Below, one piece after another: positions 1 through 64,000 of a DNA stretch of 64,000 nucleotides (position 1 is its first letter; every line of letters begins with the position of its first letter). The stretch comes from Dyadobacter sp. 50-39. GTDB taxonomy: Bacteria; Bacteroidota; Bacteroidia; Cytophagales; Spirosomataceae. Made by a program: the position numbers and the translations under genes. The notes beneath the pieces are model-generated. The model was given only the letters and a program-made list of their open reading frames with translations. It did no database searches and had not been told where the DNA came from. The stretch spans positions 62,001 through 126,000 of the forward strand of contig MKSR01000006.1 of assembly GCA_001898145.1 (NCBI GenBank), read 5' to 3'.

Positions 1-1175
1 AGAACGCGCATGATGTTGCCGCCCCATATTTTTTCAATGTCCCGGGCAGAATAGCCTCTTTTGACCAGTTCTTCGGTGATAGCGCCGATCTGGCTCACAT
101 CCTGCAAGCCCACTACCTCTCCGCCCCCATCCATATCCATGCCAATGCCGACGTGGTCGACGCTTGTCAGCTTGATCACATGCTCGATATGGTTCACCGC
201 ATCCTGCACGGTAGGCTTGTCTGATTTGTATTTTTCATCGATCGCCTTCATTTCCTCGCGCAACGCCTTGCGATCGGCGTCCGAAAGGTCGGTCTGGCGG
301 ATTTTAAGGCGTAGTGCTTTGAGGGACATTTCATGCGGCTGGGAAGGCCTTTTTACAAAGCCGGGCACGAAATTGATCTGGATAACGCCCCCATTCCGGG
401 CAAGGGTCCTGATCATGTCGTCGGTCATGTTCCTCGGCACATCGCTCAACGCGCGGCACGACGAATGCGAAGCGATAACGGGAGCCCTGGTCAGTTTGAT
501 CACGTCATAAAACGTAGAGTCGGAAACGTGTGAAATGTCCACCATAATGCCCAAACGGTTCATTTCCTTCACCACTTCCTCTCCGAATGCGCTCAGCCCG
601 TTGTATTCCGGACCATCGCCGTCGGTAGAAGAATCGCAGATGTCGTTGTTCAGGGAATGTGAAAGGGTAATGTAGCGCAGGCCGAGGTCGTGGAAGAGTT
701 TCAGGTTTGCCAGGTCTTTCCCTATCGGCCAGCCATTTTCCATCCCGATAAAGACGGCGCGTTTGCCTTCTTTCTGGAGTCGGTAGGCATCTTTGGAAGT
801 GGTGGCGAGCCCTGCGGTTTGCGGGTTCGCTTTCACTGCTTCATGAATTTTATCAAAAATCGCCAATGCCTTCTTCTTTGCCTCGGCATTTCCGTCCTCG
901 GTACGCTTGCCTTGCCCGAGATAAACGGCGAAAAACATACCGTCCATTCCGCCCCTGATCATCCGCTGGAAATCGATCTGGGACCCTTCCTTCACAAAAT
1001 CATGCTCCACGGCCACATCGAACCCGGGCTTCATCATATTAATGGGCACATCGGCGTGGGTGTCGATGGTCAGCGCGGCCGCGTGGATCTTCCTGGCCTT
1101 GTCGGACATAACCGGCGGCGCCAGCTGCGCTTGCGCGAGCGCAGGTACAAGCAAAAGGAGTAAAAACTGTTTCAT
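1..1175 (-). CDS. Secreted M19 (renal-type) dipeptidase, C-terminus cut by window edge
   Basis: Zinc dipeptidase of peptidase family M19, expected to hydrolyse dipeptides in the periplasm. Reading from the ATG at 1175 gives a signal peptide (MKQFLLLLLLVPALAQAQ), then the metal-site motif THADVP near residue 40, a conserved GMENG, and histidine-containing SHSLNND, SHVSD and SHSS motifs of the active site. The frame is open to base 1, giving about 391 codons. The family's usual last motif (WGGNIMRVL) is reached at the edge, so only a short tail is missing. It is divergent from the acetolactate decarboxylase gene. Family assignment is firm; the true substrate is not visible. Confidence 0.9.
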   Translation of the reverse strand, partial: MKQFLLLLLVPALAQAQLAPPVMSDKARKIHAAALTIDTHADVPINMMKPGFDVAVEHDFVKEGSQIDFQRMIRGGMDGMFFAVYLGQGKRTEDGNAEAKKKALAIFDKIHEAVKANPQTAGLATTSKDAYRLQKEGKRAVFIGMENGWPIGKDLANLKLFHDLGLRYITLSHSLNNDICDSSTDGDGPEYNGLSAFGEEVVKEMNRLGIMVDISHVSDSTFYDVIKLTRAPVIASHSSCRALSDVPRNMTDDMIRTLARNGGVIQINFVPGFVKRPSQPHEMSLKALRLKIRQTDLSDADRKALREEMKAIDEKYKSDKPTVQDAVNHIEHVIKLTSVDHVGIGMDMDGGGEVVGLQDVSQIGAITEELVKRGYSARDIEKIWGGNIMRV

Positions 1176-1391
1176 TTCAAATGTAATTGGTGGCAGGTTA
1201 AGGATTAACAGTCGTTTTTAAATTGGCCCTTTTTTCCCGGAATATCAACTTATGCAGTGCTTTCCCTCCTATTCTGCAAAATATCCCCGGCCAGGTGCTA
1301 TTCAAACCTTTCAATAGAATGTCACTGCCTGCATTGCAAAGATTCGGCCATATGCCGTCATTTGCAGCTTCTCCCAAAAACCCCTTCCCGC

Positions 1392-2213
1392 ATGGTTCGT
1401 CTTTTTGCGCCCTCCCGAAGCATATTCCAAGGCCTGGTAATGGCCCTGTTGCTCGCCTGTTTTGCCGGTGCCTCCGTGGCGCAGTCAGCCAAAAGCCGCC
1501 AGGCGGCCGGGGATGATTTTATGTACCAATATTCAATCATCGACGCGCTCATGGCCGGTGTTTTCGACGGCGACCTGACGATCGGGCAACTGAAAAAGAA
1601 GGGTGATTTCGGCGTAGGCACATTCAACCGCGTCGATGGCGAGCTGCTGATCGACAAGGGTCGCGTTTACAAGGTCGCCTGGGACGGCTCGGTCCGGGAA
1701 GCTTCGGATTCCGACAGCACCTCGGCCGCATTCGTCAAATTCTTCAAGGCCGATACGGTCATCCATTTGAATGGCCCCGGACTTACCTACGAAAAAGTAC
1801 AGGAGCAGATCAGGCATTTGCTGAACCCCAATGGCATTTATGCATTGAGAATCTCCGCCACATTTCCCACCATGACCACCCGTGCGGAAAAACCGGCAGT
1901 TAAGCCGTACACCTCCCTACCCGACCATTTGAAGCACAACCAGGTCGTTTTTGAATTGAAAAACACAAAAGGCGTATGCGCCGGCTTTTTGCTGCCGCCC
2001 TATCTTGCCCGTACCAATGTGCCGGGGTTCCACCTGCATTATCTGGCGGATGATCGCAAGTCCGGCGGGCACATTTTCAGCTTCACGGCCGATTCGCTTA
2101 CGATCGAGGTGGACATGGCCAAAGGCTTTACCATTGAAAACAACACCAACGCGGAATTCGGAAAAGTAAATCTCCAACCCGACCGCGGTGCCGAACTGAA
2201 AAAAATCGAGTAA
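1392..2213 (+). CDS. budA: Alpha-acetolactate decarboxylase with signal peptide
   Basis: Converts 2-acetolactate to acetoin and CO2. The protein is 273 residues from the ATG at 1392. That start is preferred over the longer frame opening at 1257 because it begins a clear signal peptide (MVRLFAPSRSIFQGLVMALLLA, cleaved after SVAQ). The three metal-binding histidines are present as H214-x-H216 and H227. Their spacing of 2 and 11 equals that of the characterised Bacillus enzyme, and a conserved acidic NAEFGK lies near the end. No acetolactate synthase gene is next to it. The export signal is odd for an enzyme whose substrate is normally cytoplasmic. Family call is strong; the physiological role is inference. 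Confidence 0.88.
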   Translation: MVRLFAPSRSIFQGLVMALLLACFAGASVAQSAKSRQAAGDDFMYQYSIIDALMAGVFDGDLTIGQLKKKGDFGVGTFNRVDGELLIDKGRVYKVAWDGSVREASDSDSTSAAFVKFFKADTVIHLNGPGLTYEKVQEQIRHLLNPNGIYALRISATFPTMTTRAEKPAVKPYTSLPDHLKHNQVVFELKNTKGVCAGFLLPPYLARTNVPGFHLHYLADDRKSGGHIFSFTADSLTIEVDMAKGFTIENNTNAEFGKVNLQPDRGAELKKIE

Positions 2214-2262
2214 CCCCAAGGGAAATTGCGGTTATATTTACGCCTGATTAGTACCCATTTCC

Positions 2263-3273
2263 ATGAAACACAGCCTTCTGTTCGCTCTTCTCTTCACGCT
2301 CTGCATGCGCTCCGCCGAAGCGCAGGTTACGTATTTCGCGGATCTGATGGGGAAAGGCTTCAAACAGGCGACGATCGTACAGCCTTCGGATTACGAGGGC
2401 AGCGTCACCTGCACAATCATACGGAAAACCACTCCTGAAAAGAGCAAAAAAGCAGTACTGTACGTGCACGGCTTTAACGATTATTTCTTTCAGGAAGAAA
2501 TGGCCGAGCACTATATCAAGGAAGGTTTCAATTTTTACGCGGTAGATCTGCGGAAATATGGCCGTTCATGGCTTGGTCATCAGAAATTCAACAATGTACG
2601 CGACCTGTCGGAATACTATGCCGATGTCGACACCGCACTGGCGGTGATCAAAGGTGAGGGGAATGAAAAGATCCTTCTGAGCGGCCACTCGCTGGGCGGG
2701 CTGGTGCTATCGCTCTACGCAAATGAGCGCGCAGGCAAGGAAAAGTTCGATGCGGTGCTGCTGAACAGTCCGATGTTTGCCTTAAATATCAAGTCAGGTC
2801 TCAAAAAAACGGCATTACCGCTCTTGCTGAAAAGGGCGGAAAAACACCCTGAAACGAACTTCGACCTGGGCATTAACCCGCTTTACGGCGAGAGCCTGCA
2901 TGTGACTGCGCATGGCGAATGGTCATACAGCCTCGGATTGAAGCCGTTCATCGCGCCGCCGGTCAACCTGGGTTGGATCCGGGCCGTACATAATGCCCAG
3001 GAAAGGCTTGCACAGGGCATTCAGATCAACAAACCGGTGCTGGTGCTCCATTCAGCCAAATCAATCGACGAGAAGAAGTGGAGCGATATTTTCTTCACCG
3101 GCGACGCCGTATTGAATGTCGACGACGTGGCCCGCCAGGCACAGAACATTGTGGGCCAATACAGCATCCAGGCCGTTCAGGGAGGTATGCACGATCTAAT
3201 CCTGTCCAAACAGCCCGTACGCGACGAGGTGTATTCCACCATTTTCAACTGGGCCAAACGGACTATCCGCTAA
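2263..3273 (+). CDS. Exported alpha/beta hydrolase (serine hydrolase, S33/lysophospholipase-like)
   Basis: An alpha/beta-hydrolase-fold esterase or lipase of the monoacylglycerol-lipase/S33 type, 336 residues. A short signal peptide (MKHSLLFALLFTLCMRSAEAQ) directs it out of the cytoplasm. The oxyanion region appears as VLYVHGFNDYF. The nucleophile elbow is GHSLGG with Ser143, and the catalytic His is probably in GGMHDLIL close to the C-terminus. It stands alone, about 50 bases from genes on either side. The substrate cannot be told from sequence; a lipid or short-chain ester is the usual one for this group. Confidence 0.82.
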   Translation: MKHSLLFALLFTLCMRSAEAQVTYFADLMGKGFKQATIVQPSDYEGSVTCTIIRKTTPEKSKKAVLYVHGFNDYFFQEEMAEHYIKEGFNFYAVDLRKYGRSWLGHQKFNNVRDLSEYYADVDTALAVIKGEGNEKILLSGHSLGGLVLSLYANERAGKEKFDAVLLNSPMFALNIKSGLKKTALPLLLKRAEKHPETNFDLGINPLYGESLHVTAHGEWSYSLGLKPFIAPPVNLGWIRAVHNAQERLAQGIQINKPVLVLHSAKSIDEKKWSDIFFTGDAVLNVDDVARQAQNIVGQYSIQAVQGGMHDLILSKQPVRDEVYSTIFNWAKRTIR

Positions 3274-3324
3274 CTTCAGATTTCCTCCAAAATTTGTAGT
3301 TTCATTTGCACAAACGAAAAGGCT

Positions 3325-4002
3325 ATGAAACTGCTGCTCATTGAAGACGAAAAAGCGCTGGCTACCAGCATACAGAATTATTTCCAGCGCGAAAACTTCA
3401 TCTGCGAATGGGCGGCAGACTATCGGACGGCAGTCGAGAAAATCAATATTTACCGCTATGATTGCGTGCTGGTCGATCTGATGCTCCCAGATGGCGACGG
3501 CCTGGACGCCGTACGCGAACTCAAACGGAATTTCCCCGATACAGGTATCATCATCATTTCAGCCAAAAATTCACTCGACGACCGCATTACCGGCCTGAAC
3601 CTCGGCTCGGACGATTACCTCACGAAGCCGTTCCACCTCTCGGAGCTCAATGCGCGCGTGCAGGCAGTCATTCGCAGGCGAAGCTTCCAGGGAAGTCAGC
3701 AGATCCGGTTCGGAAAGATCCAGATCGACCCCCAGGAACACCTGGTACTGGTCGACCAGCAGGAAATCGTGCTTACGCGCAAGGAATACGACCTGCTCGT
3801 GTACCTGATCGCGAATAAAAACCGCGTACTCACCAAGGAATCCATCGCCGAACACCTCTGGGGCGACGATGCGGATTTAATGGACAATTTTGACTTTATA
3901 TACACACATATTAAAAACCTGCGGAAGAAGCTGATGGACAAAGGCTGCCCGGATTACCTGAAATCGATCTACGGTGTCGGCTACAAATTCAGCGAGCAAT
4001 GA
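3325..4002 (+). CDS. OmpR/PhoB-family response regulator
   Basis: DNA-binding response regulator of 225 residues. The receiver domain (about 1-115) has the acidic pocket ED at 7-8, the phospho-acceptor Asp51 in VLVDLMLPDGDG, and the conserved Lys in YLTKPF. A winged-helix effector domain follows (about 125-223), ending in the typical LKSIYGVGYKF. Its stop overlaps the start of the histidine kinase gene by four bases (ATGA), so the pair is co-translated. The target genes are unknown. The protease downstream is separated by a strong terminator, so direct co-transcription with it is unlikely. Confidence 0.93.
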   Translation: MKLLLIEDEKALATSIQNYFQRENFICEWAADYRTAVEKINIYRYDCVLVDLMLPDGDGLDAVRELKRNFPDTGIIIISAKNSLDDRITGLNLGSDDYLTKPFHLSELNARVQAVIRRRSFQGSQQIRFGKIQIDPQEHLVLVDQQEIVLTRKEYDLLVYLIANKNRVLTKESIAEHLWGDDADLMDNFDFIYTHIKNLRKKLMDKGCPDYLKSIYGVGYKFSEQ

Positions 4003-5255
4003 AACTGCTGGAACGCATTCTCAAATACCAGATCATCACGTCGCTGTGCGTGCTTACCCTGGGGGCCATATTGTTCTACTTTTCAGTGAACTACCTCATC
4101 AACCAGGAGGTCAATAAGGAGCTCATGCATAGCAGGGCGAAGGTTAGCTGGCAGTTGCGGCATATCGACGAGCTGCCGGTGTATATCCTGCAACTGGGCG
4201 ACAGCCTCCAACTCGACCCGGTGCGCTACCCCAGCAAGATGGCGCTCGTCGAACGGAAGTTGTTCAACGCATTTGAAAACGAGTACCAACCCTACCGGCA
4301 GCTGATCTTTTACGAACGCGTGGAAGGGATTTGGTACAGGGTGACAATCAGCAAGTTACTAGATCAGCGACAGCAGCTTCTGGAAGCGGTGGTGATGACC
4401 GTGACATTCATAGTAGCGCTGCTGCTCATTTCCCTGCTCCTGCTGAACAGCTGGCTTTCCCGCAGGCTCTGGCAGCCGTTTTACAAAACCTTGCGGTCGC
4501 TCGACTCCTATCAGGTGGAAAAGCATGAGGTACTTACTTTTTCAAAACAGCCTACCGTCGAATTCGAGCAGTTGAACCAGTCGGTGACGCAGTTCACGGA
4601 TCGCCTCGCCGCCACTTACCAGAACTTGAAAGAGTTCACCGAAAATGCTTCGCACGAGATACAGACACCACTGGCGGTGATCTTATCCAAAATCGAAGGG
4701 CTGTTCCAGGATGAGAGCCTGAAAGAATCACAATTGGTGGCGCTTTCGGAAATCAGCGAGGCGGCCAACCGGCTTGCCAAACTGAACCAGGCATTGTTAT
4801 TGCTTACCAAAATTGAAAACAGGCAGTTCCTGGCCGGTACCGAGCCGATCAGCCTGGTGCCGATCATCAACCGGAAACTCCGCGATCTGGAAGATCTGAT
4901 CGAGCAGCGGGAGATAACCGTTCAAACGGCGATTGAGCCGACGGGGCCGGTGATGCACCCTGCATTGGCCGAAGTGCTGGTCAACAATCTGCTGACCAAT
5001 GCGATCCGGTACAATGTCAACGGCGGAACGATTGACATTACCCTCCATGCGGGAAAGCTGGTGGTCCGGAATACCGGCGTCCCCATCCACATCGACCCGG
5101 AACTGATGTTCGAAAGGTTCAGGAAAGAGGGCACGCATTCGGCGTCGCTCGGATTGGGGCTTGCACTGGCGAAGACGATCTGCCAGGTGAACGGGCAGAC
5201 CCTTACATACGAAACAGACGGGCCATGGCACATTCTGACTGTGACCTGGCCATAA
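3999..5255 (+). CDS. Sensor histidine kinase, partner of the upstream regulator
   Basis: Membrane histidine kinase of 418 residues. A transmembrane helix near residues 12-32 and a second near 130-155 frame a periplasmic sensor domain of about 100 residues. A linker leads to the HisKA helix with the phospho-acceptor His219 in ENASHEIQTP. The HATPase domain has an N box (NNLLTNAIRYN) and the glycine-rich lid SLGLGLALAK. It is translationally coupled to the response regulator by an ATGA overlap. The sensor domain resembles no ligand-binding family that I recognise. Confidence 0.92.
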   Translation: MKLLERILKYQIITSLCVLTLGAILFYFSVNYLINQEVNKELMHSRAKVSWQLRHIDELPVYILQLGDSLQLDPVRYPSKMALVERKLFNAFENEYQPYRQLIFYERVEGIWYRVTISKLLDQRQQLLEAVVMTVTFIVALLLISLLLLNSWLSRRLWQPFYKTLRSLDSYQVEKHEVLTFSKQPTVEFEQLNQSVTQFTDRLAATYQNLKEFTENASHEIQTPLAVILSKIEGLFQDESLKESQLVALSEISEAANRLAKLNQALLLLTKIENRQFLAGTEPISLVPIINRKLRDLEDLIEQREITVQTAIEPTGPVMHPALAEVLVNNLLTNAIRYNVNGGTIDITLHAGKLVVRNTGVPIHIDPELMFERFRKEGTHSASLGLGLALAKTICQVNGQTLTYETDGPWHILTVTWP

Positions 5256-5283
5256 TATTCAAGACTTTTCATGGCTAGTAGTG

Positions 5284-5316
5284 AAAAAAAGGAGGATTTC
5301 TGATCCTCCTTTTTTT
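5284..5316 (+). terminator. Rho-independent terminator after the two-component operon
   Basis: A perfect stem GGAGGAT/ATCCTCC with loop TTCTG is flanked by seven A's on the left and seven T's on the right. It lies 29 bases after the kinase stop codon and ends the two-component operon before the protease gene. Confidence 0.9.
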
Positions 5317-5421
5317 ATGCATTTCAAAAAAATACCCAACTACAAAATGTCTTCAGAATCTGCACAGAATTGCCACAGGATCGCTGCTGAAATTTGAATA
5401 CACTTAATCAATTTAATAGCG

Positions 5422-6939
5422 ATGACAACAACCCGTAATTTCAGAAAATTAACAGCAGTAGCCCTCGCATCCGCATTACTGGGCGGAACCTCCTACGCTA
5501 CCTATGAACATTTCGGCAAACCGGATACCATTTCGACGTGGGTCAATAATGCCACTCCTTTTGTAAGGCCAGCCCGGCTGGACGGTAAATCAGGCGAAGC
5601 TCCGGCCACCGCCATGATCCCCGCCGACTTCTCATTTGCGTCTAAAAAAGCGACCGCCGCCGTGGTACACATTAAGTCGACATTGAAACCCGAACGGACC
5701 GTGAGCCAGATGCAGATTCCCGAGGAATTCAGGGATCTTTTCGGTGGGCGAAACCCGTTCGGCCAGCAGGCTCCCGAGGGTAAAATGGAAAAACCACAGG
5801 CTACCGGCTCCGGCGTGATTATCAACCCCGACGGCTACATCGTCACCAACAACCACGTGATCCAGGGCGCAGAAACGCTGGAAGTAACGCTGGCCGACAA
5901 GCATACCTACAAAGCCAAAGTGATCGGCAGCGATCCGAATACCGACATCGCATTGATCAAGATCGAGGCGAAAAACCTGCCGGCACTGGCATTCGGCAAC
6001 TCCGAAAACGTGCAGGTGGGGCAATGGGTGCTCGCCGTAGGTAACCCCTATAACCTTACTTCGACCGTCACCGCGGGCATTGTAAGTGCCAAAGGACGCA
6101 GCATTAATATCCTCGGCGAGAATGCAAAGGCCCCGATCGAGTCGTTCATCCAGACCGATGCGGCCGTGAACCCCGGTAATTCGGGCGGTGCATTGGTGGA
6201 TTTGAATGGCAACCTCATCGGTATCAACACCGCCATTGCCAGCCAGACGGGCTCATTTGCAGGCTACTCGTTTGCGGTGCCTTCCAGCATTGCGCACAAA
6301 GTGGTGGAGGACATTTCCAAATTCGGTTCCGTTCAGCGCGGGTACCTTGGCGTAGGGATCAGTGAGGTGGACGCAGCCAAAGTGAAGTCGTTTGACCTGA
6401 AAGTGGACGAAGGTGTGCGCGTGGAGAATTTTGCGGACGAAAGTGCTGCCAAAGAGGCCGGTATCAAAATCGGCGACGTCATCACCAAAATCGATGGACA
6501 CGCCATTACCAGCGTGCCGCAGTTGCAGGAAGCCATCGCACAGCACAAGCCATCTGACAAAGTAACGGTGAATGTGAACCGTGACGGTGCCGAAAAAGTG
6601 GTTTCTGTGACCTTGAAAGGCATTGCGGAGCCCGCCGTCGCCGATCGGTCATCCTCGGCTGTGATGGAGCAACTCGGCGTGGAGCTCAAAGACCTCACCA
6701 ACCAGCAGAAAAAAGAATACGGTATCGGCGCCGGTGCGCAGGTGACGGCTATCAATGCCGGCAAAATCCGCCAGAATACCGACATGGAAGAAGGTTTCGT
6801 GATTACCAAAATTGATAAGACACCGGTTGCCAATGCCCGCGAAGCTGTGAAAATGCTTCAAGGCAAAAAAGGCGGGGTGATGATCGAAGGGCTTTATCCC
6901 GGCAACGATGAAACCCAATATTTTGCAATTGGCTTGTAA
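5422..6939 (+). CDS. Periplasmic Deg/HtrA-family serine protease with two PDZ domains
   Basis: Envelope quality-control protease of the Do/DegQ type, 505 residues. An N-terminal hydrophobic segment (about 10-28) serves as signal or anchor. The trypsin-like domain carries the full triad: His145 (TNNHVIQ), Asp175 (NTDIALIKI) and Ser254 (GNSGGALV). PDZ1 follows at about 310-400 (RGYLGVGI) and a second PDZ at about 420-500. Such proteases degrade or refold damaged periplasmic proteins. The two-component system just upstream may sense the same stress, but a terminator separates them, so that link is only suggestive. Confidence 0.93.
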   Translation: MTTTRNFRKLTAVALASALLGGTSYATYEHFGKPDTISTWVNNATPFVRPARLDGKSGEAPATAMIPADFSFASKKATAAVVHIKSTLKPERTVSQMQIPEEFRDLFGGRNPFGQQAPEGKMEKPQATGSGVIINPDGYIVTNNHVIQGAETLEVTLADKHTYKAKVIGSDPNTDIALIKIEAKNLPALAFGNSENVQVGQWVLAVGNPYNLTSTVTAGIVSAKGRSINILGENAKAPIESFIQTDAAVNPGNSGGALVDLNGNLIGINTAIASQTGSFAGYSFAVPSSIAHKVVEDISKFGSVQRGYLGVGISEVDAAKVKSFDLKVDEGVRVENFADESAAKEAGIKIGDVITKIDGHAITSVPQLQEAIAQHKPSDKVTVNVNRDGAEKVVSVTLKGIAEPAVADRSSSAVMEQLGVELKDLTNQQKKEYGIGAGAQVTAINAGKIRQNTDMEEGFVITKIDKTPVANAREAVKMLQGKKGGVMIEGLYPGNDETQYFAIGL

Positions 6940-6948
6940 TGTAAACCC

Positions 6949-6995
6949 GGTTTTCCGGGAGGTGCCCCTTCGGGAAGTGTCCCTCCTGGAAAACC
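6949..6995. other. Long intergenic hairpin between protease and DUF4136 gene
   Basis: GGTTTTCCGGGAGG at 6949-6962 pairs with CCTCCTGGAAAACC at 6982-6995 over 14 positions with one G-T wobble. A smaller CCC/GGG hairpin sits in the loop. No T-run follows, so it is not a classical terminator. It could shield mRNA ends or be a small dispersed repeat. Confidence 0.55.
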
Positions 6996-7013
6996 TCAAA
7001 TTGACCCATTAAG

Positions 7014-7580
7014 ATGAAAAAGCATGTGATTTTGTTGGGAATGCTGACTGTGCTGGGCAGTGTGGTGCTCGCGCAAAGTCCCCAACAGCCGGTTTCCGGC
7101 AAGGCATTGACTTACAACTGGATTGTCCCCGATATGAAAACCAGTCAGAACCCGATGTATGCCAGTTCACTGGCGCGCCACCGCATTCAGACCGCATTCG
7201 ACAGGGCGCTCCAAAGCAAAGGGCTTATGCGTAACACCCAGCATCCCGATCTGCTCCTGCAATTCCATACGTACACACAACGCGTACGCAAGAACTACTA
7301 CGGCGGCGGGGGCTATCCGTTCGGGGCTTACCCGATGATGGGCTGGGGCCGTTTCGGCTGGGGATATCCCTACTACGGCGGCTTTGGCGGCTATGGGTTC
7401 GGAGGTTACCCCTATTCAAGCACCAGTACCGACGGGACTTTGATCCTAGATGTGGTAGATACCAAATCGGGAGATATTATCTGGCAAAAAGCGATTTCCG
7501 GCGACGTGAGCAATCCCAACCGGCTTGAAAAACAAATCAATAAGGGTGTTAAAAAGTTAATGAAGAATTTCCCGGCGTAA
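7014..7580 (+). CDS. DUF4136-type exported protein with Gly/Tyr-rich insert
   Basis: Exported protein of 188 residues resembling the DUF4136 family of envelope proteins, whose function is unknown. It has a signal peptide (MKKHVILLGMLTVLGSVVLAQ). Next is the family's opening beta region, with the pattern A-x-x-R-I-Q-x-A-F-D-x-A-L and DLLLQFHT. The C-terminal strand region is TLILDVVDTKSGDIIWQ. Between these lies an insert of about 38 residues made almost entirely of Gly, Tyr, Phe, Pro and Trp (for example YPYYGGFGGYGFGGYPY). It lies 74 bases after the protease gene on the same strand. Confidence 0.7.
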   Translation: MKKHVILLGMLTVLGSVVLAQSPQQPVSGKALTYNWIVPDMKTSQNPMYASSLARHRIQTAFDRALQSKGLMRNTQHPDLLLQFHTYTQRVRKNYYGGGGYPFGAYPMMGWGRFGWGYPYYGGFGGYGFGGYPYSSTSTDGTLILDVVDTKSGDIIWQKAISGDVSNPNRLEKQINKGVKKLMKNFPA

Positions 7581-7691
7581 GGTTAATATTTTCATTACCA
7601 GCCCGAAACTTCAATATTTCAACAGAATCGAACGGTACCTTGGTACCATCGAAAGTCAAGGAAGCTATTCCATTTTTAACAGCTTAATACC

Positions 7692-9020
7692 ATGAAACCG
7701 CTTCATTTGTTTGCCACTGTTCTGCTCTCCGCCGTCAGCCTCACCGGCTACGGCCAGGATGATCAAATGGCTAGTAACGCGCAGCAAAATATTGTCACTG
7801 ACCAAAGCCTGCTCAATGCCATTGCTCCATACAATGACGACGTACGCAACGATATTCTTACGGCAACCCAATATCCCGGCGTGCTGGCGAACCTCGCGCA
7901 GATCCGCGAGCAGAGCAGCGCCGGATTTCAGCAGGTCATTCAAAACTATTCCCAGAAGAAACAGGGCTGGTTTTACGAAGTGAGCCGCTATCCCGACCTG
8001 ATGCATAGGCTGGCAACTCTTCCCCGCAAAACCTCCCGCGAGGCGATCGACGGCATGACAGCCAATGTGGACCCGGCTCCGGAACTGAAAGAAGCCGCGT
8101 GGAAACTATATAACAATCACCATAACGACCTGGTGAAAGTCGATAACCTGAATGAACAAGCGGCCAGCGCATTTCAAAGCATGATTGCGCAGCTGGACCC
8201 CGAAGCGCAGCAGGCATTCAAAACATTGGAAGAGATGCCGGACGTGCTCTCGCTGCTCAACGACCACTCCGACCTCGTGTCGCGCCTCGGCGAGCGTTTC
8301 AAAGACAACCCTGCAGATGTCCAAAACGACCTCGCGACCATCCACGACAAGCTCGAAGCGCAAAACAAGGAGGAACTGGCCGCCTACCAGGACGAATTGA
8401 AACAGAACCCCCAGGCCATGCAGGAACTTAGCCAGGCTTCCCGGGAGTATGCAGCCCAGGGCGGTTACAGCTATCCTGCTCCCACCGGCGACAAAGTAGT
8501 GAACTATGGCAGCCCTTACTCCTACTGGTTTGGTTATCCCTACTGGTATGGTTCCCCGATGTGGTATCCCGGTTTGTACGGATACGGTTCCGGTATCTAT
8601 TTCGGTATGGGCGGTTATCCGATGGTTTATGCAATGCCGTCCCTGGGCTTCTCAAGGTGGTTCTTTGGCGGCGCTTACCGGTACTACCCACACCTGTACC
8701 GCCAGTACGACCACTACTACCACACCGTAGCGCCCCGCCGCTACATGTACTCGCCCAGAACGGCCTTTATGGGCTCTGCGGCCAGACATTTCAATCCGTC
8801 GGTTGGGGCACGCTCCTACCTGTTCGACAGAGGCCAGTCATTCCGTAATGCGCCCCGGTCGGTGGATGCGCAAAGTTTCCGGTCGATGCCCCGTGGTAAT
8901 GCGTTCAGCGCCCCGTCCCGCTCCTACGGCTCATTCGGAGGCCGGACTTTCAACGGCGGAGGCGGCGGGTTCAGCAGAGGTGGTTTCAGCGGAGGCGGAT
9001 TTCGCGGAGGGCGTAGGTAG
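7692..9020 (+). CDS. Exported protein of unknown function with Tyr-rich and Gly/Arg-rich C-terminal half
   Basis: I do not recognise a named family with confidence. The 442-residue protein begins with a signal peptide (MKPLHLFATVLLSAVSLTGYGQ). Residues 30-260 are helical and contain repeated short motifs of the type YP-(D/G)-(L/V)-(M/L), for example QYPGVLANL, RYPDLMHRL and MPDVLSLL. This loosely recalls DUF3300 proteins. The second half is rich in Tyr, Trp, Gly and Pro (SPYSYWFGYPYWYGSPMWYP), then Ser/Arg. It ends in a Gly-rich tail (GGGFSRGGFSGGGFRGGRR). It follows the DUF4136 gene, which has a similar aromatic/Gly stretch, so the two may act together at the cell envelope. Confidence 0.6.
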   Translation: MKPLHLFATVLLSAVSLTGYGQDDQMASNAQQNIVTDQSLLNAIAPYNDDVRNDILTATQYPGVLANLAQIREQSSAGFQQVIQNYSQKKQGWFYEVSRYPDLMHRLATLPRKTSREAIDGMTANVDPAPELKEAAWKLYNNHHNDLVKVDNLNEQAASAFQSMIAQLDPEAQQAFKTLEEMPDVLSLLNDHSDLVSRLGERFKDNPADVQNDLATIHDKLEAQNKEELAAYQDELKQNPQAMQELSQASREYAAQGGYSYPAPTGDKVVNYGSPYSYWFGYPYWYGSPMWYPGLYGYGSGIYFGMGGYPMVYAMPSLGFSRWFFGGAYRYYPHLYRQYDHYYHTVAPRRYMYSPRTAFMGSAARHFNPSVGARSYLFDRGQSFRNAPRSVDAQSFRSMPRGNAFSAPSRSYGSFGGRTFNGGGGGFSRGGFSGGGFRGGRR

Positions 9021-9041
9021 TTTAGTTCTGTGTTAAAGCTA

Positions 9042-9074
9042 AAATCCGGTGCGAGTTAGGTTCGCACCGGATTT
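9042..9074. terminator. Bidirectional hairpin terminator between convergent genes
   Basis: AAATCCGGTGCGA (9042-9054) pairs perfectly over 13 bases with TCGCACCGGATTT (9062-9074), loop GTTAGGT. T-rich sequence lies on both sides. It separates the convergent unknown envelope gene and toxin gene, and its right arm touches the toxin stop codon. Confidence 0.75.
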
Positions 9075-9355
9075 CATTTTGGAGGAAAAGTCTTGTAAAT
9101 ATCGCCACGAACAGCGATTGTGATCAGAATGAGGTTCGGTGCAATGTATTCAATTCCGATGCGATATTGGCCGACGCGAATTCGATAGAAGCTGCGACCA
9201 GCTTTTTGCCCGCGAACTGGCACATAGTCAACTCCGGCCGCTTCCAATGTACCCGCGCTTCTCAACCTTTTAAGTACTACCTGGGTAGCGCTTTGGATGT
9301 TTGCAGGTAGTCGCGTAAACTCTTTTTTAAATGACTTTTTGATAATTATTTCCAT
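9074..9355 (-). CDS. RelE/ParE-family toxin
   Basis: Small toxin of the RelE/ParE superfamily, 93 residues. The N-terminal pattern (KKSFKKEFTRLP) is a basic helix with the usual L-P turn. The core strands RSFYRIRVGQYRIGIEYI and the end ITIAVRGDIYKTFP match the family. RelE members are ribosome-dependent mRNA nucleases and ParE members poison gyrase; the sequence does not settle which applies. It overlaps the upstream antitoxin gene by ten bases, the arrangement expected of a type II toxin-antitoxin operon. Confidence 0.8.
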   Translation of the reverse strand: MEIIIKKSFKKEFTRLPANIQSATQVVLKRLRSAGTLEAAGVDYVPVRGQKAGRSFYRIRVGQYRIGIEYIAPNLILITIAVRGDIYKTFPPK

Positions 9356-9636
9356 CCCATTTCCTTAGAAAATTCTTCGTAGGTCATGGTCTCTTCGTCA
9401 TCGCGCTCTTCCATTTCGAGAGCTAGCAGATAATCCTGCACGTCATCATTATCGATAATGTACGCGAGTTTCCTGATCTCCTCCAACGTGAAAGTCTTAC
9501 GTTTTTTCTTTGCAGAGAAATTGACGGTGGTCAATCCTAATTTGCCGGCCAGGTAATCATTGCGGTAGCCCGATACCTCGATAAGTTCTCCAATGTTCAT
9601 AACAATGCGTTCGTAGCGTTTTACAGTTTCATTCAT
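9346..9636 (-). CDS. Antitoxin with helix-turn-helix-like core
   Basis: Probable antitoxin of the adjacent RelE-like toxin, 96 residues from the ATG at 9636. A longer frame runs to 9696, but it crosses a promoter-like -7 box at 9672-9679, so the shorter start is preferred. The central segment (SGYRNDYLAGKLGLTTVNFSAKK) looks like a helix-turn-helix of the XRE type. The acidic C-terminus (EMEERDDEETMTYEEF) is suited to binding the basic toxin. Such proteins repress their own operon when bound to toxin. Function is inferred mainly from gene order. Confidence 0.65.
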   Translation of the reverse strand: MNETVKRYERIVMNIGELIEVSGYRNDYLAGKLGLTTVNFSAKKKRKTFTLEEIRKLAYIIDNDDVQDYLLALEMEERDDEETMTYEEFSKEMGWK

Positions 9637-9671
9637 CATCGTTAAGGAACTTTTGAGTACATTATTATATA

Positions 9672-9679
9672 CAAATATA
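9672..9679 (-). promoter_or_regulatory. Bacteroidota-type -7 box before the toxin-antitoxin operon
   Basis: On the minus strand this reads TATATTTG, a perfect match to the Bacteroidota -7 consensus TAnnTTTG, 36 bases before the antitoxin ATG. No good TTTG element is found at the normal upstream spacing, so the promoter may be weak or regulated. Confidence 0.45.
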
Positions 9680-9810
9680 ATTACAGAATCGAACAAATTT
9701 GTTTCAACTTTCGAACAAACATCACTTTTGAGCGCGGACGCCGCCGGTGAGGTGGAAATAACAAATTATCCACGCATATTTACGGCAGAACATTTACGAC
9801 AACGAAAAAC

Positions 9811-10452
9811 ATGCAGATCAGCGATCTCAAAATCCTTTTTTTCGATATTGGCGGCGTCCTATTGAGTAATGGATGGGGCCACGAATCCCGCATCCTGGCG
9901 GCGGAGAAGTTTGGCCTTAATTACAAGGAAATGGACCAGCTCCATAATTTTATCTTCAACGTGTACGAAATCGGGAGCGTCAATCTCGACCAGTATCTCG
10001 ACACGGTGATTTTCAACCACCCGCGCGACTTCGTCCGCGAGGACTTCAAGGAATTCATGTATTCACAGTCCGTGGAATTGCCCGGAATGCTGGCGTGGCT
10101 AAAAGAATGGAAGAAAGACTGTGGTTTCCGCATCATTTCCATCAACAATGAAGGAAAAGAACTAAACGATTACCGTGTCCAGAAGTTCAAGCTGCATACC
10201 TGCTTCGATGCATTCATTTCCTCCTGCGAGGTAAAAATGCGCAAGCCTGATCCGCGGATTTTCGAACTGGCAATGGGCATCGCACAAGCGACGCCCAGCC
10301 AATGTGTGTATTTCGACGACCGCATTATGTTTGCCAACATGGCCAAAACACTGGGGCTCCGTGCATTCCAGCACACGAGCTTCGAATCGACGAAAGAAAT
10401 CCTCGAAGAGCTGAAAAAAGAACAGTTCGACCGCTTCGGCCCGCCACACTGA
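9811..10452 (+). CDS. HAD-superfamily hydrolase (YihX-like subgroup)
   Basis: Haloacid-dehalogenase-type phosphatase of 213 residues. Motif I is FFDIGGVLL with nucleophile Asp12. The usual second Asp is Gly, as in the YihX sugar-phosphatase group. Motif II is IISINNEG, motif III the Lys in VKMRKPDPRIFE, and motif IV YFDDR. A helical cap lies between motifs I and II. It is cytoplasmic, has no neighbour of related function, and ends directly against the stop codon of the convergent DinB gene. A small phosphorylated metabolite is the likely substrate; which one is not visible. Confidence 0.85.
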   Translation: MQISDLKILFFDIGGVLLSNGWGHESRILAAEKFGLNYKEMDQLHNFIFNVYEIGSVNLDQYLDTVIFNHPRDFVREDFKEFMYSQSVELPGMLAWLKEWKKDCGFRIISINNEGKELNDYRVQKFKLHTCFDAFISSCEVKMRKPDPRIFELAMGIAQATPSQCVYFDDRIMFANMAKTLGLRAFQHTSFESTKEILEELKKEQFDRFGPPH

Positions 10453-10953
10453 TCAGAACGTTCGATCGTCGGCCGATGGGCCATAAATCGACGGAACGGC
10501 AATGCCGTTCAGCCGCATATATACGGTAAGCTGACCGCGGTGGTGCACCCAGTGATTGATCGTCGAGCCGATACCCTCATGCCGGGGCTGGGTAAAAAGT
10601 ACCTGGCCCTCCCGTTTCAGATAAAACGGGGCATTGAGATCGGCGTCGGTGATGCTGGCCAGGGATTTTTTGGCCCCATTAAAAACTTCGTCGAAATGGT
10701 CGACCAGTTCCTGGCTCGTGGTGAATTCGAACCGCTTATACGTGGCAAAATCCACCTCACCCTGCTCGACCATAAAGGTGATCCAGAGCGGTATTTCGGC
10801 TACCAGAAGCGTGAGGTAGCCCATAGCCATCGATGTCGGATGCGGTTTGTAGTCGAATAATGTAACCGGTATGCGTTCCAGGCACTTACGGGTCGAAGCA
10901 TATTCCAACTCCAATTCCTTGATATAACTATCCACTAAGATTCGCTCGCTCAT
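10453..10953 (-). CDS. DinB-family putative metalloprotein
   Basis: Four-helix DinB/YfiT-type protein of 166 residues. The last helices carry the usual histidine cluster (HEGIGSTINHWVHHRGQL). The first ligand position, normally His in a motif like LAxHVA, is Leu here (YLTLLVAEIP). Some DinB-like proteins share this, so metal binding may differ or be lost. Members act as thiol-dependent transferases or are of unknown role. It is convergent with the HAD gene with no intergenic gap. Confidence 0.8.
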   Translation of the reverse strand: MSERILVDSYIKELELEYASTRKCLERIPVTLFDYKPHPTSMAMGYLTLLVAEIPLWITFMVEQGEVDFATYKRFEFTTSQELVDHFDEVFNGAKKSLASITDADLNAPFYLKREGQVLFTQPRHEGIGSTINHWVHHRGQLTVYMRLNGIAVPSIYGPSADDRTF

Positions 10954-11042
10954 AGTATTGTTCGTTTTTTACCGAAGCCCTAAAAAACAATGCCGCGGCC
11001 CGGCCAGCGTGAAGAATCAGTAATATTCATCACATAATAAGA

Positions 11043-11594
11043 ATGAACTACGATCTCGACTGGCTCTTGAAGAAATATGAAGAGATGCCCAAAATTAAGT
11101 TCCTGTATTTTTGGGGACATCAGCCAGCCCGGAACGACCAGGTTAAGCAATCTTGCATGAGCCAATGGTGGCATTCGCCGTTTACAATCGATTGCCTGGA
11201 ATACCGCACCGCCGAGCATTGGATGATGGCAGAAAAGGCCCGCATATTCGCGAATGAAGAGCTAAGGCGGCGCATTATTGCATGCAACTCCCCCGGCGAG
11301 GCAAAAGCATTAGGCAGGATGGTCGAGAATTTTGACGAAGAAACGTGGATAGCACATCGTGAGGCCATTGTACTGGAAGGCAGCATTCACAAGTTCAGCC
11401 AGCACCCGGACCTCCGTACCTTTCTGCTGAGCACCGGCGACCGTGTCCTGGTAGAAGCTAGCCCGGTCGATCCGATTTGGGGAATAGGACTCGCGGCGGA
11501 CGATCCGCGAGCCACTGATCCCGGTAAATGGAGAGGCCTGAACCTCCTTGGGTTTGCATTAATGAAAACCCGCGATCTGCTGGGTAACCGCTAA
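11043..11594 (+). CDS. NADAR-domain protein (YbiA-like N-glycosidase)
   Basis: NADAR/YbiA family (formerly DUF1768), 183 residues. The signature FLYFWGHQP opens the domain. CLEYRTAEHWMMAEKARIF follows, the family's substrate-binding helix with conserved Glu, then the end block DPIWGIGLAADDPRA. Known members cleave N-glycosidic bonds of riboflavin-pathway intermediates or remove ADP-ribose from modified guanine. Nothing nearby (no DarT, no riboflavin genes) says which activity applies. Single gene, cytoplasmic. Confidence 0.9.
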   Translation: MNYDLDWLLKKYEEMPKIKFLYFWGHQPARNDQVKQSCMSQWWHSPFTIDCLEYRTAEHWMMAEKARIFANEELRRRIIACNSPGEAKALGRMVENFDEETWIAHREAIVLEGSIHKFSQHPDLRTFLLSTGDRVLVEASPVDPIWGIGLAADDPRATDPGKWRGLNLLGFALMKTRDLLGNR

Positions 11595-11640
11595 TACATA
11601 TACGTTTACCCACAAAGTAACTAAATGTTTATATCTTAAA

Positions 11641-12435
11641 TCAAATTTTCAGAATGGCAATGCTCGTCCCTCCAATGTGCCGGATGCCGTTAAACCGGGC
11701 ATCTTTCTCGTAAAGTTCGTTCAGCGCCGTCCATACGCCGGGCCAGTTGGTGTAATCGTGCCAAATGATCAGGCCGCCATCGCGCACGATGGTAAACACC
11801 TTTTCGCTATCGTTGAGCACGTATTCGTAGGCATGTGAGCCGTCAATGAACGCCACGTCGACAGAATTCCTGTATTCCGCAAAATCGAAAGAGGCCGAAT
11901 CACCAAATACCTGCCGGATTTTGGAAGCTGCCGGATGGCCGATAAAACGTTCTCCCGAAACTTCCTTTTTGACGTAGCGCACCTCTCCTTTTTCGATATC
12001 CATTTTAGTCGACGCCAGTTCTTCCGCAGGGAGGTCGAGGGTGATGATCTCCGCATCGGTGCTGCTGTTCAGCGCTATATTCAATGTGGTGCGGCCTTGA
12101 AATGTGCCTATTTCAAAGATCCTCCGCGGATTCCATTTTTTGACCAAGTTACTGATCACTTTCAATTCAAACTCGGTGGTATGCCCGAAGCCGCATTCGT
12201 AAACGCCCTCGTAAGAGGCCGAGTCGTTGCCGAAAAGCTCAAACACATCTGTTTTAGGGATGATAAAGGGGTCGACGGGCGTGCCGTCTTCGGGGTGCGG
12301 GTGCCCGCTGTAAGCGTTGTACAATTTCAGCAGTTCATCCCTGGAACCGGAATTCAGCATACCGATCGAGAGGGTGTATCCCACTCTTTTGACCACACCT
12401 GCATACAAACGGAGATTATCCAATGCTTTGCTCAT
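11641..12435 (-). CDS. Class I SAM-dependent methyltransferase (Methyltransf_24 type)
   Basis: Methyltransferase-fold protein of 264 residues. The SAM-binding motif I is RIFEIGTFQGRTTLNIA at about residue 107-123. An acidic motif II (EIITLDLP) and a post-II strand VDVAFIDGSHAYEYV with a conserved DGSH follow. The latter is typical of the Methyltransf_24 group found in natural-product, glycan and macrocin-like O-methyltransferases. No signal peptide and no operon partner. The acceptor is unknown. Confidence 0.82.
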   Translation of the reverse strand: MSKALDNLRLYAGVVKRVGYTLSIGMLNSGSRDELLKLYNAYSGHPHPEDGTPVDPFIIPKTDVFELFGNDSASYEGVYECGFGHTTEFELKVISNLVKKWNPRRIFEIGTFQGRTTLNIALNSSTDAEIITLDLPAEELASTKMDIEKGEVRYVKKEVSGERFIGHPAASKIRQVFGDSASFDFAEYRNSVDVAFIDGSHAYEYVLNDSEKVFTIVRDGGLIIWHDYTNWPGVWTALNELYEKDARFNGIRHIGGTSIAILKI

Positions 12436-12639
12436 AGTTGTGTATGTATTAAATTGAACTTTGCGGGGCTGATTGCGTCATTCAGGGCAGGGCAGGCCGG
12501 GTGCGCCCATGGAAAGAACATCGCAGGCAAAAGGAAAGGGCATTGATTAACAAGTAAATATATATTTAACAAATTTCAAAACTTATGCCAGGATCGCCAG
12601 TAAATGTCCGGGAAGGCCGGCCTAAACTAGCAGGGTCGG

Positions 12640-13455
12640 ATGCATAAGGTGCCAGACATTCGCGGATTGTACGTGCCCGTGCAGCCGACGGTTAAACAAT
12701 CGGCGGAACGGGTTACGTACCAGGAATTTCTCCCCGATAGGGCCTTGCAGGGATTTATTTACTGCTATTGGCAATTGCGGACCACTGAGCCGCTGGACGA
12801 GCCCTTCATTTACCGGGTAGTCGCAGACGGTTGTATCGATATCTTTTTCGAGTTGAACAACCCCTCCGAAAACTTCGTCATGGGGTTCTGCAAAAGATAC
12901 AATGAATTTCCGCTTGAAAATCGTTTTGACTATGTAGGCGTGCGGTTCCTGCCTGCAATGTTTCCGCAGCTCTTCCGGATCAATGCATCGGAGCTGAGTA
13001 ATCGCTTTGAAAGTCTGGATGTTGCAGCGCCGGGTACCGCGCGGTTCATCACGTCCGCATTCGAAGCCGATCTTCCAATGGCTGAAATCAAAAGCAGATT
13101 GGACACCTTTTTCCTTCATTTCGTCGCCCGCACGGAGGTAACCTACGATGCCCGCTTCTATGGGGCGCTGGCGACGATCCTTCAAAACTATGGTGTATTA
13201 AATGTCGAAAAAGACCTTGATGCCGGCCTGAGCCCACGGCAGCTGCGCAGGCTGTTCGAGTATTACGTGGGCGACTCGGCTAAGACGTTCTGCCAGGTGG
13301 TACGTTTTCAAAATATCCTTCGCGCCAAACCTTCGCAGCAAAGCCTGCGCGAAAGCAAACTCTTTTACGACAATGGCTATTACGATCAGGCGCATTTCAT
13401 CAAAGAGTTTAGAAACTTTTACGGAGTTACGCCTGGAAAGGCTTTCGGGAGATGA
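12640..13455 (+). CDS. AraC-family transcriptional regulator with DUF6597-type N-domain
   Basis: Regulator of 271 residues. The N-terminal half (about 20-140) is a cupin-like sensor of the DUF6597 type, recognisable from LQGFIYCYWQLR and VVADGCIDIFFEL. The C-terminal AraC domain has two helix-turn-helix units: LSPRQLRRLFEYYVGDSAK, and a second ending in GYYDQAHFIKEFRNFYGVTP. It probably controls the VOC gene 80 bases downstream or its own expression; this rests on adjacency only. Confidence 0.88.
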   Translation: MHKVPDIRGLYVPVQPTVKQSAERVTYQEFLPDRALQGFIYCYWQLRTTEPLDEPFIYRVVADGCIDIFFELNNPSENFVMGFCKRYNEFPLENRFDYVGVRFLPAMFPQLFRINASELSNRFESLDVAAPGTARFITSAFEADLPMAEIKSRLDTFFLHFVARTEVTYDARFYGALATILQNYGVLNVEKDLDAGLSPRQLRRLFEYYVGDSAKTFCQVVRFQNILRAKPSQQSLRESKLFYDNGYYDQAHFIKEFRNFYGVTPGKAFGR

Positions 13456-13534
13456 GTTTGTCCGTTTTTTACAATCGTATCCGCTGTGGTGAACCGACAT
13501 TTGTGCTATCTATTCATTCAAACCACAGTGCAAC

Positions 13535-13918
13535 ATGAAATTGAACGCAGGCATTATTACTTCCAAAATTGCTGAAACCAAAGCATTTTACACGCAAATA
13601 CTGAACTTCGGCGTGACATTCGAAAATGAATTCTATCTACTGCTCCACACGCCGGGAGGGGGGGCGGAGCTCAGCTTCCTGCTGCCCGGGCATCCTTCAC
13701 AGCAGCCATTGTTCCATAATGCGTTCCAGGGACAGGGCGTATATCTCACTATCGAAGTAGAGGACGTAGACCAACTTTATAATGAATTGAAAAAGAAAGG
13801 GGTAACGATCCACATAGACCTCCGGAACGAGCCCTGGGGTGACCGTCACTTCGCAATTTCCGACCCGAACGGCATCGGTATCGACCTGGTCAAATATGCC
13901 CCGCAGCCTGAAAGTTGA
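13535..13918 (+). CDS. VOC-superfamily (glyoxalase/bleomycin-resistance fold) protein
   Basis: Small vicinal-oxygen-chelate protein of 127 residues with one beta-alpha-beta-beta-beta repeat pair. The opening strand ends in TKAFYTQILNFG and is followed by a central YLTIEVEDVDQLYNEL. The end GDRHFAISDPNGIGIDLVKY is the classical VOC C-terminal motif. These proteins include glyoxalases, dioxygenases and antibiotic-binding proteins; the sequence does not say which. It follows an AraC-type regulator on the same strand and may be its target. Confidence 0.85.
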   Translation: MKLNAGIITSKIAETKAFYTQILNFGVTFENEFYLLLHTPGGGAELSFLLPGHPSQQPLFHNAFQGQGVYLTIEVEDVDQLYNELKKKGVTIHIDLRNEPWGDRHFAISDPNGIGIDLVKYAPQPES

Positions 13919-14071
13919 ACACGCGATCACTCACAACCGTGGGCGCGCCATTGGTTAGCCCACACCACACCTTAAGTAAGTCTACGATGAACGCCAACCG
14001 GGCCGCCCTTTTATTTGCGATTCTGAACAAACATGCCCGAAGAAGGGTTAATCTCAAAGAACTACGCAAAA

Positions 14072-14869
14072 ATGAACGACCACATTACCAGAATCCAGCA
14101 GAACATCGAGCCGTTGCGGCAACAAATTATCCAGCACAAAGTTTACTCGGTCATCAACGACCTGGACGACCTTAAAGTATTCATGAAATACCATGTGTAC
14201 GCGGTGTGGGATTTCATGTCCCTGCTCAAATCGCTTCAAAACAGTCTCACATGCACCTCCGTACCCTGGTTTCCAACCGGCGATGGTGAAACGCGCCACC
14301 TGATCAACGAGATTGTAACAGGCGAAGAATCGGACGTCGATATGGACGGAAACAGCAAGAGCCATTTCGAGCTTTACCTCGACGCCATGGCGCAATGCGG
14401 GGCCGACATCACCGAAATTACCCGTTTTACGGAAACCTTGCGAAAAACCGGGAGCTTCCAACAGGCATTCGAAGCGGCAGGTACCCCTGAAAAAGCCCGC
14501 GAGTTTGTCAATTTCACTTTCGAAACCATTGGCACGGGCAAAAGCCATCTGCAAGCAGCCACATTTACTTTTGGCAGGGAAGATCTCATTCCGGGCATGT
14601 TTATGTCGATCATCGAGGACATCCACAAGCATTTTCCAGATAGTATCTCTATTTTTAAGTATTACCTTGAAAGGCATATCGAGGTGGACGGCGATCACCA
14701 CAGCCACCTCGCATTGCAAATGACCGCCAACCTCTGTGCGGGCCATGAAGCATTCTGGCAGGAAGCCGAAAACGCCACCATCGCTTCCCTGGAACACCGC
14801 ATCGGGCTTTGGAATGGCGCTTTTGAAGAGATCAGTTCACGCGAAGCGATCTCAAATTCACTACATTAA
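14072..14869 (+). CDS. DUF3050 protein (haem-oxygenase-like helical fold)
   Basis: Matches the DUF3050 family, 265 residues from the ATG at 14072. A frame-longer start exists at 14033, but homologues usually begin at the helix starting NDHITRIQQNIEPL. Characteristic blocks are the region KYHVYAVWDFMSLLKSLQ near the start and WFPTGDGETRHLINEIV. A histidine-rich stretch, EVDGDHHSHLALQM, lies toward the end. Function is unknown; related folds bind haem or di-iron. It lies 11 bases before the methionine aminopeptidase gene, so the two are probably co-transcribed. Confidence 0.8.
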   Translation: MNDHITRIQQNIEPLRQQIIQHKVYSVINDLDDLKVFMKYHVYAVWDFMSLLKSLQNSLTCTSVPWFPTGDGETRHLINEIVTGEESDVDMDGNSKSHFELYLDAMAQCGADITEITRFTETLRKTGSFQQAFEAAGTPEKAREFVNFTFETIGTGKSHLQAATFTFGREDLIPGMFMSIIEDIHKHFPDSISIFKYYLERHIEVDGDHHSHLALQMTANLCAGHEAFWQEAENATIASLEHRIGLWNGAFEEISSREAISNSLH

Positions 14870-14880
14870 ACCTTATCAGA

Positions 14881-15645
14881 ATGTCTATCAGCAAAGAATC
14901 CGAACTTATGGGAATGCAGGAAGCCAGCCGTGCGGTCGCAACTACGCTGCGCGCGATGCGCGAGCATGCGAAACCGGGAATGACCGCAAAGGAACTCGAT
15001 GATTTCGGGGGTGAAATGTTGAATAGCCTGGGCGCGAAATCTGCCCCAAAACTTACTTACGGCTTCCCCGGCTGGACCTGCATCAGCGTCAACAACGAAG
15101 TAGCACACGGAGTACCTTCTGAAACGAAGGTATTGCAGGAAGGCGACCTCGTGAATATCGACGTTTCCGCGGAATTGAATGGCTTCTGGTCCGACAACGG
15201 CGGTTCGTTCGTCCTGGGTGAGGACATTCACGGGCACAACAAACTGGTGAATGCGTCGAAAAGGATCCTGAGCAAAGCGCTCAGCCAGATCAAAGGCGGC
15301 GTGCGCATCGCCGATATCGGCCGGCTGATCGAAACGGAAGCAAAAAGATCGGGATATAAAGTAATTAAAAACCTGGCAGGCCACGGTGTGGGCCGGAGCC
15401 TTCATGAGGAGCCGCACGAAATCGCCAACTACTACGACCGGTACAATACAACCCGCTTCCGCAAAAACAGCGTGGTTGCCATCGAAACCTTCATTTCAAC
15501 CGCATCCACAAACGCCGCCACGGAGCGTGACGGGTGGACGCTCGTAGGCTCGCGCGGCGGCTATGTGGCGCAGCACGAGCACACGATCATCGTCACGGAC
15601 GGCAAACCGGTTGTTCTCACGGCTATGAACGGAATTTTCGATTGA
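14881..15645 (+). CDS. map: Type I methionine aminopeptidase
   Basis: Removes the initiator methionine from nascent proteins, 254 residues. The five metal ligands are visible: two Asp in NIDVSAELNGFWSDNGG, His168 in AGHGVGRSLHEEP, Glu in AIETFIST and Glu in AQHEHTIIV. The second Asp is followed by Asn-Gly rather than the usual Thr-Ala, a minor deviation. It is not beside ribosomal or translation genes, so this may be a second copy rather than the housekeeping enzyme; that is inference. It ends directly against the convergent siderophore-interacting gene. Confidence 0.9.
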   Translation: MSISKESELMGMQEASRAVATTLRAMREHAKPGMTAKELDDFGGEMLNSLGAKSAPKLTYGFPGWTCISVNNEVAHGVPSETKVLQEGDLVNIDVSAELNGFWSDNGGSFVLGEDIHGHNKLVNASKRILSKALSQIKGGVRIADIGRLIETEAKRSGYKVIKNLAGHGVGRSLHEEPHEIANYYDRYNTTRFRKNSVVAIETFISTASTNAATERDGWTLVGSRGGYVAQHEHTIIVTDGKPVVLTAMNGIFD

Positions 15646-16335
15646 TCACGACCAGAAACCCTGCACCTGTATCCCGAGCGGTGAGTCGTCCCGCTTTTTG
15701 AGTTCTTTACGGAGCCGAATACAGGTTGGGATATGTCCTGAAATATAGACGTTCGAATGGGCCAGTTGGCGGTCGCCGGCCCATTTAAGCATTGAATGCA
15801 ACCCGCCGTCGCCGCTTTTCTTCACCGGCTGAATATTCCAGTTGAAATATTCCCTGAACTCCTCGCGGTGATTTCCATGCGCGATGGTGATCGCGCCGGT
15901 CATTTTACGTGCCCCGGCCAGTTGCTGCAAAGCCAGGTAGTGCCCTATACTGCTCATATCTCCCAAAACAACCATTTCACCCGCGTACGCAGGCCTGTGC
16001 ATAGTGGCGCCCACACCCACATACGTAATGCGGTCACCGGCGCGCACCGAGCGTATCCACTGTGCGCCCGGGCCGTCCTGTTCAGCGTTGATGTACAAGG
16101 TGCAGGTGCGGATATCCGCATCCCAGCCCGAAGGGGTGTAGTCGCGGTAAAGCCCCTCGCCTACCCGTACCTTGATATGCTGGACACGTTTCCAGCCACT
16201 CATATCCATATCCGGGAAGTGGACGTCCACCTCAAAAAACGTGGCAGGGTCCCAGGCCCGTATCGCTAATACGGTACCGGCTTTTCCAAAGGCATTTTCA
16301 AGCAAGTGCAGCGCTTTCTGTTTGATGATGTTCAT
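15646..16335 (-). CDS. Siderophore-interacting protein (FAD/NAD(P)H ferric reductase family)
   Basis: Flavin-dependent reductase of the siderophore-interacting family, 229 residues from the ATG at 16335. An upstream ATG at 16476 would run into the aminopeptidase gene and adds an unrelated basic tail, so it is rejected. The FAD motif RDYTPSGWD (R-x-Y-T-P) is present. The C-terminal half has the NAD(P)-like nucleotide-binding region starting VVLGDMSSIGHYLAL. Such enzymes release iron from ferric siderophores in the cytoplasm. No siderophore transporter is adjacent. Confidence 0.85.
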   Translation of the reverse strand: MNIIKQKALHLLENAFGKAGTVLAIRAWDPATFFEVDVHFPDMDMSGWKRVQHIKVRVGEGLYRDYTPSGWDADIRTCTLYINAEQDGPGAQWIRSVRAGDRITYVGVGATMHRPAYAGEMVVLGDMSSIGHYLALQQLAGARKMTGAITIAHGNHREEFREYFNWNIQPVKKSGDGGLHSMLKWAGDRQLAHSNVYISGHIPTCIRLRKELKKRDDSPLGIQVQGFWS

Positions 16336-16423
16336 TTTCGTGCGATCGGTGTTGTTCACAGGCTGACGATCCAACCGAAGTTTTACTTTAAGAACAACAC
16401 GCCCAAAAAAGCCCGGGCCCGGC

Positions 16424-18949
16424 TCATCGCCGCGATAATGCAGCGGAATCCTCTTTCCGGGCATACGTATCTGCAAGTCTCACCGAACGGTCGAGCAGGT
16501 CGGTCGCTTGTAATATTTTGTTTTTCAGGAAGTAAGGATAATCGGGATGCTCGCGCAGGAAGGTCTGCGCAATCTGTGCTGCTTCCGGCGAAGAATGTCC
16601 TGCAAAAGTGTTATGGAGCCAGCGCGTTGGAAAAAAAATGTCGCCCGTCAGCTGGATCTCCTGCAACAGATCGAGCGAAGGCCTGAGGTATTTCAACGCA
16701 CTTTGCGCACGCAGCGGATGGTGCAGGTAGGTCAACGCATCCAGCACCCAGGCTTCCTTCTCGCGGTTTTCCTCTTTTTTCAATATTTCAAAAAATGCGT
16801 CCCGCTCCGTTTCGACGGCACTCAATGCGGGTATCACAAACTGCATTCTCGCTTTACGGTCCGGATTTTTCGTTGCATTCAGTTGCTCGTTCAAAATGGC
16901 CTTGCCATCCCCTTTTCCTTTCAGGGCGAGTTCGTAGGCGAGAGAAATTTTGTCTTCTTCTGACAGTACGAGCCCTTTTACTTCCAGCTTGCCGGTCCAC
17001 AGGCCGTGCATTTTCTGCCAGCCGTCGTCGGTCAACGCCACCGCTTTAAATGCCCGGAAATACGAAGTCTGGATGCCCTTGTCGCGGGTAGTATTCAAAG
17101 CCTTCCAGAACACGTGCTCGATCTGCTGCTGACGTGCTGCCCGCTGATCTGCATTCAAGAAACCCCACCAGCTGGTTTGCAGATTACCCAGCAAATAATC
17201 GACCAGGAGCGGATTCTCTTCATGCGGCAATGCATTCAAAGTGTAACTGATAAAATTCCCGGGTGCGGGACCGTCGCCGCGCAGCAACCCTTCCCAGATA
17301 TTTACCAGCATTGCCCCTTTAAAAACCGGATCGGACAATAGCCCACGGGCATCGCCGTAATGTGCGAAGAACCGGTTTTTCGAAGCAGTATCCATCCTGA
17401 AATATCCATATCCTGTCCCATCACTATTCGGAAAAACGAGATTCTGCATGCCATTTCGCATGGTTTTCAAAACCAGCGGCTGCTCCCATACGCGTGCGGC
17501 CGCGGTGTCTTTGACTTGGACAATGCTATCATTTTCAACATCATACTCCGGCATACCGGGCGTTTTTACCCACACATTGTTCCACTTAGTAATATCTTCC
17601 GGCGTGCGCTTGTCGATAATGCCGATCAGGTCGTCCCAGCGTGCATTACCGAAGGAATATGTTTTCAAATACTCGCGCAGGCTTTCCTGCATGAGCTGCT
17701 CCCCTATCTTCCGCTCCAACTGACGCATCACGATGGGAGCCTTCATATAAATGATCGCCCCGTAGAGTGTTCCGGCGTTTTTCAGGTTGCCAAGCTGCTG
17801 TAAAATCGGGTTGGTACCCTTTGTGCGGTCCACTTCGTAGGCATTGGGATAATGTGCCAGTAAAAATCTCAGATCATGGTTGATTTCAGGAAAGCTGGGA
17901 TGAACGATCTTGGCGGCCATGAAATTGGCGAAAACCTCTTTCAGCCACACGTCATTGAACCAGTCCATTGTCACCAGGTCCCCGAACCACATATGCGCCG
18001 ACTCGTGCGCGATAACGCTCGCGCGGGCCATACGACGGTTTACCGAGGCATTCTCATCGAGGAAAAGAGCGGGCTCATTATAGAAAATAGCGCCCGGATG
18101 CTCCATACCTCCATATTGAAATGAAGGCAGCAGCACCAAATCGAATTTACCGAACGGATAATCGATCGCAGTGTACGCTTCCAGCCAGGCCAGCGACTTG
18201 GCGTGCAACTGAAAAACCTCATCCCGGTTGCGGGCTACCTTCGCCGTGTCCGTTTCACGGTAGTACATGGTCATCTCCCGACCATCCACGACCCTGGTTT
18301 CTTTAAAAAACTTGCCTGCGGAAAATGCGAAGAGATAGGAGCTGATAGGCTTCGTCTCGCCAAACTTATAGACTTGCTTTCCTTTTTCGGCGGTTTTAGC
18401 ACTAAGTTTTCCATTTGAAACGGCTTCCCAGCCCTCCGGCGTTTTCAAAGTCAATTGATAGGAGGCTTTGAGGTTCGGCTGATCGAACAAGGGGAAGCAC
18501 GTCGATGCGCGATCCGGGACAAACAGCGTGTACAGGTAATCGTCGCTCCGGTTCAGCGACAAATCGCCTGCGACAAAGTCAATACTGATCTCATTGCGCC
18601 CTTTCTTCAAATGCCTGACATCGACGACAATGTGCTCATTCACAAACTGGTAATCCACTTTTTTACCATCCACACGTACTTCCCGCAAATGGTCATCGGC
18701 CACATTAAAGTCCAGCACAAGCGCCGAATCCAGCACATCCAGGTGAAATGTGATCGTTTCTTTCCCCACAATCTGCCCCGTCTTACCAGCCGGAATATCC
18801 AGCTCGATACCGTACCGGATACTATCAATATGCTGCTTTCGGTATTGGTTCAGCGCGAAGGAAACACCCTTTTCAGGAGGTGGAGTCTGCGGACTCTTGC
18901 AAGAGAGTGACGAAATGAGCACCACCAACAATAAATAAAATATGTGCAT
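16424..18949 (-). CDS. M1-family zinc aminopeptidase lipoprotein
   Basis: Large aminopeptidase of 841 residues. The first 17 residues form a lipoprotein signal (VLISSLSC), so it is anchored in an envelope membrane. The N-terminal beta domain is followed by the substrate motif GGMEHPGAI, a known variant of GAMEN. The zinc site is His315-Glu316-x-x-His319 with the third ligand near Glu338 (LKEVFANF). The C-terminal half is helical. It probably trims peptides in the periplasm. It is divergent from the Bro-N gene with only 35 bases between the start codons. Confidence 0.92.
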   Translation of the reverse strand: MHIFYLLLVVLISSLSCKSPQTPPPEKGVSFALNQYRKQHIDSIRYGIELDIPAGKTGQIVGKETITFHLDVLDSALVLDFNVADDHLREVRVDGKKVDYQFVNEHIVVDVRHLKKGRNEISIDFVAGDLSLNRSDDYLYTLFVPDRASTCFPLFDQPNLKASYQLTLKTPEGWEAVSNGKLSAKTAEKGKQVYKFGETKPISSYLFAFSAGKFFKETRVVDGREMTMYYRETDTAKVARNRDEVFQLHAKSLAWLEAYTAIDYPFGKFDLVLLPSFQYGGMEHPGAIFYNEPALFLDENASVNRRMARASVIAHESAHMWFGDLVTMDWFNDVWLKEVFANFMAAKIVHPSFPEINHDLRFLLAHYPNAYEVDRTKGTNPILQQLGNLKNAGTLYGAIIYMKAPIVMRQLERKIGEQLMQESLREYLKTYSFGNARWDDLIGIIDKRTPEDITKWNNVWVKTPGMPEYDVENDSIVQVKDTAAARVWEQPLVLKTMRNGMQNLVFPNSDGTGYGYFRMDTASKNRFFAHYGDARGLLSDPVFKGAMLVNIWEGLLRGDGPAPGNFISYTLNALPHEENPLLVDYLLGNLQTSWWGFLNADQRAARQQQIEHVFWKALNTTRDKGIQTSYFRAFKAVALTDDGWQKMHGLWTGKLEVKGLVLSEEDKISLAYELALKGKGDGKAILNEQLNATKNPDRKARMQFVIPALSAVETERDAFFEILKKEENREKEAWVLDALTYLHHPLRAQSALKYLRPSLDLLQEIQLTGDIFFPTRWLHNTFAGHSSPEAAQIAQTFLREHPDYPYFLKNKILQATDLLDRSVRLADTYARKEDSAALSRR

Positions 18950-18984
18950 ATTTGAGTTTAGTAAAACGCACTAATCTGCGTAAA

Positions 18985-19821
18985 ATGATGAGCCACTCCA
19001 CCATTCCGTTTGAAGGCCACAATATCAGAAGAATTTACGATGAAGAATCAGAAACGTGGTTTTTCTCGATTGTCGACATTATCGCGGCATTGACCAACTC
19101 GGTCAATCCAACTGATTACCTTAAAAAACTGAGAAAGCGGGACGTCCTGTTGGGAGAGTACATAGGGACAAATTGTCCCCAGGTAGAAATGCCCGGAGTT
19201 TCAGGAAAAAAACGCAAAACACTCTCCGGGAACACGCAGCATATTCTGAGAATTGTTCAGTCAATTACTTCTCCCAAGGCAGAACCGTTCAAGATCTGGC
19301 TCGCCAAAATCGGATACGAACGGATGCAGGAGCTTACTGATCCTTCCTTGTCGATCGACAGGGCTCGTGAAAACTGGAAAAAGCACGGTAGGAGCGAAAA
19401 ATGGATCCAGCAACGCATGATGGGACAGGAAACCCGGAACAAGCTGACCGATTACTGGAAAACACATGAAATTAAAGAAGGAGAAGAATTCGCTATTTTG
19501 ACCAATATCATCCACCAGGAATGGACCGGGATGAGTGTCAAAGAACACAAAAAGCTAAAACAGCTGAAAAGTCAGAATCTGCGCGACCACATGAACGAGG
19601 CCGAACTTATTTTTACAGCGCTGGCTGAAATGAGTACCCGCCAGATTGCTGAGTCAGAGCAAGCGGTTGGCATGGAGCCTAACAAAAGAGCAAGCAAAAG
19701 AGGTGGAAATATTGCAAAAAAAGCACGTGTGCAATTAGAAGAACAAACCGGCAAAAATGTCATAACAAACGAAAACTACTTACCCCCCAAGTCCCCAGAA
19801 AATGAGATTGAAGATCCGTAA
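18985..19821 (+). CDS. Bro-N / DinD-like protein
   Basis: 278 residues from the ATG at 18985; a start at 18952 would touch the divergent gene. The N-terminal third (FEGHNIRRIYDEESETWFFS, then SIVDIIAALT) is a Bro-N domain as in phage antirepressors and DinD. The C-terminal third (GGNIAKKARVQLEEQTGKN, then ITNENYLPP) matches the tail of DinD-like proteins. DinD in E. coli is SOS-induced and inhibits RecA; that role here is inference. The gene is visibly richer in Lys, Glu and A/T-rich codons than its neighbours. It overlaps the S9 peptidase start by 20 bases. Confidence 0.8.
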   Translation: MMSHSTIPFEGHNIRRIYDEESETWFFSIVDIIAALTNSVNPTDYLKKLRKRDVLLGEYIGTNCPQVEMPGVSGKKRKTLSGNTQHILRIVQSITSPKAEPFKIWLAKIGYERMQELTDPSLSIDRARENWKKHGRSEKWIQQRMMGQETRNKLTDYWKTHEIKEGEEFAILTNIIHQEWTGMSVKEHKKLKQLKSQNLRDHMNEAELIFTALAEMSTRQIAESEQAVGMEPNKRASKRGGNIAKKARVQLEEQTGKNVITNENYLPPKSPENEIEDP

Positions 19822-22183
19822 ATTACCCATCGTAGCCGTTTTCACTGCATTAGTCCTATTTCACACCTGCCTCCACGCCCAGTCACTGGCCCCGCTTACC
19901 GTCGAGAAAATCATGCGCGACCCTAAAATGTGGATCGGGACTTCACCGAGCGACATTACCTGGGCCGATGATTCCAAAACAGTGTATTTCAACTGGAACC
20001 CCGATAAGAATCCTTCCGATTCACTGTATGCGTATTCGCTTGCCGGAAAGAAAATCAGCAAGGTAGCACCCGTGGAAAGACGGAAGCTGCCCGGGAAGAA
20101 CGGGTTCTATAACCGAACACATTTACTGCGCCTCTACGAGAAGAACGGCGATATTTTTATCATCAACTACAAAGATTTCTCGATCCGCCAACTCACCAAT
20201 ACCACCGAGCGCGAATCGGACCCGGTGTTCAGCGGGGATGAAACGGCGGTGGTTTTCGAACGCGGCAACAACCTGTTCAGCATCTCATTGGCAACCGGGC
20301 TTGTCAGCCAGCTCACCGATTTCAGAACGGGGACAAAAAAGACGGATAGTACGCCGAGCCAGCAGGAGCAGTTTCTGAAAGCCGATCAGCTGGGGATGTT
20401 TGAGGTTTTGAAAGAAAGAAAAGATAAAAAGGACGCTGGAAAGAAGATTACGGAAGCCGATAAACCGGCCAGACCGAAAGAAATTTACCTGGGCGATAAA
20501 AACGTGACCAACCAGCAGGCAAGTCCCGATGGCCGGTTCGTTACCTACGGCCTCACGCAAACCGACAAAACCGCCAAATCGACTATCGTGCCCAATTACG
20601 TGACCGAAAGTGGGTTTACGGAAGACATTTCGGCCAGGACGAAGGTGGGCGCTCCGGGTGCGGAGAATGAATTTTGGGTGTATGATGTCAAAAAGGATAC
20701 AGCCCTGAAAGTGGCTACGGCGGATATTCCCGGTATTTACGACAAACCGGATTACCTCAAAGACTACCCGAAACTTGACTCCGCATGGAAGAAAAAGGAG
20801 CGGAAAGTCGTTTTTCACGGCCCATTCTGGTCGGACAACGGCGCGAACGCGGTAGTGGTGATCCGTTCGCTAGATAGCAAAGACCGCTGGATCATGTCAT
20901 TGGATCCGGCAACACGCTCGCTAAAACTCCTCGATCGGCAGCGCGACGAAGCCTGGATTGGCGGGCCCGGCGTGGGCGGTTACCCGCAAAGTGCCGGTGA
21001 AATAGGCTGGCTCGACAACCAGACCATCTATTTTCAGAGCGAAGCCACCGGCTATTCGCATTTGTATGCTTTCAACATAGTTTCCGGCAAAAAGACGGCA
21101 TTGACTTCCGGCCGGTTCGAGGTACAGAATGTGGTACTTTCGAAAGACAAAAAGCTCTTTTACCTCATTACCAACGAAGTACATCCCGGCGAGCAGCACG
21201 TGTACCGGATGGCCGTCACCGGCGGTGCACGGACGCGCCTCACACACATATCCGGTGCGCATGAGATGACGCTATCGCCTGACGAAAAGCACCTGGCGAT
21301 TCGCTTCTCCCTCAGCACGGCTCCCTGGGAGCTTTTCCTGCTCGATAATGCCCCGGCAAAGCGTGCGGAGCCCGTTCAGCTCACACGTTCCGTCTCACCC
21401 GAATTTTTCTCCTATCCGTGGCGCGAAGCGAAAGTGGTGACCATCAAGGCTGCGGATGGTCAGGACATTTACGCGCGGGTTTACGAACCCAAACAATCCA
21501 ATGGCAAGGCGGTAATTTTTGTGCATGGCGCCGGCTATCTGCAAAATGCGCACAAATGGTGGAGCCAGTATTTCCGGGAATACATGTTCCATAACCTGCT
21601 TACCGACAAAGGCTACACGGTACTTGATATGGACTATCGCGCCAGCTCTGGGTACGGCCGTGACTGGCGAACGGGCATCTACCGCCACATGGGCGGTAAA
21701 GACCTCACCGACCATACCGACGGCGCCCAATGGCTTGTAAAAACCTACGGCGTCGATCCGAAAAAGATCGGCATTTATGGTGGCTCCTACGGCGGCTTCA
21801 TCACCCTCATGGCGCTGTTCACCACACCCGACGTGTTCACTGCCGGTGCTGCATTGCGCCCGGTAACCGACTGGGCCGCGTATAACCAGTCGTATACGGC
21901 CAATATCCTCAATGAACCGCAGTCCGACAGCCTGGCCTACCGCAAAAGTTCCCCCATTTATCATGCGGCGGGTTTGAAAAACAATTTGCTGATCTGCCAT
22001 GGAATGGTGGATGTGAATGTGCATTACCAGGACGTCGTACGCCTCTCGCAGCGGCTGATCGAGCTAGGTAAGAACAACTGGGAGCTGGCCTCTTATCCCA
22101 TGGAAGACCACGGATTTGTGGAAGCGTCATCCTGGACCGACGAATACAAGCGTATTCTGAAGCTCTTTGAAGAGAAGTTGTAA
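19802..22183 (+). CDS. S9-family (prolyl oligopeptidase/DPP-like) exported peptidase
   Basis: Serine peptidase of 793 residues with a signal peptide (IVAVFTALVLFHTCLHAQ). Residues 50-530 form a WD40-like beta-propeller with several repeats of the type SPDEKHLAIRF. The C-terminal alpha/beta-hydrolase domain has nucleophile Ser662 in YGGSYGGF, Asp in HGMVDVNVHYQD and His in MEDHGFV. Such enzymes release dipeptides or cleave after proline in the periplasm. The start lies inside the end of the Bro-N gene, which suggests read-through transcription from that unit. Confidence 0.92.
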   Translation: MRLKIRKLPIVAVFTALVLFHTCLHAQSLAPLTVEKIMRDPKMWIGTSPSDITWADDSKTVYFNWNPDKNPSDSLYAYSLAGKKISKVAPVERRKLPGKNGFYNRTHLLRLYEKNGDIFIINYKDFSIRQLTNTTERESDPVFSGDETAVVFERGNNLFSISLATGLVSQLTDFRTGTKKTDSTPSQQEQFLKADQLGMFEVLKERKDKKDAGKKITEADKPARPKEIYLGDKNVTNQQASPDGRFVTYGLTQTDKTAKSTIVPNYVTESGFTEDISARTKVGAPGAENEFWVYDVKKDTALKVATADIPGIYDKPDYLKDYPKLDSAWKKKERKVVFHGPFWSDNGANAVVVIRSLDSKDRWIMSLDPATRSLKLLDRQRDEAWIGGPGVGGYPQSAGEIGWLDNQTIYFQSEATGYSHLYAFNIVSGKKTALTSGRFEVQNVVLSKDKKLFYLITNEVHPGEQHVYRMAVTGGARTRLTHISGAHEMTLSPDEKHLAIRFSLSTAPWELFLLDNAPAKRAEPVQLTRSVSPEFFSYPWREAKVVTIKAADGQDIYARVYEPKQSNGKAVIFVHGAGYLQNAHKWWSQYFREYMFHNLLTDKGYTVLDMDYRASSGYGRDWRTGIYRHMGGKDLTDHTDGAQWLVKTYGVDPKKIGIYGGSYGGFITLMALFTTPDVFTAGAALRPVTDWAAYNQSYTANILNEPQSDSLAYRKSSPIYHAAGLKNNLLICHGMVDVNVHYQDVVRLSQRLIELGKNNWELASYPMEDHGFVEASSWTDEYKRILKLFEEKL

Positions 22184-22241
22184 CACCGGTGAGTAAATTC
22201 CGATTTTATCAACCCTTATATCCAGCATAAAAAACGACAAC

Positions 22242-23027
22242 ATGATGAACCGAAATTTCTCGAAACTCAAAAGCATCTTCCTCGGCCAGGCGCTCGCCAT
22301 TGCATTCACGGGCCTCGCGTGCGCACAGGTAGGCGTAGGTGTGAAAGCACCCAAAAGCGCCGAAGTGTACCTCGACGGCAGTCGCAAAATGCTTGATGAA
22401 AAATGGATTTACTGGGAAGGACCGCGGTTTGCGGCCAAACCGCCGATTAAATGGACGGTGGTCAACGACCCGGTCGATAAGGGCACGGTGATCAACTGCA
22501 ACGATCCGGCATCAGCGGGCGGGCTGTATGGCGCGGCCGATATCGTGACCAAAAAACAGTTCAGGGATTTTCGCGCCCATGTGGAATTTCTGATCACCAA
22601 ACCCGGAGGCAACAGCGGCGTTTATCTTCAGAACCGCTACGAAATCCAGGTGCTCGACGGCGACACCACGTCACACGGTATGGCAGCGGTCATCAACGAA
22701 TCCAAATCGCCTTACTATGCTTACAATGGGATCGGCAAGTGGAATTCGTACGACATCCTGTTCCGCGCCGCACGGTTCAAGGACGGCAAGCTGGTGGAGC
22801 AACCGATGGTAACCCTGTACTTCAATGGTAAAAAAGTGCACACCAACCAGAAAATCAGCCAGGTGTGGGGAGGAAAAAACTCGGGTATCGATGGCGGCAA
22901 CGACGGCGGTAAGGGCATTACAGATACCCCCGGGGGCTTGAAACTGCAATCGGAAGGCCACGATGTTTATTACCGCAACATCTGGATAAAGGAAGAGAAA
23001 CTGGATAAAGCGGATACCAATTTTTGA
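22242..23027 (+). CDS. DUF1080 (3-keto-disaccharide hydrolase-type) protein
   Basis: Exported protein of 261 residues with a jelly-roll, concanavalin-like DUF1080 domain. It has a signal peptide up to LACAQ, then the domain's hallmarks: DFRAHVEFLITKPGGNSGVY, LQNRYEIQVLD, and a final strand block PGGLKLQSEGHDVYYRNIWI. Family members hydrolyse 3-keto-glycosides or bind carbohydrates. Common Bacteroidota context is sugar oxidation, and the convergent neighbour is a PQQ-type sugar dehydrogenase, but the two are not in one operon. Confidence 0.88.
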   Translation: MMNRNFSKLKSIFLGQALAIAFTGLACAQVGVGVKAPKSAEVYLDGSRKMLDEKWIYWEGPRFAAKPPIKWTVVNDPVDKGTVINCNDPASAGGLYGAADIVTKKQFRDFRAHVEFLITKPGGNSGVYLQNRYEIQVLDGDTTSHGMAAVINESKSPYYAYNGIGKWNSYDILFRAARFKDGKLVEQPMVTLYFNGKKVHTNQKISQVWGGKNSGIDGGNDGGKGITDTPGGLKLQSEGHDVYYRNIWIKEEKLDKADTNF

Positions 23028-23113
23028 AATACACCAAACGGGGAATGGACCATGGGGATATTCCCCGCAAAGGCATTCGCCACGCTGCTGAATGCATAGG
23101 TAACTAAACTAAA

Positions 23114-23152
23114 TGGCCACAGGATCGCAGCACAAATGCGATCCCGTGGCCA
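23114..23152. terminator. Long hairpin between convergent genes
   Basis: TGGCCACAGGATCGCA (23114-23129) pairs with TGCGATCCCGTGGCCA (23137-23152) over 16 positions with one A-C mismatch, loop GCACAAA. On the minus side it is followed by TTTAGTTTAG. It lies between two convergent genes and probably stops transcription, mainly of the dehydrogenase. A second stem, CGGGGAAT/ATTCCCCG, lies at 23039-23067. Confidence 0.6.
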
Positions 23153-23175
23153 CTAAACCAGCCGGTCCAACCCGG

Positions 23176-24465
23176 CTATTTCTTTTTGTAAGCTATTTTG
23201 AAAATGGTACCGTTCAGGTCGTCGGTCACGTAGAGCGCGCCGTCGGGTCCCTGCGCGAGCCCGCACGGGCGGTGCTGAATAGGGCCGGTAGGCTTAGCCA
23301 GGTCCGTACCCGCGAAATTATCGGCGAATATCTCCCATTTACCCGGCTTTCCATTTACAAACGGCACAAATGCCACCAGGTAACCCTTTTTGAGCTCCGA
23401 CGACTGGCTGTGGAAGGCAATGAAGGCCCCATTACGGTAACGCGCCGGGAACATATTGCCGGTGTAGAACATCAATGCATTAGGCCCCAAATGCGCCGGG
23501 AATGCTGCAATCGGATCGATCGCTTTTTCCCCGCCCACTTTTTTGCCATCGCCGCCATACTCGGGCGCGAGGATTTTCTTGTTCTGGAAATGATCGTAAT
23601 AAATGTACGGCCAGCCCGCGTCGTCCCCTTCTTTCAAACGGTAAAGCGTCTCGGCCGGCAGCTCGGCGCTATGCTTGGGCGTATAGTATTGCGGATACAT
23701 GTCGTCGAACTTGCCGCGGCCGTGGGTAGTGGCGTAAAGCGCATTGGTTTTATTGTCCCAATCGATCCCCACGGCATTCTTCACGCCCGTGGCGTAACGC
23801 ACGCCGTCCGAAAACTGCTGGTTGAGCTGCCCGGCTTTGAAACGCCAGATCCCACCCGCTGAGTCGAGGATCGTGCAAGGCGACATGCCCTTCGCAGAGC
23901 CCGCCGCTCGGCAGTTATCGTTGTACGAGCCTACGGTAACGTAAATATTTCCTTTACTATCGAGTGCAAGCGGCTTCGCATTGTCACGGCCATGGTCGGT
24001 CAGCCCGCTGATGATGTTCTCCGGCTTATCAAAATCGATGATTTCGTCCTTTGCATTCAGCTTATACCTGAAAACCCCTTTATTCGAAGAGCTGTACAGG
24101 TAGCCGTCTTTGATGGCAATGCCGGTACCGGGATAATCACCGAAAAGCTTTTGCTCATCAATGGCGCCATCCCCGTTCGTATCACGCAGGAGGTAAATGC
24201 CCTTGCCATCCTTGAGTTTGGAAAGCTTTACATACATGTCGCCGTTTTTACCCACAACCATATGCCGGGTAGCTCCCAGATCGGTGGCGAGCACGGTGGC
24301 CGAAAAGCCGGCAGGCAGTTTCAGTTCCTTGGCATCGACAGGCGTGTAGAGGGGTGATTTTTCGAGGGTTTCGTTTCGGTAACCGAACAGCGCAGTGGCC
24401 GTCACAACAGTAGCAGCCGCCATCACTGCGAGCGCCCCGGCAGGCCGGATTAATTTTCTTTGCAT
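23176..24465 (-). CDS. PQQ-dependent sugar dehydrogenase-type beta-propeller protein
   Basis: Exported six-bladed propeller protein of 429 residues, of the soluble glucose/sorbosone dehydrogenase family. A hydrophobic signal sequence covers about residues 8-28. Family landmarks are LPAGFSATVLATDLG, the propeller repeat DSKGNIYVTVGSYND with the cysteine pair around CRAAG...SPC, and RHMVVGKNGDMYV. The end QHRPCGLAQGPDGALYVTDD is also typical. These enzymes oxidise aldoses in the periplasm with PQQ as cofactor. No PQQ synthesis genes are in the window. Confidence 0.85.
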   Translation of the reverse strand: MQRKLIRPAGALAVMAAATVVTATALFGYRNETLEKSPLYTPVDAKELKLPAGFSATVLATDLGATRHMVVGKNGDMYVKLSKLKDGKGIYLLRDTNGDGAIDEQKLFGDYPGTGIAIKDGYLYSSSNKGVFRYKLNAKDEIIDFDKPENIISGLTDHGRDNAKPLALDSKGNIYVTVGSYNDNCRAAGSAKGMSPCTILDSAGGIWRFKAGQLNQQFSDGVRYATGVKNAVGIDWDNKTNALYATTHGRGKFDDMYPQYYTPKHSAELPAETLYRLKEGDDAGWPYIYYDHFQNKKILAPEYGGDGKKVGGEKAIDPIAAFPAHLGPNALMFYTGNMFPARYRNGAFIAFHSQSSELKKGYLVAFVPFVNGKPGKWEIFADNFAGTDLAKPTGPIQHRPCGLAQGPDGALYVTDDLNGTIFKIAYKKK

Positions 24466-24586
24466 GCAATCGTAAAATTGGGTGAAAACATTTATTTTAG
24501 GTAAAAGCGTTTGGGAATGCTTTTTTAATCAATACCTGTCACCCGAAAAACGATTACCGATTTTAGTACACCTAACCATTACAACT

Positions 24587-24913
24587 ATGGGCCCATACGA
24601 TCAAGACGATGAGTTATATGATGAAGACCTCCCAGGAAACTACCCGGCGGGCGAAGACATTTACCGCCAGGGCCTTATCGACCCGGATATAGATCCTGAG
24701 GACACCTCCCGCACCAAACGCGCCCTGGATATCGACGCCGACGAATGGAACGAAAAATCCTTTGAGGACGATCTTACCGGCGATGATCTCGACGTTCCCG
24801 GATCGGAATATGACGATGAAGACGAGGAGATTGGCCGTGAGGACGAAGAAAACAACTATTACAGCCTCGGCGGCGATAACCATGAAAGTCAGGAAGAAAA
24901 CCAGGGCGACTGA
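24587..24913 (+). CDS. Small, highly acidic protein of unknown function
   Basis: I do not recognise a family. From the ATG at 24587 the protein has 108 residues, roughly two fifths of them Asp or Glu, with no Cys and no hydrophobic segment. Acidic tracts include DQDDELYDEDLPG and EYDDEDEEIGREDEENN. The reading frame is open further upstream to 24482, but the acidic composition begins exactly at the chosen start. It is probably soluble and largely disordered. It is followed by a strong terminator and is divergent from the dehydrogenase gene. Confidence 0.6.
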   Translation: MGPYDQDDELYDEDLPGNYPAGEDIYRQGLIDPDIDPEDTSRTKRALDIDADEWNEKSFEDDLTGDDLDVPGSEYDDEDEEIGREDEENNYYSLGGDNHESQEENQGD

Positions 24914-24934
24914 CATACCGCCATCCTGCCTACG

Positions 24935-24965
24935 AGCCTGATGCCCGACCGCATCAGGCTTTTTT
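24935..24965 (+). terminator. Rho-independent terminator after the acidic protein
   Basis: AGCCTGATGC (24935-24944) pairs perfectly with GCATCAGGCT (24951-24960), loop CCGACC, followed by six T's. It lies 21 bases after the stop codon. Confidence 0.92.
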
Positions 24966-25041
24966 GTTCACCATGAGTTTTTATTAAAATTTAAAAAAAA
25001 AAGGAATGTTCGTCAATATTTTAATTAATACAATATCCTTC

Positions 25042-25074
25042 CTTGTTTAAAGGCAATGGGATAGGATATATTTG
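25042..25074 (+). promoter_or_regulatory. Bacteroidota-type promoter of the GH2 gene
   Basis: CTTG at 25042-25045 (consensus TTTG), 21 bases, then TATATTTG at 25067-25074, a perfect TAnnTTTG. It ends 33 bases before the GH2 ATG, in an A/T-rich gap that holds no other gene. Confidence 0.6.
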
Positions 25075-25107
25075 CCTGATCGTCGATAACGACAAATTCT
25101 GTTTCTT

Positions 25108-27744
25108 ATGACTAACCTGCGAACCCTCCTCTTATCCCTCACCTGCCTTTGGGTAACCGCCGTCCAGGCGCAGCGCTACGAACTACGCGATGACTGGAAG
25201 TGCATCCCCATCGCCAAAATGAAAGAAGCGGGCACGGCAATCTCGTCACCCGACTTTGCATTGAATGGCTGGCAACCTGCCGTTGTGCCCGGTACCGTGC
25301 TCACCACCCAGCTCCAAAACAAGCAGGTGCCCGACCCGTTTTGGGGTATGAACAACCAACAGATCCCCGACATTTACCATACCGGCAGAGATTATTATAC
25401 CTATTGGTTCGTCAAAGATTTCGAAGAAAAAGCAGATCCGGGCCAGGAACTCTGGCTGCATTTGCGTGGCGTCAATTACAGTTGTGACGTGTTTCTAAAC
25501 GGTAAAAAGCTGAATGCCAAACTGCATTCGGGCATGTTTCTGAGGCAGATCTACAACATTACCTCAGTCGTTCGCAAAAACGGAAAAAACCGGCTGGCGG
25601 TGATCGTCTACCCGCCTGACCCCGTAGGAAACCCGAATGGCGGCCAGGGCGGTGACGGTACCATCGCGCGCAACGTAGCGCACCAGTATGTGGCCGGCTG
25701 GGACTGGATACAGCCCGTGCGCGACCGCAATACCGGCATCTGGGACAAGGTAAGCATCGAGAAGACCGGTAAGGTCAATATCAAAAATCCGCACGTAATC
25801 ACGCTCGTACCAGGCAAAAGGACGCCCGGCGCTGCCCAGCAACCGGCGACTGTGAAGGTAACCGTCGAACTTGAAAACGCCGGTTCAACACCTCAAAAGG
25901 GCGTTGTTGAATATTTGCTGGATGGCAATAAAGTTTCGAAGGAAGTCACTGTGCAACCGCATTCGACGCTGGAAGTGAAACTGCCCGACCTGAGCTTGAA
26001 AAACCCGAAATTATGGTGGCCCAACGGCTATGGCGCACAGGATTTATACGACCTTAAAATACAATTCACACAGGCGGGAAAAACATCTGACAAGGAAACC
26101 CTTAAAGTAGGCGTCCGGGAAATACAGGCAGATTGGAATGCGGCCACGCGCAGCAAACAAATATCGGTCAACGGCCAGAAGGTTTTCATCAAAGGCGGCA
26201 ATTGGATCATCTCCGATGCCATGCTCCGGTTTTCAGATGAACGCTACAATGCGGAGGTGCGCTTCCACCGCGATATGAACCTGAACCTGCTCCGCATTTG
26301 GGGCGGTGCCCTGACAGAACGTCCCGAATTCTATGAAGCCTGCGACCGCTATGGCATCCTGGTCATGCAGGACTTCTGGGGATCCGGCGATTGCAACGGA
26401 CGCTGGATAGACCCGGCCAAAGCCGACGATCAATGGACGCGCCGCAAATATCCCGACGACCACAACCTCTTTCTCGAATCGGCGGCCGATCAGATCAAAA
26501 TGATCCGCAACTTCGCTTCGCTCGCCATTTGGTGCGGCGGAAACGAAATTACCCTTCCGGTGGACATTATGACGCCCCTCCGCGATTCGATCCTGCCCGC
26601 ACTGGATGGAACCCGCTGGTTTGTTGATTATTCCAATTCGGACGACATGTCGTTCAATGCGCTCGGGGGCAATGGCGATGGCCCTTACGGCATACAGCCG
26701 CTGACCCGCTTCTGGAATTACCGCACCTGGCCATTCAACTCCGAGATCGGCTCGGTGGGTGTTGGCGATCACCATTCGCTGGAAAGGTTCCTGCCCGAAG
26801 CCAACCGCATAGCGCCTGAATACTCCGTAGAAACGCGTCGCGAAAAAGTGGATTCCGTTTGGAAGTACCACAAATACATCGGCTACGAAGGACACGTCGA
26901 GCCCTATGGCAAAGCGAAGGACATGCAGGATTTCGGCATGAAAGCCCAGCTTGTGAACTACGATCAGTACCGCGCATTGATGGAAGGTTTCAGCGCACAC
27001 ATGTGGGACTGGTATACGGGCGTGATCATCTGGAAAACACAAAACCCGTGGACGTCCCTTCGCGGCCAGATGTACGACTACTACCTCGATCCTAATGCGT
27101 GTCTTTACGGGCTGCATTCGGGCAGCGAGCCGTTGCATGTAATGTACAATCCCGCCGATACATCCGTCGCGATCGTCAACAATACATTCAAGCACCAGTA
27201 CGACCTCATGCTCGTCATCAATGGCGTGGATATGAAAGGTAACAGCAAGCAATTTACCCAGGTATTTGTGGAGATTGGCCCGTCAACAACCCGGAAAATC
27301 ATTGATATTAACCGGGAAATCAGGGAAATGGCTAAAAAGGAAGGAATGTTCCTCTCTCTGCGCCTCCTGAACCTCGACAGGAAGCCCGTCAGCGACAACC
27401 TGTACTGGCTTCCCGACGCCACAGGTAACCATAGCGGCCTCCAAACCATGTCCCGATCGCAAGCCACTGCCACGGCACGGGCGACATCCGCCGGTAAAAT
27501 AGAAGTGACCCTTAAAAATCCGGTCAACGCCCCGGTAGCATTCTTCAACCGCCTCGCATTGGTTGACCCGAATACAAAAAAACGCATCCTGCCCGTATTC
27601 TACGACGACAACTACGTCTCCGTCCTTCCCGGCGAAAGCAAAGTGGTCCAGCTGGAATACACGCCCGAAAAGGGCATTGCACCACTGGTTTCCGTGGAGG
27701 GGTGGAATTTGTCTGAGAAAATGGTCAAAGTCGATGAGAAGTAA
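25108..27744 (+). CDS. Exported GH2 glycosidase (beta-mannosidase / exo-beta-glucosaminidase type)
   Basis: Retaining glycosidase of glycoside hydrolase family 2, 878 residues with signal peptide. The N-terminal sugar-binding domain has PGTVLTTQLQNKQVPDPFWG and TGRDYYTYWF, very like endo-beta-mannosidases and exo-beta-glucosaminidases. Ig-like domains follow, then a TIM barrel with acid/base Glu480 (WCGGNE) and nucleophile Glu546 (FNSEIG). It acts in the periplasm. The next gene, 55 bases on, is a cellobiose 2-epimerase, an enzyme used in mannan breakdown, which favours a beta-mannosidase role. The exact linkage cleaved is uncertain. Confidence 0.88.
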   Translation: MTNLRTLLLSLTCLWVTAVQAQRYELRDDWKCIPIAKMKEAGTAISSPDFALNGWQPAVVPGTVLTTQLQNKQVPDPFWGMNNQQIPDIYHTGRDYYTYWFVKDFEEKADPGQELWLHLRGVNYSCDVFLNGKKLNAKLHSGMFLRQIYNITSVVRKNGKNRLAVIVYPPDPVGNPNGGQGGDGTIARNVAHQYVAGWDWIQPVRDRNTGIWDKVSIEKTGKVNIKNPHVITLVPGKRTPGAAQQPATVKVTVELENAGSTPQKGVVEYLLDGNKVSKEVTVQPHSTLEVKLPDLSLKNPKLWWPNGYGAQDLYDLKIQFTQAGKTSDKETLKVGVREIQADWNAATRSKQISVNGQKVFIKGGNWIISDAMLRFSDERYNAEVRFHRDMNLNLLRIWGGALTERPEFYEACDRYGILVMQDFWGSGDCNGRWIDPAKADDQWTRRKYPDDHNLFLESAADQIKMIRNFASLAIWCGGNEITLPVDIMTPLRDSILPALDGTRWFVDYSNSDDMSFNALGGNGDGPYGIQPLTRFWNYRTWPFNSEIGSVGVGDHHSLERFLPEANRIAPEYSVETRREKVDSVWKYHKYIGYEGHVEPYGKAKDMQDFGMKAQLVNYDQYRALMEGFSAHMWDWYTGVIIWKTQNPWTSLRGQMYDYYLDPNACLYGLHSGSEPLHVMYNPADTSVAIVNNTFKHQYDLMLVINGVDMKGNSKQFTQVFVEIGPSTTRKIIDINREIREMAKKEGMFLSLRLLNLDRKPVSDNLYWLPDATGNHSGLQTMSRSQATATARATSAGKIEVTLKNPVNAPVAFFNRLALVDPNTKKRILPVFYDDNYVSVLPGESKVVQLEYTPEKGIAPLVSVEGWNLSEKMVKVDEK

Positions 27745-27799
27745 TCAATCAGTATGAACCTACCCGCGGTTGCTTTTTCCTAAAAAACAACCCGGAACC

Positions 27800-28978
27800 A
27801 TGGCTGCATTTACGCCCGAAGCATTTAAGAAAGAATTCATCGCGATTCTCGATTATTGGGAAAAGTATGGGCCGGATCCGGAGAAGGGCGGATTTTATGG
27901 AAGGGTGAATTATGATAACCAGCCGATTAAGGATTCTGCAAGATCGGTCGTGCTGACCGGGCGGCTATTGTGGACGTTTTCGCTGGCGCACCGGCTGCTG
28001 AAAGAAGCAAAGTACCTGACGCTGGCCGACCGTGCCTATCAGCAACTGGCGAAAAACTTCTTTGATGCTGAATATGGCGGCGTGTACTGGTCCGTGAATG
28101 CGGACGGCTCGCCTTTGGAAACCAGGAAACAGATTTACGGCAATGCATTTGCCATGTACGGGCTGGCTGAATATTACCGCGTTACGCATTTCAAACCGGC
28201 ATTGGATAAAGCCCGGTCGCTTTTTGAAGTAATTGAGAAACACGCTTTCGACCCGGTTAATGGCGGCTACCGTGAGGCATTTGCCCGTGACTGGTCGGCA
28301 ACCGACGACTACATCCTCAGCAAAAGCCCGTGGAACAAGAGCATGAACACGCATTTGCATTTGGTAGAAGCCTATACCAACCTGTACACCGTGTGGCCCG
28401 ATGCAACGCTCAAAAAACAGACCGCAGGAATGCTCGACGCGATCATTACACACATTGTAAACCCAAAAACAGAGACCATGCAGCTGTTTTTCGATGAGCA
28501 ATGGAAAGCGAAAGACCACATTGTTTCATTTGGGCATGACATCGAGGCTTCGTGGCTGCTTTTCGAAACGGCGGAAGTGTTGCATGACGAAAAGCTGATC
28601 GCCCGGATGAAGAAAAAGTCCATTGCCATGGCTACCGCGGCTTCCAAAGGGCTGGGGACGGATGGCGCGCTCAACTACGAATACGATCCGGAAACCAAAC
28701 ACACCCAAACCGACCGAAGCTGGTGGGTCGCGGCCGAGCAGCTCGTAGGGTTCTACAACGCCTACCAGCTCACCAAAGACGCCCAGTTTAAAACAAAAGC
28801 GGAAAAAAGCTGGAATTACATTGTGACCGAATTCGTCGACCACGACAGAGGCGAATGGTTCGGCACGGTGAAAGAAGACGGCACGCCGGTGAAAGGTGAC
28901 AAAATCAACTTCTGGAAATGCCCTTACCACAATGCCCGCGCCTGCGCGGAGATGTGGCGCCGGCTCGGCAAAGCATAA
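27800..28978 (+). CDS. Cellobiose 2-epimerase (AGE family)
   Basis: Interconverts glucose and mannose at the reducing end of beta-1,4-disaccharides. The protein is 392 residues from the ATG at 27800; the in-frame start at 27770 adds only a non-conserved tail. The (alpha/alpha)6 barrel carries the family's catalytic and substrate histidines in MNTHLHLVEAYTNLYTVW, SFGHDIEASWLL and the WWVAAEQLVGFYNAYQ block. The latter is diagnostic of cellobiose epimerases rather than N-acylglucosamine 2-epimerases. It has no signal peptide and is thus cytoplasmic. It probably shares a transcript with the GH2 gene and supplies mannosyl-glucose for phosphorolysis; this pathway role is inferred. Confidence 0.88.
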   Translation: MAAFTPEAFKKEFIAILDYWEKYGPDPEKGGFYGRVNYDNQPIKDSARSVVLTGRLLWTFSLAHRLLKEAKYLTLADRAYQQLAKNFFDAEYGGVYWSVNADGSPLETRKQIYGNAFAMYGLAEYYRVTHFKPALDKARSLFEVIEKHAFDPVNGGYREAFARDWSATDDYILSKSPWNKSMNTHLHLVEAYTNLYTVWPDATLKKQTAGMLDAIITHIVNPKTETMQLFFDEQWKAKDHIVSFGHDIEASWLLFETAEVLHDEKLIARMKKKSIAMATAASKGLGTDGALNYEYDPETKHTQTDRSWWVAAEQLVGFYNAYQLTKDAQFKTKAEKSWNYIVTEFVDHDRGEWFGTVKEDGTPVKGDKINFWKCPYHNARACAEMWRRLGKA

Positions 28979-31153
28979 TCAATTCAAGAACATCTCGTCG
29001 ACGAGCAGTAAGGCGCGCTTGTCTTTGCTACGGTGCCAGGCGGGTATTTTGCTCAGGGGTTTCGCTACAATTTTGATATAGGATACCTGCTGCGGCTTAA
29101 ATGAGCCCGAGACACTCCGCAGGGACGCACGCTCCCCTTTCACGGGCATCGGTGCCTTAAACTTCGTAAGCAGTTTCATATTGTCGCGCGTGGTCCCGCC
29201 CCAGATTTCCACGAGTTCGGGAGGGAAAATCCCTGTATCCTCTTCCACCATATAGCGCACGCCCAGCGACGAAAGCAGCACCGGCTTTTTAAATTCCGAC
29301 ACAAATGCCATGTCGTTGTCCCTGACCCCGGCCCAGTTGTTGGCCCAGGCAGGATTGTTAGCGCCGATAACGCCCAGTTTGTGATCAAAGAAGGTCTTCA
29401 CGCCCTCGGCCTGATGCACCCGGTTCAATGGGGCGAGTAATGTGCCGCTGTCGGGCTGGTAGGCACTTTTGAAGTAATCGAAGGCCACCATATCGCTCCC
29501 ATACCAGCCTTTTTTGTAAGCCTTCGCGCGGATCGTCGCATCACTGTTGATCACCGTTTTATGATCGAGCACCGGCGAGTTGACGCTGTCCGGCTCCGAA
29601 CCGTCCATTGTGAAACGAATGTCCACGCCTTTGATCGGATGCTGAATGTCCACCACAAGCGACTGCGCAAAAATCGGTGAAGCATTCTTCATTTGCGGCG
29701 GGTTGAGTTTCAACGGATTCTTGCCGTCGTCCTTGAAGCCGCCGATGATATCCTTATCCCTATTGGCTTCCTGCAATTGCCGCACATCCGCGGCCGACAG
29801 CCTGGTGTCCCAGACCGCAACAGTTTTGACACTCTTCAACAGCGGCAGCAATCCTTTCAAATCGTTCAGGTCCAGCTTGGTACCGGATAATGTGAGGCTT
29901 TGCAAATGTTTTAATGCCGACAGTTCCTTTAAACCCGACGCAGTCACATCCGTAAAGTTGAGGTCCAGTTTGCGGAGGTTTTCAAATTTTGCGATGGTTT
30001 TCAGATCAGCATCTTTAACCGGCATCTTATTCAGGTTCAATGAAATAACCTGCTTCCGAATTTCGCTCAGCTCATCGAGCTGGCTCACATTGTAGGCCGA
30101 TGCATTGTAAATGTTCACAGCCAATGCCGGCGATTCCCTGGCGAGGGGCAGGATCGTCCGGTAGTCGGTATTGAGGGCCTTTACCTGGTCCTCATCCGCC
30201 GCAGAAAAATCGTATTCTTCGGCTTGCATATGCGGTTGCAAAAATGCGGTTGCGAGCATTCGGAGTGAGTCGGTGGCGGGCAGATCGGTCAGCTTTTTGT
30301 TAAAATCTGCCTTTTCCCTGACCCACAGCGTCAGCAATGCTATTTCCTGCAAGGTAAGCTGCGCTTTGCCCGAAGGCGGCATGTGCTTTTTCTCTTCCAT
30401 CGGCAAATGCACCCTTTGCAGCAGCAAGCTCATTTGCGGATTGCCGGGTACAATGAGCTTACCGGATTTCCCTCCCTTCATTATCGACTGCGGGTCGGTA
30501 AGGATCAGCTCGCCTTTCAGCTTGTCGGGATTATGGCAGCTCGTGCATTTTTGTTCAAGAATGGGGCGGACCACATTGGCATACACAACGGCCTGGTCCA
30601 AAGGCACCTCAGCCATTTCCCTCTTATTGGAAATCGGCTCCCAGATAAAGTTACTCCCGTGCGTGAGCGCGGCCCCGTAATGCCCTGTCAGTACCAAAGC
30701 CACGACCGTAACCAGAGCCGCGGCCCTTGCGGTTACCGACTTGTACCACCTGGCATTGCGCATCCAATAAATGACGGACGCCAAAAAGAAAATCCCCGCA
30801 CCGGTCCATTTGTGGTAGGTAAGCGTGGCGCCTTCGTAACCTTCCTCGCGCGACAAGAAAATGCCCATCATCACGGTCACGGCGGCAAAAAGCGCCCCGA
30901 TGAGGAGCAGCCCCTGTAAAAAATTTCGGTAGAATGCATTACCTGCATATTCAGGCTTGAAACGGAAGAATTCCAGCAGCATCGCCAGCAGCAGGATCAC
31001 GATCGGGAAATGCAGGATCAGCGGGTGCATCCGGCCAATGGTTTGCAGCCAGGCCGGGATTACCAGTTTGCTTTCGAATACCAGTAAAAACAGGATGAAA
31101 ATATTGGAAGCCGCTAATAATTGTTCCGCGAAGACCCTGAGTTTCAAATGCAT
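28979..31153 (-). CDS. Membrane c-type cytochrome with leucine-rich repeats and chitobiase-like C-terminus
   Basis: Multi-domain protein of 724 residues. Four or five transmembrane helices span about 15-170, including a DUF2231-like IGRMHPLILHFPIVILLLA. A planctomycete-type cytochrome domain with haem motif CTSCH (KCTSCHNPDKLKG) follows near residue 203. A leucine-rich-repeat region (FENLRKLDLNFTDVTASGL) occupies about 370-450. A chitobiase-C-terminal/FN3-like module (GVDIRFTMDGSEPDS) and a discoidin-like end complete it. It is last in the operon after the DUF1553 and DUF1501 genes. It probably passes electrons or senses a substrate at the inner membrane; the function is not established. Confidence 0.82.
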   Translation of the reverse strand: MHLKLRVFAEQLLAASNIFILFLLVFESKLVIPAWLQTIGRMHPLILHFPIVILLLAMLLEFFRFKPEYAGNAFYRNFLQGLLLIGALFAAVTVMMGIFLSREEGYEGATLTYHKWTGAGIFFLASVIYWMRNARWYKSVTARAAALVTVVALVLTGHYGAALTHGSNFIWEPISNKREMAEVPLDQAVVYANVVRPILEQKCTSCHNPDKLKGELILTDPQSIMKGGKSGKLIVPGNPQMSLLLQRVHLPMEEKKHMPPSGKAQLTLQEIALLTLWVREKADFNKKLTDLPATDSLRMLATAFLQPHMQAEEYDFSAADEDQVKALNTDYRTILPLARESPALAVNIYNASAYNVSQLDELSEIRKQVISLNLNKMPVKDADLKTIAKFENLRKLDLNFTDVTASGLKELSALKHLQSLTLSGTKLDLNDLKGLLPLLKSVKTVAVWDTRLSAADVRQLQEANRDKDIIGGFKDDGKNPLKLNPPQMKNASPIFAQSLVVDIQHPIKGVDIRFTMDGSEPDSVNSPVLDHKTVINSDATIRAKAYKKGWYGSDMVAFDYFKSAYQPDSGTLLAPLNRVHQAEGVKTFFDHKLGVIGANNPAWANNWAGVRDNDMAFVSEFKKPVLLSSLGVRYMVEEDTGIFPPELVEIWGGTTRDNMKLLTKFKAPMPVKGERASLRSVSGSFKPQQVSYIKIVAKPLSKIPAWHRSKDKRALLLVDEMFLN

Positions 31154-31198
31154 TTAAAATTTTACCAAAAATTGAGTAATGAAACAACTCACTGACAA

Positions 31199-32653
31199 TC
31201 AGCTAATAATGTCGCGAACAACCTTACCCGACACGTCGGTAAGCCGGTAACGACGGCCCAGATGCTTGAATATCAGCTTTTCGTGGTTCAGGCCGAGCTG
31301 ATGCAGGATCGTAGCCTGGAAATCGTGCACATGCACGGGGTCTTTGGCAATGTTGTAGCCAAGTTCGTCGGTTTCACCATACACGATGCCGGGCTTGATC
31401 CCCCCGCCGGCCATCCAGATCGTGAAGCAGCGCGGATGGTGGTCGCGACCGTAATTTTCGGCGGAGAGCTTTCCCTGTGTGTAGCTGGTACGCCCGAACT
31501 CGCCGCCCCAGATGACCAGCGTTTCATCGAGCAATCCCCTTTGTTTCAGATCCGTAACCAATGCAGCCGACGCCTGGTCAACGTCCATCGCTTGTTTGGT
31601 AATTTCAAACGGCAGGTTACCATGCTGGTCCCATCCCTGGTGGTAGAGCTGTACAAACCGCACGCCGTTTTCCGAAAGTTTCCGTGCGAGCAGGCAGTTG
31701 GCCGCGTACGTACCCGGAACGAGGCATTCAGGCCCATACAGCTTGATAATATCATCCGACTCTTTCGATAAATCCATTACCTCGGGCACGGCAGTCTGCA
31801 TGCGGTAAGCCATTTCATATTGCTTGATCTTGGCCGAAATTTCCGGGTCCCCGAACTCCTGGTACGACATCTCGTTCAGCTCCGAAAGCCTATCGAGCAT
31901 ATCGCGGCGCTCCTTCCGGTCCATACCTTCCGGATCGCGCAGGTAAAGCACCGGGTCTTCGCCCTTGCTGAACTGCACGCCCTGATGCACCGAGTCGAGG
32001 AAGCCGTTGGACCACAATTTGGAATACACCCCCTGACCATTACCGACGCCGCGTGACAGCAATACAGTAAAATTCGGCAGGTTTTTATTCTCATTACCAA
32101 GCCCATAGCTCAGCCAGGAGCCCATACTAGGCCGGTTACCTTGCTGAGAGCCGGTTTGCAGGAATGTCAGCGCAGGGTCGTGGTTGATCGCCTCGGTGTA
32201 CATCGAACGCACAATGCACAGGTCATCCACGATTTTGGAAGTATAGGGCAATAGGCTGCTCACCCACGCCTGCGACCGGCCATATTGTTTGAAATCCACA
32301 AAAGAGCCCACCAGCGGAAATGAAGCCTGGTTGGCCGTCATGCCGGTCAGCCGCTGCGTACCCCGTACGGAAGGCGGTATTTCCTGTCCGAACATTTCGC
32401 GGAGTTTCGGCTTGTAATCAAAAAGCTCCTGCTGCGACGGCGCACCATTCTGGAACAGGTAAATCACCCGCTTCGCCTTGGGCGCGAAATGCGGTATACC
32501 GGGCGCGAGGCCTTCCTCTTCCATTCCACCCCCTTTCAGCAGATCGGGCATGAGCAATGAGCCCAGCGCCACGCTTCCGATCCCGAGACTCATTGTGGAT
32601 AGAAAACGCCTTCTGTTGAAACTGAATCCGTGTTCTATAATTTCCTTTTCCAT
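31199..32653 (-). CDS. DUF1501 protein, Tat-exported
   Basis: DUF1501 family protein (alkaline-phosphatase/sulfatase-like fold), 484 residues. The N-terminus has a twin-arginine signal (NRRRFLSTMSLG) before a hydrophobic stretch, so it is exported folded. Landmarks are KRVIYLFQNGAPSQQELFDY near the start, QLYHQGWDQHGNLP, and LDETLVIWGGEFGRTSY toward the end. It lies between the DUF1553/cytochrome and membrane-cytochrome genes and surely works with them. In planctomycetes and Bacteroidota such triplets are frequent; the substrate is unknown. Confidence 0.92.
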   Translation of the reverse strand: MEKEIIEHGFSFNRRRFLSTMSLGIGSVALGSLLMPDLLKGGGMEEEGLAPGIPHFAPKAKRVIYLFQNGAPSQQELFDYKPKLREMFGQEIPPSVRGTQRLTGMTANQASFPLVGSFVDFKQYGRSQAWVSSLLPYTSKIVDDLCIVRSMYTEAINHDPALTFLQTGSQQGNRPSMGSWLSYGLGNENKNLPNFTVLLSRGVGNGQGVYSKLWSNGFLDSVHQGVQFSKGEDPVLYLRDPEGMDRKERRDMLDRLSELNEMSYQEFGDPEISAKIKQYEMAYRMQTAVPEVMDLSKESDDIIKLYGPECLVPGTYAANCLLARKLSENGVRFVQLYHQGWDQHGNLPFEITKQAMDVDQASAALVTDLKQRGLLDETLVIWGGEFGRTSYTQGKLSAENYGRDHHPRCFTIWMAGGGIKPGIVYGETDELGYNIAKDPVHVHDFQATILHQLGLNHEKLIFKHLGRRYRLTDVSGKVVRDIIS

Positions 32654-32664
32654 ATTTATTTATA

Positions 32665-32755
32665 CTTCGGCTTTCGGCAATCGGCCGTCGGCTTTTATTT
32701 ATAAGATCGCTTGTTCAAAAGTCGACTGCCGACAGCCGAAAGCCGATAGCCGACT
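32665..32755. repeat. Inverted pair of heptamer arrays (GCCGAnn)
   Basis: Left arm 32665-32692 has four tandem copies of the heptamer nnTCGGC. Right arm 32721-32755 has five copies of its complement (one imperfect GTCGACT, then GCCGACA, GCCGAAA, GCCGATA, GCCGACT). TTTT and AAAA flank a 20-base centre, so the arms can fold into a hairpin of about 30 base pairs with mismatches. It fills the gap between the DUF1553 and DUF1501 genes. It looks like a small dispersed palindromic element. Confidence 0.75.
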
Positions 32756-32758
32756 GTG

Positions 32759-35080
32759 TCAAGATTTCGTAATCGTTTCTTCGAGGTTGTAAATCGTGGA
32801 AATGACGCGCATCAATGCTGCCTGCGCCTTTTTGTCCACATTTCTGGTTAGCGGGTACTCGCCCACGGACACCATTTTCCCAGCCTTTTCCGGCCGGATT
32901 TCCCGCAACTCTTTGGCATAATAGCCCGTAAGCACTTCTAGCTCTTTCGCGCTCGGCTTGCGGCAAACGATCTGTCTGAACGCCTTGGTAATTTTGTCTT
33001 CGGTACCGGTCTTCTCCTGCAAAAGCTTCGCAGCGAGCACGCGCGACGCTTCCAGCACGGTAGGGTCGTTCATCATCACGAGGGCTTGCAATGGGGTATT
33101 CGTTTTCAAACGCCTTACCTCACACAAATCGCGGTTGCTGGCATCGAAAATCGCCATCGTAGGCGGCGGCACCGTCCGTTTAATGAGTGTGTACATCCCG
33201 CGGCGGTAGAGGCTCGCACCATGATCCTGGTTATAGACCGACAGCAAACCCCGCCCGGAAGTAGCGCCCTCCCAAAGGCCGGCGGGCTGATAGGGCTTCA
33301 CGCTGGGGCCGCCGATGGTACGGTTGAGTAACCCGCTGCTCGCAAGCACAAGGTCTTTCACAAACTCCGCGTGAATGCGGTAGCGCGGGCCGCGCGCGAG
33401 GTACACATTATCCGGGTCGCGCGCGAGGTGCTCCTTCGTCACCACCGCCGATTGCCGGTAGGTGGCCGACATCACCATTTGCTTCACAAATCGCTTGATA
33501 TCCCAGTTATGCTCCATGAAATCCACGGCCAGCCAGTCGAGCAATGCGGGATGCGTAGGCAACTCGCCTTGCATGCCAAAATCCCCGGAGGTTTTGACAA
33601 TACCTTTACCGAAGAATTCCTGCCAGAGGATATTGACATACACGCGCGCCGTCAGCGGATTGCGTTTATCGAACAGCCATTGCGAAAGTCCCAGCCTGTT
33701 TTTAGGGTATTTTTTGTCAAACGGCAGAATGGCGTTTGGTGTACCGGCCTGCACTTCATCACCGGGAGCGTCGTAGGCGCCGCGTTTGAGCACGTAAGTT
33801 TTGCGCAGCGTGTCCAGATCGCCCATTACGGACACGATAAGCCGGTTGGTATCAGGCTTGTTAATGAATGTCAGAATGTTTTTGACCTCGTCGTTGCTGA
33901 TTTCCATCAGCGGTTTCTTGGCGTAAGTCTCCGGTCCGCCGATAACGGATTCGATACCGACTTCATTCACATTGTTGAAGAATGCGAACATCTGGTAATA
34001 TTCCTTCTGCGAGAAAGGATCGTATTTGTGGTCGTGGCAGTGGGCGCATTCGAGGGTTACACCCAATAACCCCTTCCCGAACAAATCATTACGGTCGGTA
34101 ACGTACATGATCCTGTATTCTTCGGGGATTACGCCGCCCTCCTCGGTAATCTTATGGTTCCGGTTGAAACCCGTTGCAAGAAGCTGCTCTTTGGTAGAAT
34201 TGGGAAGCAGGTCACCCGCCAGCTGCCAGGTTACAAAGTCGTTGTAATGCATGTTTTTGTTGAAGGCGTGGATAACCCAGTCGCGCCAGGGCCATTGGGT
34301 ACGGTAGCCATCGTCCTGGTAGCCGTGCGAGTCGGCATAGCGGGCGAGGTCGAGCCAGTGGATCGCCATCTTCTCCCCGTAAGTCGGGTTAGCAAGCAGC
34401 TTGTCTACCACGTTTTCATACGCATCAGGGCTGTTATCGGCCAGGAACTCGTCCATCAGCTGCAAGCTGGGCGGCAGGCCGTTCAGATCCAGGCTGAGGC
34501 GTTTCAGCAAACGCTCCTTGTCGGCCTCGGCATTGGGTTCGAGTCCTTTCTGCTCCTGTTTTTCGAGAATGAAATAGTCGATTTCGTTTTTGACCCAATC
34601 CTTGTGGTCTACCTCCGGCAATTTGGGCTTTTTGGGTGCCACAAATGCCCAGTGCTTTTCATATTTCGCACCTTGCCTGATCCACTTGTCGATCAGGTCT
34701 ATCTCCCGCTGGGATAATTTGAGGTTGGAAGCCGGCGGCGGCATGCGGAGGGTGGTATCCTCCGTCGTAATGCGCAGGTACACGGCCGACTGATCGGGCT
34801 TGCCGGCGACGAGTGCATGGCCCTTGGGATTGTCCTTCAATGCGGCGAAAGCGCTCGCGGGATCGTCGAGGCGCAGGCCCGCTTCGCGCTTGTTGGCATC
34901 CGGGCCATGGCAGGCGAGGCATTTATCGGAAAGAATGGGCCTGATATCGAAGTTATAGCTCACCTGCTCAGGGAGTTTCTCCCCGACCGTGCCCCCCGAC
35001 TGGTTGTCGCAAGACTGGAAGCCCAAAGCAATTACAACCGCTCCGGTCAGCAGCAAAAAGCTGTTCTTTAAATACATCAT
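32759..35080 (-). CDS. DUF1549/DUF1553 planctomycete-type cytochrome lipoprotein
   Basis: First gene of the minus-strand operon, 773 residues. A lipoprotein signal ends in LGFQSC. A cytochrome domain with haem motif CLACH (KCLACHGPDA) near residue 54 comes first. The DUF1549 domain follows (KRLSLDLNGLPPSLQLMDEF) and then the C-terminal DUF1553 domain (NPLTARVYVNILWQEFFG and the later LQALVMMNDPTVLEASR). The family is uncharacterised but always occurs with DUF1501 partners, as here. The single haem motif suggests electron transfer in the envelope. Confidence 0.92.
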   Translation of the reverse strand: MMYLKNSFLLLTGAVVIALGFQSCDNQSGGTVGEKLPEQVSYNFDIRPILSDKCLACHGPDANKREAGLRLDDPASAFAALKDNPKGHALVAGKPDQSAVYLRITTEDTTLRMPPPASNLKLSQREIDLIDKWIRQGAKYEKHWAFVAPKKPKLPEVDHKDWVKNEIDYFILEKQEQKGLEPNAEADKERLLKRLSLDLNGLPPSLQLMDEFLADNSPDAYENVVDKLLANPTYGEKMAIHWLDLARYADSHGYQDDGYRTQWPWRDWVIHAFNKNMHYNDFVTWQLAGDLLPNSTKEQLLATGFNRNHKITEEGGVIPEEYRIMYVTDRNDLFGKGLLGVTLECAHCHDHKYDPFSQKEYYQMFAFFNNVNEVGIESVIGGPETYAKKPLMEISNDEVKNILTFINKPDTNRLIVSVMGDLDTLRKTYVLKRGAYDAPGDEVQAGTPNAILPFDKKYPKNRLGLSQWLFDKRNPLTARVYVNILWQEFFGKGIVKTSGDFGMQGELPTHPALLDWLAVDFMEHNWDIKRFVKQMVMSATYRQSAVVTKEHLARDPDNVYLARGPRYRIHAEFVKDLVLASSGLLNRTIGGPSVKPYQPAGLWEGATSGRGLLSVYNQDHGASLYRRGMYTLIKRTVPPPTMAIFDASNRDLCEVRRLKTNTPLQALVMMNDPTVLEASRVLAAKLLQEKTGTEDKITKAFRQIVCRKPSAKELEVLTGYYAKELREIRPEKAGKMVSVGEYPLTRNVDKKAQAALMRVISTIYNLEETITKS

Positions 35081-35231
35081 CTTGGGTTCAGGTTCTGTGC
35101 CATTTTTTTAGCAGTTATATAAATTTAACTAAAAAAATGCACATTTATTGAAGCAATAATGCCAATTGATAAGCAGAAACTATCCTGCTCTATACTGCTC
35201 TTCCCAAAATATTTGTACGATCCTGACATCA

Positions 35232-35264
35232 AAAAGAGCAATGCCGCGCCGACATTGCTCTTTT
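35232..35264 (-). terminator. Hairpin terminator after the DUF885 gene
   Basis: AAAAGAGCAATG (35232-35243) pairs perfectly with CATTGCTCTTTT (35253-35264), loop CCGCGCCGA. Reading on the minus strand it ends in five T's, 25 bases after the DUF885 stop codon. Confidence 0.85.
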
Positions 35265-35288
35265 AAGAATCTGCTAACCCGGTATAAT

Positions 35289-37067
35289 TTACTTCCCGGA
35301 TTTCATCCAGGCATTTACTTTGTCTTCCAGCAGTTTAAGCGGCACACAACCCGATTCCAGCACCAGCTTATGGAATGCGCGGATATCGAATTTCGCCCCC
35401 ATCTCCTTTTCTGCCCTGGAGCGGAGTTCGCGGATTTTGAGCTGGCCTATCTTGTACGACAGCGCCTGTCCGGCACCAGCCATGTACCGTTCCACCTCCG
35501 CCGTGATGCTCTCCTCCGACTCGGCCTCGTGGTCGAGCGAATATTTAATGGCCTGGTCGCGGGTCCAGCCCTTGGCATGCAGCCCCGTATCGACTACCAG
35601 GCGGATAGCGCGGTGCATTTCGGCACTCAGCATCCCGAAGTACTGGTAAGGGTCGGTATAGAGTCCCAGCTCCTTACCGAGCGACTCCGTATACAACGCC
35701 CACCCTTCACCGTAGGCGCTGTACCAGAGATTTTTACGAAACTCCGGCAAAGCGGTATTTTCCTGCTGCAGGGAGATCTGGTAATGGTGACCAGGAATGG
35801 CCTCGTGCAGGAAAAGGCTTTCGTCCGACACGATATTGTATTCGGAAGCATTGGGTACCGGCACGTAAAACACGCCCGGCCTTGACCCGTCGGGCAACCC
35901 CGGATTGTATTCCGCAGATGCCGAAGCTTCCCGGAATGCCTCTGTCCGCCGTACTTCGAACGGCGTCTTGGGCGTCAGTTCGAAAAGCTTCGTCAGATTC
36001 GGCTTCATGCGCTCGTGGATTTCATTGAAATGCCCGATCACCTGCGCCGGTTTGGTGAACGGCATCAGGTTCTTGTTGTTCCGCACCGCATTGAAAAACG
36101 ATTTCAGGTCACCCTTGTAGCCCACCTGTGCTTTCACCTTCTCCATCTCCGCCGAAATACGCGCTACTTCTTTCAGCCCGATCTCGTGGATTTCCTCAGC
36201 GGTAAGTTCGGTAGTCGTGTAGTATTTAATATAGTAGTTATACAATGCCTTGCCGTTCGGAAGGGCCGAGAAGCCGTCGGTCAGGCGACCTGCCGGCTGG
36301 TATTCCTTTTCAAGGAAAATATGCATTTTTTGAAATGTCGGGATGACCTTCGACTGCACCATGGCTGCATATTGCTTTTCCAGACGCGCTTTGTCGCCGT
36401 CGGAGAAGCTTTCCGGGAAATTTTTAACCGGCGTAAAAAAGAGGTGGTCTTTCACAGGCCCGTGGTCCATATCTGCAAATTGCGGGATCATCTTTTTGAT
36501 CAGCGGGGCCGGTAAAACGTACCCCAGCTGGATTCCCTTACGCATATTGACCATCGCCGAATCGCACCAAACCACAAAGCCGTCTACCCTTTTCAGCCAG
36601 TTGTCATAATCCTTCACTGTTTTAAAAGGCTGGATGCTGCTCCCGCTCGCCATTTGTCCTATGATCAGGTGGGTCGAGAAAATCTGGTTGAGCGGCATGA
36701 GTTCTGCCGGATGTTTGAGGCCTTCCAGGTTAATGCTGCATTCCCATTCGATCAGGTCCCAGCTGACCTTCTCCTCGTCCGTCAGCTTCTCCCGGTTATA
36801 GTTGGCGAGCTCGTCCTGAAACTTCCTGTAAAATGCGGTCATCCGGGATTTTCCTGCCTGCGAGAGGTCGTCCGACATCTTGTCGTTGTAGCGGTTGTCA
36901 CCGTTCATAGTTGCTTCCAGCGGATAAAGGGGAAGCCTTTCTTCATAATATCGTGCAAATACTTCACTAATCGGCGGCATAGTAGCTTGTGCTTTTTCTG
37001 ATTTTTTCTGGCAGGCCTGAGCCATCACGACCGCCGCAAAAAATGTGTAATAAATCAGCTTCTTCAT
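35289..37067 (-). CDS. DUF885 family putative metallopeptidase lipoprotein
   Basis: DUF885 protein of 592 residues from the ATG at 37067, where a lipoprotein signal begins (MKKLIYYTFFAAVVMAQAC). The family signature HEAIPGHHYQISLQQEN, a presumed metal-binding site, lies near residue 410. It is followed by YGEGWALYTESLGKE, also conserved. Some DUF885 members have been reported as dipeptidases or carboxypeptidases, but the function is mostly inferred. It is flanked by terminators on both sides and so forms its own unit between the two DUF1501 systems. Confidence 0.88.
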   Translation of the reverse strand: MKKLIYYTFFAAVVMAQACQKKSEKAQATMPPISEVFARYYEERLPLYPLEATMNGDNRYNDKMSDDLSQAGKSRMTAFYRKFQDELANYNREKLTDEEKVSWDLIEWECSINLEGLKHPAELMPLNQIFSTHLIIGQMASGSSIQPFKTVKDYDNWLKRVDGFVVWCDSAMVNMRKGIQLGYVLPAPLIKKMIPQFADMDHGPVKDHLFFTPVKNFPESFSDGDKARLEKQYAAMVQSKVIPTFQKMHIFLEKEYQPAGRLTDGFSALPNGKALYNYYIKYYTTTELTAEEIHEIGLKEVARISAEMEKVKAQVGYKGDLKSFFNAVRNNKNLMPFTKPAQVIGHFNEIHERMKPNLTKLFELTPKTPFEVRRTEAFREASASAEYNPGLPDGSRPGVFYVPVPNASEYNIVSDESLFLHEAIPGHHYQISLQQENTALPEFRKNLWYSAYGEGWALYTESLGKELGLYTDPYQYFGMLSAEMHRAIRLVVDTGLHAKGWTRDQAIKYSLDHEAESEESITAEVERYMAGAGQALSYKIGQLKIRELRSRAEKEMGAKFDIRAFHKLVLESGCVPLKLLEDKVNAWMKSGK

Positions 37068-37102
37068 GAAAGATGTTAGTTGAGACATCGTAAAGTAAAC
37101 AA

Positions 37103-37138
37103 AAAGTGCCGGAAGAACTCCACGTTCTCCGGCACTTT
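37103..37138 (-). terminator. Hairpin terminator after the DUF1800-DUF1501 operon
   Basis: AAAGTGCCGG (37103-37112) pairs with CCGGCACTTT (37129-37138); GAAC/GTTC extends the stem with one bulged A. On the minus strand it is followed by five T's. It ends the DUF1501 gene just upstream. Confidence 0.85.
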
Positions 37139-37165
37139 CGGTAAACCAGCAGGCAAATTGCCCGC

Positions 37166-38698
37166 TTATCCGGTGGTGTTAATTACATAGTTCCCAAGGA
37201 TATTGAGCTCCCCGCCGCCCTCTACCTCGATGTTGCGGACCGTGATATTCTGGCCCACCGCCACAACGTGGCCGGGGTTCACCCGCACATAGTCGCCGGC
37301 ACCAGGCGGCCGCCCCGCCGACCATATAGACCGGTCCGGCCAGGCACCCGACGCCGTCGTTTCGATCACATTCGAAAACAGTGAAGTCGTTTTAAAATTC
37401 CTGAACAGCAATGAGTCGGTTACTGTCCCCTGCGCACCGAACCAGTCCCGCAGGATATCTGAATACACCCTTCGGAAATCCACCTGCATTTTAACCTCCT
37501 GATTTTCATTGGTGGGCGAAGTGGTCGGTGGTTCAAGGTCGTTATTCAGGTCGGGCACGACGCCTACCATTTGCCTTTTAATGCCGTTACCGAATACGAA
37601 CATCGGTGCCGCTACACCATGGTCGGTCCCGCGCGACGCATTGGAATTGGCGCGTCGCCCAAAGTCCGAAAACGTCATACCTACTACCCGGTCGGCCGTT
37701 CCCTGCGCCACCAGGTCGTTCTGAAACGACGACACGCCTTCGGAGAGGCGTTTGAGCAGGGTGGCATGCGTCCCCACTGTGGTATCACCGGCCGTTACCT
37801 GGTCGCCATGGGTATCGAAGCCGCCCAGTTCCACGAAATAGATTTTTGTCTGCAAACCTCCGTGGATCAGCCTCGCCACAATTTTGAGCTGCTCGGAAAG
37901 CTCGGTGGTAGTGCCTGCCGCCGGATAGGCCGCCAATGTCTGACCGGCATCATAGGCCTTTTTGATCTGCCCTGAATAGCCCGTGGAAAGTATCTGCTGC
38001 TGCCGCACGTGTTTGATCATCTCCCCGGCCTCGCAACACGGAAGGTCGTTTGTCGGCAGGCCCTGCCCGCCGTTGAGCAGCGCGTAAAAGTTGTTGACAT
38101 TCTCCACCGAAATATTCATCGGGCTTTGCGGGCCAAGCAAACTGGTGGAATTGAGTACGCCGATCTGCAAAGCCAGCGGGTCTTTCATCGTGTCGTTCGG
38201 GTAGTTTTGCGGGTAACCCGGAAAACGGTTATCGAGGTAACGGCCCGCCCAGCCGCTGTTGGCATACTGGTTTGCATCCGTGGCCGTCATCCAGATGTCG
38301 GACGACCGGTGGTGCGATTGGTTGGGGTTTGGGTAAGACACGGAATTGACGATCGCGAGGCGCCCCTGATTATACATATCCCGCATTCCCGTCATAGCCG
38401 GGTGCAGGCCCGCCTCGGGCATTCCGGAAAGCGTCAGCACTTTGGCTTCCGGGATAGCGATATTGCTCCGGATACCCTGGTATTTGGAGTAGTATTGAAG
38501 CGGAATGACGGTATTGAGCCCGTCGTTGCCGCCGTTGAGGTAAATGATCACCAGAATGCGATCGGTAGCCGCGGCGGCTGTGCCCATGAGCGCCTGTACG
38601 AGCGATGAGCGGTTACTAAGGCTGGTTATGCCAAATCCGTTGACCATCACAGGTAACGATATAGCTGAGGCGGATGCCAGAAAGTCTCTTCTTTTCAT
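37166..38698 (-). CDS. DUF1501 protein with C-terminal G8-like extension
   Basis: Second DUF1501 protein of the window, 510 residues from the ATG at 38698, where a Tat-like signal starts (MKRRDFLASASAISLPVMV). An upstream in-frame ATG at 38836 would lie inside the preceding gene. Core motifs are ILVIIYLNGGNDGLNTVIPL, IYFVELGGFDTHGDQV and VVGMTFSDFGRRANSN. After about residue 420 it carries an extra module, SGAWPDRSIWSAGRPPGAGD followed by VRVNPGHVVAV, resembling G8-type repeats of Bacteroidota surface proteins. It lies 11 bases after the DUF1800 gene and is clearly co-transcribed with it. Confidence 0.88.
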   Translation of the reverse strand: MKRRDFLASASAISLPVMVNGFGITSLSNRSSLVQALMGTAAAATDRILVIIYLNGGNDGLNTVIPLQYYSKYQGIRSNIAIPEAKVLTLSGMPEAGLHPAMTGMRDMYNQGRLAIVNSVSYPNPNQSHHRSSDIWMTATDANQYANSGWAGRYLDNRFPGYPQNYPNDTMKDPLALQIGVLNSTSLLGPQSPMNISVENVNNFYALLNGGQGLPTNDLPCCEAGEMIKHVRQQQILSTGYSGQIKKAYDAGQTLAAYPAAGTTTELSEQLKIVARLIHGGLQTKIYFVELGGFDTHGDQVTAGDTTVGTHATLLKRLSEGVSSFQNDLVAQGTADRVVGMTFSDFGRRANSNASRGTDHGVAAPMFVFGNGIKRQMVGVVPDLNNDLEPPTTSPTNENQEVKMQVDFRRVYSDILRDWFGAQGTVTDSLLFRNFKTTSLFSNVIETTASGAWPDRSIWSAGRPPGAGDYVRVNPGHVVAVGQNITVRNIEVEGGGELNILGNYVINTTG

Positions 38699-38709
38699 AC
38701 AATTTCTAA

Positions 38710-40344
38710 TTAAAACACCTCGTACTCGGCCATTCTGATCATGTACCGCATCAGATTGGAACATCTGTTTTTCACGGAATTGGCCGCGGTGGTATTCGCC
38801 GGGTTGCTCCGGTACGCATTCAGTTCGTAACGCCACTCGATCCGCGGCAGGTTTTGCATGAAGACCACATCGATGAGGTAATTCTTTTGTGTGTCCGAAA
38901 GATCAAGTGCGAAAAGGTTTTTGGAGAATGCGGCCAGGACTTCATCCGGGGTAATGGCCGGTGTCCCGGAGCTGTCCGCAAAATTGGGCTGGATCTTCTG
39001 GATCCAGGCGAGGAAATCGATCCCCAGCGTATAGCCCGGCTTCACAACCTGACTTGGGAAGATAATCGTATCACTATTACCCCGTCGTGCGGTGATCGTC
39101 GAGCCGTTGATCCAGTTTTTGGAATACCCTACCTGATAATAAGGCGGGTAGCCGAACACCAGCGGCTGCGTAAGGATTTCCAGGTTCATCCCTCCCATTC
39201 CCCAAAGGAAAAAACGGATGTAATTGACGTAAGCGGCAGTGTCGGTCATCATATCCGGGCACGGGAGCTCGAAGTAACGGCCCATGCCCAGGAGGTACTC
39301 CATCGGGGATTTGATGATCGATCCTACATTCTGATCGGCGAAGAAAATCTCACTTTTCAGCAGCTTTTCCAGCACGGGCTTGATGTTGTAGTTGTTTTCA
39401 GGACTGGCAAAAAATGCCGCCAACGGTACAATCACATTGTTTTCAATGTCCTGCGTCACGTTCTGGTTCACATACCAGCGGTAGAGCTTCCGGCAAATAT
39501 GCTTCGGTGTTTCAGGATGCCTCAGCAGCATATCCACCAGCTCATTCATTTCTACATCGCCGGCTGTATCGTCCGAGCGGCCCTGAATGGTAATGCCCCC
39601 GTATTTGGCCGAAAACGTTTTATTCGACGTATCATGGTAGTTGCGGTGGAAATTAGCCGTAAAATCACTGGTACCGCTCACATAATAGTTGGTAACCATC
39701 CAGCCCGTCAGCACTTTCGATGCCGCCTTCACATCCTCTTCGGTATAATTGGGATTTCCATAGTAATCCTGCTGTCCAACCGTGAAAAGCTCCTGCAATT
39801 CCCTGGCATAGTTCTCGTTGGGGTGGTCCTTGTTGTTTCCGTGCCCGTTCTGGAATATGAGCATAGCCGGATCTTTGGTGATCCCGATGGTCATGGTCTT
39901 GAAGTTGCCCAGGCTGTTGTCGCGCAGGAATTTGAGGTAGCGGTACATATACCGGTAGTCGGCCATCACATTCTGGGAAACCACGAAATGGTTCTGCCAG
40001 AAAGCGGTCAGCTTTTCGAGTACCGATGGCTTGTTGTTCTGAAGCATCATCAGCCCAACCCACCAATAGCGCAAATGCACGCTATGTTCACCGCTTTTGG
40101 AAGCGATAAACGGGTAGCTCATCAATGGCTTCTGGTAGTTGGGGCTGGTGGGCGTAAGATCGATCGGCGGCGGAGGCGACGCGGTGACGGCGACGTTGGC
40201 AAACAGCTGGTCAACCGCCGTGCCCGGATTAAGGCCCGTGAATGCGGTAATTTCTGCCCGTGTAGGACCAAAAGTAGCTCTTCTGAGTAGGTGTGCAGCC
40301 TTATTGGCCGTGAGTGGCACTGTATAGGGATCAAGATAAGCCAT
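38710..40344 (-). CDS. DUF1800 family protein
   Basis: DUF1800 protein of 544 residues. Signature regions are AAHLLRRATFGPTRAEITAF at the start, LTAFWQNHFVVS, NYARELQELFTVGQQDYYGN, and HICRKLYRWYVNQNVTQDIE. No clear signal peptide is visible, although partners of the family are exported. DUF1800 and DUF1501 genes are paired in many bacteria and are thought to act as one system of unknown purpose. Here they are also preceded by a T9SS-sorted protein, all three in tight succession. Confidence 0.92.
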   Translation of the reverse strand: MAYLDPYTVPLTANKAAHLLRRATFGPTRAEITAFTGLNPGTAVDQLFANVAVTASPPPPIDLTPTSPNYQKPLMSYPFIASKSGEHSVHLRYWWVGLMMLQNNKPSVLEKLTAFWQNHFVVSQNVMADYRYMYRYLKFLRDNSLGNFKTMTIGITKDPAMLIFQNGHGNNKDHPNENYARELQELFTVGQQDYYGNPNYTEEDVKAASKVLTGWMVTNYYVSGTSDFTANFHRNYHDTSNKTFSAKYGGITIQGRSDDTAGDVEMNELVDMLLRHPETPKHICRKLYRWYVNQNVTQDIENNVIVPLAAFFASPENNYNIKPVLEKLLKSEIFFADQNVGSIIKSPMEYLLGMGRYFELPCPDMMTDTAAYVNYIRFFLWGMGGMNLEILTQPLVFGYPPYYQVGYSKNWINGSTITARRGNSDTIIFPSQVVKPGYTLGIDFLAWIQKIQPNFADSSGTPAITPDEVLAAFSKNLFALDLSDTQKNYLIDVVFMQNLPRIEWRYELNAYRSNPANTTAANSVKNRCSNLMRYMIRMAEYEVF

Positions 40345-40383
40345 ATGTCATTGAATTAAATTTCCGTACGGTCGAACACACGA

Positions 40384-41625
40384 TCATCTGTTGATGAGCA
40401 CTTTGTATGATTTTGACAACCCATCGGTAAAGGAGAATTTCAAAAGGTAGAGGCCCGGGGGCATTCGGCTCACGTCGATGCCTTCGGCAGTAGCTTCACG
40501 CGATGCGTACACGGTCCGGCCACCGGCGTCGGTGAGCCGTGCAGACGCCAGGTTTTGCCTCACTGACTGGGAGAAGAATAGTTTTTCGGCAACTGGGTTA
40601 GGATAAACGGCCCAGTCGGGCTGGCCGTCCATATCGACCTTCACAATGCGGCTGTACGCAAAATCCGGGTCATTGCCGTCTGTCGCCCGGTCGATCATTT
40701 TGAGGCGGTAAAAATTGGCTCCGTTCAAAGGGTGCTCGTCCGTAAAATCATATTGCACTGTTTTCGATGGCGTAGCCAGGCCTTCCCCGCGTGCTGCCAC
40801 CTGGCCCAGGACTTGCCACGACCTCGCGTCATAACTTCTTTCGATTTCGAAATGGCTGCTGTTGATCTCTTCTGAAGTACGCCATTCCAGATAGCTCGTG
40901 TGCTCGCGTGCCGCCGCCGTAAAACTTACCAGCACCACAGGCAGCGCCCCTTCGCTCAATGCGCCGAGTGTGTACACATTATAGGTGTTCGGAACAATGT
41001 CGAGAATGGTCGTCAGCGAGCCCGAAGAGGAGGTGCTTGGCTGCCCGAAAAGTGAAGTGGCATCCACGCTGGCCGGCAGGTTCACCCATCTGCTGCCGTC
41101 CCAACCGGCGATGGTCAGCTTCGAAAGACCGCGATTGGTGACGAGCGCATTCACAGCGCTGTTGTCATTCCAGGAAAGTGTGATACGGCTGGGTGAGGTG
41201 CCATTGATGTCCCAATATTCACGGGTGCTGACGGCTGACAACCCGTCGCCCAGCCTTCCGGTATTGAACGGACCGCCTGCGGGGAGCACGCCATAGTCGC
41301 CGCCCGCTGGGTTACTGGTGATCGCTACCGCGGGATTGACGCCGTAGTAAGCGCCGACGGCCTGATCGGATGCCGCCGCAAACGGACGAAACGCACCATT
41401 GTCCCCTACCGGGAATATGAACAGCGCGGACCCTGCCTTCTTGATGTACCCGTCGATAAATGCACCCTGTCCGAGCACTCCGGAGGTGACAGCCGCACTA
41501 AAACTGACAATACCGACGGGTGAGTCCCGCTTTGTGAAGATCGCGCTGTTATCCTGCGCAAGGGCCGGGTGATGAAAATTCCAGCAGAACAGTACAATGA
41601 GAATAATAGAATAAATTCGAGGCAT
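40384..41625 (-). CDS. T9SS type A sorting-domain surface protein
   Basis: Secreted protein of 413 residues from the ATG at 41625, which starts a signal peptide ending HHPALAQ; the longer in-frame start adds six residues. The middle is a beta-rich region without a recognised catalytic domain. At about 240-330 there is the common Bacteroidota block FTAAAREHTSYLEWRTSEEI. The last 75 residues are a type IX secretion C-terminal domain (AVYPNPVAEKLFFS ... GLYLLKFSFTDG ... KVLINR). It is thus exported across the outer membrane and perhaps attached. It is first gene of the operon with DUF1800 and DUF1501. Confidence 0.85.
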   Translation of the reverse strand: MPRIYSIILIVLFCWNFHHPALAQDNSAIFTKRDSPVGIVSFSAAVTSGVLGQGAFIDGYIKKAGSALFIFPVGDNGAFRPFAAASDQAVGAYYGVNPAVAITSNPAGGDYGVLPAGGPFNTGRLGDGLSAVSTREYWDINGTSPSRITLSWNDNSAVNALVTNRGLSKLTIAGWDGSRWVNLPASVDATSLFGQPSTSSSGSLTTILDIVPNTYNVYTLGALSEGALPVVLVSFTAAAREHTSYLEWRTSEEINSSHFEIERSYDARSWQVLGQVAARGEGLATPSKTVQYDFTDEHPLNGANFYRLKMIDRATDGNDPDFAYSRIVKVDMDGQPDWAVYPNPVAEKLFFSQSVRQNLASARLTDAGGRTVYASREATAEGIDVSRMPPGLYLLKFSFTDGLSKSYKVLINR

Positions 41626-41942
41626 ATTTATAAGCTTGTGCAATTCTACATCAAATATAAAAGGTTTCAGTCACACAATATGGTACAAAAATACGCCAAT
41701 TACTACTACAAATTACTTAGTATTCGGTAAAACTACCTTAATTCTCAGACAAATAGCCCTTCTAACTACTACAAATGCGATTTTGAGCGTGTAAAAATTT
41801 TTAAAATTATTCTACAAGTACACTAATAATTTATGGAGCCGGCCAAAAACTATTCGTCCGGGTTTAATTTGATTCCACGCTATGAATCCATGTAAGGGCA
41901 CGTTAATTTGCGGGCACTAGTATTCAACCAGTGCGAAACGAC
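41626..41942. other. A/T-rich intergenic region between divergent genes
   Basis: 317 bases with no credible gene. It holds the promoter box of the T9SS gene on the minus strand at 41652-41659. For the plus-strand ribokinase gene only a near-match TTAATTTG (41903-41910) was seen. The imperfect recurring motif ACTAC(A)AAnT (41701-41790) is noticeable but not a clear repeat. Confidence 0.5.
41652..41659 (-). promoter_or_regulatory. Bacteroidota-type -7 box of the T9SS-DUF1800-DUF1501 operon
   Basis: Minus strand reads TATATTTG, a perfect TAnnTTTG, 26 bases before the ATG at 41625. The upstream element at the usual distance is poor. Confidence 0.5.
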
Positions 41943-42860
41943 ATGAAACAACAGAAAGTGCTGATCATTGGCAGCTCCAATACGGATATGGTGGTCAAAA
42001 CCGGGCACTTCCCCAAGCCGGGTGAAACGGTATTGGGAGGGACATTTCTGATGAATCCGGGAGGCAAAGGTGCGAACCAGGCCGTGGCCGCCGCCAGGCT
42101 TGGCGCCGATGTACGTTTTGTAGCCAGGACAGGCAACGATATTTTCGGAAAACAGGCGGTGGAAGGTTTTAAAAAGGAAGGTATCGACACCCGGTTTATG
42201 TCAGAATCTCCGGACCAGGCCTCGGGTGTGGCGCTTATTATCGTCAATGCGCAGGGCCAGAACGAGATTGTAGTCGCCTCCGGGGCTAATATGGAATTGT
42301 TTCCGGCGGATATTCCGGATGCCGCATTCGATGGCATCGGCCTGGCTCTTTTTCAGCTGGAAATCCCGGAGGAGACCGTGCGATGGGCATTGGCGAAATG
42401 CGCTGAAAACCAGGTCCGCACCATTCTGAATCCCGCTCCTGCCATGCCGCTCGGTGCAGAATTCCTCGACGGCCTCTACCTGATCACACCCAACGAAACG
42501 GAGACCGAGCGCATCACCGGTATTGCCGTCGAAAGTGAAGAAGCGCTGCAAAAAGCTGCGCAGTACCTGTTTGAGCGGGGCGTTCAGAACGTGCTCATTA
42601 CGCTGGGCAGTAAGGGCATTTACCTGGCCAGCGACCATTTTACGGGCATCATTCCCGCGCCCGTCGTGGAGGCGGTCGATTCGACGGCTGCCGGGGATGT
42701 TTTCAACGGCGCATTGCTGGCAGCGCTGGCAGCAGGAGAAACTCTTGAACAGGCTTGCCGATTCGCCTGCCGTGCGGCGGCTATTTCCGTTACCCGCATG
42801 GGCGCACAGAGCTCAGCCCCTTATCATTACGAACTCGAATCCTTTTTTACCCATGACTAA
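41943..42860 (+). CDS. rbsK: Ribokinase
   Basis: PfkB-family sugar kinase that phosphorylates ribose at O5, 305 residues from the ATG at 41943. A GTG twelve bases earlier is possible but less likely. It has the N-terminal ribose-site block NPGGKGANQAVAAARLG, the ribokinase-specific FVARTGNDIFGKQ, and the C-terminal catalytic motif DSTAAGDVFNGAL with Asp252. It overlaps the nucleoside hydrolase gene by eight bases. The pair would turn nucleosides into base and ribose, then ribose 5-phosphate. Confidence 0.93.
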   Translation: MKQQKVLIIGSSNTDMVVKTGHFPKPGETVLGGTFLMNPGGKGANQAVAAARLGADVRFVARTGNDIFGKQAVEGFKKEGIDTRFMSESPDQASGVALIIVNAQGQNEIVVASGANMELFPADIPDAAFDGIGLALFQLEIPEETVRWALAKCAENQVRTILNPAPAMPLGAEFLDGLYLITPNETETERITGIAVESEEALQKAAQYLFERGVQNVLITLGSKGIYLASDHFTGIIPAPVVEAVDSTAAGDVFNGALLAALAAGETLEQACRFACRAAAISVTRMGAQSSAPYHYELESFFTHD

Positions 42861-43794
42861 AATCCCCGTTATTATAGATTGCGACCCCGGCCACGACGAT
42901 GCGCTCATGCTCATGCTGGCCTACGGGAGCGGACGCTTCGATATCAAGGCAGTGACCATTTCGGCAGGCAACCAGACGCAGGCCAAAACCATGCAGAATG
43001 CCCTGAAGGTGCTGACGCTCATCGGCGCCACGGACATACCGGTGTACCACGGGGCCGACAAACCGCTATTCAGGGAGCTGGTCATTGCCGACTATGTGCA
43101 TGGCGAAACCGGTCTGGACGGACCGTCGTTACCCACCCCGCTGATCCAACCCCAGCCTGTAAGCGCCGTGGAAGGCATTGCGGCGATACTGGCCGCATCG
43201 GAAACGCCTGTTACCATTGTCCCCACGGGCCCATTGACCAACATAGGCACTTTCCTGCTCGCCTACCCGCATCTCAAATCGAAAATCGAGCGAATTTCAC
43301 TCATGGGCGGCGGCATATTCCGGGGCAACATGACGCCTCTTGCCGAATTCAATATTTATGCTGATCCCGAGGCGGCGGCGATTGTGTTCAGAGCGGGCAT
43401 CCCCATTACCATGTGCGGGCTCGACGTGACCCACAAGGCGCTTGTATTTCAGAAGGATATAGAACTTTTGCGAGGGTTGGGCAATCAGACAGCCCGGGCA
43501 GCCGCCGAACTGATGGATTTCTTCTCGGTTTTCTACCGCGAAAACCGGGTGGAGCTTGACGGCGGCGCAGCATTACACGACCCTTGTGCCATCGCGTGGC
43601 TGATGAACCCGGGGATTTTCAAGACTAAGTCGTGCTATGTGGATGTGGAAACGAAGGGCGAGCTCACCCGCGGTGCCACCGTGGTGGATTTTTACAATAC
43701 CCTTCAAATGGAGCCCAATGTTACGGTGGCCTACGACATCGACCGCGATGCGTTCATGGATATGTTGTTCAATGCGATCAAGGCATTGCCTTAA
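42853..43794 (+). CDS. Nucleoside hydrolase (inosine/uridine-preferring family)
   Basis: Cleaves the N-glycosidic bond of ribonucleosides to base and ribose, 313 residues from the ATG at 42853. That start lies inside the end of the ribokinase gene (overlap of eight bases, translationally coupled). The calcium-binding family signature IIDCDPGHDDALM is at residues 7-19. EFNIYADPEAAAIVF and the later LDGGAALHDPCAIAWL with its active-site His complete the fold. It has no signal peptide, so it works in the cytoplasm. Base preference cannot be read from the sequence. Confidence 0.92.
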   Translation: MTKIPVIIDCDPGHDDALMLMLAYGSGRFDIKAVTISAGNQTQAKTMQNALKVLTLIGATDIPVYHGADKPLFRELVIADYVHGETGLDGPSLPTPLIQPQPVSAVEGIAAILAASETPVTIVPTGPLTNIGTFLLAYPHLKSKIERISLMGGGIFRGNMTPLAEFNIYADPEAAAIVFRAGIPITMCGLDVTHKALVFQKDIELLRGLGNQTARAAAELMDFFSVFYRENRVELDGGAALHDPCAIAWLMNPGIFKTKSCYVDVETKGELTRGATVVDFYNTLQMEPNVTVAYDIDRDAFMDMLFNAIKALP

Positions 43795-45023
43795 AGCAAT
43801 ACCGAAACTTCATCTTCCACATCCTGACGTGCGGCGCGGTGGCGCACCGCAATGTTGCCTGCGTGCAGGATCACCAGGCCGCCGAAGGCACAAAAGGCCA
43901 TCATGCCGACCATCGGCATTGCAGTGTTGTTATGCAAAAAACTTACAATCGCCGAAATGACAGCTCCTGCCCCCATACGCCAGCTGCCCATGAGCGCCGA
44001 CGCGCTACCCGTGTGCTTGCGGAAAGGCGCCAGCGAGAGCGCTGAGGCGTTGGGGCCTGTAAGTCCCTGTCCGGTAAGAAAGACGAACATCGTCCCGATG
44101 AGGGAGAAAAGACCGAACCAGTTGTTATACACGCCGACGATCAGGAACATACCGACGATGCTCTGGTAAATGAGTGTGACGCGGATGATCTGCTCGCTGG
44201 TGTATTTTTTTAGCAAAAAGTGGTTCAGCTGGGTAGAGCCGATCATGGCGACGGCCAGAAATGCGAAAATCCAGCCGTACTGCTGTTCGGACACTTTATA
44301 AATATTCATAAATACATCCGAAGAGCCTGAAATATAGGCAAATGGCGCCGCGGTAGCCAGGCCGCCCGCCAGCGTATAGATCAAAAACTGGGGCTGTGAA
44401 ATCACCGTGATGTAGCCGCCCAACACCGCCTCGGGGCGAAGCGATACGCTTTGATCGGCGCTCCGGCCGGTAGGCAGAAAGAAATAGATAGCCAGGATAA
44501 TGAGGCTCACAATCCCCGCCAGAATGACGAAAATCCAGTACCAGGCAATGGAAGCCGTTACATAGCCGCCCACCGTAGGCGCTATCATGGGTGAAACGGC
44601 AATAACCAGGGTAATCAATGAAAATACTTCGGCGCGTTTATCGGCAGGAAAGAGATCACTTACCAGCGCCTGCGATGCCACCAACCCCACGCAACCACCC
44701 ATTGCCTGGAAAAACCGCATCGCGATCAGTGAATCCACAGACGACGTCAATGCACAACCAAACGACGCTATCACATAAAGGATCAGCCCGGCATATAATG
44801 GTTTCTTGCGGCCAAAGCGGTCGAGCAGCGGACCGTAGAGCACTTGCCCGATGCAAATACCGATGAGGTAGCTGGTAAGTGAAAGTTGTACTTTGTCGAT
44901 AGTGGTTCCGAGGTCCGCAGCGATCCGGGGGAAGCCCGGCAGGTACATGTCGATGGAGAATGGACTGACAGTCGCCAGCGATCCGAGGATCAGGATAATA
45001 AAGAAGTATTGCTTACGGCTCAT
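43791..45023 (-). CDS. Bcr/CflA-family multidrug MFS exporter
   Basis: Major-facilitator drug:proton antiporter of 410 residues and about twelve transmembrane helices. The start is the ATG at 45023; a TTG frame to 45041 runs across the promoter box. The first helix contains the family motif SPFSIDMYLPGFP. The loop 2-3 motif A reads LYGPLLDRFGRKKPLY, and the proline/glycine-rich motif C is near LVIAVSPMIAPTVGGYV. Bcr/CflA members export bicyclomycin, sulfonamides or chloramphenicol; the substrate here is unknown. It is convergent with nucleoside hydrolase, stop codons overlapping by four bases. Confidence 0.9.
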   Translation of the reverse strand: MSRKQYFFIILILGSLATVSPFSIDMYLPGFPRIAADLGTTIDKVQLSLTSYLIGICIGQVLYGPLLDRFGRKKPLYAGLILYVIASFGCALTSSVDSLIAMRFFQAMGGCVGLVASQALVSDLFPADKRAEVFSLITLVIAVSPMIAPTVGGYVTASIAWYWIFVILAGIVSLIILAIYFFLPTGRSADQSVSLRPEAVLGGYITVISQPQFLIYTLAGGLATAAPFAYISGSSDVFMNIYKVSEQQYGWIFAFLAVAMIGSTQLNHFLLKKYTSEQIIRVTLIYQSIVGMFLIVGVYNNWFGLFSLIGTMFVFLTGQGLTGPNASALSLAPFRKHTGSASALMGSWRMGAGAVISAIVSFLHNNTAMPMVGMMAFCAFGGLVILHAGNIAVRHRAARQDVEDEVSVLL

Positions 45024-45043
45024 GGACTTACATTCAATCAATG

Positions 45044-45051
45044 CAAATTTA
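45044..45051 (-). promoter_or_regulatory. Bacteroidota-type -7 box of the MFS gene
   Basis: Minus strand reads TAAATTTG, a perfect TAnnTTTG, 20 bases before the ATG at 45023. No clear TTTG element upstream. Confidence 0.42.
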
Positions 45052-45207
45052 ACGGGTATGGGAGCACTTTAAGTTCCTGCATTTCAATAAGTCCAATAAT
45101 TTCATTAATCTGCAATAAAAGAGGTGGCGCAACCGATGTTACCACCGGCCCGTATTTTGTATATATTTAATATCACAATCTTAAACGTTCACTTCAAATC
45201 TGTACAC

Positions 45208-46056
45208 ATGAAAGCAATTTTTATCCTGGTTACCATCTTCCTTGTGAAACTGGGTATGCCTGCTCCCGAAGCTGCGCCTGAAACGATCCCCCTTTGCCAC
45301 ACACCGGCCAACGCAATGGCGGACCTGGCTGCCAACCCGGATTTCCAGATGCTGCATGAAATCCCGGCCCCTTTCAGCTATCAGGGCGCTGGCGAAACCG
45401 TCAGCTTTCCGACTTCGGATGGAAAAACGGCATCCGGTTTTCTGCTCAAATCCCCGAAAAAATCCGATAAATGGCTAATTGTCTACCAGGAATGGTGGGG
45501 ATTGAACGACTACGTGAAACAGGAGGCTGCGAAGCTGCACAAAGACCTCGGCGATGTGAATGTGATCGCCCTCGACATGTACGACGGCAAAGTGGGAACG
45601 ACCCGTGAGGAAGCGGGCAAGCTCATGCAAAGTACTCCGGCGGAACGCCTGAACGCGATCGTGAAGGGCGGGATTCAATACGCCGGCGCCAATGCAAAAA
45701 TCGCCAGTATCGGCTGGTGCTTCGGCGGGATGCTGTCCTTGCAGAATGCGATTGCAGGCGGCAACCAGGTTGTAGGATGTGTGATGTATTATGGCCGTCC
45801 TGAAAGCGATATTGAAAAGCTGAAAAAACTGAACACCGACGTCCTGGGTATTTTCGGCAGCCAGGACCAGGGCATCCCGCCGGCCACTGTGGCGAAATTT
45901 GAAGAAGATATGAAAGCTGCCGGCAAGAAAGTTACCATTAAAATGTACGACGCCGTCCACGCCTTCGCCAACCCCAGCAACCCGAAATACGATGCCAATG
46001 CCGCAGCCGATGCCTATCAGTTGTCGCTGGCGTATCTGAAGAAGAAGTTGGGGTAA
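45208..46056 (+). CDS. Exported dienelactone-hydrolase-family protein
   Basis: Alpha/beta hydrolase of the dienelactone hydrolase family, 282 residues from the ATG at 45208, which opens a hydrophobic signal segment (AIFILVTIFLVKLGMP). Catalytic features: nucleophile Cys171 in GWCFGGML, Asp in GSQDQGIPP, His in YDAVHAFANP. The substrate-loop block IVYQEWWGLNDYVK is typical. Family members open lactones or hydrolyse small esters. It stands alone, with no aromatic degradation genes nearby, so its natural substrate is open. Confidence 0.88.
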   Translation: MKAIFILVTIFLVKLGMPAPEAAPETIPLCHTPANAMADLAANPDFQMLHEIPAPFSYQGAGETVSFPTSDGKTASGFLLKSPKKSDKWLIVYQEWWGLNDYVKQEAAKLHKDLGDVNVIALDMYDGKVGTTREEAGKLMQSTPAERLNAIVKGGIQYAGANAKIASIGWCFGGMLSLQNAIAGGNQVVGCVMYYGRPESDIEKLKKLNTDVLGIFGSQDQGIPPATVAKFEEDMKAAGKKVTIKMYDAVHAFANPSNPKYDANAAADAYQLSLAYLKKKLG

Positions 46057-46057
46057 A

Positions 46058-46138
46058 AAATCGCGTTAGCGATGTAATATTGGTAGCAAAGATCGGACAT
46101 GCCCGGATAGCAGATCCCGTGAGGGGCTAGCCCCCAGA
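46058..46138. repeat. Palindrome-rich intergenic element, probable dispersed repeat
   Basis: The stretch starts with the small palindrome ATCGC-gtta-GCGAT, then GTAATATTGGTAGCAAAGA, and ends with the perfect 12-base palindrome GGGGCTAGCCCC near 46125. From memory it resembles dispersed elements common between genes in Cytophagales, which begin like ATCCCGTTAGGGATGTAATA; only a genome-wide comparison can confirm. No open frame. Confidence 0.45.
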
Positions 46139-46143
46139 CGCAA

Positions 46144-46168
46144 AAAGCCCGGCAATGAGCCGGGCTTT
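46144..46168. terminator. Bidirectional terminator between dienelactone hydrolase and pyrophosphatase genes
   Basis: AAAGCCCGGC (46144-46153) pairs perfectly with GCCGGGCTTT (46159-46168), loop AATGA. The minus strand adds two more T's, giving a run of five, so it mainly ends the pyrophosphatase gene 22 bases before it. Confidence 0.9.
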
Positions 46169-46190
46169 GCTATGTTTTACCGCAGAAGGA

Positions 46191-48422
46191 CTACTCCCCT
46201 TTTCTTTCCAGGCGCAATACCGGAGCGGTGGTGTCGGCGTTTTCATCGGACTGTGCGGCGACGGTCACGGTTTGCACTTTGTCATCGATGTTGACACTGC
46301 TGGCTTCATGCTTGCCGGTACCGATATGCGGGGCGATTACGAGCGATACGATCGACATCAGTTTGATGAGAATGTTCATCGAAGGGCCCGAGGTGTCTTT
46401 GAATGGATCACCTACCGTGTCACCGGTTACAGCAGCTTTGTGCGGCTCCGACTTTTTGTAATAGGTCTCGCCATTGATCACCACACCTTTTTCAAACGAC
46501 TTTTTGGCATTATCCCACGCACCACCGGCGTTGTTTTGGAAAATACCCATCAATACACCTGAAACAGTTACCCCTGCCAGCGTTCCGCCGAGTACTTCGG
46601 GCCCGAAAAGGAAACCTACGAGTACCGGTACGATCAGGGCAATGAGGCCAGGTGCTACCATTTCTTTAATGGATGCCTGGGTCGAGATGGCGACGCATTT
46701 GTCGTATTCAGGCTTGGTTGTTCCTTCCATAATACCCGGCAGCTCTCGGAACTGGCGGCGTACCTCTTCCACCATTTTCATGGCCGCCCGGCCTACTGCC
46801 GCAATGGCCAGTGAAGAGAATATGAACGGGATCATGGCGCCCACGAAGAGTCCGGCGAGCACATTAGCCTTGTAAATATCAATGGAATTAATCCCTGCCA
46901 CGCCGCAAAATGCCGCAAACAATGCAAGGGACGTCAATGCAGCGGAAGCGATGGCGAAGCCCTTACCGGTTGCCGCCGTGGTGTTACCCACTGCATCCAG
47001 GATATCGGTACGGCCGCGTACTTCTTCCGGCAAATGTGCCATTTCGGCGATACCGCCTGCATTATCCGCAATCGGGCCGAATGCGTCGATAGCCAGCTGC
47101 ATGGCAGTGGTTGCCATCATACCAGCGGCAGCAATAGCCACACCGTACAAACCGGCCATTTCATAACTGAGGGAGATACCGGCTGCAAGCACCAAAGTAG
47201 GGATCACCGTCGACTCCATGCCTACGGAAAGCCCGCCGATAATGTTGGTAGCATGGCCCGTAGAAGACTGGTTCACAATCGATTGAACCGGGCGCTTACC
47301 CATTGCGGTGTAAAACTCGGTCACCATGGACATGATAGCCCCCACAACCGACCCCAGGAGAATCGCCCAGTACACGTCCATTGCCGTGAAATCAACCCCG
47401 CGGATATTCAGATTGCCCTCTGGCAGCATCCACATGGTGAGCGGGTAGCTTACCACCAAAACCAATATAATCGAGCCCCAGTTACCGCGGTTCAATGCGG
47501 CCTGTACATTACCATGGTCGTCGCTCACACGCACGAGCAGCATGCTGATGATCGAAGAAATGAGCCCCACGCCGGCAATGACCATCGGGAGGAGAATCGG
47601 GGCAATGCCGCCGAAGTTATCTGTACCCTGCGCCACGATTTCGCGGCCCAGCACCATTGTCGCCAGAATTGTTGCTACATAAGATCCGAAAAGGTCGGCG
47701 CCCATACCGGCCACGTCGCCTACGTTATCGCCCACGTTATCCGCGATGGTCGCCGGGTTACGCGGATCGTCTTCCGGGATACCCGCCTCCACTTTACCCA
47801 CGAGGTCGGCACCCACGTCGGCCGCTTTGGTGTAGATACCGCCGCCTACGCGCGCGAAAAGCGCAATAGATTCTGCACCAAGCGAGAAGCCTGCAAGTAC
47901 TTCGAGCACACGCTCCATCGGAAGGCCGTTAACGTCGGTGCTATCGCCCACGAAAGTAGAATACAATATGATGAACAAGCCGCCCAGACCCAGCACGGCA
48001 AGGCTCGCTACGCCGATACCCATTACCGAACCGCCCGTAAACGACACTTCCAGCGCCTTGGTAAGGCTCGTGCGTGCCGCCTGCGTGGTACGCACATTCG
48101 ATTTGGTAGCGATATTCATGCCGATATACCCTGCAAATGCAGAAATAAAGGCCCCTATCAGGAACGATACGCCGATCAATGCGCTGGAATTTTCAACCAG
48201 TGTGCCGGAGTAACCCAATATCACACTCACAATCAGACCAAAAACAATGAGTACACGCCATTCGGCTTTCAGGAAGGCCAGGGCACCATCCGCAATTGCG
48301 TCCGCTATGGTTTTCATTTCAGGACTTCCACCATCCTGCCGGACAACCCAGCCTCTTTTGAAGAACATAACCAGCAAGCCAACAAGGCCTAACGCCGGCA
48401 CTAAATAGGTAATGTAACTCAT
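46191..48422 (-). CDS. hppA: Membrane-bound ion-translocating pyrophosphatase, K+-dependent type
   Basis: Couples hydrolysis of pyrophosphate to proton or sodium pumping across the inner membrane, 743 residues with about sixteen transmembrane helices. Catalytic loops are present: [40 protein letters not shown] and [20 protein letters not shown]. The site that decides potassium dependence reads [10 protein letters not shown], with Ala where potassium-independent enzymes have Lys. It is therefore of the K+-dependent class, which includes Na+ pumps. Ion choice was not resolved. Single gene with its own promoter and terminator. Confidence 0.95.
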
Positions 48423-48465
48423 GCTATGATCAAAGATTTGGTTAAATGGTTTTTTATAATTCTCG

Positions 48466-48496
48466 TAAATATAGAGAAAGGCACCTCATAACAAAA
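48466..48496 (-). promoter_or_regulatory. Promoter of the pyrophosphatase gene
   Basis: On the minus strand TTTTG (48496-48492), 18 bases, then TATATTTA (48473-48466), seven of eight to TAnnTTTG. It ends 43 bases before the hppA ATG. The rest of the gap up to 48686 is A/T-rich and shows no gene. Confidence 0.5.
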
Positions 48497-48686
48497 TCGC
48501 AAATCGGCTATTTTTGAGCAATTCGTATAGATTTTATAAACTTTCGTAGAGATTTGGGGGCATTTTCAGCGTAGCATTCTGATAACAAACTGGTGATCAA
48601 AGCATAACAAGAACCGTTAGCTTCGCACATGTCGCAGCGAATTAATAGAATAATAAAATGAATAACTTGGGATAATCAACGAAATT

Positions 48687-48704
48687 GGCCCGTAAAATGG
48701 GCCT
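48687..48704 (-). terminator. Weak hairpin at the end of the pigment operon
   Basis: GGCCC (48687-48691) pairs with GGGCC (48699-48703) directly after the last stop codon, followed on the minus strand by AATTTCG. The stem is short and the T-run poor, so termination may be partial. Confidence 0.4.
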
Positions 48705-48705
48705 T

Positions 48706-49866
48706 TCAGGGCTTTCGGCGAAGCAATGTCAGCAGCAGAAAACTCACGATGAAACCTGCTGCGCCCACCGTTACAGCAAGGAGCGTGCCACCAAAAAAAT
48801 ATTGTACAAAGTTGACATGAATCGACTCCAGCGTCAGGTTGTGGGTGGAGGTGAGCTGCACCCCGTTGCGGTAAAACAACCCGCCGAACTGGTAGCTGGC
48901 GTAAATGATAAACGGGATCGCGGGCGGGATACTGATATGCGCGGCAGTCAGAAAAAGCACTTTGTTCATCCGGAACACGATCGATAGCGGTATCCCCACC
49001 ATCAGCTGGAATCCCCAGATAGGAACAATGCCCATAAAAAACCCGAAACCGATCGACTTGGCTTTGGTGAGGTTGTTTTCGCCCGGCTTCATCGCCTCGT
49101 CACGGATGATTTTCCAGAGGCCTTTTTTTTTTATAAACTGGAACAGCCGCTTTGGGAGATAATAAACGAGTGTGAGCGTCACCAGCCAGGTGTTGAGGAT
49201 GCTGATGCGAGTAAAATCCCTGAAAGGCCTGAAATGCGTCACCCGCTCGTTTTTATCGTAGATTACCTGAATGTTGATGGGGATGATCGGCACGTCTTTC
49301 CAGGCCATTTTGACGATCACTTCGATCTCCGTCTCGAATTTGGTCGTGAAAAGGGTCATTCTTTTCAGCGGCCCGAGGGGGTACAGGCGAAAACCGGTTT
49401 GCGTGTCCGGCAATGTAAGCCCGGTTTCAAACTTGAACCAGAAATTGGAAAACTTGTTGCCGAACGAACTCTTGCCCGGTACGCCCTCCTGCATCATGTT
49501 CCGTGAGCCCATCAGTAATGCACCAGGATTCTGCAAGGCCGCTTCGATAAAAAGGGGAATGTCGGAAGGCAGGTGTTGGCCGTCGGAATCGATCGTGATC
49601 GCATTCGCAAACCCGAGGCGTATGGCTTCGGCAAATGCTTTCCGCAGCGAAAAGCCCTTCCCTTTGTTTACGACATTGTCCAGCACGCGGATTCTGGCGC
49701 CATAGCCGTCCAGAATGCTCTTCGTATCGTCCGTGGAACCGTCATTTACCACAATCACCTCCTGCCCCGACGCATATTGCAAAACACCGTCGATCACCCG
49801 CCGCAAAGTATTGCGGTTGTTGTAAGTAGGAATGATCACGCAGCATTGAATGTCCGAGAGGGTCAT
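48706..49866 (-). CDS. GT2 glycosyltransferase fused to DUF2062 membrane domain
   Basis: 386 residues. The first 230 are a family 2 glycosyltransferase with VIIPTYNNRNTLRRVIDGVL, the nucleotide-binding VVNDGSTDDT, and the metal motif ITIDSDGQH. The C-terminal 150 residues are a DUF2062 domain with two or three transmembrane helices (GFGFFMGIVPIWGFQLMVGI). It is the last gene of the pigment operon, 17 bases after the dehydratase. The enzyme may transfer a sugar to the pigment or to a lipid. Fusions of this kind are common in flexirubin and aryl-polyene clusters; the exact reaction is not known to me. Confidence 0.88.
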   Translation of the reverse strand: MTLSDIQCCVIIPTYNNRNTLRRVIDGVLQYASGQEVIVVNDGSTDDTKSILDGYGARIRVLDNVVNKGKGFSLRKAFAEAIRLGFANAITIDSDGQHLPSDIPLFIEAALQNPGALLMGSRNMMQEGVPGKSSFGNKFSNFWFKFETGLTLPDTQTGFRLYPLGPLKRMTLFTTKFETEIEVIVKMAWKDVPIIPINIQVIYDKNERVTHFRPFRDFTRISILNTWLVTLTLVYYLPKRLFQFIKKKGLWKIIRDEAMKPGENNLTKAKSIGFGFFMGIVPIWGFQLMVGIPLSIVFRMNKVLFLTAAHISIPPAIPFIIYASYQFGGLFYRNGVQLTSTHNLTLESIHVNFVQYFFGGTLLAVTVGAAGFIVSFLLLTLLRRKP

Positions 49867-49883
49867 TGTGTTCCGAGAGGGAT

Positions 49884-50255
49884 TTAAATGTAAGATTGAA
49901 AATTGCCCCGCGCTTTGAAATAGGTCTTTTCACCCTGCTTACCCGACGCGCTGACGTCGAGCATCTCCTCGCCCTTGTATTGGATATGAATGGTCAGCGC
50001 GGGTGTCTCGGCCGGGTTTAGTACTTCCAGAAATTTGCAAGTGCTCATTTCCTTCAAAGTGAATCGCTTTCCCAGCGCTTGGGACAAAACAGCCTTGACC
50101 ATTTCCAGCTGCACCACACCCGGCAGCACGGGTGAACCCGGAAAGTGCCCCTGAAATACCGGATGCCCGGCATCGATATGCAGCGTGCAGGTGATCTGCC
50201 CGGGTGCCTGGTCCAGGGTTGTGATGGTGTACAGATTACTCAGCGGCATGGTCAT
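49884..50255 (-). CDS. ApeI-like hotdog dehydratase (3-hydroxyacyl-ACP dehydratase)
   Basis: Hotdog-fold dehydratase of 123 residues. The catalytic His is in GHFPGSPVLPGVVQLEMVKA, the FabA/FabZ-type active-site stretch. It would remove water from 3-hydroxyacyl-ACP during polyene chain growth. In characterised aryl-polyene systems the ApeI enzyme works as a complex with a second hotdog protein, ApeP. The corresponding gene in this cluster (56182-56601) is interrupted by a stop codon. The start shares one base with the stop of the LolA-like gene (TAATG). Confidence 0.85.
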   Translation of the reverse strand: MTMPLSNLYTITTLDQAPGQITCTLHIDAGHPVFQGHFPGSPVLPGVVQLEMVKAVLSQALGKRFTLKEMSTCKFLEVLNPAETPALTIHIQYKGEEMLDVSASGKQGEKTYFKARGNFQSYI

Positions 50256-50887
50256 TACAGGTCTTTAAATAGGTTTTCGGCGATCGGCTGGTTGAATTTT
50301 TCCTGCTGGAACTTCATGGTACTTCTGTCGCCGCCTTTCTCGAAAAAAGAGAGCTCCTGCAAGCGGAGCGAACTTTTGGAGAAGTTCATCGCGATTTTGG
50401 AATAAATGCTTTTCAAACGGCGGTTCACCGGTGTAAGTACGATCTGGTACTGGTCCCCATCTTCCAGCACAGCCGAAGAAAATCCCTTATTTTGCTGAAA
50501 ATCACCGTTCACCAGGCCGATCATCAGCTCTTTGATCTGCGCTGCCATGCGCCCGGCCTGTCCCACATTCTTCTCCTTGTTCCCCTCCTGCACGCGCAGT
50601 TTGTCGCCGTTGATCAGGATAATGTACTTCGAAGGCGTCCGCTGTTCCCAGCGCATCTTGTCCTTTTGCTGGTAGTAAAACACGCCCGAGGATTTTTCCG
50701 GCTCTTTGAGCACCGCCAGGTATTTGTCTTCGGTGAACGACGCCTGAATGGACGACGTGCCCTGCGAGGTTCTCCGCAGTTCGGCAAGCACCTTTTCCGG
50801 ATTGGCCGCCGGCTTGAACGACTGGGCCGGTACCAAATGCGCCGTTAACATCACGGCCATTATCATCAATATTCTAATGCTTTTCAT
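50255..50887 (-). CDS. LolA-like outer-membrane lipoprotein carrier
   Basis: Periplasmic carrier of 210 residues with a signal peptide ending HLVPAQS. The LolA fold is indicated by the half-barrel strand pattern GTSSIQASFTEDKYLAVLKE, then SSGVFYYQQKDKMRWEQRTP and KYIILINGDKLRVQ. LolA carries lipidated molecules through the periplasm. Cluster-encoded relatives probably move the pigment lipid to the outer membrane. It overlaps the deacetylase gene by 14 bases and is followed immediately by the dehydratase gene. Confidence 0.85.
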   Translation of the reverse strand: MKSIRILMIMAVMLTAHLVPAQSFKPAANPEKVLAELRRTSQGTSSIQASFTEDKYLAVLKEPEKSSGVFYYQQKDKMRWEQRTPSKYIILINGDKLRVQEGNKEKNVGQAGRMAAQIKELMIGLVNGDFQQNKGFSSAVLEDGDQYQIVLTPVNRRLKSIYSKIAMNFSKSSLRLQELSFFEKGGDRSTMKFQQEKFNQPIAENLFKDL

Positions 50888-51650
50888 AAGGTTCCTTCCC
50901 GATCAGCCGGGGAAGCGGTTCAATTTTAATGCCCATTTCACGACAATGCCCGATGATATCCGGCAAAGTATCGGCCGTAAGCGGCAGATGGTCATGAAGC
51001 AGAACGATGTCTTTGGGTTTTAATGTTGAAATGATCTTTTGAATGAGCTGGTACTTGTTCTTCGCGCGTGTATCCATGCTCCTGAGCGACCAGCCGATGG
51101 ACTGCATTTCCAAATCCTTTAAGACGGCAGCATAGCGCGGGTTCGTCACCCCGAACGGCGGTCGGAAAAATGCGGGCGCCCTACCGGTAATGTCACGAAT
51201 AGCCTCGTTACACCGCAGCATATCCGTCCGCAGTTTTTGCCTGGAAAACAGCGCAATGAGGTAGTGATGGCTGTAAGAATGATTGCCAATCGTATGGCCT
51301 TCGTCCACAATCCTGCGCAGGAGTTCGGGATGCTGTACCGCCTTTTTCCCGATCACGAAAAAAGTCGCCTTCAAGTCGTTTTCAAGGAGAATATCGAGGA
51401 TACGGGGCGTCGAATCGGGGTCGGGGCCATCGTCGAAAGTGAGGGCAATGGATTTGCCGCCCGCTTTGCATTTGTTAATGGATTTGACAAAATAATTGGC
51501 CTGTATCTGCGCCGACCCGTAAGCGGTTACTCCCAAAAAGAGTATGGCAATGCCCGCCAGCACAAACCACAGGTAGTCTGTCTCCCAAAATATAATGGAA
51601 CTGAGCGCCGCTGCCGTAATGCAGAAGAATATGAGAAGGTTATGCTTCAA
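50874..51650 (-). CDS. Membrane-anchored polysaccharide deacetylase (NodB fold)
   Basis: 258 residues. Two N-terminal transmembrane helices (about 5-45) are followed by a NodB domain. Its motifs are LTFDDGPDPDSTPRILDIL (catalytic and metal Asp) and EGHTIGNHSYSHHYL (metal-binding His-x3-His). RPPFGVTNPRYAAVL and DIVLLHDHLPL complete the active site. This family removes acetyl groups from sugars. A role in a pigment operon is not obvious: it might trim a glycosyl or acyl decoration of the product. Overlaps both neighbours, so it is firmly in the operon. Confidence 0.87.
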   Translation of the reverse strand: MKHNLLIFFCITAAALSSIIFWETDYLWFVLAGIAILFLGVTAYGSAQIQANYFVKSINKCKAGGKSIALTFDDGPDPDSTPRILDILLENDLKATFFVIGKKAVQHPELLRRIVDEGHTIGNHSYSHHYLIALFSRQKLRTDMLRCNEAIRDITGRAPAFFRPPFGVTNPRYAAVLKDLEMQSIGWSLRSMDTRAKNKYQLIQKIISTLKPKDIVLLHDHLPLTADTLPDIIGHCREMGIKIEPLPRLIGKEPYEKH

Positions 51651-52575
51651 CGGCTTTCAATAGGGTTAGTCCCAGGTTGGTTTTTCTCAATGCATTCACA
51701 ATCAAAACATTCCTTACCCCGCCATTTGCTGCAAGCACATCCACAGCGTAATGCAATGCAAATGCCGACGCCGTTGGATAAATGCCCGCCAATGGGAGAT
51801 ATCCGGTGTTCTGCCGCGCACCGGACAGCGGGTTGCCGGTATGAAGTACCAGATCGATGTCGCCGATCTGCATCCCGTTCCGGTCCAGGAACGCATCTAT
51901 TTCCTCCTGCCCGTATTCCGCTCCGCCGCTGGTGTACACATCTGCCAGGCGGGCAGCGGCATTGCCTGCATTTGTACCGGAAAGAATGAAAAACGAGGCG
52001 GCAGAAGTGAGCGGCACAGGTGTTTCAAATGCCAGTCGGTCTGCAATATCATTCAGAATATCAATATGCTCGTCAGCCGCGCCCACGAGCACGTGACTGT
52101 CGCCTTCGCGCACGAGCATCGCCGCGTCGAACAGGGCGTGCTCGAAAGAGAGCGTATTCTGCGTATGGGTCATATTATAACCGTGATTGCCGAGGCTCAG
52201 CGAAATCTGCCCGGCCATGGTATTGTGCGTCGATTGAATGAATGAAGTCGGCGGAAGTAACCCCTCGACTGTAAGCGCGGTATTGAGGAATTTTTCGGTG
52301 TCCTGCAAACAGCCCAGGCCAGTCCCCACTACAATCGCGTCCGGCTGTTCAATACCCGCCTGTACCACGCAATCTTTGGCACACGCGACCGACATCCGCA
52401 GGATTTTACTCATCCGTCGCAGCAGTCCGGCATCAATATAAGCCTTATAATCAGGGCTGATCAACGCAGAAGCCGCATCCAACGGAACCAATGCGGCCGA
52501 AAAGCCTGCATGCCCGAATGTAGGCTGGTGTGAAATGGTGGACGCCGCCGATAGGTACAATGCCGGTTTACTCAT
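51640..52575 (-). CDS. Ketosynthase-like protein without active-site residues (chain-length-factor type)
   Basis: Thiolase-fold protein of 311 residues, about 90 shorter than a full ketosynthase. The place of the catalytic Cys reads MTHTQNTLSFEHALFDAA, with no Cys. The usual second His region is IYPTASAFALHYAVDVLA, without the GH motif. Residual ketosynthase features are AIVVGTGLGCLQDTEKF and FIQSTHNTMAGQIS. In aryl-polyene systems a Cys-less partner (ApeC) pairs with an active ketosynthase as chain-length factor. Here the active KS gene directly upstream (52568-53752, overlap eight bases) would be that partner. Role inferred. Confidence 0.82.
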   Translation of the reverse strand: MSKPALYLSAASTISHQPTFGHAGFSAALVPLDAASALISPDYKAYIDAGLLRRMSKILRMSVACAKDCVVQAGIEQPDAIVVGTGLGCLQDTEKFLNTALTVEGLLPPTSFIQSTHNTMAGQISLSLGNHGYNMTHTQNTLSFEHALFDAAMLVREGDSHVLVGAADEHIDILNDIADRLAFETPVPLTSAASFFILSGTNAGNAAARLADVYTSGGAEYGQEEIDAFLDRNGMQIGDIDLVLHTGNPLSGARQNTGYLPLAGIYPTASAFALHYAVDVLAANGGVRNVLIVNALRKTNLGLTLLKAVEA

Positions 52576-53752
52576 ATTTCGTCAAAACCAATGATGAATT
52601 ATTCCCTCCGAAACCAAATGAATTGGAAAGTACCGCATTCACCTCCGCGCCTATTTCCAGCCTGGTGACGGGCACCAGTCCCGTTTCCGCGATAGGCGTC
52701 CGGTAATTCAGGTTCGGAAAGAGGAGGTTATGCCGGATAGCCAGCACTGAAAACACGGCCTCGATGGCTCCTGCGGCCGCCAGGGTGTGTCCGGTAAAAG
52801 CCTTCGTAGAGCTGAATGGCGGAACGTGGTCCCCAAAAACATTCCAGAGCGCCACCGACTCTGAATGATCGTTGTTCTTCGTGCCCGTGCCGTGCGCATT
52901 CACGTAGGAGATCTGATCCAGCCCGATACCTGCACGGCGGATCGCATTCGCGATCGCCAAAGTGGCCCCTTTTCCGTCCGGCGAGGACGCCGTCTGGTGG
53001 TAGGCATCTGCTGCATTGGCCCAGCCGCTCACATTGCAAATGGGCTTGCTGCCCGACAATTCCAGGCTTTTTTCTCCTTCCAACAGCAAAAACCCTGCTC
53101 CCTCGCCCAGGTTCAGCCCGGCGCGGGATTCATCGAACGGCCTGCACCATTGGTCGTCGTAGATCATCAGCGAACGGAAACCGTCGATCGTGAACCCGCT
53201 CAATGCATCGGTACCTCCTACGAGCACGCGGTCGAGCGCGCCTTGCAGGATAAGCCGGGCTCCGAGCATAATGGCGTTCACACCCGAAGAGCAAGCCGTG
53301 GAAAGCGTGTTAATGTAGCCGGTAATGCCCAGCTCCTTCGCGATGCGCTCGGTTGTGCTGCCGCTGTCGTGTGTGGTGAGCAGGCGGTAATCGGGATTGT
53401 GTTGGGCTAAATAATCTTTATAAAAAACCTCGCTGCGGTCCATTCCGCCCACGGACGTGGAAGAAATAATGCCGGTACGGATCACGCCGGAGCGTTTACT
53501 GTCGCCCCAGGCCTCACGCGCCGCCTGCAACCCAAGCAAGGACGTACGCGAAACGTACTCCGTCCCTACGCCCAGTGCCGTGCGGAGCTCGTCGTTGGAA
53601 GCCTTCACTTCGCCGGCCAGCCCGGCCCTGGTGCCTTGCAGGTAATGCAGCGGCCCGATGCCCGACCGGCCCTCGCGCAATGCGTTCAGGTTCTCGTCCA
53701 CCGACATGCCAATGGCCGACACGACCCCGATACCGGTAATGCAAACGCCCAT
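52568..53752 (-). CDS. Beta-ketoacyl-ACP synthase (active, Cys-His-His)
   Basis: Ketosynthase of the FabF type, 394 residues. Active-site Cys154 lies in NTLSTACSSGVNAI; the two histidines are in YVNAHGTGTKNNDHSE and STKAFTGHTLAAAGAIEAVF. It would extend the polyene chain with malonyl-ACP. Its stop overlaps the Cys-less KS-like gene by eight bases, the arrangement expected for a KS/chain-length-factor heterodimer. The ACP gene lies 12 bases upstream. Confidence 0.9.
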   Translation of the reverse strand: MGVCITGIGVVSAIGMSVDENLNALREGRSGIGPLHYLQGTRAGLAGEVKASNDELRTALGVGTEYVSRTSLLGLQAAREAWGDSKRSGVIRTGIISSTSVGGMDRSEVFYKDYLAQHNPDYRLLTTHDSGSTTERIAKELGITGYINTLSTACSSGVNAIMLGARLILQGALDRVLVGGTDALSGFTIDGFRSLMIYDDQWCRPFDESRAGLNLGEGAGFLLLEGEKSLELSGSKPICNVSGWANAADAYHQTASSPDGKGATLAIANAIRRAGIGLDQISYVNAHGTGTKNNDHSESVALWNVFGDHVPPFSSTKAFTGHTLAAAGAIEAVFSVLAIRHNLLFPNLNYRTPIAETGLVPVTRLEIGAEVNAVLSNSFGFGGNNSSLVLTKYE

Positions 53753-53764
53753 TAGGTGTGGTGG

Positions 53765-54025
53765 TTAAGCTGCGTTTCTTTTACGGATATATGCGGCCAT
53801 CGTATCGATGGACTTGAATGCCTCCTTGCCCTCTTCCGGGTTGGTGAGCTGGATACCGTGGTATTTTTCCAGCAGCACGATCAGTTCGAGCGCGTCGATC
53901 GAATCGAGCCCTAGTCCCTGGTCGTTGAAAAGCAGCGCATCGTCCGCGATATCTTCCACCGACAGGTCTTCCAGGTTGAGCTGTTCGATAATCTGTTTTT
54001 TTAGATCTTCTTTTAAACTATCCAT
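53765..54025 (-). CDS. Acyl carrier protein
   Basis: Carries the growing chain on a phosphopantetheine arm. From the ATG at 54025 it has 86 residues, the usual size; the longer open frame to 54178 lies inside the preceding gene and is not family-like. The attachment site is Ser42 in GLGLDSIDALELIV. Surrounding acidic helices are typical. It is one of two carrier proteins in the cluster, the other being at 57470; the two may serve different chains or starter and extender. Confidence 0.9.
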   Translation of the reverse strand: MDSLKEDLKKQIIEQLNLEDLSVEDIADDALLFNDQGLGLDSIDALELIVLLEKYHGIQLTNPEEGKEAFKSIDTMAAYIRKRNAA

Positions 54026-54051
54026 TTTGCTGATTAATTGAGCGTCTGTTA

Positions 54052-54675
54052 CTATGCCGCAACCGAACCGGCTTGCGAGAGGTGAAGGAGATTTTCGCTG
54101 CTGAATTCCATTCCGCTTTCTTGCTCTTCCACCAAAAAAAGGAAAACATCCGTGCTGTCCGCTGTTACTTCCAGCCACCCCCCAAGCAGCGCCCGGCTTC
54201 CCGAGGCCAGCAGTATCTGGTTGTAGTCCAGGTAAAAGCCAGGGGTGAATTTAGGCAAAACAGCAAACAAATTCTCACCGTACCATTTGTTGAGGATGGC
54301 TATTTCGCCCAGCACGATATTAGGCAATGTATACACAAAAAGCGAAGGGCTTGGCGAGCCGCCATGCTCGTAAGATTGTATAAAGCGGCGGTCGGTCACG
54401 GCGCTTGACGAGGCATTGGCAAACACCATTGCGATCTCATCGTCGGCATACGCTTCCGGAAATCCCGGATTCGCCCGCTTGATGAGTTCCGAAGCCAGGT
54501 ACCCGGCCTGCGAAAGCGCATCCATTTTGTAAAATTTGGGGTATACCAATTCCTGCTGCCTGTATAGCTGCTTGAACCAGGAATCCTCCGAGCTGCTGTC
54601 GCGCCGGGCGATCACTTCGCCGTTCACGAGGCATTCGTCGGCCCGCAGGTTGCAATATGCTGTAATCACTTTCAT
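54052..54675 (-). CDS. Short ketosynthase-like protein of the pigment cluster
   Basis: 207 residues, half the length of a ketosynthase. The middle, MVFANASSSAVTDRRFIQSY followed by SPSLFVYTLPNIVLGEIAIL, matches the N-terminal half of the thiolase fold as found in cluster-specific KS-like proteins. No active-site Cys or His motif is present. It is not a decayed gene: the frame is intact and coupled by ATGA overlap to the preceding KS gene. It may be a non-catalytic subunit that shapes the substrate channel or recruits ACP; function unknown. Confidence 0.7.
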   Translation of the reverse strand: MKVITAYCNLRADECLVNGEVIARRDSSSEDSWFKQLYRQQELVYPKFYKMDALSQAGYLASELIKRANPGFPEAYADDEIAMVFANASSSAVTDRRFIQSYEHGGSPSPSLFVYTLPNIVLGEIAILNKWYGENLFAVLPKFTPGFYLDYNQILLASGSRALLGGWLEVTADSTDVFLFLVEEQESGMEFSSENLLHLSQAGSVAA

Positions 54676-55754
54676 AAATCCCTGATCATCAATGAAGCAT
54701 TCCCGCCTCCGAAGCCCGAGGCTGTTTTAAGAATGGTCCGCAGCTTTTTCGGTTCGTTTTCAACCATGATATTCAAGGGAATGGAAGTACCCGCGTCGCG
54801 GTAACCCATGCTCCTGATCATCATCCCATTCCGTATCATTTGCATGCAAACGGCCGTTTCGATCACACCCGCAGCACCGAGCGTATGCCCGAAATAGCCT
54901 TTCAGGCTATTCAGCGGCTTATCCGACAACGCCAGGCGATCGAATGCGATCGCTTCCATTTCGTCGTTGAAAACCGTGCCCGTACCGTGGGCGCAAATGA
55001 AATCGATTTCCCCGGCATCTGCTCCGTGCTTCCGCATCGTACGCGTCACGCTCCGCACCAGCCCCTCGCCCGTACGCGAAGGCCCCGAAATGTGGTTGGC
55101 ATCGTTGGCGCTCGCGCCTGTGAGGAGTTCGAGCGGAGCATTTTTAAAAACCGACCGGGTTGCGGAAACCAATACCGCCCCGCAGCCTTCTCCCAGCGTG
55201 ATACCATTCCGGGCCGCATCGAATGGGGCACACGGCTTATCACTCACGGCAAAAAGGGATTGAAAACCGTACAGCACGAAATCGGAGGCGACATCACAGC
55301 CGACTACAATGACATGGTCGTACTGGCCGGCTTCCACCATATTACCCGCCACATTGACCGTCAACACGCCGGAAATACACGCATTGGAGATCACCAGCGG
55401 TAAATTTGCGAGCTTGAATTGTTCCTTTGCCGAGACGCACGTTTCACTGAATTGGTCGTGCAGATTGTCGTCCAGCGCTCCTTTGGTGGAACTGATCAGC
55501 ACGATTGTCCGGTCGGAAACCAGAATGGAAGCGTCGATGCGCTCTTTCAGCGTCGCCATTGCCTGCGTTATCAGTCGCTGAAAACGCAAAGGCCCGTTCA
55601 GACCGGTAATTCTGGACAAATGAATGGCTTCCTGGTTAAACCCTGCATCAGGGATAAGCGCAATGCCGCTGCGATTTTCGCGGAGCGCCTGCCAGTTATC
55701 CTCCGCAGTGTCGCCCAGCGGGCTTACGATGACCTCTGCACCAATGTAGATCAT
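54672..55754 (-). CDS. Beta-ketoacyl-ACP synthase (second active copy)
   Basis: Ketosynthase of 360 residues from the ATG at 55754, which overlaps the thioesterase stop as ATGA; a start 21 bases earlier would overlap more. Catalytic Cys126 is in VISNACISGVLTVN; the histidines are in FICAHGTGTVFNDEME and LKGYFGHTLGAAGVIETAV. It is a little shorter than usual. It may carry out the first condensation on the aromatic starter or act in the alkyl branch. The short KS-like protein encoded next could be its partner. Confidence 0.87.
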   Translation of the reverse strand: MIYIGAEVIVSPLGDTAEDNWQALRENRSGIALIPDAGFNQEAIHLSRITGLNGPLRFQRLITQAMATLKERIDASILVSDRTIVLISSTKGALDDNLHDQFSETCVSAKEQFKLANLPLVISNACISGVLTVNVAGNMVEAGQYDHVIVVGCDVASDFVLYGFQSLFAVSDKPCAPFDAARNGITLGEGCGAVLVSATRSVFKNAPLELLTGASANDANHISGPSRTGEGLVRSVTRTMRKHGADAGEIDFICAHGTGTVFNDEMEAIAFDRLALSDKPLNSLKGYFGHTLGAAGVIETAVCMQMIRNGMMIRSMGYRDAGTSIPLNIMVENEPKKLRTILKTASGFGGGNASLMIRDL

Positions 55755-56164
55755 ATGTCGTACTGCGCTTTCCATTCCTTGTAAAAATCCGGAGAGATCA
55801 GTTCCAGCTCGCGGGAATCGCGGTCGAGGAACACCTGCATCGTTTTACCCGTAGCGCAAACCTGCCCTGTTGTGACGTTGATCACCTCGTATTCAAACTG
55901 GATTTTCGCCGACTTGGTGGGAACATATTTAGTGATGACCTTGATCACCTGGCCGTAATAAACTGGCGCCTTATGATCGATTTCCGACTTCACAATAGGC
56001 GTCACAAAACCTTTTGCGTGGATATCGAGGTATTCCAATCCGAATTTTCTCCCAAATGCCTCCCTGCCGTCCTCAAAAAATTTCAGATAGTTACCGTGCC
56101 ACACCACACCCATGGCATCGGTCTCGCTGAATCGGATATCTATATCTATTTCGGAAGAAATCAT
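55751..56164 (-). CDS. Acyl-CoA/ACP thioesterase (4HBT hotdog family)
   Basis: Thioesterase of 137 residues. The 4-hydroxybenzoyl-CoA thioesterase motif is complete: DIRFSETDAMGVVWHGNYLK with the catalytic Asp. A second conserved block is YGQVIKVITKYVPTKSAKIQ. It would release the finished acyl chain or edit mis-primed ACPs, as ApeK-type enzymes are thought to do. It is coupled to the KS gene downstream and lies 17 bases after the interrupted dehydratase gene. Confidence 0.88.
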   Translation of the reverse strand: MISSEIDIDIRFSETDAMGVVWHGNYLKFFEDGREAFGRKFGLEYLDIHAKGFVTPIVKSEIDHKAPVYYGQVIKVITKYVPTKSAKIQFEYEVINVTTGQVCATGKTMQVFLDRDSRELELISPDFYKEWKAQYDI

Positions 56165-56181
56165 GAATCAGTTATTAGGGG

Positions 56182-56601
56182 TTATTCGCTTACGACGATT
56201 TTTAGTTCACATCCCAGCAATATACGCCCATCCATGAAACTTTCGCCCTTTACAAGGTAAATATTTCCCAACTGGTGCAAGGGTGTGACCACGGTGCGTA
56301 TCGTAGCACCAACCGGAGGCAACTCAGTCACAAGCACTTTGCTCACAGCCCCGATAAAACCGATTTTAGGCTCCCCACCCTCCTCCCTGTCCAGGTAACC
56401 AAACGATGCCGCGCAAGTCTGCGCCACATGCTCGATCAGCCCTGTTTCCTAAAAAAAACCGTCCTGCACCAATGCATTGTCGAACGTAACCGTGAACTCC
56501 GACTCAAACCGCTCCCGCGATGCGCTCACAAGGCTATCGATCATCACAAATGGCGGGCGATGGGGAATAAAGTCCGTGATGGCGTCTTTGGCGACGATCA
56601 T
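56182..56601 (-). pseudogene. ApeP-like hotdog dehydratase gene with in-frame amber codon
   Basis: From the ATG at 56601, which overlaps the acyltransferase stop as ATGA, the frame reads IVAKDAITDFIPHRPPFVMI and continues to LVQDGFF. It then meets TAG at 56451-56449 (codon 51 of 140) and continues in the same frame as ETGLIEHVAQTCAASFGYL to a normal stop at 56182. Sequence on both sides is family-like, so this is a nonsense substitution, not a frameshift. It lies just after a run of eight T's. Possible explanations: real inactivation, a sequencing error, or read-through. A GTG at 56427 could restart only the C-terminal 81 residues. Confidence 0.85.
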
Positions 56602-57467
56602 GATTGAAAAAAATTGAAGTAATTAAACCATTGCTCCGGAAAAGCCTTCACTTTCCTTTCGAGCTCTTCCACGTACAGCTGCGCGATCTCTTCCGGCTTC
56701 ATTTTCGCTTCGATTGGCTTCGTACAGCTCAAATGGTAGCTGTATTTGCCATCCTTGGCTGCAAATACGAAGGTTACCGGTGCATTGAACTTCGATGCGA
56801 TCACGAACGGGCCGTAGGGAAACCTCGCCTTGCGTCCCAGAAAATCCATTTCGATGAACCGCGCCCCTTCCAGGTAACGGTCGGCATGGATGGCCACAAA
56901 TTCATTATTGACCAATGCATTTCGAATGGAAATAACATGCGAGAGATCGTCCTTGATCGCGATCACTTTGAACCGTGAGCCGCCGGTGGACAAATCCATG
57001 TACTTTTTGATGTTCTCGACCTCCGCGTCCAGCAAGACGATGTTGATCGTCGGCGTAATGCGGCCTTTGAGCAGGTTCCCGGCCGTTTCCCAGTTACCCA
57101 GGTGCGCACTCAGCAAAATCCCTCCCCTGCCTGCATCGCGGATATCGATCAGGTATTGTTCATTTTCAAAAACATGAGAGAATTGCCGGTCTTTCCCCAG
57201 CAGGAATGCAGCCCGGTCCACGAGCGTCTGCCCGAAAATATAGAAGTTCCTGCGCGCCATTTTGCGGGCATTGGAACCGCTGATGTGAAGGGTGTTCTGG
57301 TAAAAATCCAGCAAGGCCTTCTTCGGCCTTGCCGCAAACAGGTAATAGTAGTAAGTAACCACCCGCAGGAGCCCGTAGGCAAACCCGAGCCCCAGGGTAT
57401 TGATGATAAACAGGAAAATTTTGTAACCCGTCAGCGATCCTTTGGTCTTACCGTCCCAACGGCTCAT
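56598..57467 (-). CDS. LpxL/HtrB-type lysophospholipid acyltransferase
   Basis: Membrane acyltransferase of 289 residues with an N-terminal hydrophobic helix (IFLFIINTLGLGFAYGLL). The catalytic HX4E motif is SAHLGNWETAGNLL, and the second conserved block is AIHADRYLEGARFIEMDFLG. It resembles lipid A late acyltransferases. In pigment clusters such enzymes are believed to attach the polyene acyl group to an outer-membrane lipid or alkylresorcinol. Two bases separate it from the ACP gene upstream, which may supply its acyl donor directly. Confidence 0.87.
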   Translation of the reverse strand: MSRWDGKTKGSLTGYKIFLFIINTLGLGFAYGLLRVVTYYYYLFAARPKKALLDFYQNTLHISGSNARKMARRNFYIFGQTLVDRAAFLLGKDRQFSHVFENEQYLIDIRDAGRGGILLSAHLGNWETAGNLLKGRITPTINIVLLDAEVENIKKYMDLSTGGSRFKVIAIKDDLSHVISIRNALVNNEFVAIHADRYLEGARFIEMDFLGRKARFPYGPFVIASKFNAPVTFVFAAKDGKYSYHLSCTKPIEAKMKPEEIAQLYVEELERKVKAFPEQWFNYFNFFQS

Positions 57468-57469
57468 TC

Positions 57470-57736
57470 TTACAATGCCAGTTTCTTGCGAACAAGCTGA
57501 TAGAAATCACCGAATGTTACGATTTCTTTGAAATCTTCGCCGGTGAGCTTGATATTGAGGTTTTCATCGATCAGCACAACCAGGTCGACGTAGTCGAGAC
57601 TGTCCAGATCCAGCGTTTCTTTCAGACTGTTTTCAGGAAGAATCAAATCCCGGTCCACCTCGAATTCCTCAGATAAAAAGTCTCTGGTCTCTTCAATTAC
57701 TTCTTCCCAACTCATTTTAACGTCGTTAGCATACAT
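57470..57736 (-). CDS. Acyl carrier protein (first gene of the long pigment operon)
   Basis: Carrier protein of 88 residues from the ATG at 57736, or 81 from the alternative ATG at 57715. The phosphopantetheine site is Ser46 in TLDLDSLDYVDLVVLIDE. The promoter box ends only five bases before 57736, so transcription may start at about that codon. The 57715 start (MSWEEVIEETRDFLSEEF) is therefore quite possible. It heads the run of overlapping genes down to 48706. Confidence 0.88.
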   Translation of the reverse strand: MYANDVKMSWEEVIEETRDFLSEEFEVDRDLILPENSLKETLDLDSLDYVDLVVLIDENLNIKLTGEDFKEIVTFGDFYQLVRKKLAL

Positions 57737-57741
57737 AGCTG

Positions 57742-57749
57742 CAAAATTA
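57742..57749 (-). promoter_or_regulatory. Bacteroidota-type -7 box of the long pigment operon
   Basis: Minus strand reads TAATTTTG, a perfect TAnnTTTG. The TTTG element at the usual distance is weak (TTTA). The rest of the 234-base gap (57737-57970) has no gene. A small ACCGCC/GGCGGT stem at 57894-57916 without T-run may mark the end of the preceding unit. Confidence 0.5.
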
Positions 57750-57970
57750 GTTTATTCTTGCCGATAGTTTAAAAATATTCCCAAATTTTCAAATAAAGTG
57801 TCAACGCTGCACAATAAATTCCACTGGAAATCATTGCACTTGACAGATGGAATATTGGAGGTTAACAAAAATACAAAATTCCGACCGCAGCGCACCGCCG
57901 TTCACGAAGTGGCGGTAGTAATGTGACGGGCCTAACCGGCGCGCCGAAGCTGTCCCTGGAATACGGCAGG

Positions 57971-59188
57971 TCAGATTTTCCGCACGATAAGCGTTGAATT
58001 GGTCCCGCCGAAGCCGAACGAATTGGAGAGGAAGCAGTTGATTTCCTGCTCTTTGGTTTCAGCGATGATATTGATGCTGGCGGAATCCTCGTCGGGATTT
58101 TCGAAGTTGATGTTTGGCGCGATAAAAGCGTTCTGCATCATCAGCAGCGAATAGACGATCTCGCTTGCGCCCGCCATCCAGCATTCGTGCCCGGTCATCG
58201 ATTTTGTGGAGCTTACGGGCACATTGCCGCCGAACACCTCAAAAATAGCCCGTGCCTCGCTGCCGTCCCCTACGGGCGTGGAGGTGGCGTGTGCATTAAT
58301 GTAGTCGACTTCACCGGTGGTAATGCCCGCTTGTTTCAATGCCATTTGCAGAGAGCGCGTCTGGCCGTCGATACTGGGATTGGAAATATGGTCGCCGTTG
58401 GAGGAAAAGCCGTAGCCGATCAGCTCTGCCAGAATCGGCGCGCCCCGTTTTACGGCGGCTTCGTAAGATTCAAGGATCACGGTAGCCGCGCCACCGCTCG
58501 GAATAAGTCCGTCGCGGTCACGGTCGAACGGGCGGGAAGCTTTTGTCGGCTCGGATTCGCGGACAGAGAAGGTGCCTAGGCCATCGAAGCTCGCCATCGC
58601 CGACGCATTGATTTCCTGCGCCCCCCCGCATATCACACGCTCCTGCAAGCCCTGGCTGATCATCAGGTAACCCATGCCGATCGAATGCGAACCCGACGCA
58701 CATGCCGCGCTCAATGTGAAATTGATGCCTTTTAACTTAAAGATCGTCGAAAGGTTCATATTCACCGTGCTGTTCATATTCTGGAAAATAGCACCGGAGC
58801 CGATCAGCGTCGTGTCATGTTTTTCACGGACTTTATCTACCGCCTCCACCACTGACGCCGCCGTGCTGTCGTTGCCATAAATAATGCCGGTTTCAGTTTG
58901 TTCGAGGAAATCGATATCGAGGCCTGAATGCGCCAATGCCTCGTGCGTAGCCATGTATGCGTATACCGCGGGCTGGTGCATACCCACGCGCTGGCGGCGT
59001 GAGAGGTAGTTTTTCAGATCGGGCTCTTCCACCATGCCCGTAAGGGCCGAGCGGAAGCCGAAATCCTTCCTCACCTGATCGAACACAATGCCGCTTTTAC
59101 CGGCATATAACGATTGCGTAACCTCGCCCAGGTTTTTGCCCAGGCAAGAATAAATGCCGATCCCGGTAATGACAACCCTCTGGCTCAT
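57971..59188 (-). CDS. Beta-ketoacyl-ACP synthase (third active copy)
   Basis: Full-length ketosynthase of 405 residues. Catalytic Cys163 is in FTLSAACASGSHSIGMG; histidines are in YINAHATSTPVGDGSEA and STKSMTGHECWMAGASEIVY. It closely follows the FabG-like reductase gene (three bases) and belongs to the ammonia-lyase unit. By position it may act with tyrosine ammonia-lyase and ketoreductase on early aryl intermediates; the division of labour between the three ketosynthases is inferred only. Confidence 0.9.
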   Translation of the reverse strand: MSQRVVITGIGIYSCLGKNLGEVTQSLYAGKSGIVFDQVRKDFGFRSALTGMVEEPDLKNYLSRRQRVGMHQPAVYAYMATHEALAHSGLDIDFLEQTETGIIYGNDSTAASVVEAVDKVREKHDTTLIGSGAIFQNMNSTVNMNLSTIFKLKGINFTLSAACASGSHSIGMGYLMISQGLQERVICGGAQEINASAMASFDGLGTFSVRESEPTKASRPFDRDRDGLIPSGGAATVILESYEAAVKRGAPILAELIGYGFSSNGDHISNPSIDGQTRSLQMALKQAGITTGEVDYINAHATSTPVGDGSEARAIFEVFGGNVPVSSTKSMTGHECWMAGASEIVYSLLMMQNAFIAPNINFENPDEDSASINIIAETKEQEINCFLSNSFGFGGTNSTLIVRKI

Positions 59189-59191
59189 GGA

Positions 59192-59923
59192 TTATGAGTA
59201 AATTCCTCCGTTGATATTAATAACCTCCCCCGTAATATACGCAGCTTTATCGGAAGCCAGGAAGCTCACCAGGTGCGCTACTTCCTCCGCCTTGCCAAAA
59301 CGGTTCATCGGTATCATTTGTTTCAATTCGTCCTCATTGAGGTCTTTGGTCATGTCGCTGGTGATGAAACCCGGCGCCACGGCATTGACGGTGATTTTGC
59401 GCTTGGCAACCTCCTGTGACAGGGATTTCGTGGCTGCAATGATCGCGCCTTTCGCCGCCGAATAGTTGGTTTGCCCTGCCACGCCCTTCATGCCCGACAC
59501 CGACGCGATGTTCACGATCCGGCCCGAGCGCTTCCGCAGCATTTGCTGGATGGCATTCTGGGTTACATTATAAAGTCCTTTTACAGAAATATTCAGCACA
59601 TCGTCCCAATCCTTTTCCGGCATCCACATAAAGAGGCCGTCGCGGGTAATGCCTGCATTATTCACGAGCACACTGATGAATTTCTCTTCGTTCTTTTCGC
59701 GCCAGCCATTCAATGCCTCGTCCACTTCTGCCTTGTTCTGCACATTGAAATGCAACAGTTCACCGCTGCCGCCGTCAGCCTGTATCTGCGCCAGCGTTTC
59801 TTCGGCAGCTGCCTGGCTGGAGGCGTAATTGACCAATATGTGTAAACCATGGTCCTTGGCCAGCTGGACGGCGATCGCCCTGCCGAGCCCCCTGGATGCA
59901 CCGGTTACCAATGCGCAATTCAT
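59192..59923 (-). CDS. 3-oxoacyl-ACP reductase (FabG-like SDR)
   Basis: Short-chain dehydrogenase/reductase of 243 residues. The cofactor motif is VTGASRGLGRAIA at residues 6-18; NNAG follows at about 88-91. The catalytic Ser, Tyr154 and Lys158 lie in ASVSGMKGVAGQTNYSAAK. It ends in ITGEVININGGIYS as FabG enzymes do. It reduces 3-ketoacyl-ACP with NADPH in each polyene extension cycle, the role of ApeQ in aryl-polyene clusters. It overlaps the ammonia-lyase gene by four bases. Confidence 0.92.
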   Translation of the reverse strand: MNCALVTGASRGLGRAIAVQLAKDHGLHILVNYASSQAAAEETLAQIQADGGSGELLHFNVQNKAEVDEALNGWREKNEEKFISVLVNNAGITRDGLFMWMPEKDWDDVLNISVKGLYNVTQNAIQQMLRKRSGRIVNIASVSGMKGVAGQTNYSAAKGAIIAATKSLSQEVAKRKITVNAVAPGFITSDMTKDLNEDELKQMIPMNRFGKAEEVAHLVSFLASDKAAYITGEVININGGIYS

Positions 59924-61449
59924 AAGTGGAATGGGGTTTCTTTGATGTATTCAAAAACGGCGGCAATGCTCTCAAACTGCGGCACGTCGTCGGTTACGAA
60001 CTTCGCACGCTCGCGGATCTGCGCATAAACCGACTTCGCATTCGGCGAAAGTTTCTCCCTCTCTTCCGGATGCAGCAGGTCTATCGCCTGGCAAATGGCC
60101 ATGATGTGGATCGACATCACCTGGAATGCGTTTTCAAGGACCTGCTTGGCAATGACTGCCGAGTTGGTACCCATGCTCACGATATCCTGGTTGTCGTTAT
60201 TATTGGGAATACTATGAATGTAAACGGAAGTCGATAGTGCCTGGCTTTCGGCCGTCGTGGACGTAGCAGTAAACTGCACGCCCTGGAAACCGAAGTTCAA
60301 ACCCCAGGTTCCCGCATTGAGGAACGGCGGGAATTTACCGTTCAGCTTGTTGTTCATCAGGAAGTTGAGCTGGCGTTCCATCAGCATGGTGAGCTTGGTC
60401 AGTACCAGTTTCACCTTATCCATTTCCAGTGAAATATAGTCGCCATGGAAATTACCGCCATGGAAAACGTTATCGTCTTCCGGCCGCACAATCGGGTTAT
60501 CATTGGTCGAATTCAACTCATTTTCAACCACTTCCTGCGCATATTGGATCGTATCCAGCACGGGCCCCAGGATCTGCGGCACGCAGCGGATCGAATAGTA
60601 TTCCTGTATTTTTCTTTCAAACTCCGTTTTCTGCATGGCCGTATCGTCGCGGAAAAGCTCCTCGCGGCTGCGTATCAAACCGCTGCCGGCCACAAAGTCG
60701 CGCATGTGCTGCGCCACCACTTGCTGGCCTTTGTGATGCTTGACGGCATTCAGCTGCCTGGAGAAAGAGTCGTCGAACGATTCAATGGCCTCATTGATCA
60801 TCGACGAAGCCGTAATCGCCCACTGCACCAGACGTTTGGCATAAATCAGGTTGATAGCCGCCATCCCCGTCATGCACGACGTACCATTAATGAGCCCCAG
60901 ACCGTCACGAAGCTCCATTTTGAGCGGCTTAATGCCTTTTTCGGCGAGTACCTCACCGGTCTTACGCCGCAAGCCATGGTCATATACAAAGCCCTCCCCG
61001 ATCAGGTTCAGGCCCAGGTGCGAAAGCTGGACCAGGTCGCCGCTCGCGCCTACGCTGCCGTGTTCGAAGATTTCCGGCACGACCCCGTTGTTCAGAAATG
61101 CCACCAATTGCTTGATCACGGCCGTGCTTACGCCGGAATTGGCCTGTAAAAATGAATTCAGACGCGCGAGCATCACCGCACGGGCGTATATTTCGTTCAG
61201 CGGCTTCCCTACCCCGCTCGAATGGCTGCGGATGAGGTTATATTGCAGATTATTGAGCTGGTCGGTCTCGATACGGTATTGCGCCATCGGGCCAAAACCG
61301 GTATTGATACCGTATATGATTTTGTCCTTGGAGAAATTCGTTAAAAAAGCGAATGATTGGGATACTTGATGGAGGGTGTCTTCGGCTAAGATAAATTCCT
61401 TCTTTTCAAAAGCATACTGCTCGATCTGAGCTAATGAAATACGATTCAT
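59920..61449 (-). CDS. Tyrosine ammonia-lyase of the HAL/PAL family
   Basis: Deaminates an aromatic amino acid to supply the aryl starter, 509 residues. The MIO prosthetic group forms from Ala135-Ser136-Gly137 in EHGSVGASGDLVQL. Catalytic Tyr46 is in IIYGINTGFGPMAQY. The selectivity pair is Ser75-His76 in LIRSHSSGVGKPL. The protein closely resembles, from memory, the tyrosine ammonia-lyase of Flavobacterium johnsoniae, with shared blocks such as QFTATSTTAESQALSTSVY and HSIPNNNDNQDIVSMGTNSA. 4-Coumarate is thus the expected product, matching flexirubin biosynthesis. A histidine ammonia-lyase role is less likely because no hut genes are present. Confidence 0.9.
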   Translation of the reverse strand: MNRISLAQIEQYAFEKKEFILAEDTLHQVSQSFAFLTNFSKDKIIYGINTGFGPMAQYRIETDQLNNLQYNLIRSHSSGVGKPLNEIYARAVMLARLNSFLQANSGVSTAVIKQLVAFLNNGVVPEIFEHGSVGASGDLVQLSHLGLNLIGEGFVYDHGLRRKTGEVLAEKGIKPLKMELRDGLGLINGTSCMTGMAAINLIYAKRLVQWAITASSMINEAIESFDDSFSRQLNAVKHHKGQQVVAQHMRDFVAGSGLIRSREELFRDDTAMQKTEFERKIQEYYSIRCVPQILGPVLDTIQYAQEVVENELNSTNDNPIVRPEDDNVFHGGNFHGDYISLEMDKVKLVLTKLTMLMERQLNFLMNNKLNGKFPPFLNAGTWGLNFGFQGVQFTATSTTAESQALSTSVYIHSIPNNNDNQDIVSMGTNSAVIAKQVLENAFQVMSIHIMAICQAIDLLHPEEREKLSPNAKSVYAQIRERAKFVTDDVPQFESIAAVFEYIKETPFHL

Positions 61450-61539
61450 TTAATGATGGCGTAATTGAATATGGTGTAAAATAAATCTTTTTTTGCGGCT
61501 TTGGCAAACACGACCCGGTAAGCGGCAATGGGCACGGAA

Positions 61540-61570
61540 GTTGCCTGAGTGATACAATTCATTAATTTTG
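61540..61570 (+). promoter_or_regulatory. Bacteroidota-type promoter of the exporter gene
   Basis: GTTG at 61540-61543, exactly 19 bases, then TAATTTTG at 61563-61570, a perfect TAnnTTTG. It ends 25 bases before the ATG at 61596, within the divergent gap to the ammonia-lyase gene. For the ammonia-lyase itself only a weak match (TTTG with TATTTTAC) was seen on the other strand. Confidence 0.6.
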
Positions 61571-61595
61571 TCGGACATTCCCATTTCCCCTGTCA

Positions 61596-64000
61596 ATGCT
61601 AGGAGATTTACTATTAAGGCTGAACAAATTCCTTTCCAGTCACAAAGCCGCCTTTTTCCTTAGCCTGCTAGTCGTTGTCAGTATCCTCGTGGCCGGTATT
61701 GCGCGGCTAAAAGTAACCGAAAGTATTTTCGCGACGCTACCAAAGGGTAAAAGCTTCGAAGAGTTCAATCGTTTGGTCGAAAGTAAAAACATCATCAACC
61801 AGATCGTCCTCTCCCTCGAATTACCTGCCGAAACGGACACCGAGGCCGCGCGGGAACTGGCCGAAAACTTTACCGATTCGCTGGGCCGCTACACCAACGG
61901 CTACGTGCGCAATATCCAGGCCGAGCGCCCGAACGTACAGGAAGACGTCTACCAATATGTATACAGTCACTTTCCGCTGCTCATCGAGCCTTCCTATTAT
62001 AGTCACATTCACCCGCGCCTTATTCCCGACTCGATCCGTGCGTCGGTTACTTCCACCTACAACCAGCTGCTTACGCCCGGTGGCTCTTTTCTGAAACAAT
62101 TTGTACTGAACGACCCGCTGGGCATTACCGGCAGGTATTTCAAAGACCTCAACGCCGCCAACAACAGCAATGCGATGGTAATGGACGACGGCATTATGTT
62201 CACCGCCGACCGCAAAAGCGTCCTCATCTTCGCGTCCACCAGCTTTGATTCGGGGGCTTCGGACAAGAATGTGGAGCTGTTTGAATTAATGGAGGCATTC
62301 AAAACCAAATGGAACCGCCAGCACCGCTATAACAAGTTCTCCTATTTCGGTACCTTCGAAATCGCTGCCCGGAATGCGATCCAGGTCAAACAGGATTCCT
62401 ATTTCACCTCGTTCCTCGCGCTGGCAGGCATTCTGGCGCTGCTCATCGCCTATTACCGCAAGCTGCTGATACCGGTCTATATCACCATGCCGGGCATTTT
62501 CGGCGCTTTGTTTGCGCTGGGGATCATCGGCTACGTCCGGCCCGAAATTTCCGGCATTTCCCTTGCGACAGGTGCAGTAATCTTCGGTATTCTGCTCGAT
62601 TATGCATTCCATTTTTTCACACACCTCCGCCACACGCATTCCATTCCCGTGGCCATCAAAGAAGTAAGCGGGCCGCTGCTGACGGGCAGCTTCACCACCG
62701 TCATGGCATTCAGCGCATTGCATTTTGCCAACTCCACCGTTTTGCAGGATTTCGGGCTGTTTTCGTCGCTGGCACTTTTCGGGGCGGCGCTGTTCACCCT
62801 CACCGCATTGCCGGTGATCCTCTCCACCACCCGTTTTGATATACAAAAAATACCCGGCGAGCACAGCTCCTTTCGCATTCCGACTATTCCCGACAAATGG
62901 CGCGGCGCTACATTAGCCGGTATTGCGGTACTGACCGTCATATTCCTCTATTTCTCGGGCGGCACCGAGTTCGACGCCAGTTTTGAAAACCTCAGCATCC
63001 AGGATGCGGAGCTGAGCGGGCGCGAGGAAGCGCTCACAGGCATTAACCCGCGCAAACAGAAGCGCATTTACGTCTTTGCATCCAATCCGCGCCGCGCCGT
63101 GGCCGAGCAGATTAACCACAATGCTTATCAAAAACTGGCTGCATTGCGGAGCGAAGGCCGCATCGTCAGCTTTGTATCTTCCGGTTCGCTGCTCATTCCG
63201 CAAGACCTTAAACAGGAGCGGATGCGCCGCTGGCAGGATTTCTGGACGCCCGGCCGCACCGATTCCACATTCCGCGTTTTCAACCAGGCAGCTGCCCGGA
63301 ATGGCTTCAATGCCTATGCATTCAATGATTTCAAGGGCTGGATCGCCGGGCGGAGCAGTTCCAATGTGTCGCTCGATACCCTTTTCAACGAGTTGGGCAT
63401 CGATAACCTGATCGACGTCAAAGCTTCCGGTACCACGTTCATTTCCACCGTAGTCGCCGAGCAATCCCAGCTTACCGATGTGAAAAAAGAACTGCGGGCT
63501 ATCGATGGCGTGGCGCTTTTCGACCGGGGTGAGCTCGCGGGCGAGTTGCTGACCATGGTGAAGGACGATTTCAATTACCTGCTATTGATATCGGCTTCCA
63601 TTGTGTTCTTTACATTATTAATCGTGTACGGACGCATCGAGCTCACATTGCTTTCCTTCCTGCCGATGGTGATCAGCTGGATCTGGATTTTGGGCATCGC
63701 AGCCATGCTTGGTATCAAATTCAATTTCGTGAATGTGATCGTGACCACCTTCATTTTCGGCTTGGGCGACGATTTCAGCATTTTCGTCACCGACGGACTT
63801 TTGAGCAAGTACAGATCGGGCAAAGACACGCTCCGCTCCTACCAGGCAGCCATTGCATTGTCCGCAACCACTACGCTGATAGGTACCGGCGTGCTGATTT
63901 TCGCCAGGCATCCCGCGATCCATTCGATTTCGCTCATCAGCGTGCTCGGCATTGTATGCATTCTGTTCATTTCTTTCGTATTCCAGCCTGTCGTCTTCGA
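61596..64000 (+). CDS. MMPL/RND-type exporter, 3' end beyond the window
   Basis: Large membrane exporter, 801 residues visible from the ATG at 61596, no stop before the edge. A first transmembrane helix (FFLSLLVVVSILVAGIARL) is followed by a periplasmic domain. A five-helix block comes next (about 265-430), then a second periplasmic domain and a further helix group (from about 650), the RND/MMPL duplication pattern. Typical pieces are ATGAVIFGILLDYAFHFFTH and TTFIFGLGDDFSIFVTDG. It is divergent from the tyrosine ammonia-lyase gene and probably moves the pigment or its lipid precursor out of the inner membrane. Confidence 0.87.
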   Translation, partial: MLGDLLLRLNKFLSSHKAAFFLSLLVVVSILVAGIARLKVTESIFATLPKGKSFEEFNRLVESKNIINQIVLSLELPAETDTEAARELAENFTDSLGRYTNGYVRNIQAERPNVQEDVYQYVYSHFPLLIEPSYYSHIHPRLIPDSIRASVTSTYNQLLTPGGSFLKQFVLNDPLGITGRYFKDLNAANNSNAMVMDDGIMFTADRKSVLIFASTSFDSGASDKNVELFELMEAFKTKWNRQHRYNKFSYFGTFEIAARNAIQVKQDSYFTSFLALAGILALLIAYYRKLLIPVYITMPGIFGALFALGIIGYVRPEISGISLATGAVIFGILLDYAFHFFTHLRHTHSIPVAIKEVSGPLLTGSFTTVMAFSALHFANSTVLQDFGLFSSLALFGAALFTLTALPVILSTTRFDIQKIPGEHSSFRIPTIPDKWRGATLAGIAVLTVIFLYFSGGTEFDASFENLSIQDAELSGREEALTGINPRKQKRIYVFASNPRRAVAEQINHNAYQKLAALRSEGRIVSFVSSGSLLIPQDLKQERMRRWQDFWTPGRTDSTFRVFNQAAARNGFNAYAFNDFKGWIAGRSSSNVSLDTLFNELGIDNLIDVKASGTTFISTVVAEQSQLTDVKKELRAIDGVALFDRGELAGELLTMVKDDFNYLLLISASIVFFTLLIVYGRIELTLLSFLPMVISWIWILGIAAMLGIKFNFVNVIVTTFIFGLGDDFSIFVTDGLLSKYRSGKDTLRSYQAAIALSATTTLIGTGVLIFARHPAIHSISLISVLGIVCILFISFVFQPVVF

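Follow-up and report, generated by a model that had tools for sequence, protein, structure and literature searches.

The accessible text of PMC3992019 describes flexirubin as chemotaxonomically relevant and sets out the flx cluster of Chitinophaga pinensis, which extends from flxA to flxY and encodes two dehydratases, FlxF and FlxS. The same text cites a spontaneous flexirubin-negative mutant of F. johnsoniae that was complemented by part of its cluster. For aryl-polyenes, PMC8041823 gives ApeI/ApeP, in the part of that paper available, as a heterodimer with a single active site, and within the genus studied here Dyadobacter sp. HH091, to which the alkali (KOH) colour test was applied, has been shown to make flexirubin (PMC9606717, available excerpt). 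The window analysed here, a stretch of 64,000 nucleotides from Dyadobacter sp. 50-39 (contig MKSR01000006.1, positions 62,001 to 126,000 of the forward strand), shares with the C. pinensis cluster, as far as the accessible account goes, FlxA, ketosynthases, a reductase, two dehydratases, LolA, a deacetylase, a glycosyltransferase and an exporter. The two clusters differ in that one of the two dehydratase genes of Dyadobacter, assigned to FlxF by gene order only, is interrupted by an in-frame stop codon.

The flexirubin cluster of the window

The interrupted gene lies in one run of genes for ketosynthases, a reductase, acyl carrier proteins, two dehydratases, a thioesterase and an acyltransferase. 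On the minus strand this run comprises FlxA, the flexirubin tyrosine ammonia-lyase (59920-61449; NCBIfam NF053541, 806 bits against a cut-off of 700), a ketoreductase of the short-chain dehydrogenase type (59192-59923), a ketosynthase with its catalytic Cys and His motifs (57971-59188), an acyl carrier protein with a DSL site (57470-57736) and an LpxL-type acyltransferase (Lip_A_acyltrans; 56598-57467) that shares its last 4 bases with the start of the broken gene. On the other side of the broken gene (56182-56601, minus strand) and on the same strand are a 4HBT thioesterase (55751-56164), a ketosynthase that keeps its Cys and His motifs (54672-55775), a conserved cluster protein of 207 aa with no Pfam match (54052-54675) and a second acyl carrier protein (53765-54025; ATG start, 86 aa), for which the family and alignment comparisons used 53765-54043. 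These are joined by a further ketosynthase (52568-53752), a ketosynthase-like protein that lacks the active-site Cys motif and resembles a chain-length factor (51640-52575), a polysaccharide deacetylase (50874-51650), the LolA2 of flexirubin clusters (50255-50887; NF053544, 146.8 bits against a cut-off of 125), an intact ApeI-like partner dehydratase with the GHFPG histidine and the helix glutamate (49884-50255), and a family 2 glycosyltransferase with DUF2062 (48706-49866), all on the minus strand. An intact MMPL-type exporter is encoded on the plus strand from 61596 to the end of the window at 64000 and runs on to 65459. Past this exporter, two ORFs at 65482-68260 with the N-termini VGSGLGG and IGAGPAG, of nucleotide-binding type, resemble oxidoreductases, perhaps of the cluster, and are approximately full-length and stop-free in two relatives.

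A preliminary description made from the sequence had called this a pigment cluster and compared it with known aryl-polyene systems. A pigment cluster it is, and by family assignment its precise type is flexirubin (flx), as FlxA and LolA2 both pass their NCBIfam cut-offs. Comparison with the conserved ORFs of relatives bore out the statement that none of the other cluster genes is interrupted, and the further statement that most of its genes overlap holds narrowly, at 8 of 15 junctions with the ATG of the second acyl carrier protein at 54025 and 9 of 15 with a GTG, all starts being predicted.

The interrupted ApeP-like gene and its codon 51

A profile built from 15 intact relatives of the interrupted gene had its best match among FabZ dehydratases (E 2.5e-5); the second of its 17 matches, at E 1.1e-4, was to chain B of PDB 6qsr, which we take to be ApeI/ApeP. 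The ApeI-like protein in turn matched chain A of the same entry at E 6.8e-6, second of 24 matches. None of the 15 relatives reached the gathering cut-off of the Pfam ApeP model PF22817 (best E 0.17, in 1 of 15), and the gene is therefore named ApeP-like by its position and its partner; the name given in the preliminary description agrees with the position and the 6qsr match and goes beyond what the Pfam model returns for these relatives. The interrupted protein itself matched no Pfam family at E 0.01, and an intact relative (L034) scored 30.3 bits with the NCBIfam FabZ equivalog, below its cut-off of 113. The helix glutamate and the histidine of the HFP motif are catalytic residues of FabZ. 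In the ApeP-like proteins of the genus Glu57, which aligns with the helix glutamate, is kept in 46 of 46 relatives, while residue 49, which aligns with the HFP histidine and with the His of 6qsr_B, is His in 4 of 46 and Phe in the window. We infer that this pattern would fit a single composite active site with the His supplied by ApeI and the Glu by the ApeP-like subunit. On gene order only, the broken gene would be the counterpart of FlxF.

The minus-strand frame from 56601 to 56182 consists of 50 codons, a TAG (56451-56449), 88 codons and a terminal TAA, which makes a gene of 139 codons and a stop with the interruption at codon 51. The preliminary description had reported this amber codon, flanked on either side by in-frame family sequence, with a single base change as a sufficient cause, and each of these points is confirmed. 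The TAG is present in the sequence, the protein written with an X at the stop has a match that spans residues 6-137 or more in 46 of the 47 other genus genomes, and a C-to-T change from CAG, the codon of 29 of 46 relatives, is enough to produce the stop. The T of the TAG closes a run of eight T's (56451-56458, minus strand; GGT TTT TTT TAG), so that C-to-T lengthened a run already seven long when the T of the adjacent GGT is counted, a codon that is GGC in the two nearest relatives, G031 and G017. Slippage on this run had been dismissed as a rescue in the preliminary description and we reject it too, both shifted frames meeting stops and losing the family sequence.

A split, two-part protein was likewise considered. 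A possible re-initiation ORF (GTG, 81 aa; 56182-56427, minus strand) begins at residue 59 and codon 51 precedes Glu57, so that this residue is in neither piece. With the stop found in none of the 46 relatives as well, the two-part protein was rejected.

The genus search covered one genome per species, and no other isolate of the same species was among the matches. All 15 of the named loci matching the gene belong to Dyadobacter, with protein identities of 66 to 92%. Forty-six of the 47 other genus genomes carry the gene, open in every case, and their codon 51 reads CAG in 29 (G031 and G017 among them), GAA in 7, ACG in 3, CTG in 2, CAA in 2 and other sense codons in 3, which makes Gln the residue in 31 of 46. 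The comparison of the codon in related genomes, proposed in the preliminary description, thus found no homologue that shares the TAG. The remaining genome of the same genus, G008 (91% complete), has no match to the flexirubin lyase or to the ApeP-like gene, both of which are found in the other 46.

Readings of the stop codon

The reading we favour, and hold to be likely, is that a C-to-T change has recently placed a nonsense codon in the gene for the ApeP-like dehydratase, in a cluster whose other genes are all intact, with the flexirubin polyene predicted to be lost or strongly reduced. One C-to-T transition would have changed CAG to TAG at codon 51, and translation would end after 50 residues, leaving a fragment without the central hot-dog helix and without Glu57. 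Deprived of its ApeP-like partner, ApeI would be unable to form the composite active site, 3-hydroxyacyl intermediates would stay undehydrated and the flexirubin aryl-polyene would be absent or poorly made. In addition, 284 bases ahead of the thioesterase start would go untranslated, and this may reduce expression of the downstream genes, from the thioesterase to ApeI. The natural pigment mutant was one of three readings in the preliminary description and is the best supported of them, the stop being unique and no spare copy or suppressor having been found. The search of the strain's own genome returned no second copy of the gene (next matches E 0.05 and 0.4), and rescue by a spare copy was rejected. 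Two observations speak against a nonsense mutation with loss of function, namely that conserved sequence past the stop is equally expected of a functional gene that is read through, and that ApeI has both His and Glu and might act as a homodimer.

That the stop is instead a base-call or assembly error, the C after the T-run having been called T in an intact gene whose product still serves to make flexirubin, we consider possible but on the whole unlikely. Errors of base calling cluster at the ends of homopolymers, and the site is such an end. The stop is also known from one draft assembly, of 7.7 Mb in 48 contigs. To place the lesion in its surroundings we compared the window with the conserved ORFs of three relatives (51 of G031, 51 of G017 and 39 of G011). 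The ApeP-like gene was the only real gene with a stop in its body among approximately 50 conserved window genes; the stop was flagged against G031 and G017, while among the G011 ORFs a shadow ORF had taken the place of the gene, and a separate alignment with G011 shows the same stop. The remaining stops listed lie in over-extended start regions or shadow ORFs. A candidate second broken gene at 24591-24914 was rejected as a spurious Arg-rich ORF of G011 that has stops in G031 and G017 too. At 13532-13906 the relatives have an ORF of about 155 aa, of which only some 124 residues have an aligned counterpart in the window. Over the next 18 kb, all 16 ORFs of G031 and all 16 of G017 have a match, and the only stops were one in an over-extended start and one three codons from a C-terminus. 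As neither a frameshift-like break nor a second body stop turned up in the window genes and the next 16, the assembly looks clean here, which argues against an error, as does our judgement that substitution errors in assembled contigs are probably rarer than natural pseudogenes. The absence of any other lesion in the cluster, on the other hand, is also what an error would predict.

The state of the gene bears on both readings. Changes private to the strain's own branch were counted by comparison with G031 and with as many as five outgroups, the number being two for ApeI and for the glycosyltransferase. Leaving out the stop, the ApeP-like gene has 5 non-synonymous and 12 synonymous private changes against 150 and 310 in the 15 other cluster genes, two of the 5 private amino-acid changes fall after the stop, and all 29 residues invariant in the genus are kept. 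The lesion is absent from orthologues, as is expected of a pseudogene (stop in 0 of 46), and the relaxed selection that should follow such a lesion is not seen in these counts; a slow erosion of the whole cluster along this lineage is not seen overall either and was rejected. In a simple mixture the unconstrained fraction of the branch has a best estimate of 0 and an upper bound of about 0.3, a rough age bound given the small counts and the spread of private N/S among the other cluster genes from 0.12 to 1.47. The highest own-branch private N:S belongs to the ketosynthase at 54672-55775, with 28:19 against 13:22 on the G031 branch in raw counts. Since the ApeP-like gene has not decayed, the stop would have arisen within about the last third of the terminal branch or would not be real, and the lack of decay thus counts towards a base-call error as well as towards a recent mutation. 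The interpretation given in the preliminary description stands in this respect only in part: its pigment mutant is supported, and an error, which it did not list as a cause and implied only through its proposed refutation, has to be added.

A real stop with the pigment kept, whether by an ApeI that suffices or by read-through, appears improbable to us when the two routes are taken together. The first of them, in which dehydration is carried out by an ApeI homodimer or by the FabZ of fatty-acid synthesis and pigment is still made, has on its own a slim chance. The FabZ homodimer uses the pair of histidine and helix glutamate, and in each of the 4 genomes that were compared the ApeI-like protein has both, the histidine as part of GHFPG. 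The distribution of the two genes speaks against it. Within the family, 53 of 222 genomes carry a FlxA-type lyase at E 1e-100 or below. An ApeP-like match accompanies it in every one of the 53, such matches being found in 55 of 222 genomes overall, two of them weak. In an order-wide draw of 390 genomes the lyase was found in 52 (E at most 1e-120; 18 genera) and an ApeP-like match in 51 of these 52 and in 55 of all 390; the exception, G320, has an assembly of 84% completeness in which 381 bases separate the lyase from the edge of its contig. Pooling the family and order draws, 80 of 81 distinct lyase-bearing genomes have both genes, these genomes being related to each other and hence not independent tests. 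The stop in the ApeP-like gene occurred in the strain's own genome only, in the family and order-wide searches alike, and an ApeI-only pathway was not seen among the lyase-bearing genomes of either. G008 was considered as a case of ApeI alone and rejected, as it has no match to 9.8 kb of the cluster, lyase included. This co-occurrence argues against ApeI sufficing alone, a reading of the preliminary description that is now disfavoured, and suggests that the second dehydratase subunit may be obligatory in flexirubin synthesis. Also against ApeI sufficing, most deletions of core aryl-polyene genes abolish the pigment in E. coli, according to the available portion of PMC8253772. In another genus of the family two adjacent ApeP-like genes were observed in each of two genomes (G146:C12:212471-213288 and G141:C1:1559357-1560051).

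Very little weight can be given to the second route, in which the UAG is read through at a useful frequency and yields a little full-length protein. The coding sequence past the stop is still conserved, as this reading would have it, and one could speculate that a UAG after a U-run is leaky enough for a scarce catalytic subunit and that leaky termination sets flexirubin output, an idea to which we attach scarcely any probability. A recoded stop should be conserved in orthologues and this one is found in 0 of 46, which gives no sign of selected recoding. No CUA anticodon was found among at least 36 tRNAs (150 of 301 first-look candidates scored), and an amber-suppressor tRNA was rejected on these grounds; the sole tRNA-Gln among those at least 36 has the anticodon UUG. 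Release factors RF1 and RF2 are intact, altered release factors having been rejected once a TAA in the RF2 gene under the RF1 model vanished under the RF2 model. Among 51 hand-picked window genes TAG is the terminator of 5, TAA of 26 and TGA of 20, and TAG is an ordinary stop in this genome. Read-through, the last reading of the preliminary description, is thus unsupported: nothing speaks for recoding, and the codon is an ordinary recent nonsense change or an error.

Comparison with described pigment systems

Taken together, our analysis points to a probable loss of pigment by ordinary mutation in this strain, or else to a sequencing error at this base, and not to unusual decoding. The finding reaches little beyond this one strain. 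If the stop is confirmed, the strain would be a ready test of ApeI working without ApeP. Flexirubin being a taxonomic marker in the phylum, a fresh nonsense allele would also explain a flexirubin-negative strain among positive relatives. In the open-licence literature, in the portions available, there was no report of a flexirubin dehydratase gene with a naturally occurring nonsense allele.

Like ApeI and ApeP of the aryl-polyene clusters, the two dehydratases of this cluster are small hot-dog proteins, each matching one of the two chains of 6qsr. They differ from that pair in that the Dyadobacter ApeP-like proteins fall below the Pfam ApeP cut-off and that His at residue 49 is the exception. 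The nearest parallel to the lesion itself is found in the flexirubin-negative mutants of F. johnsoniae, as far as the accessible account describes them. Whereas there the phenotype was seen and complemented and in Dyadobacter the lesion is known from sequence alone, the two cases would share the same pattern, in which one function is lost by mutation from a cluster that is otherwise complete.
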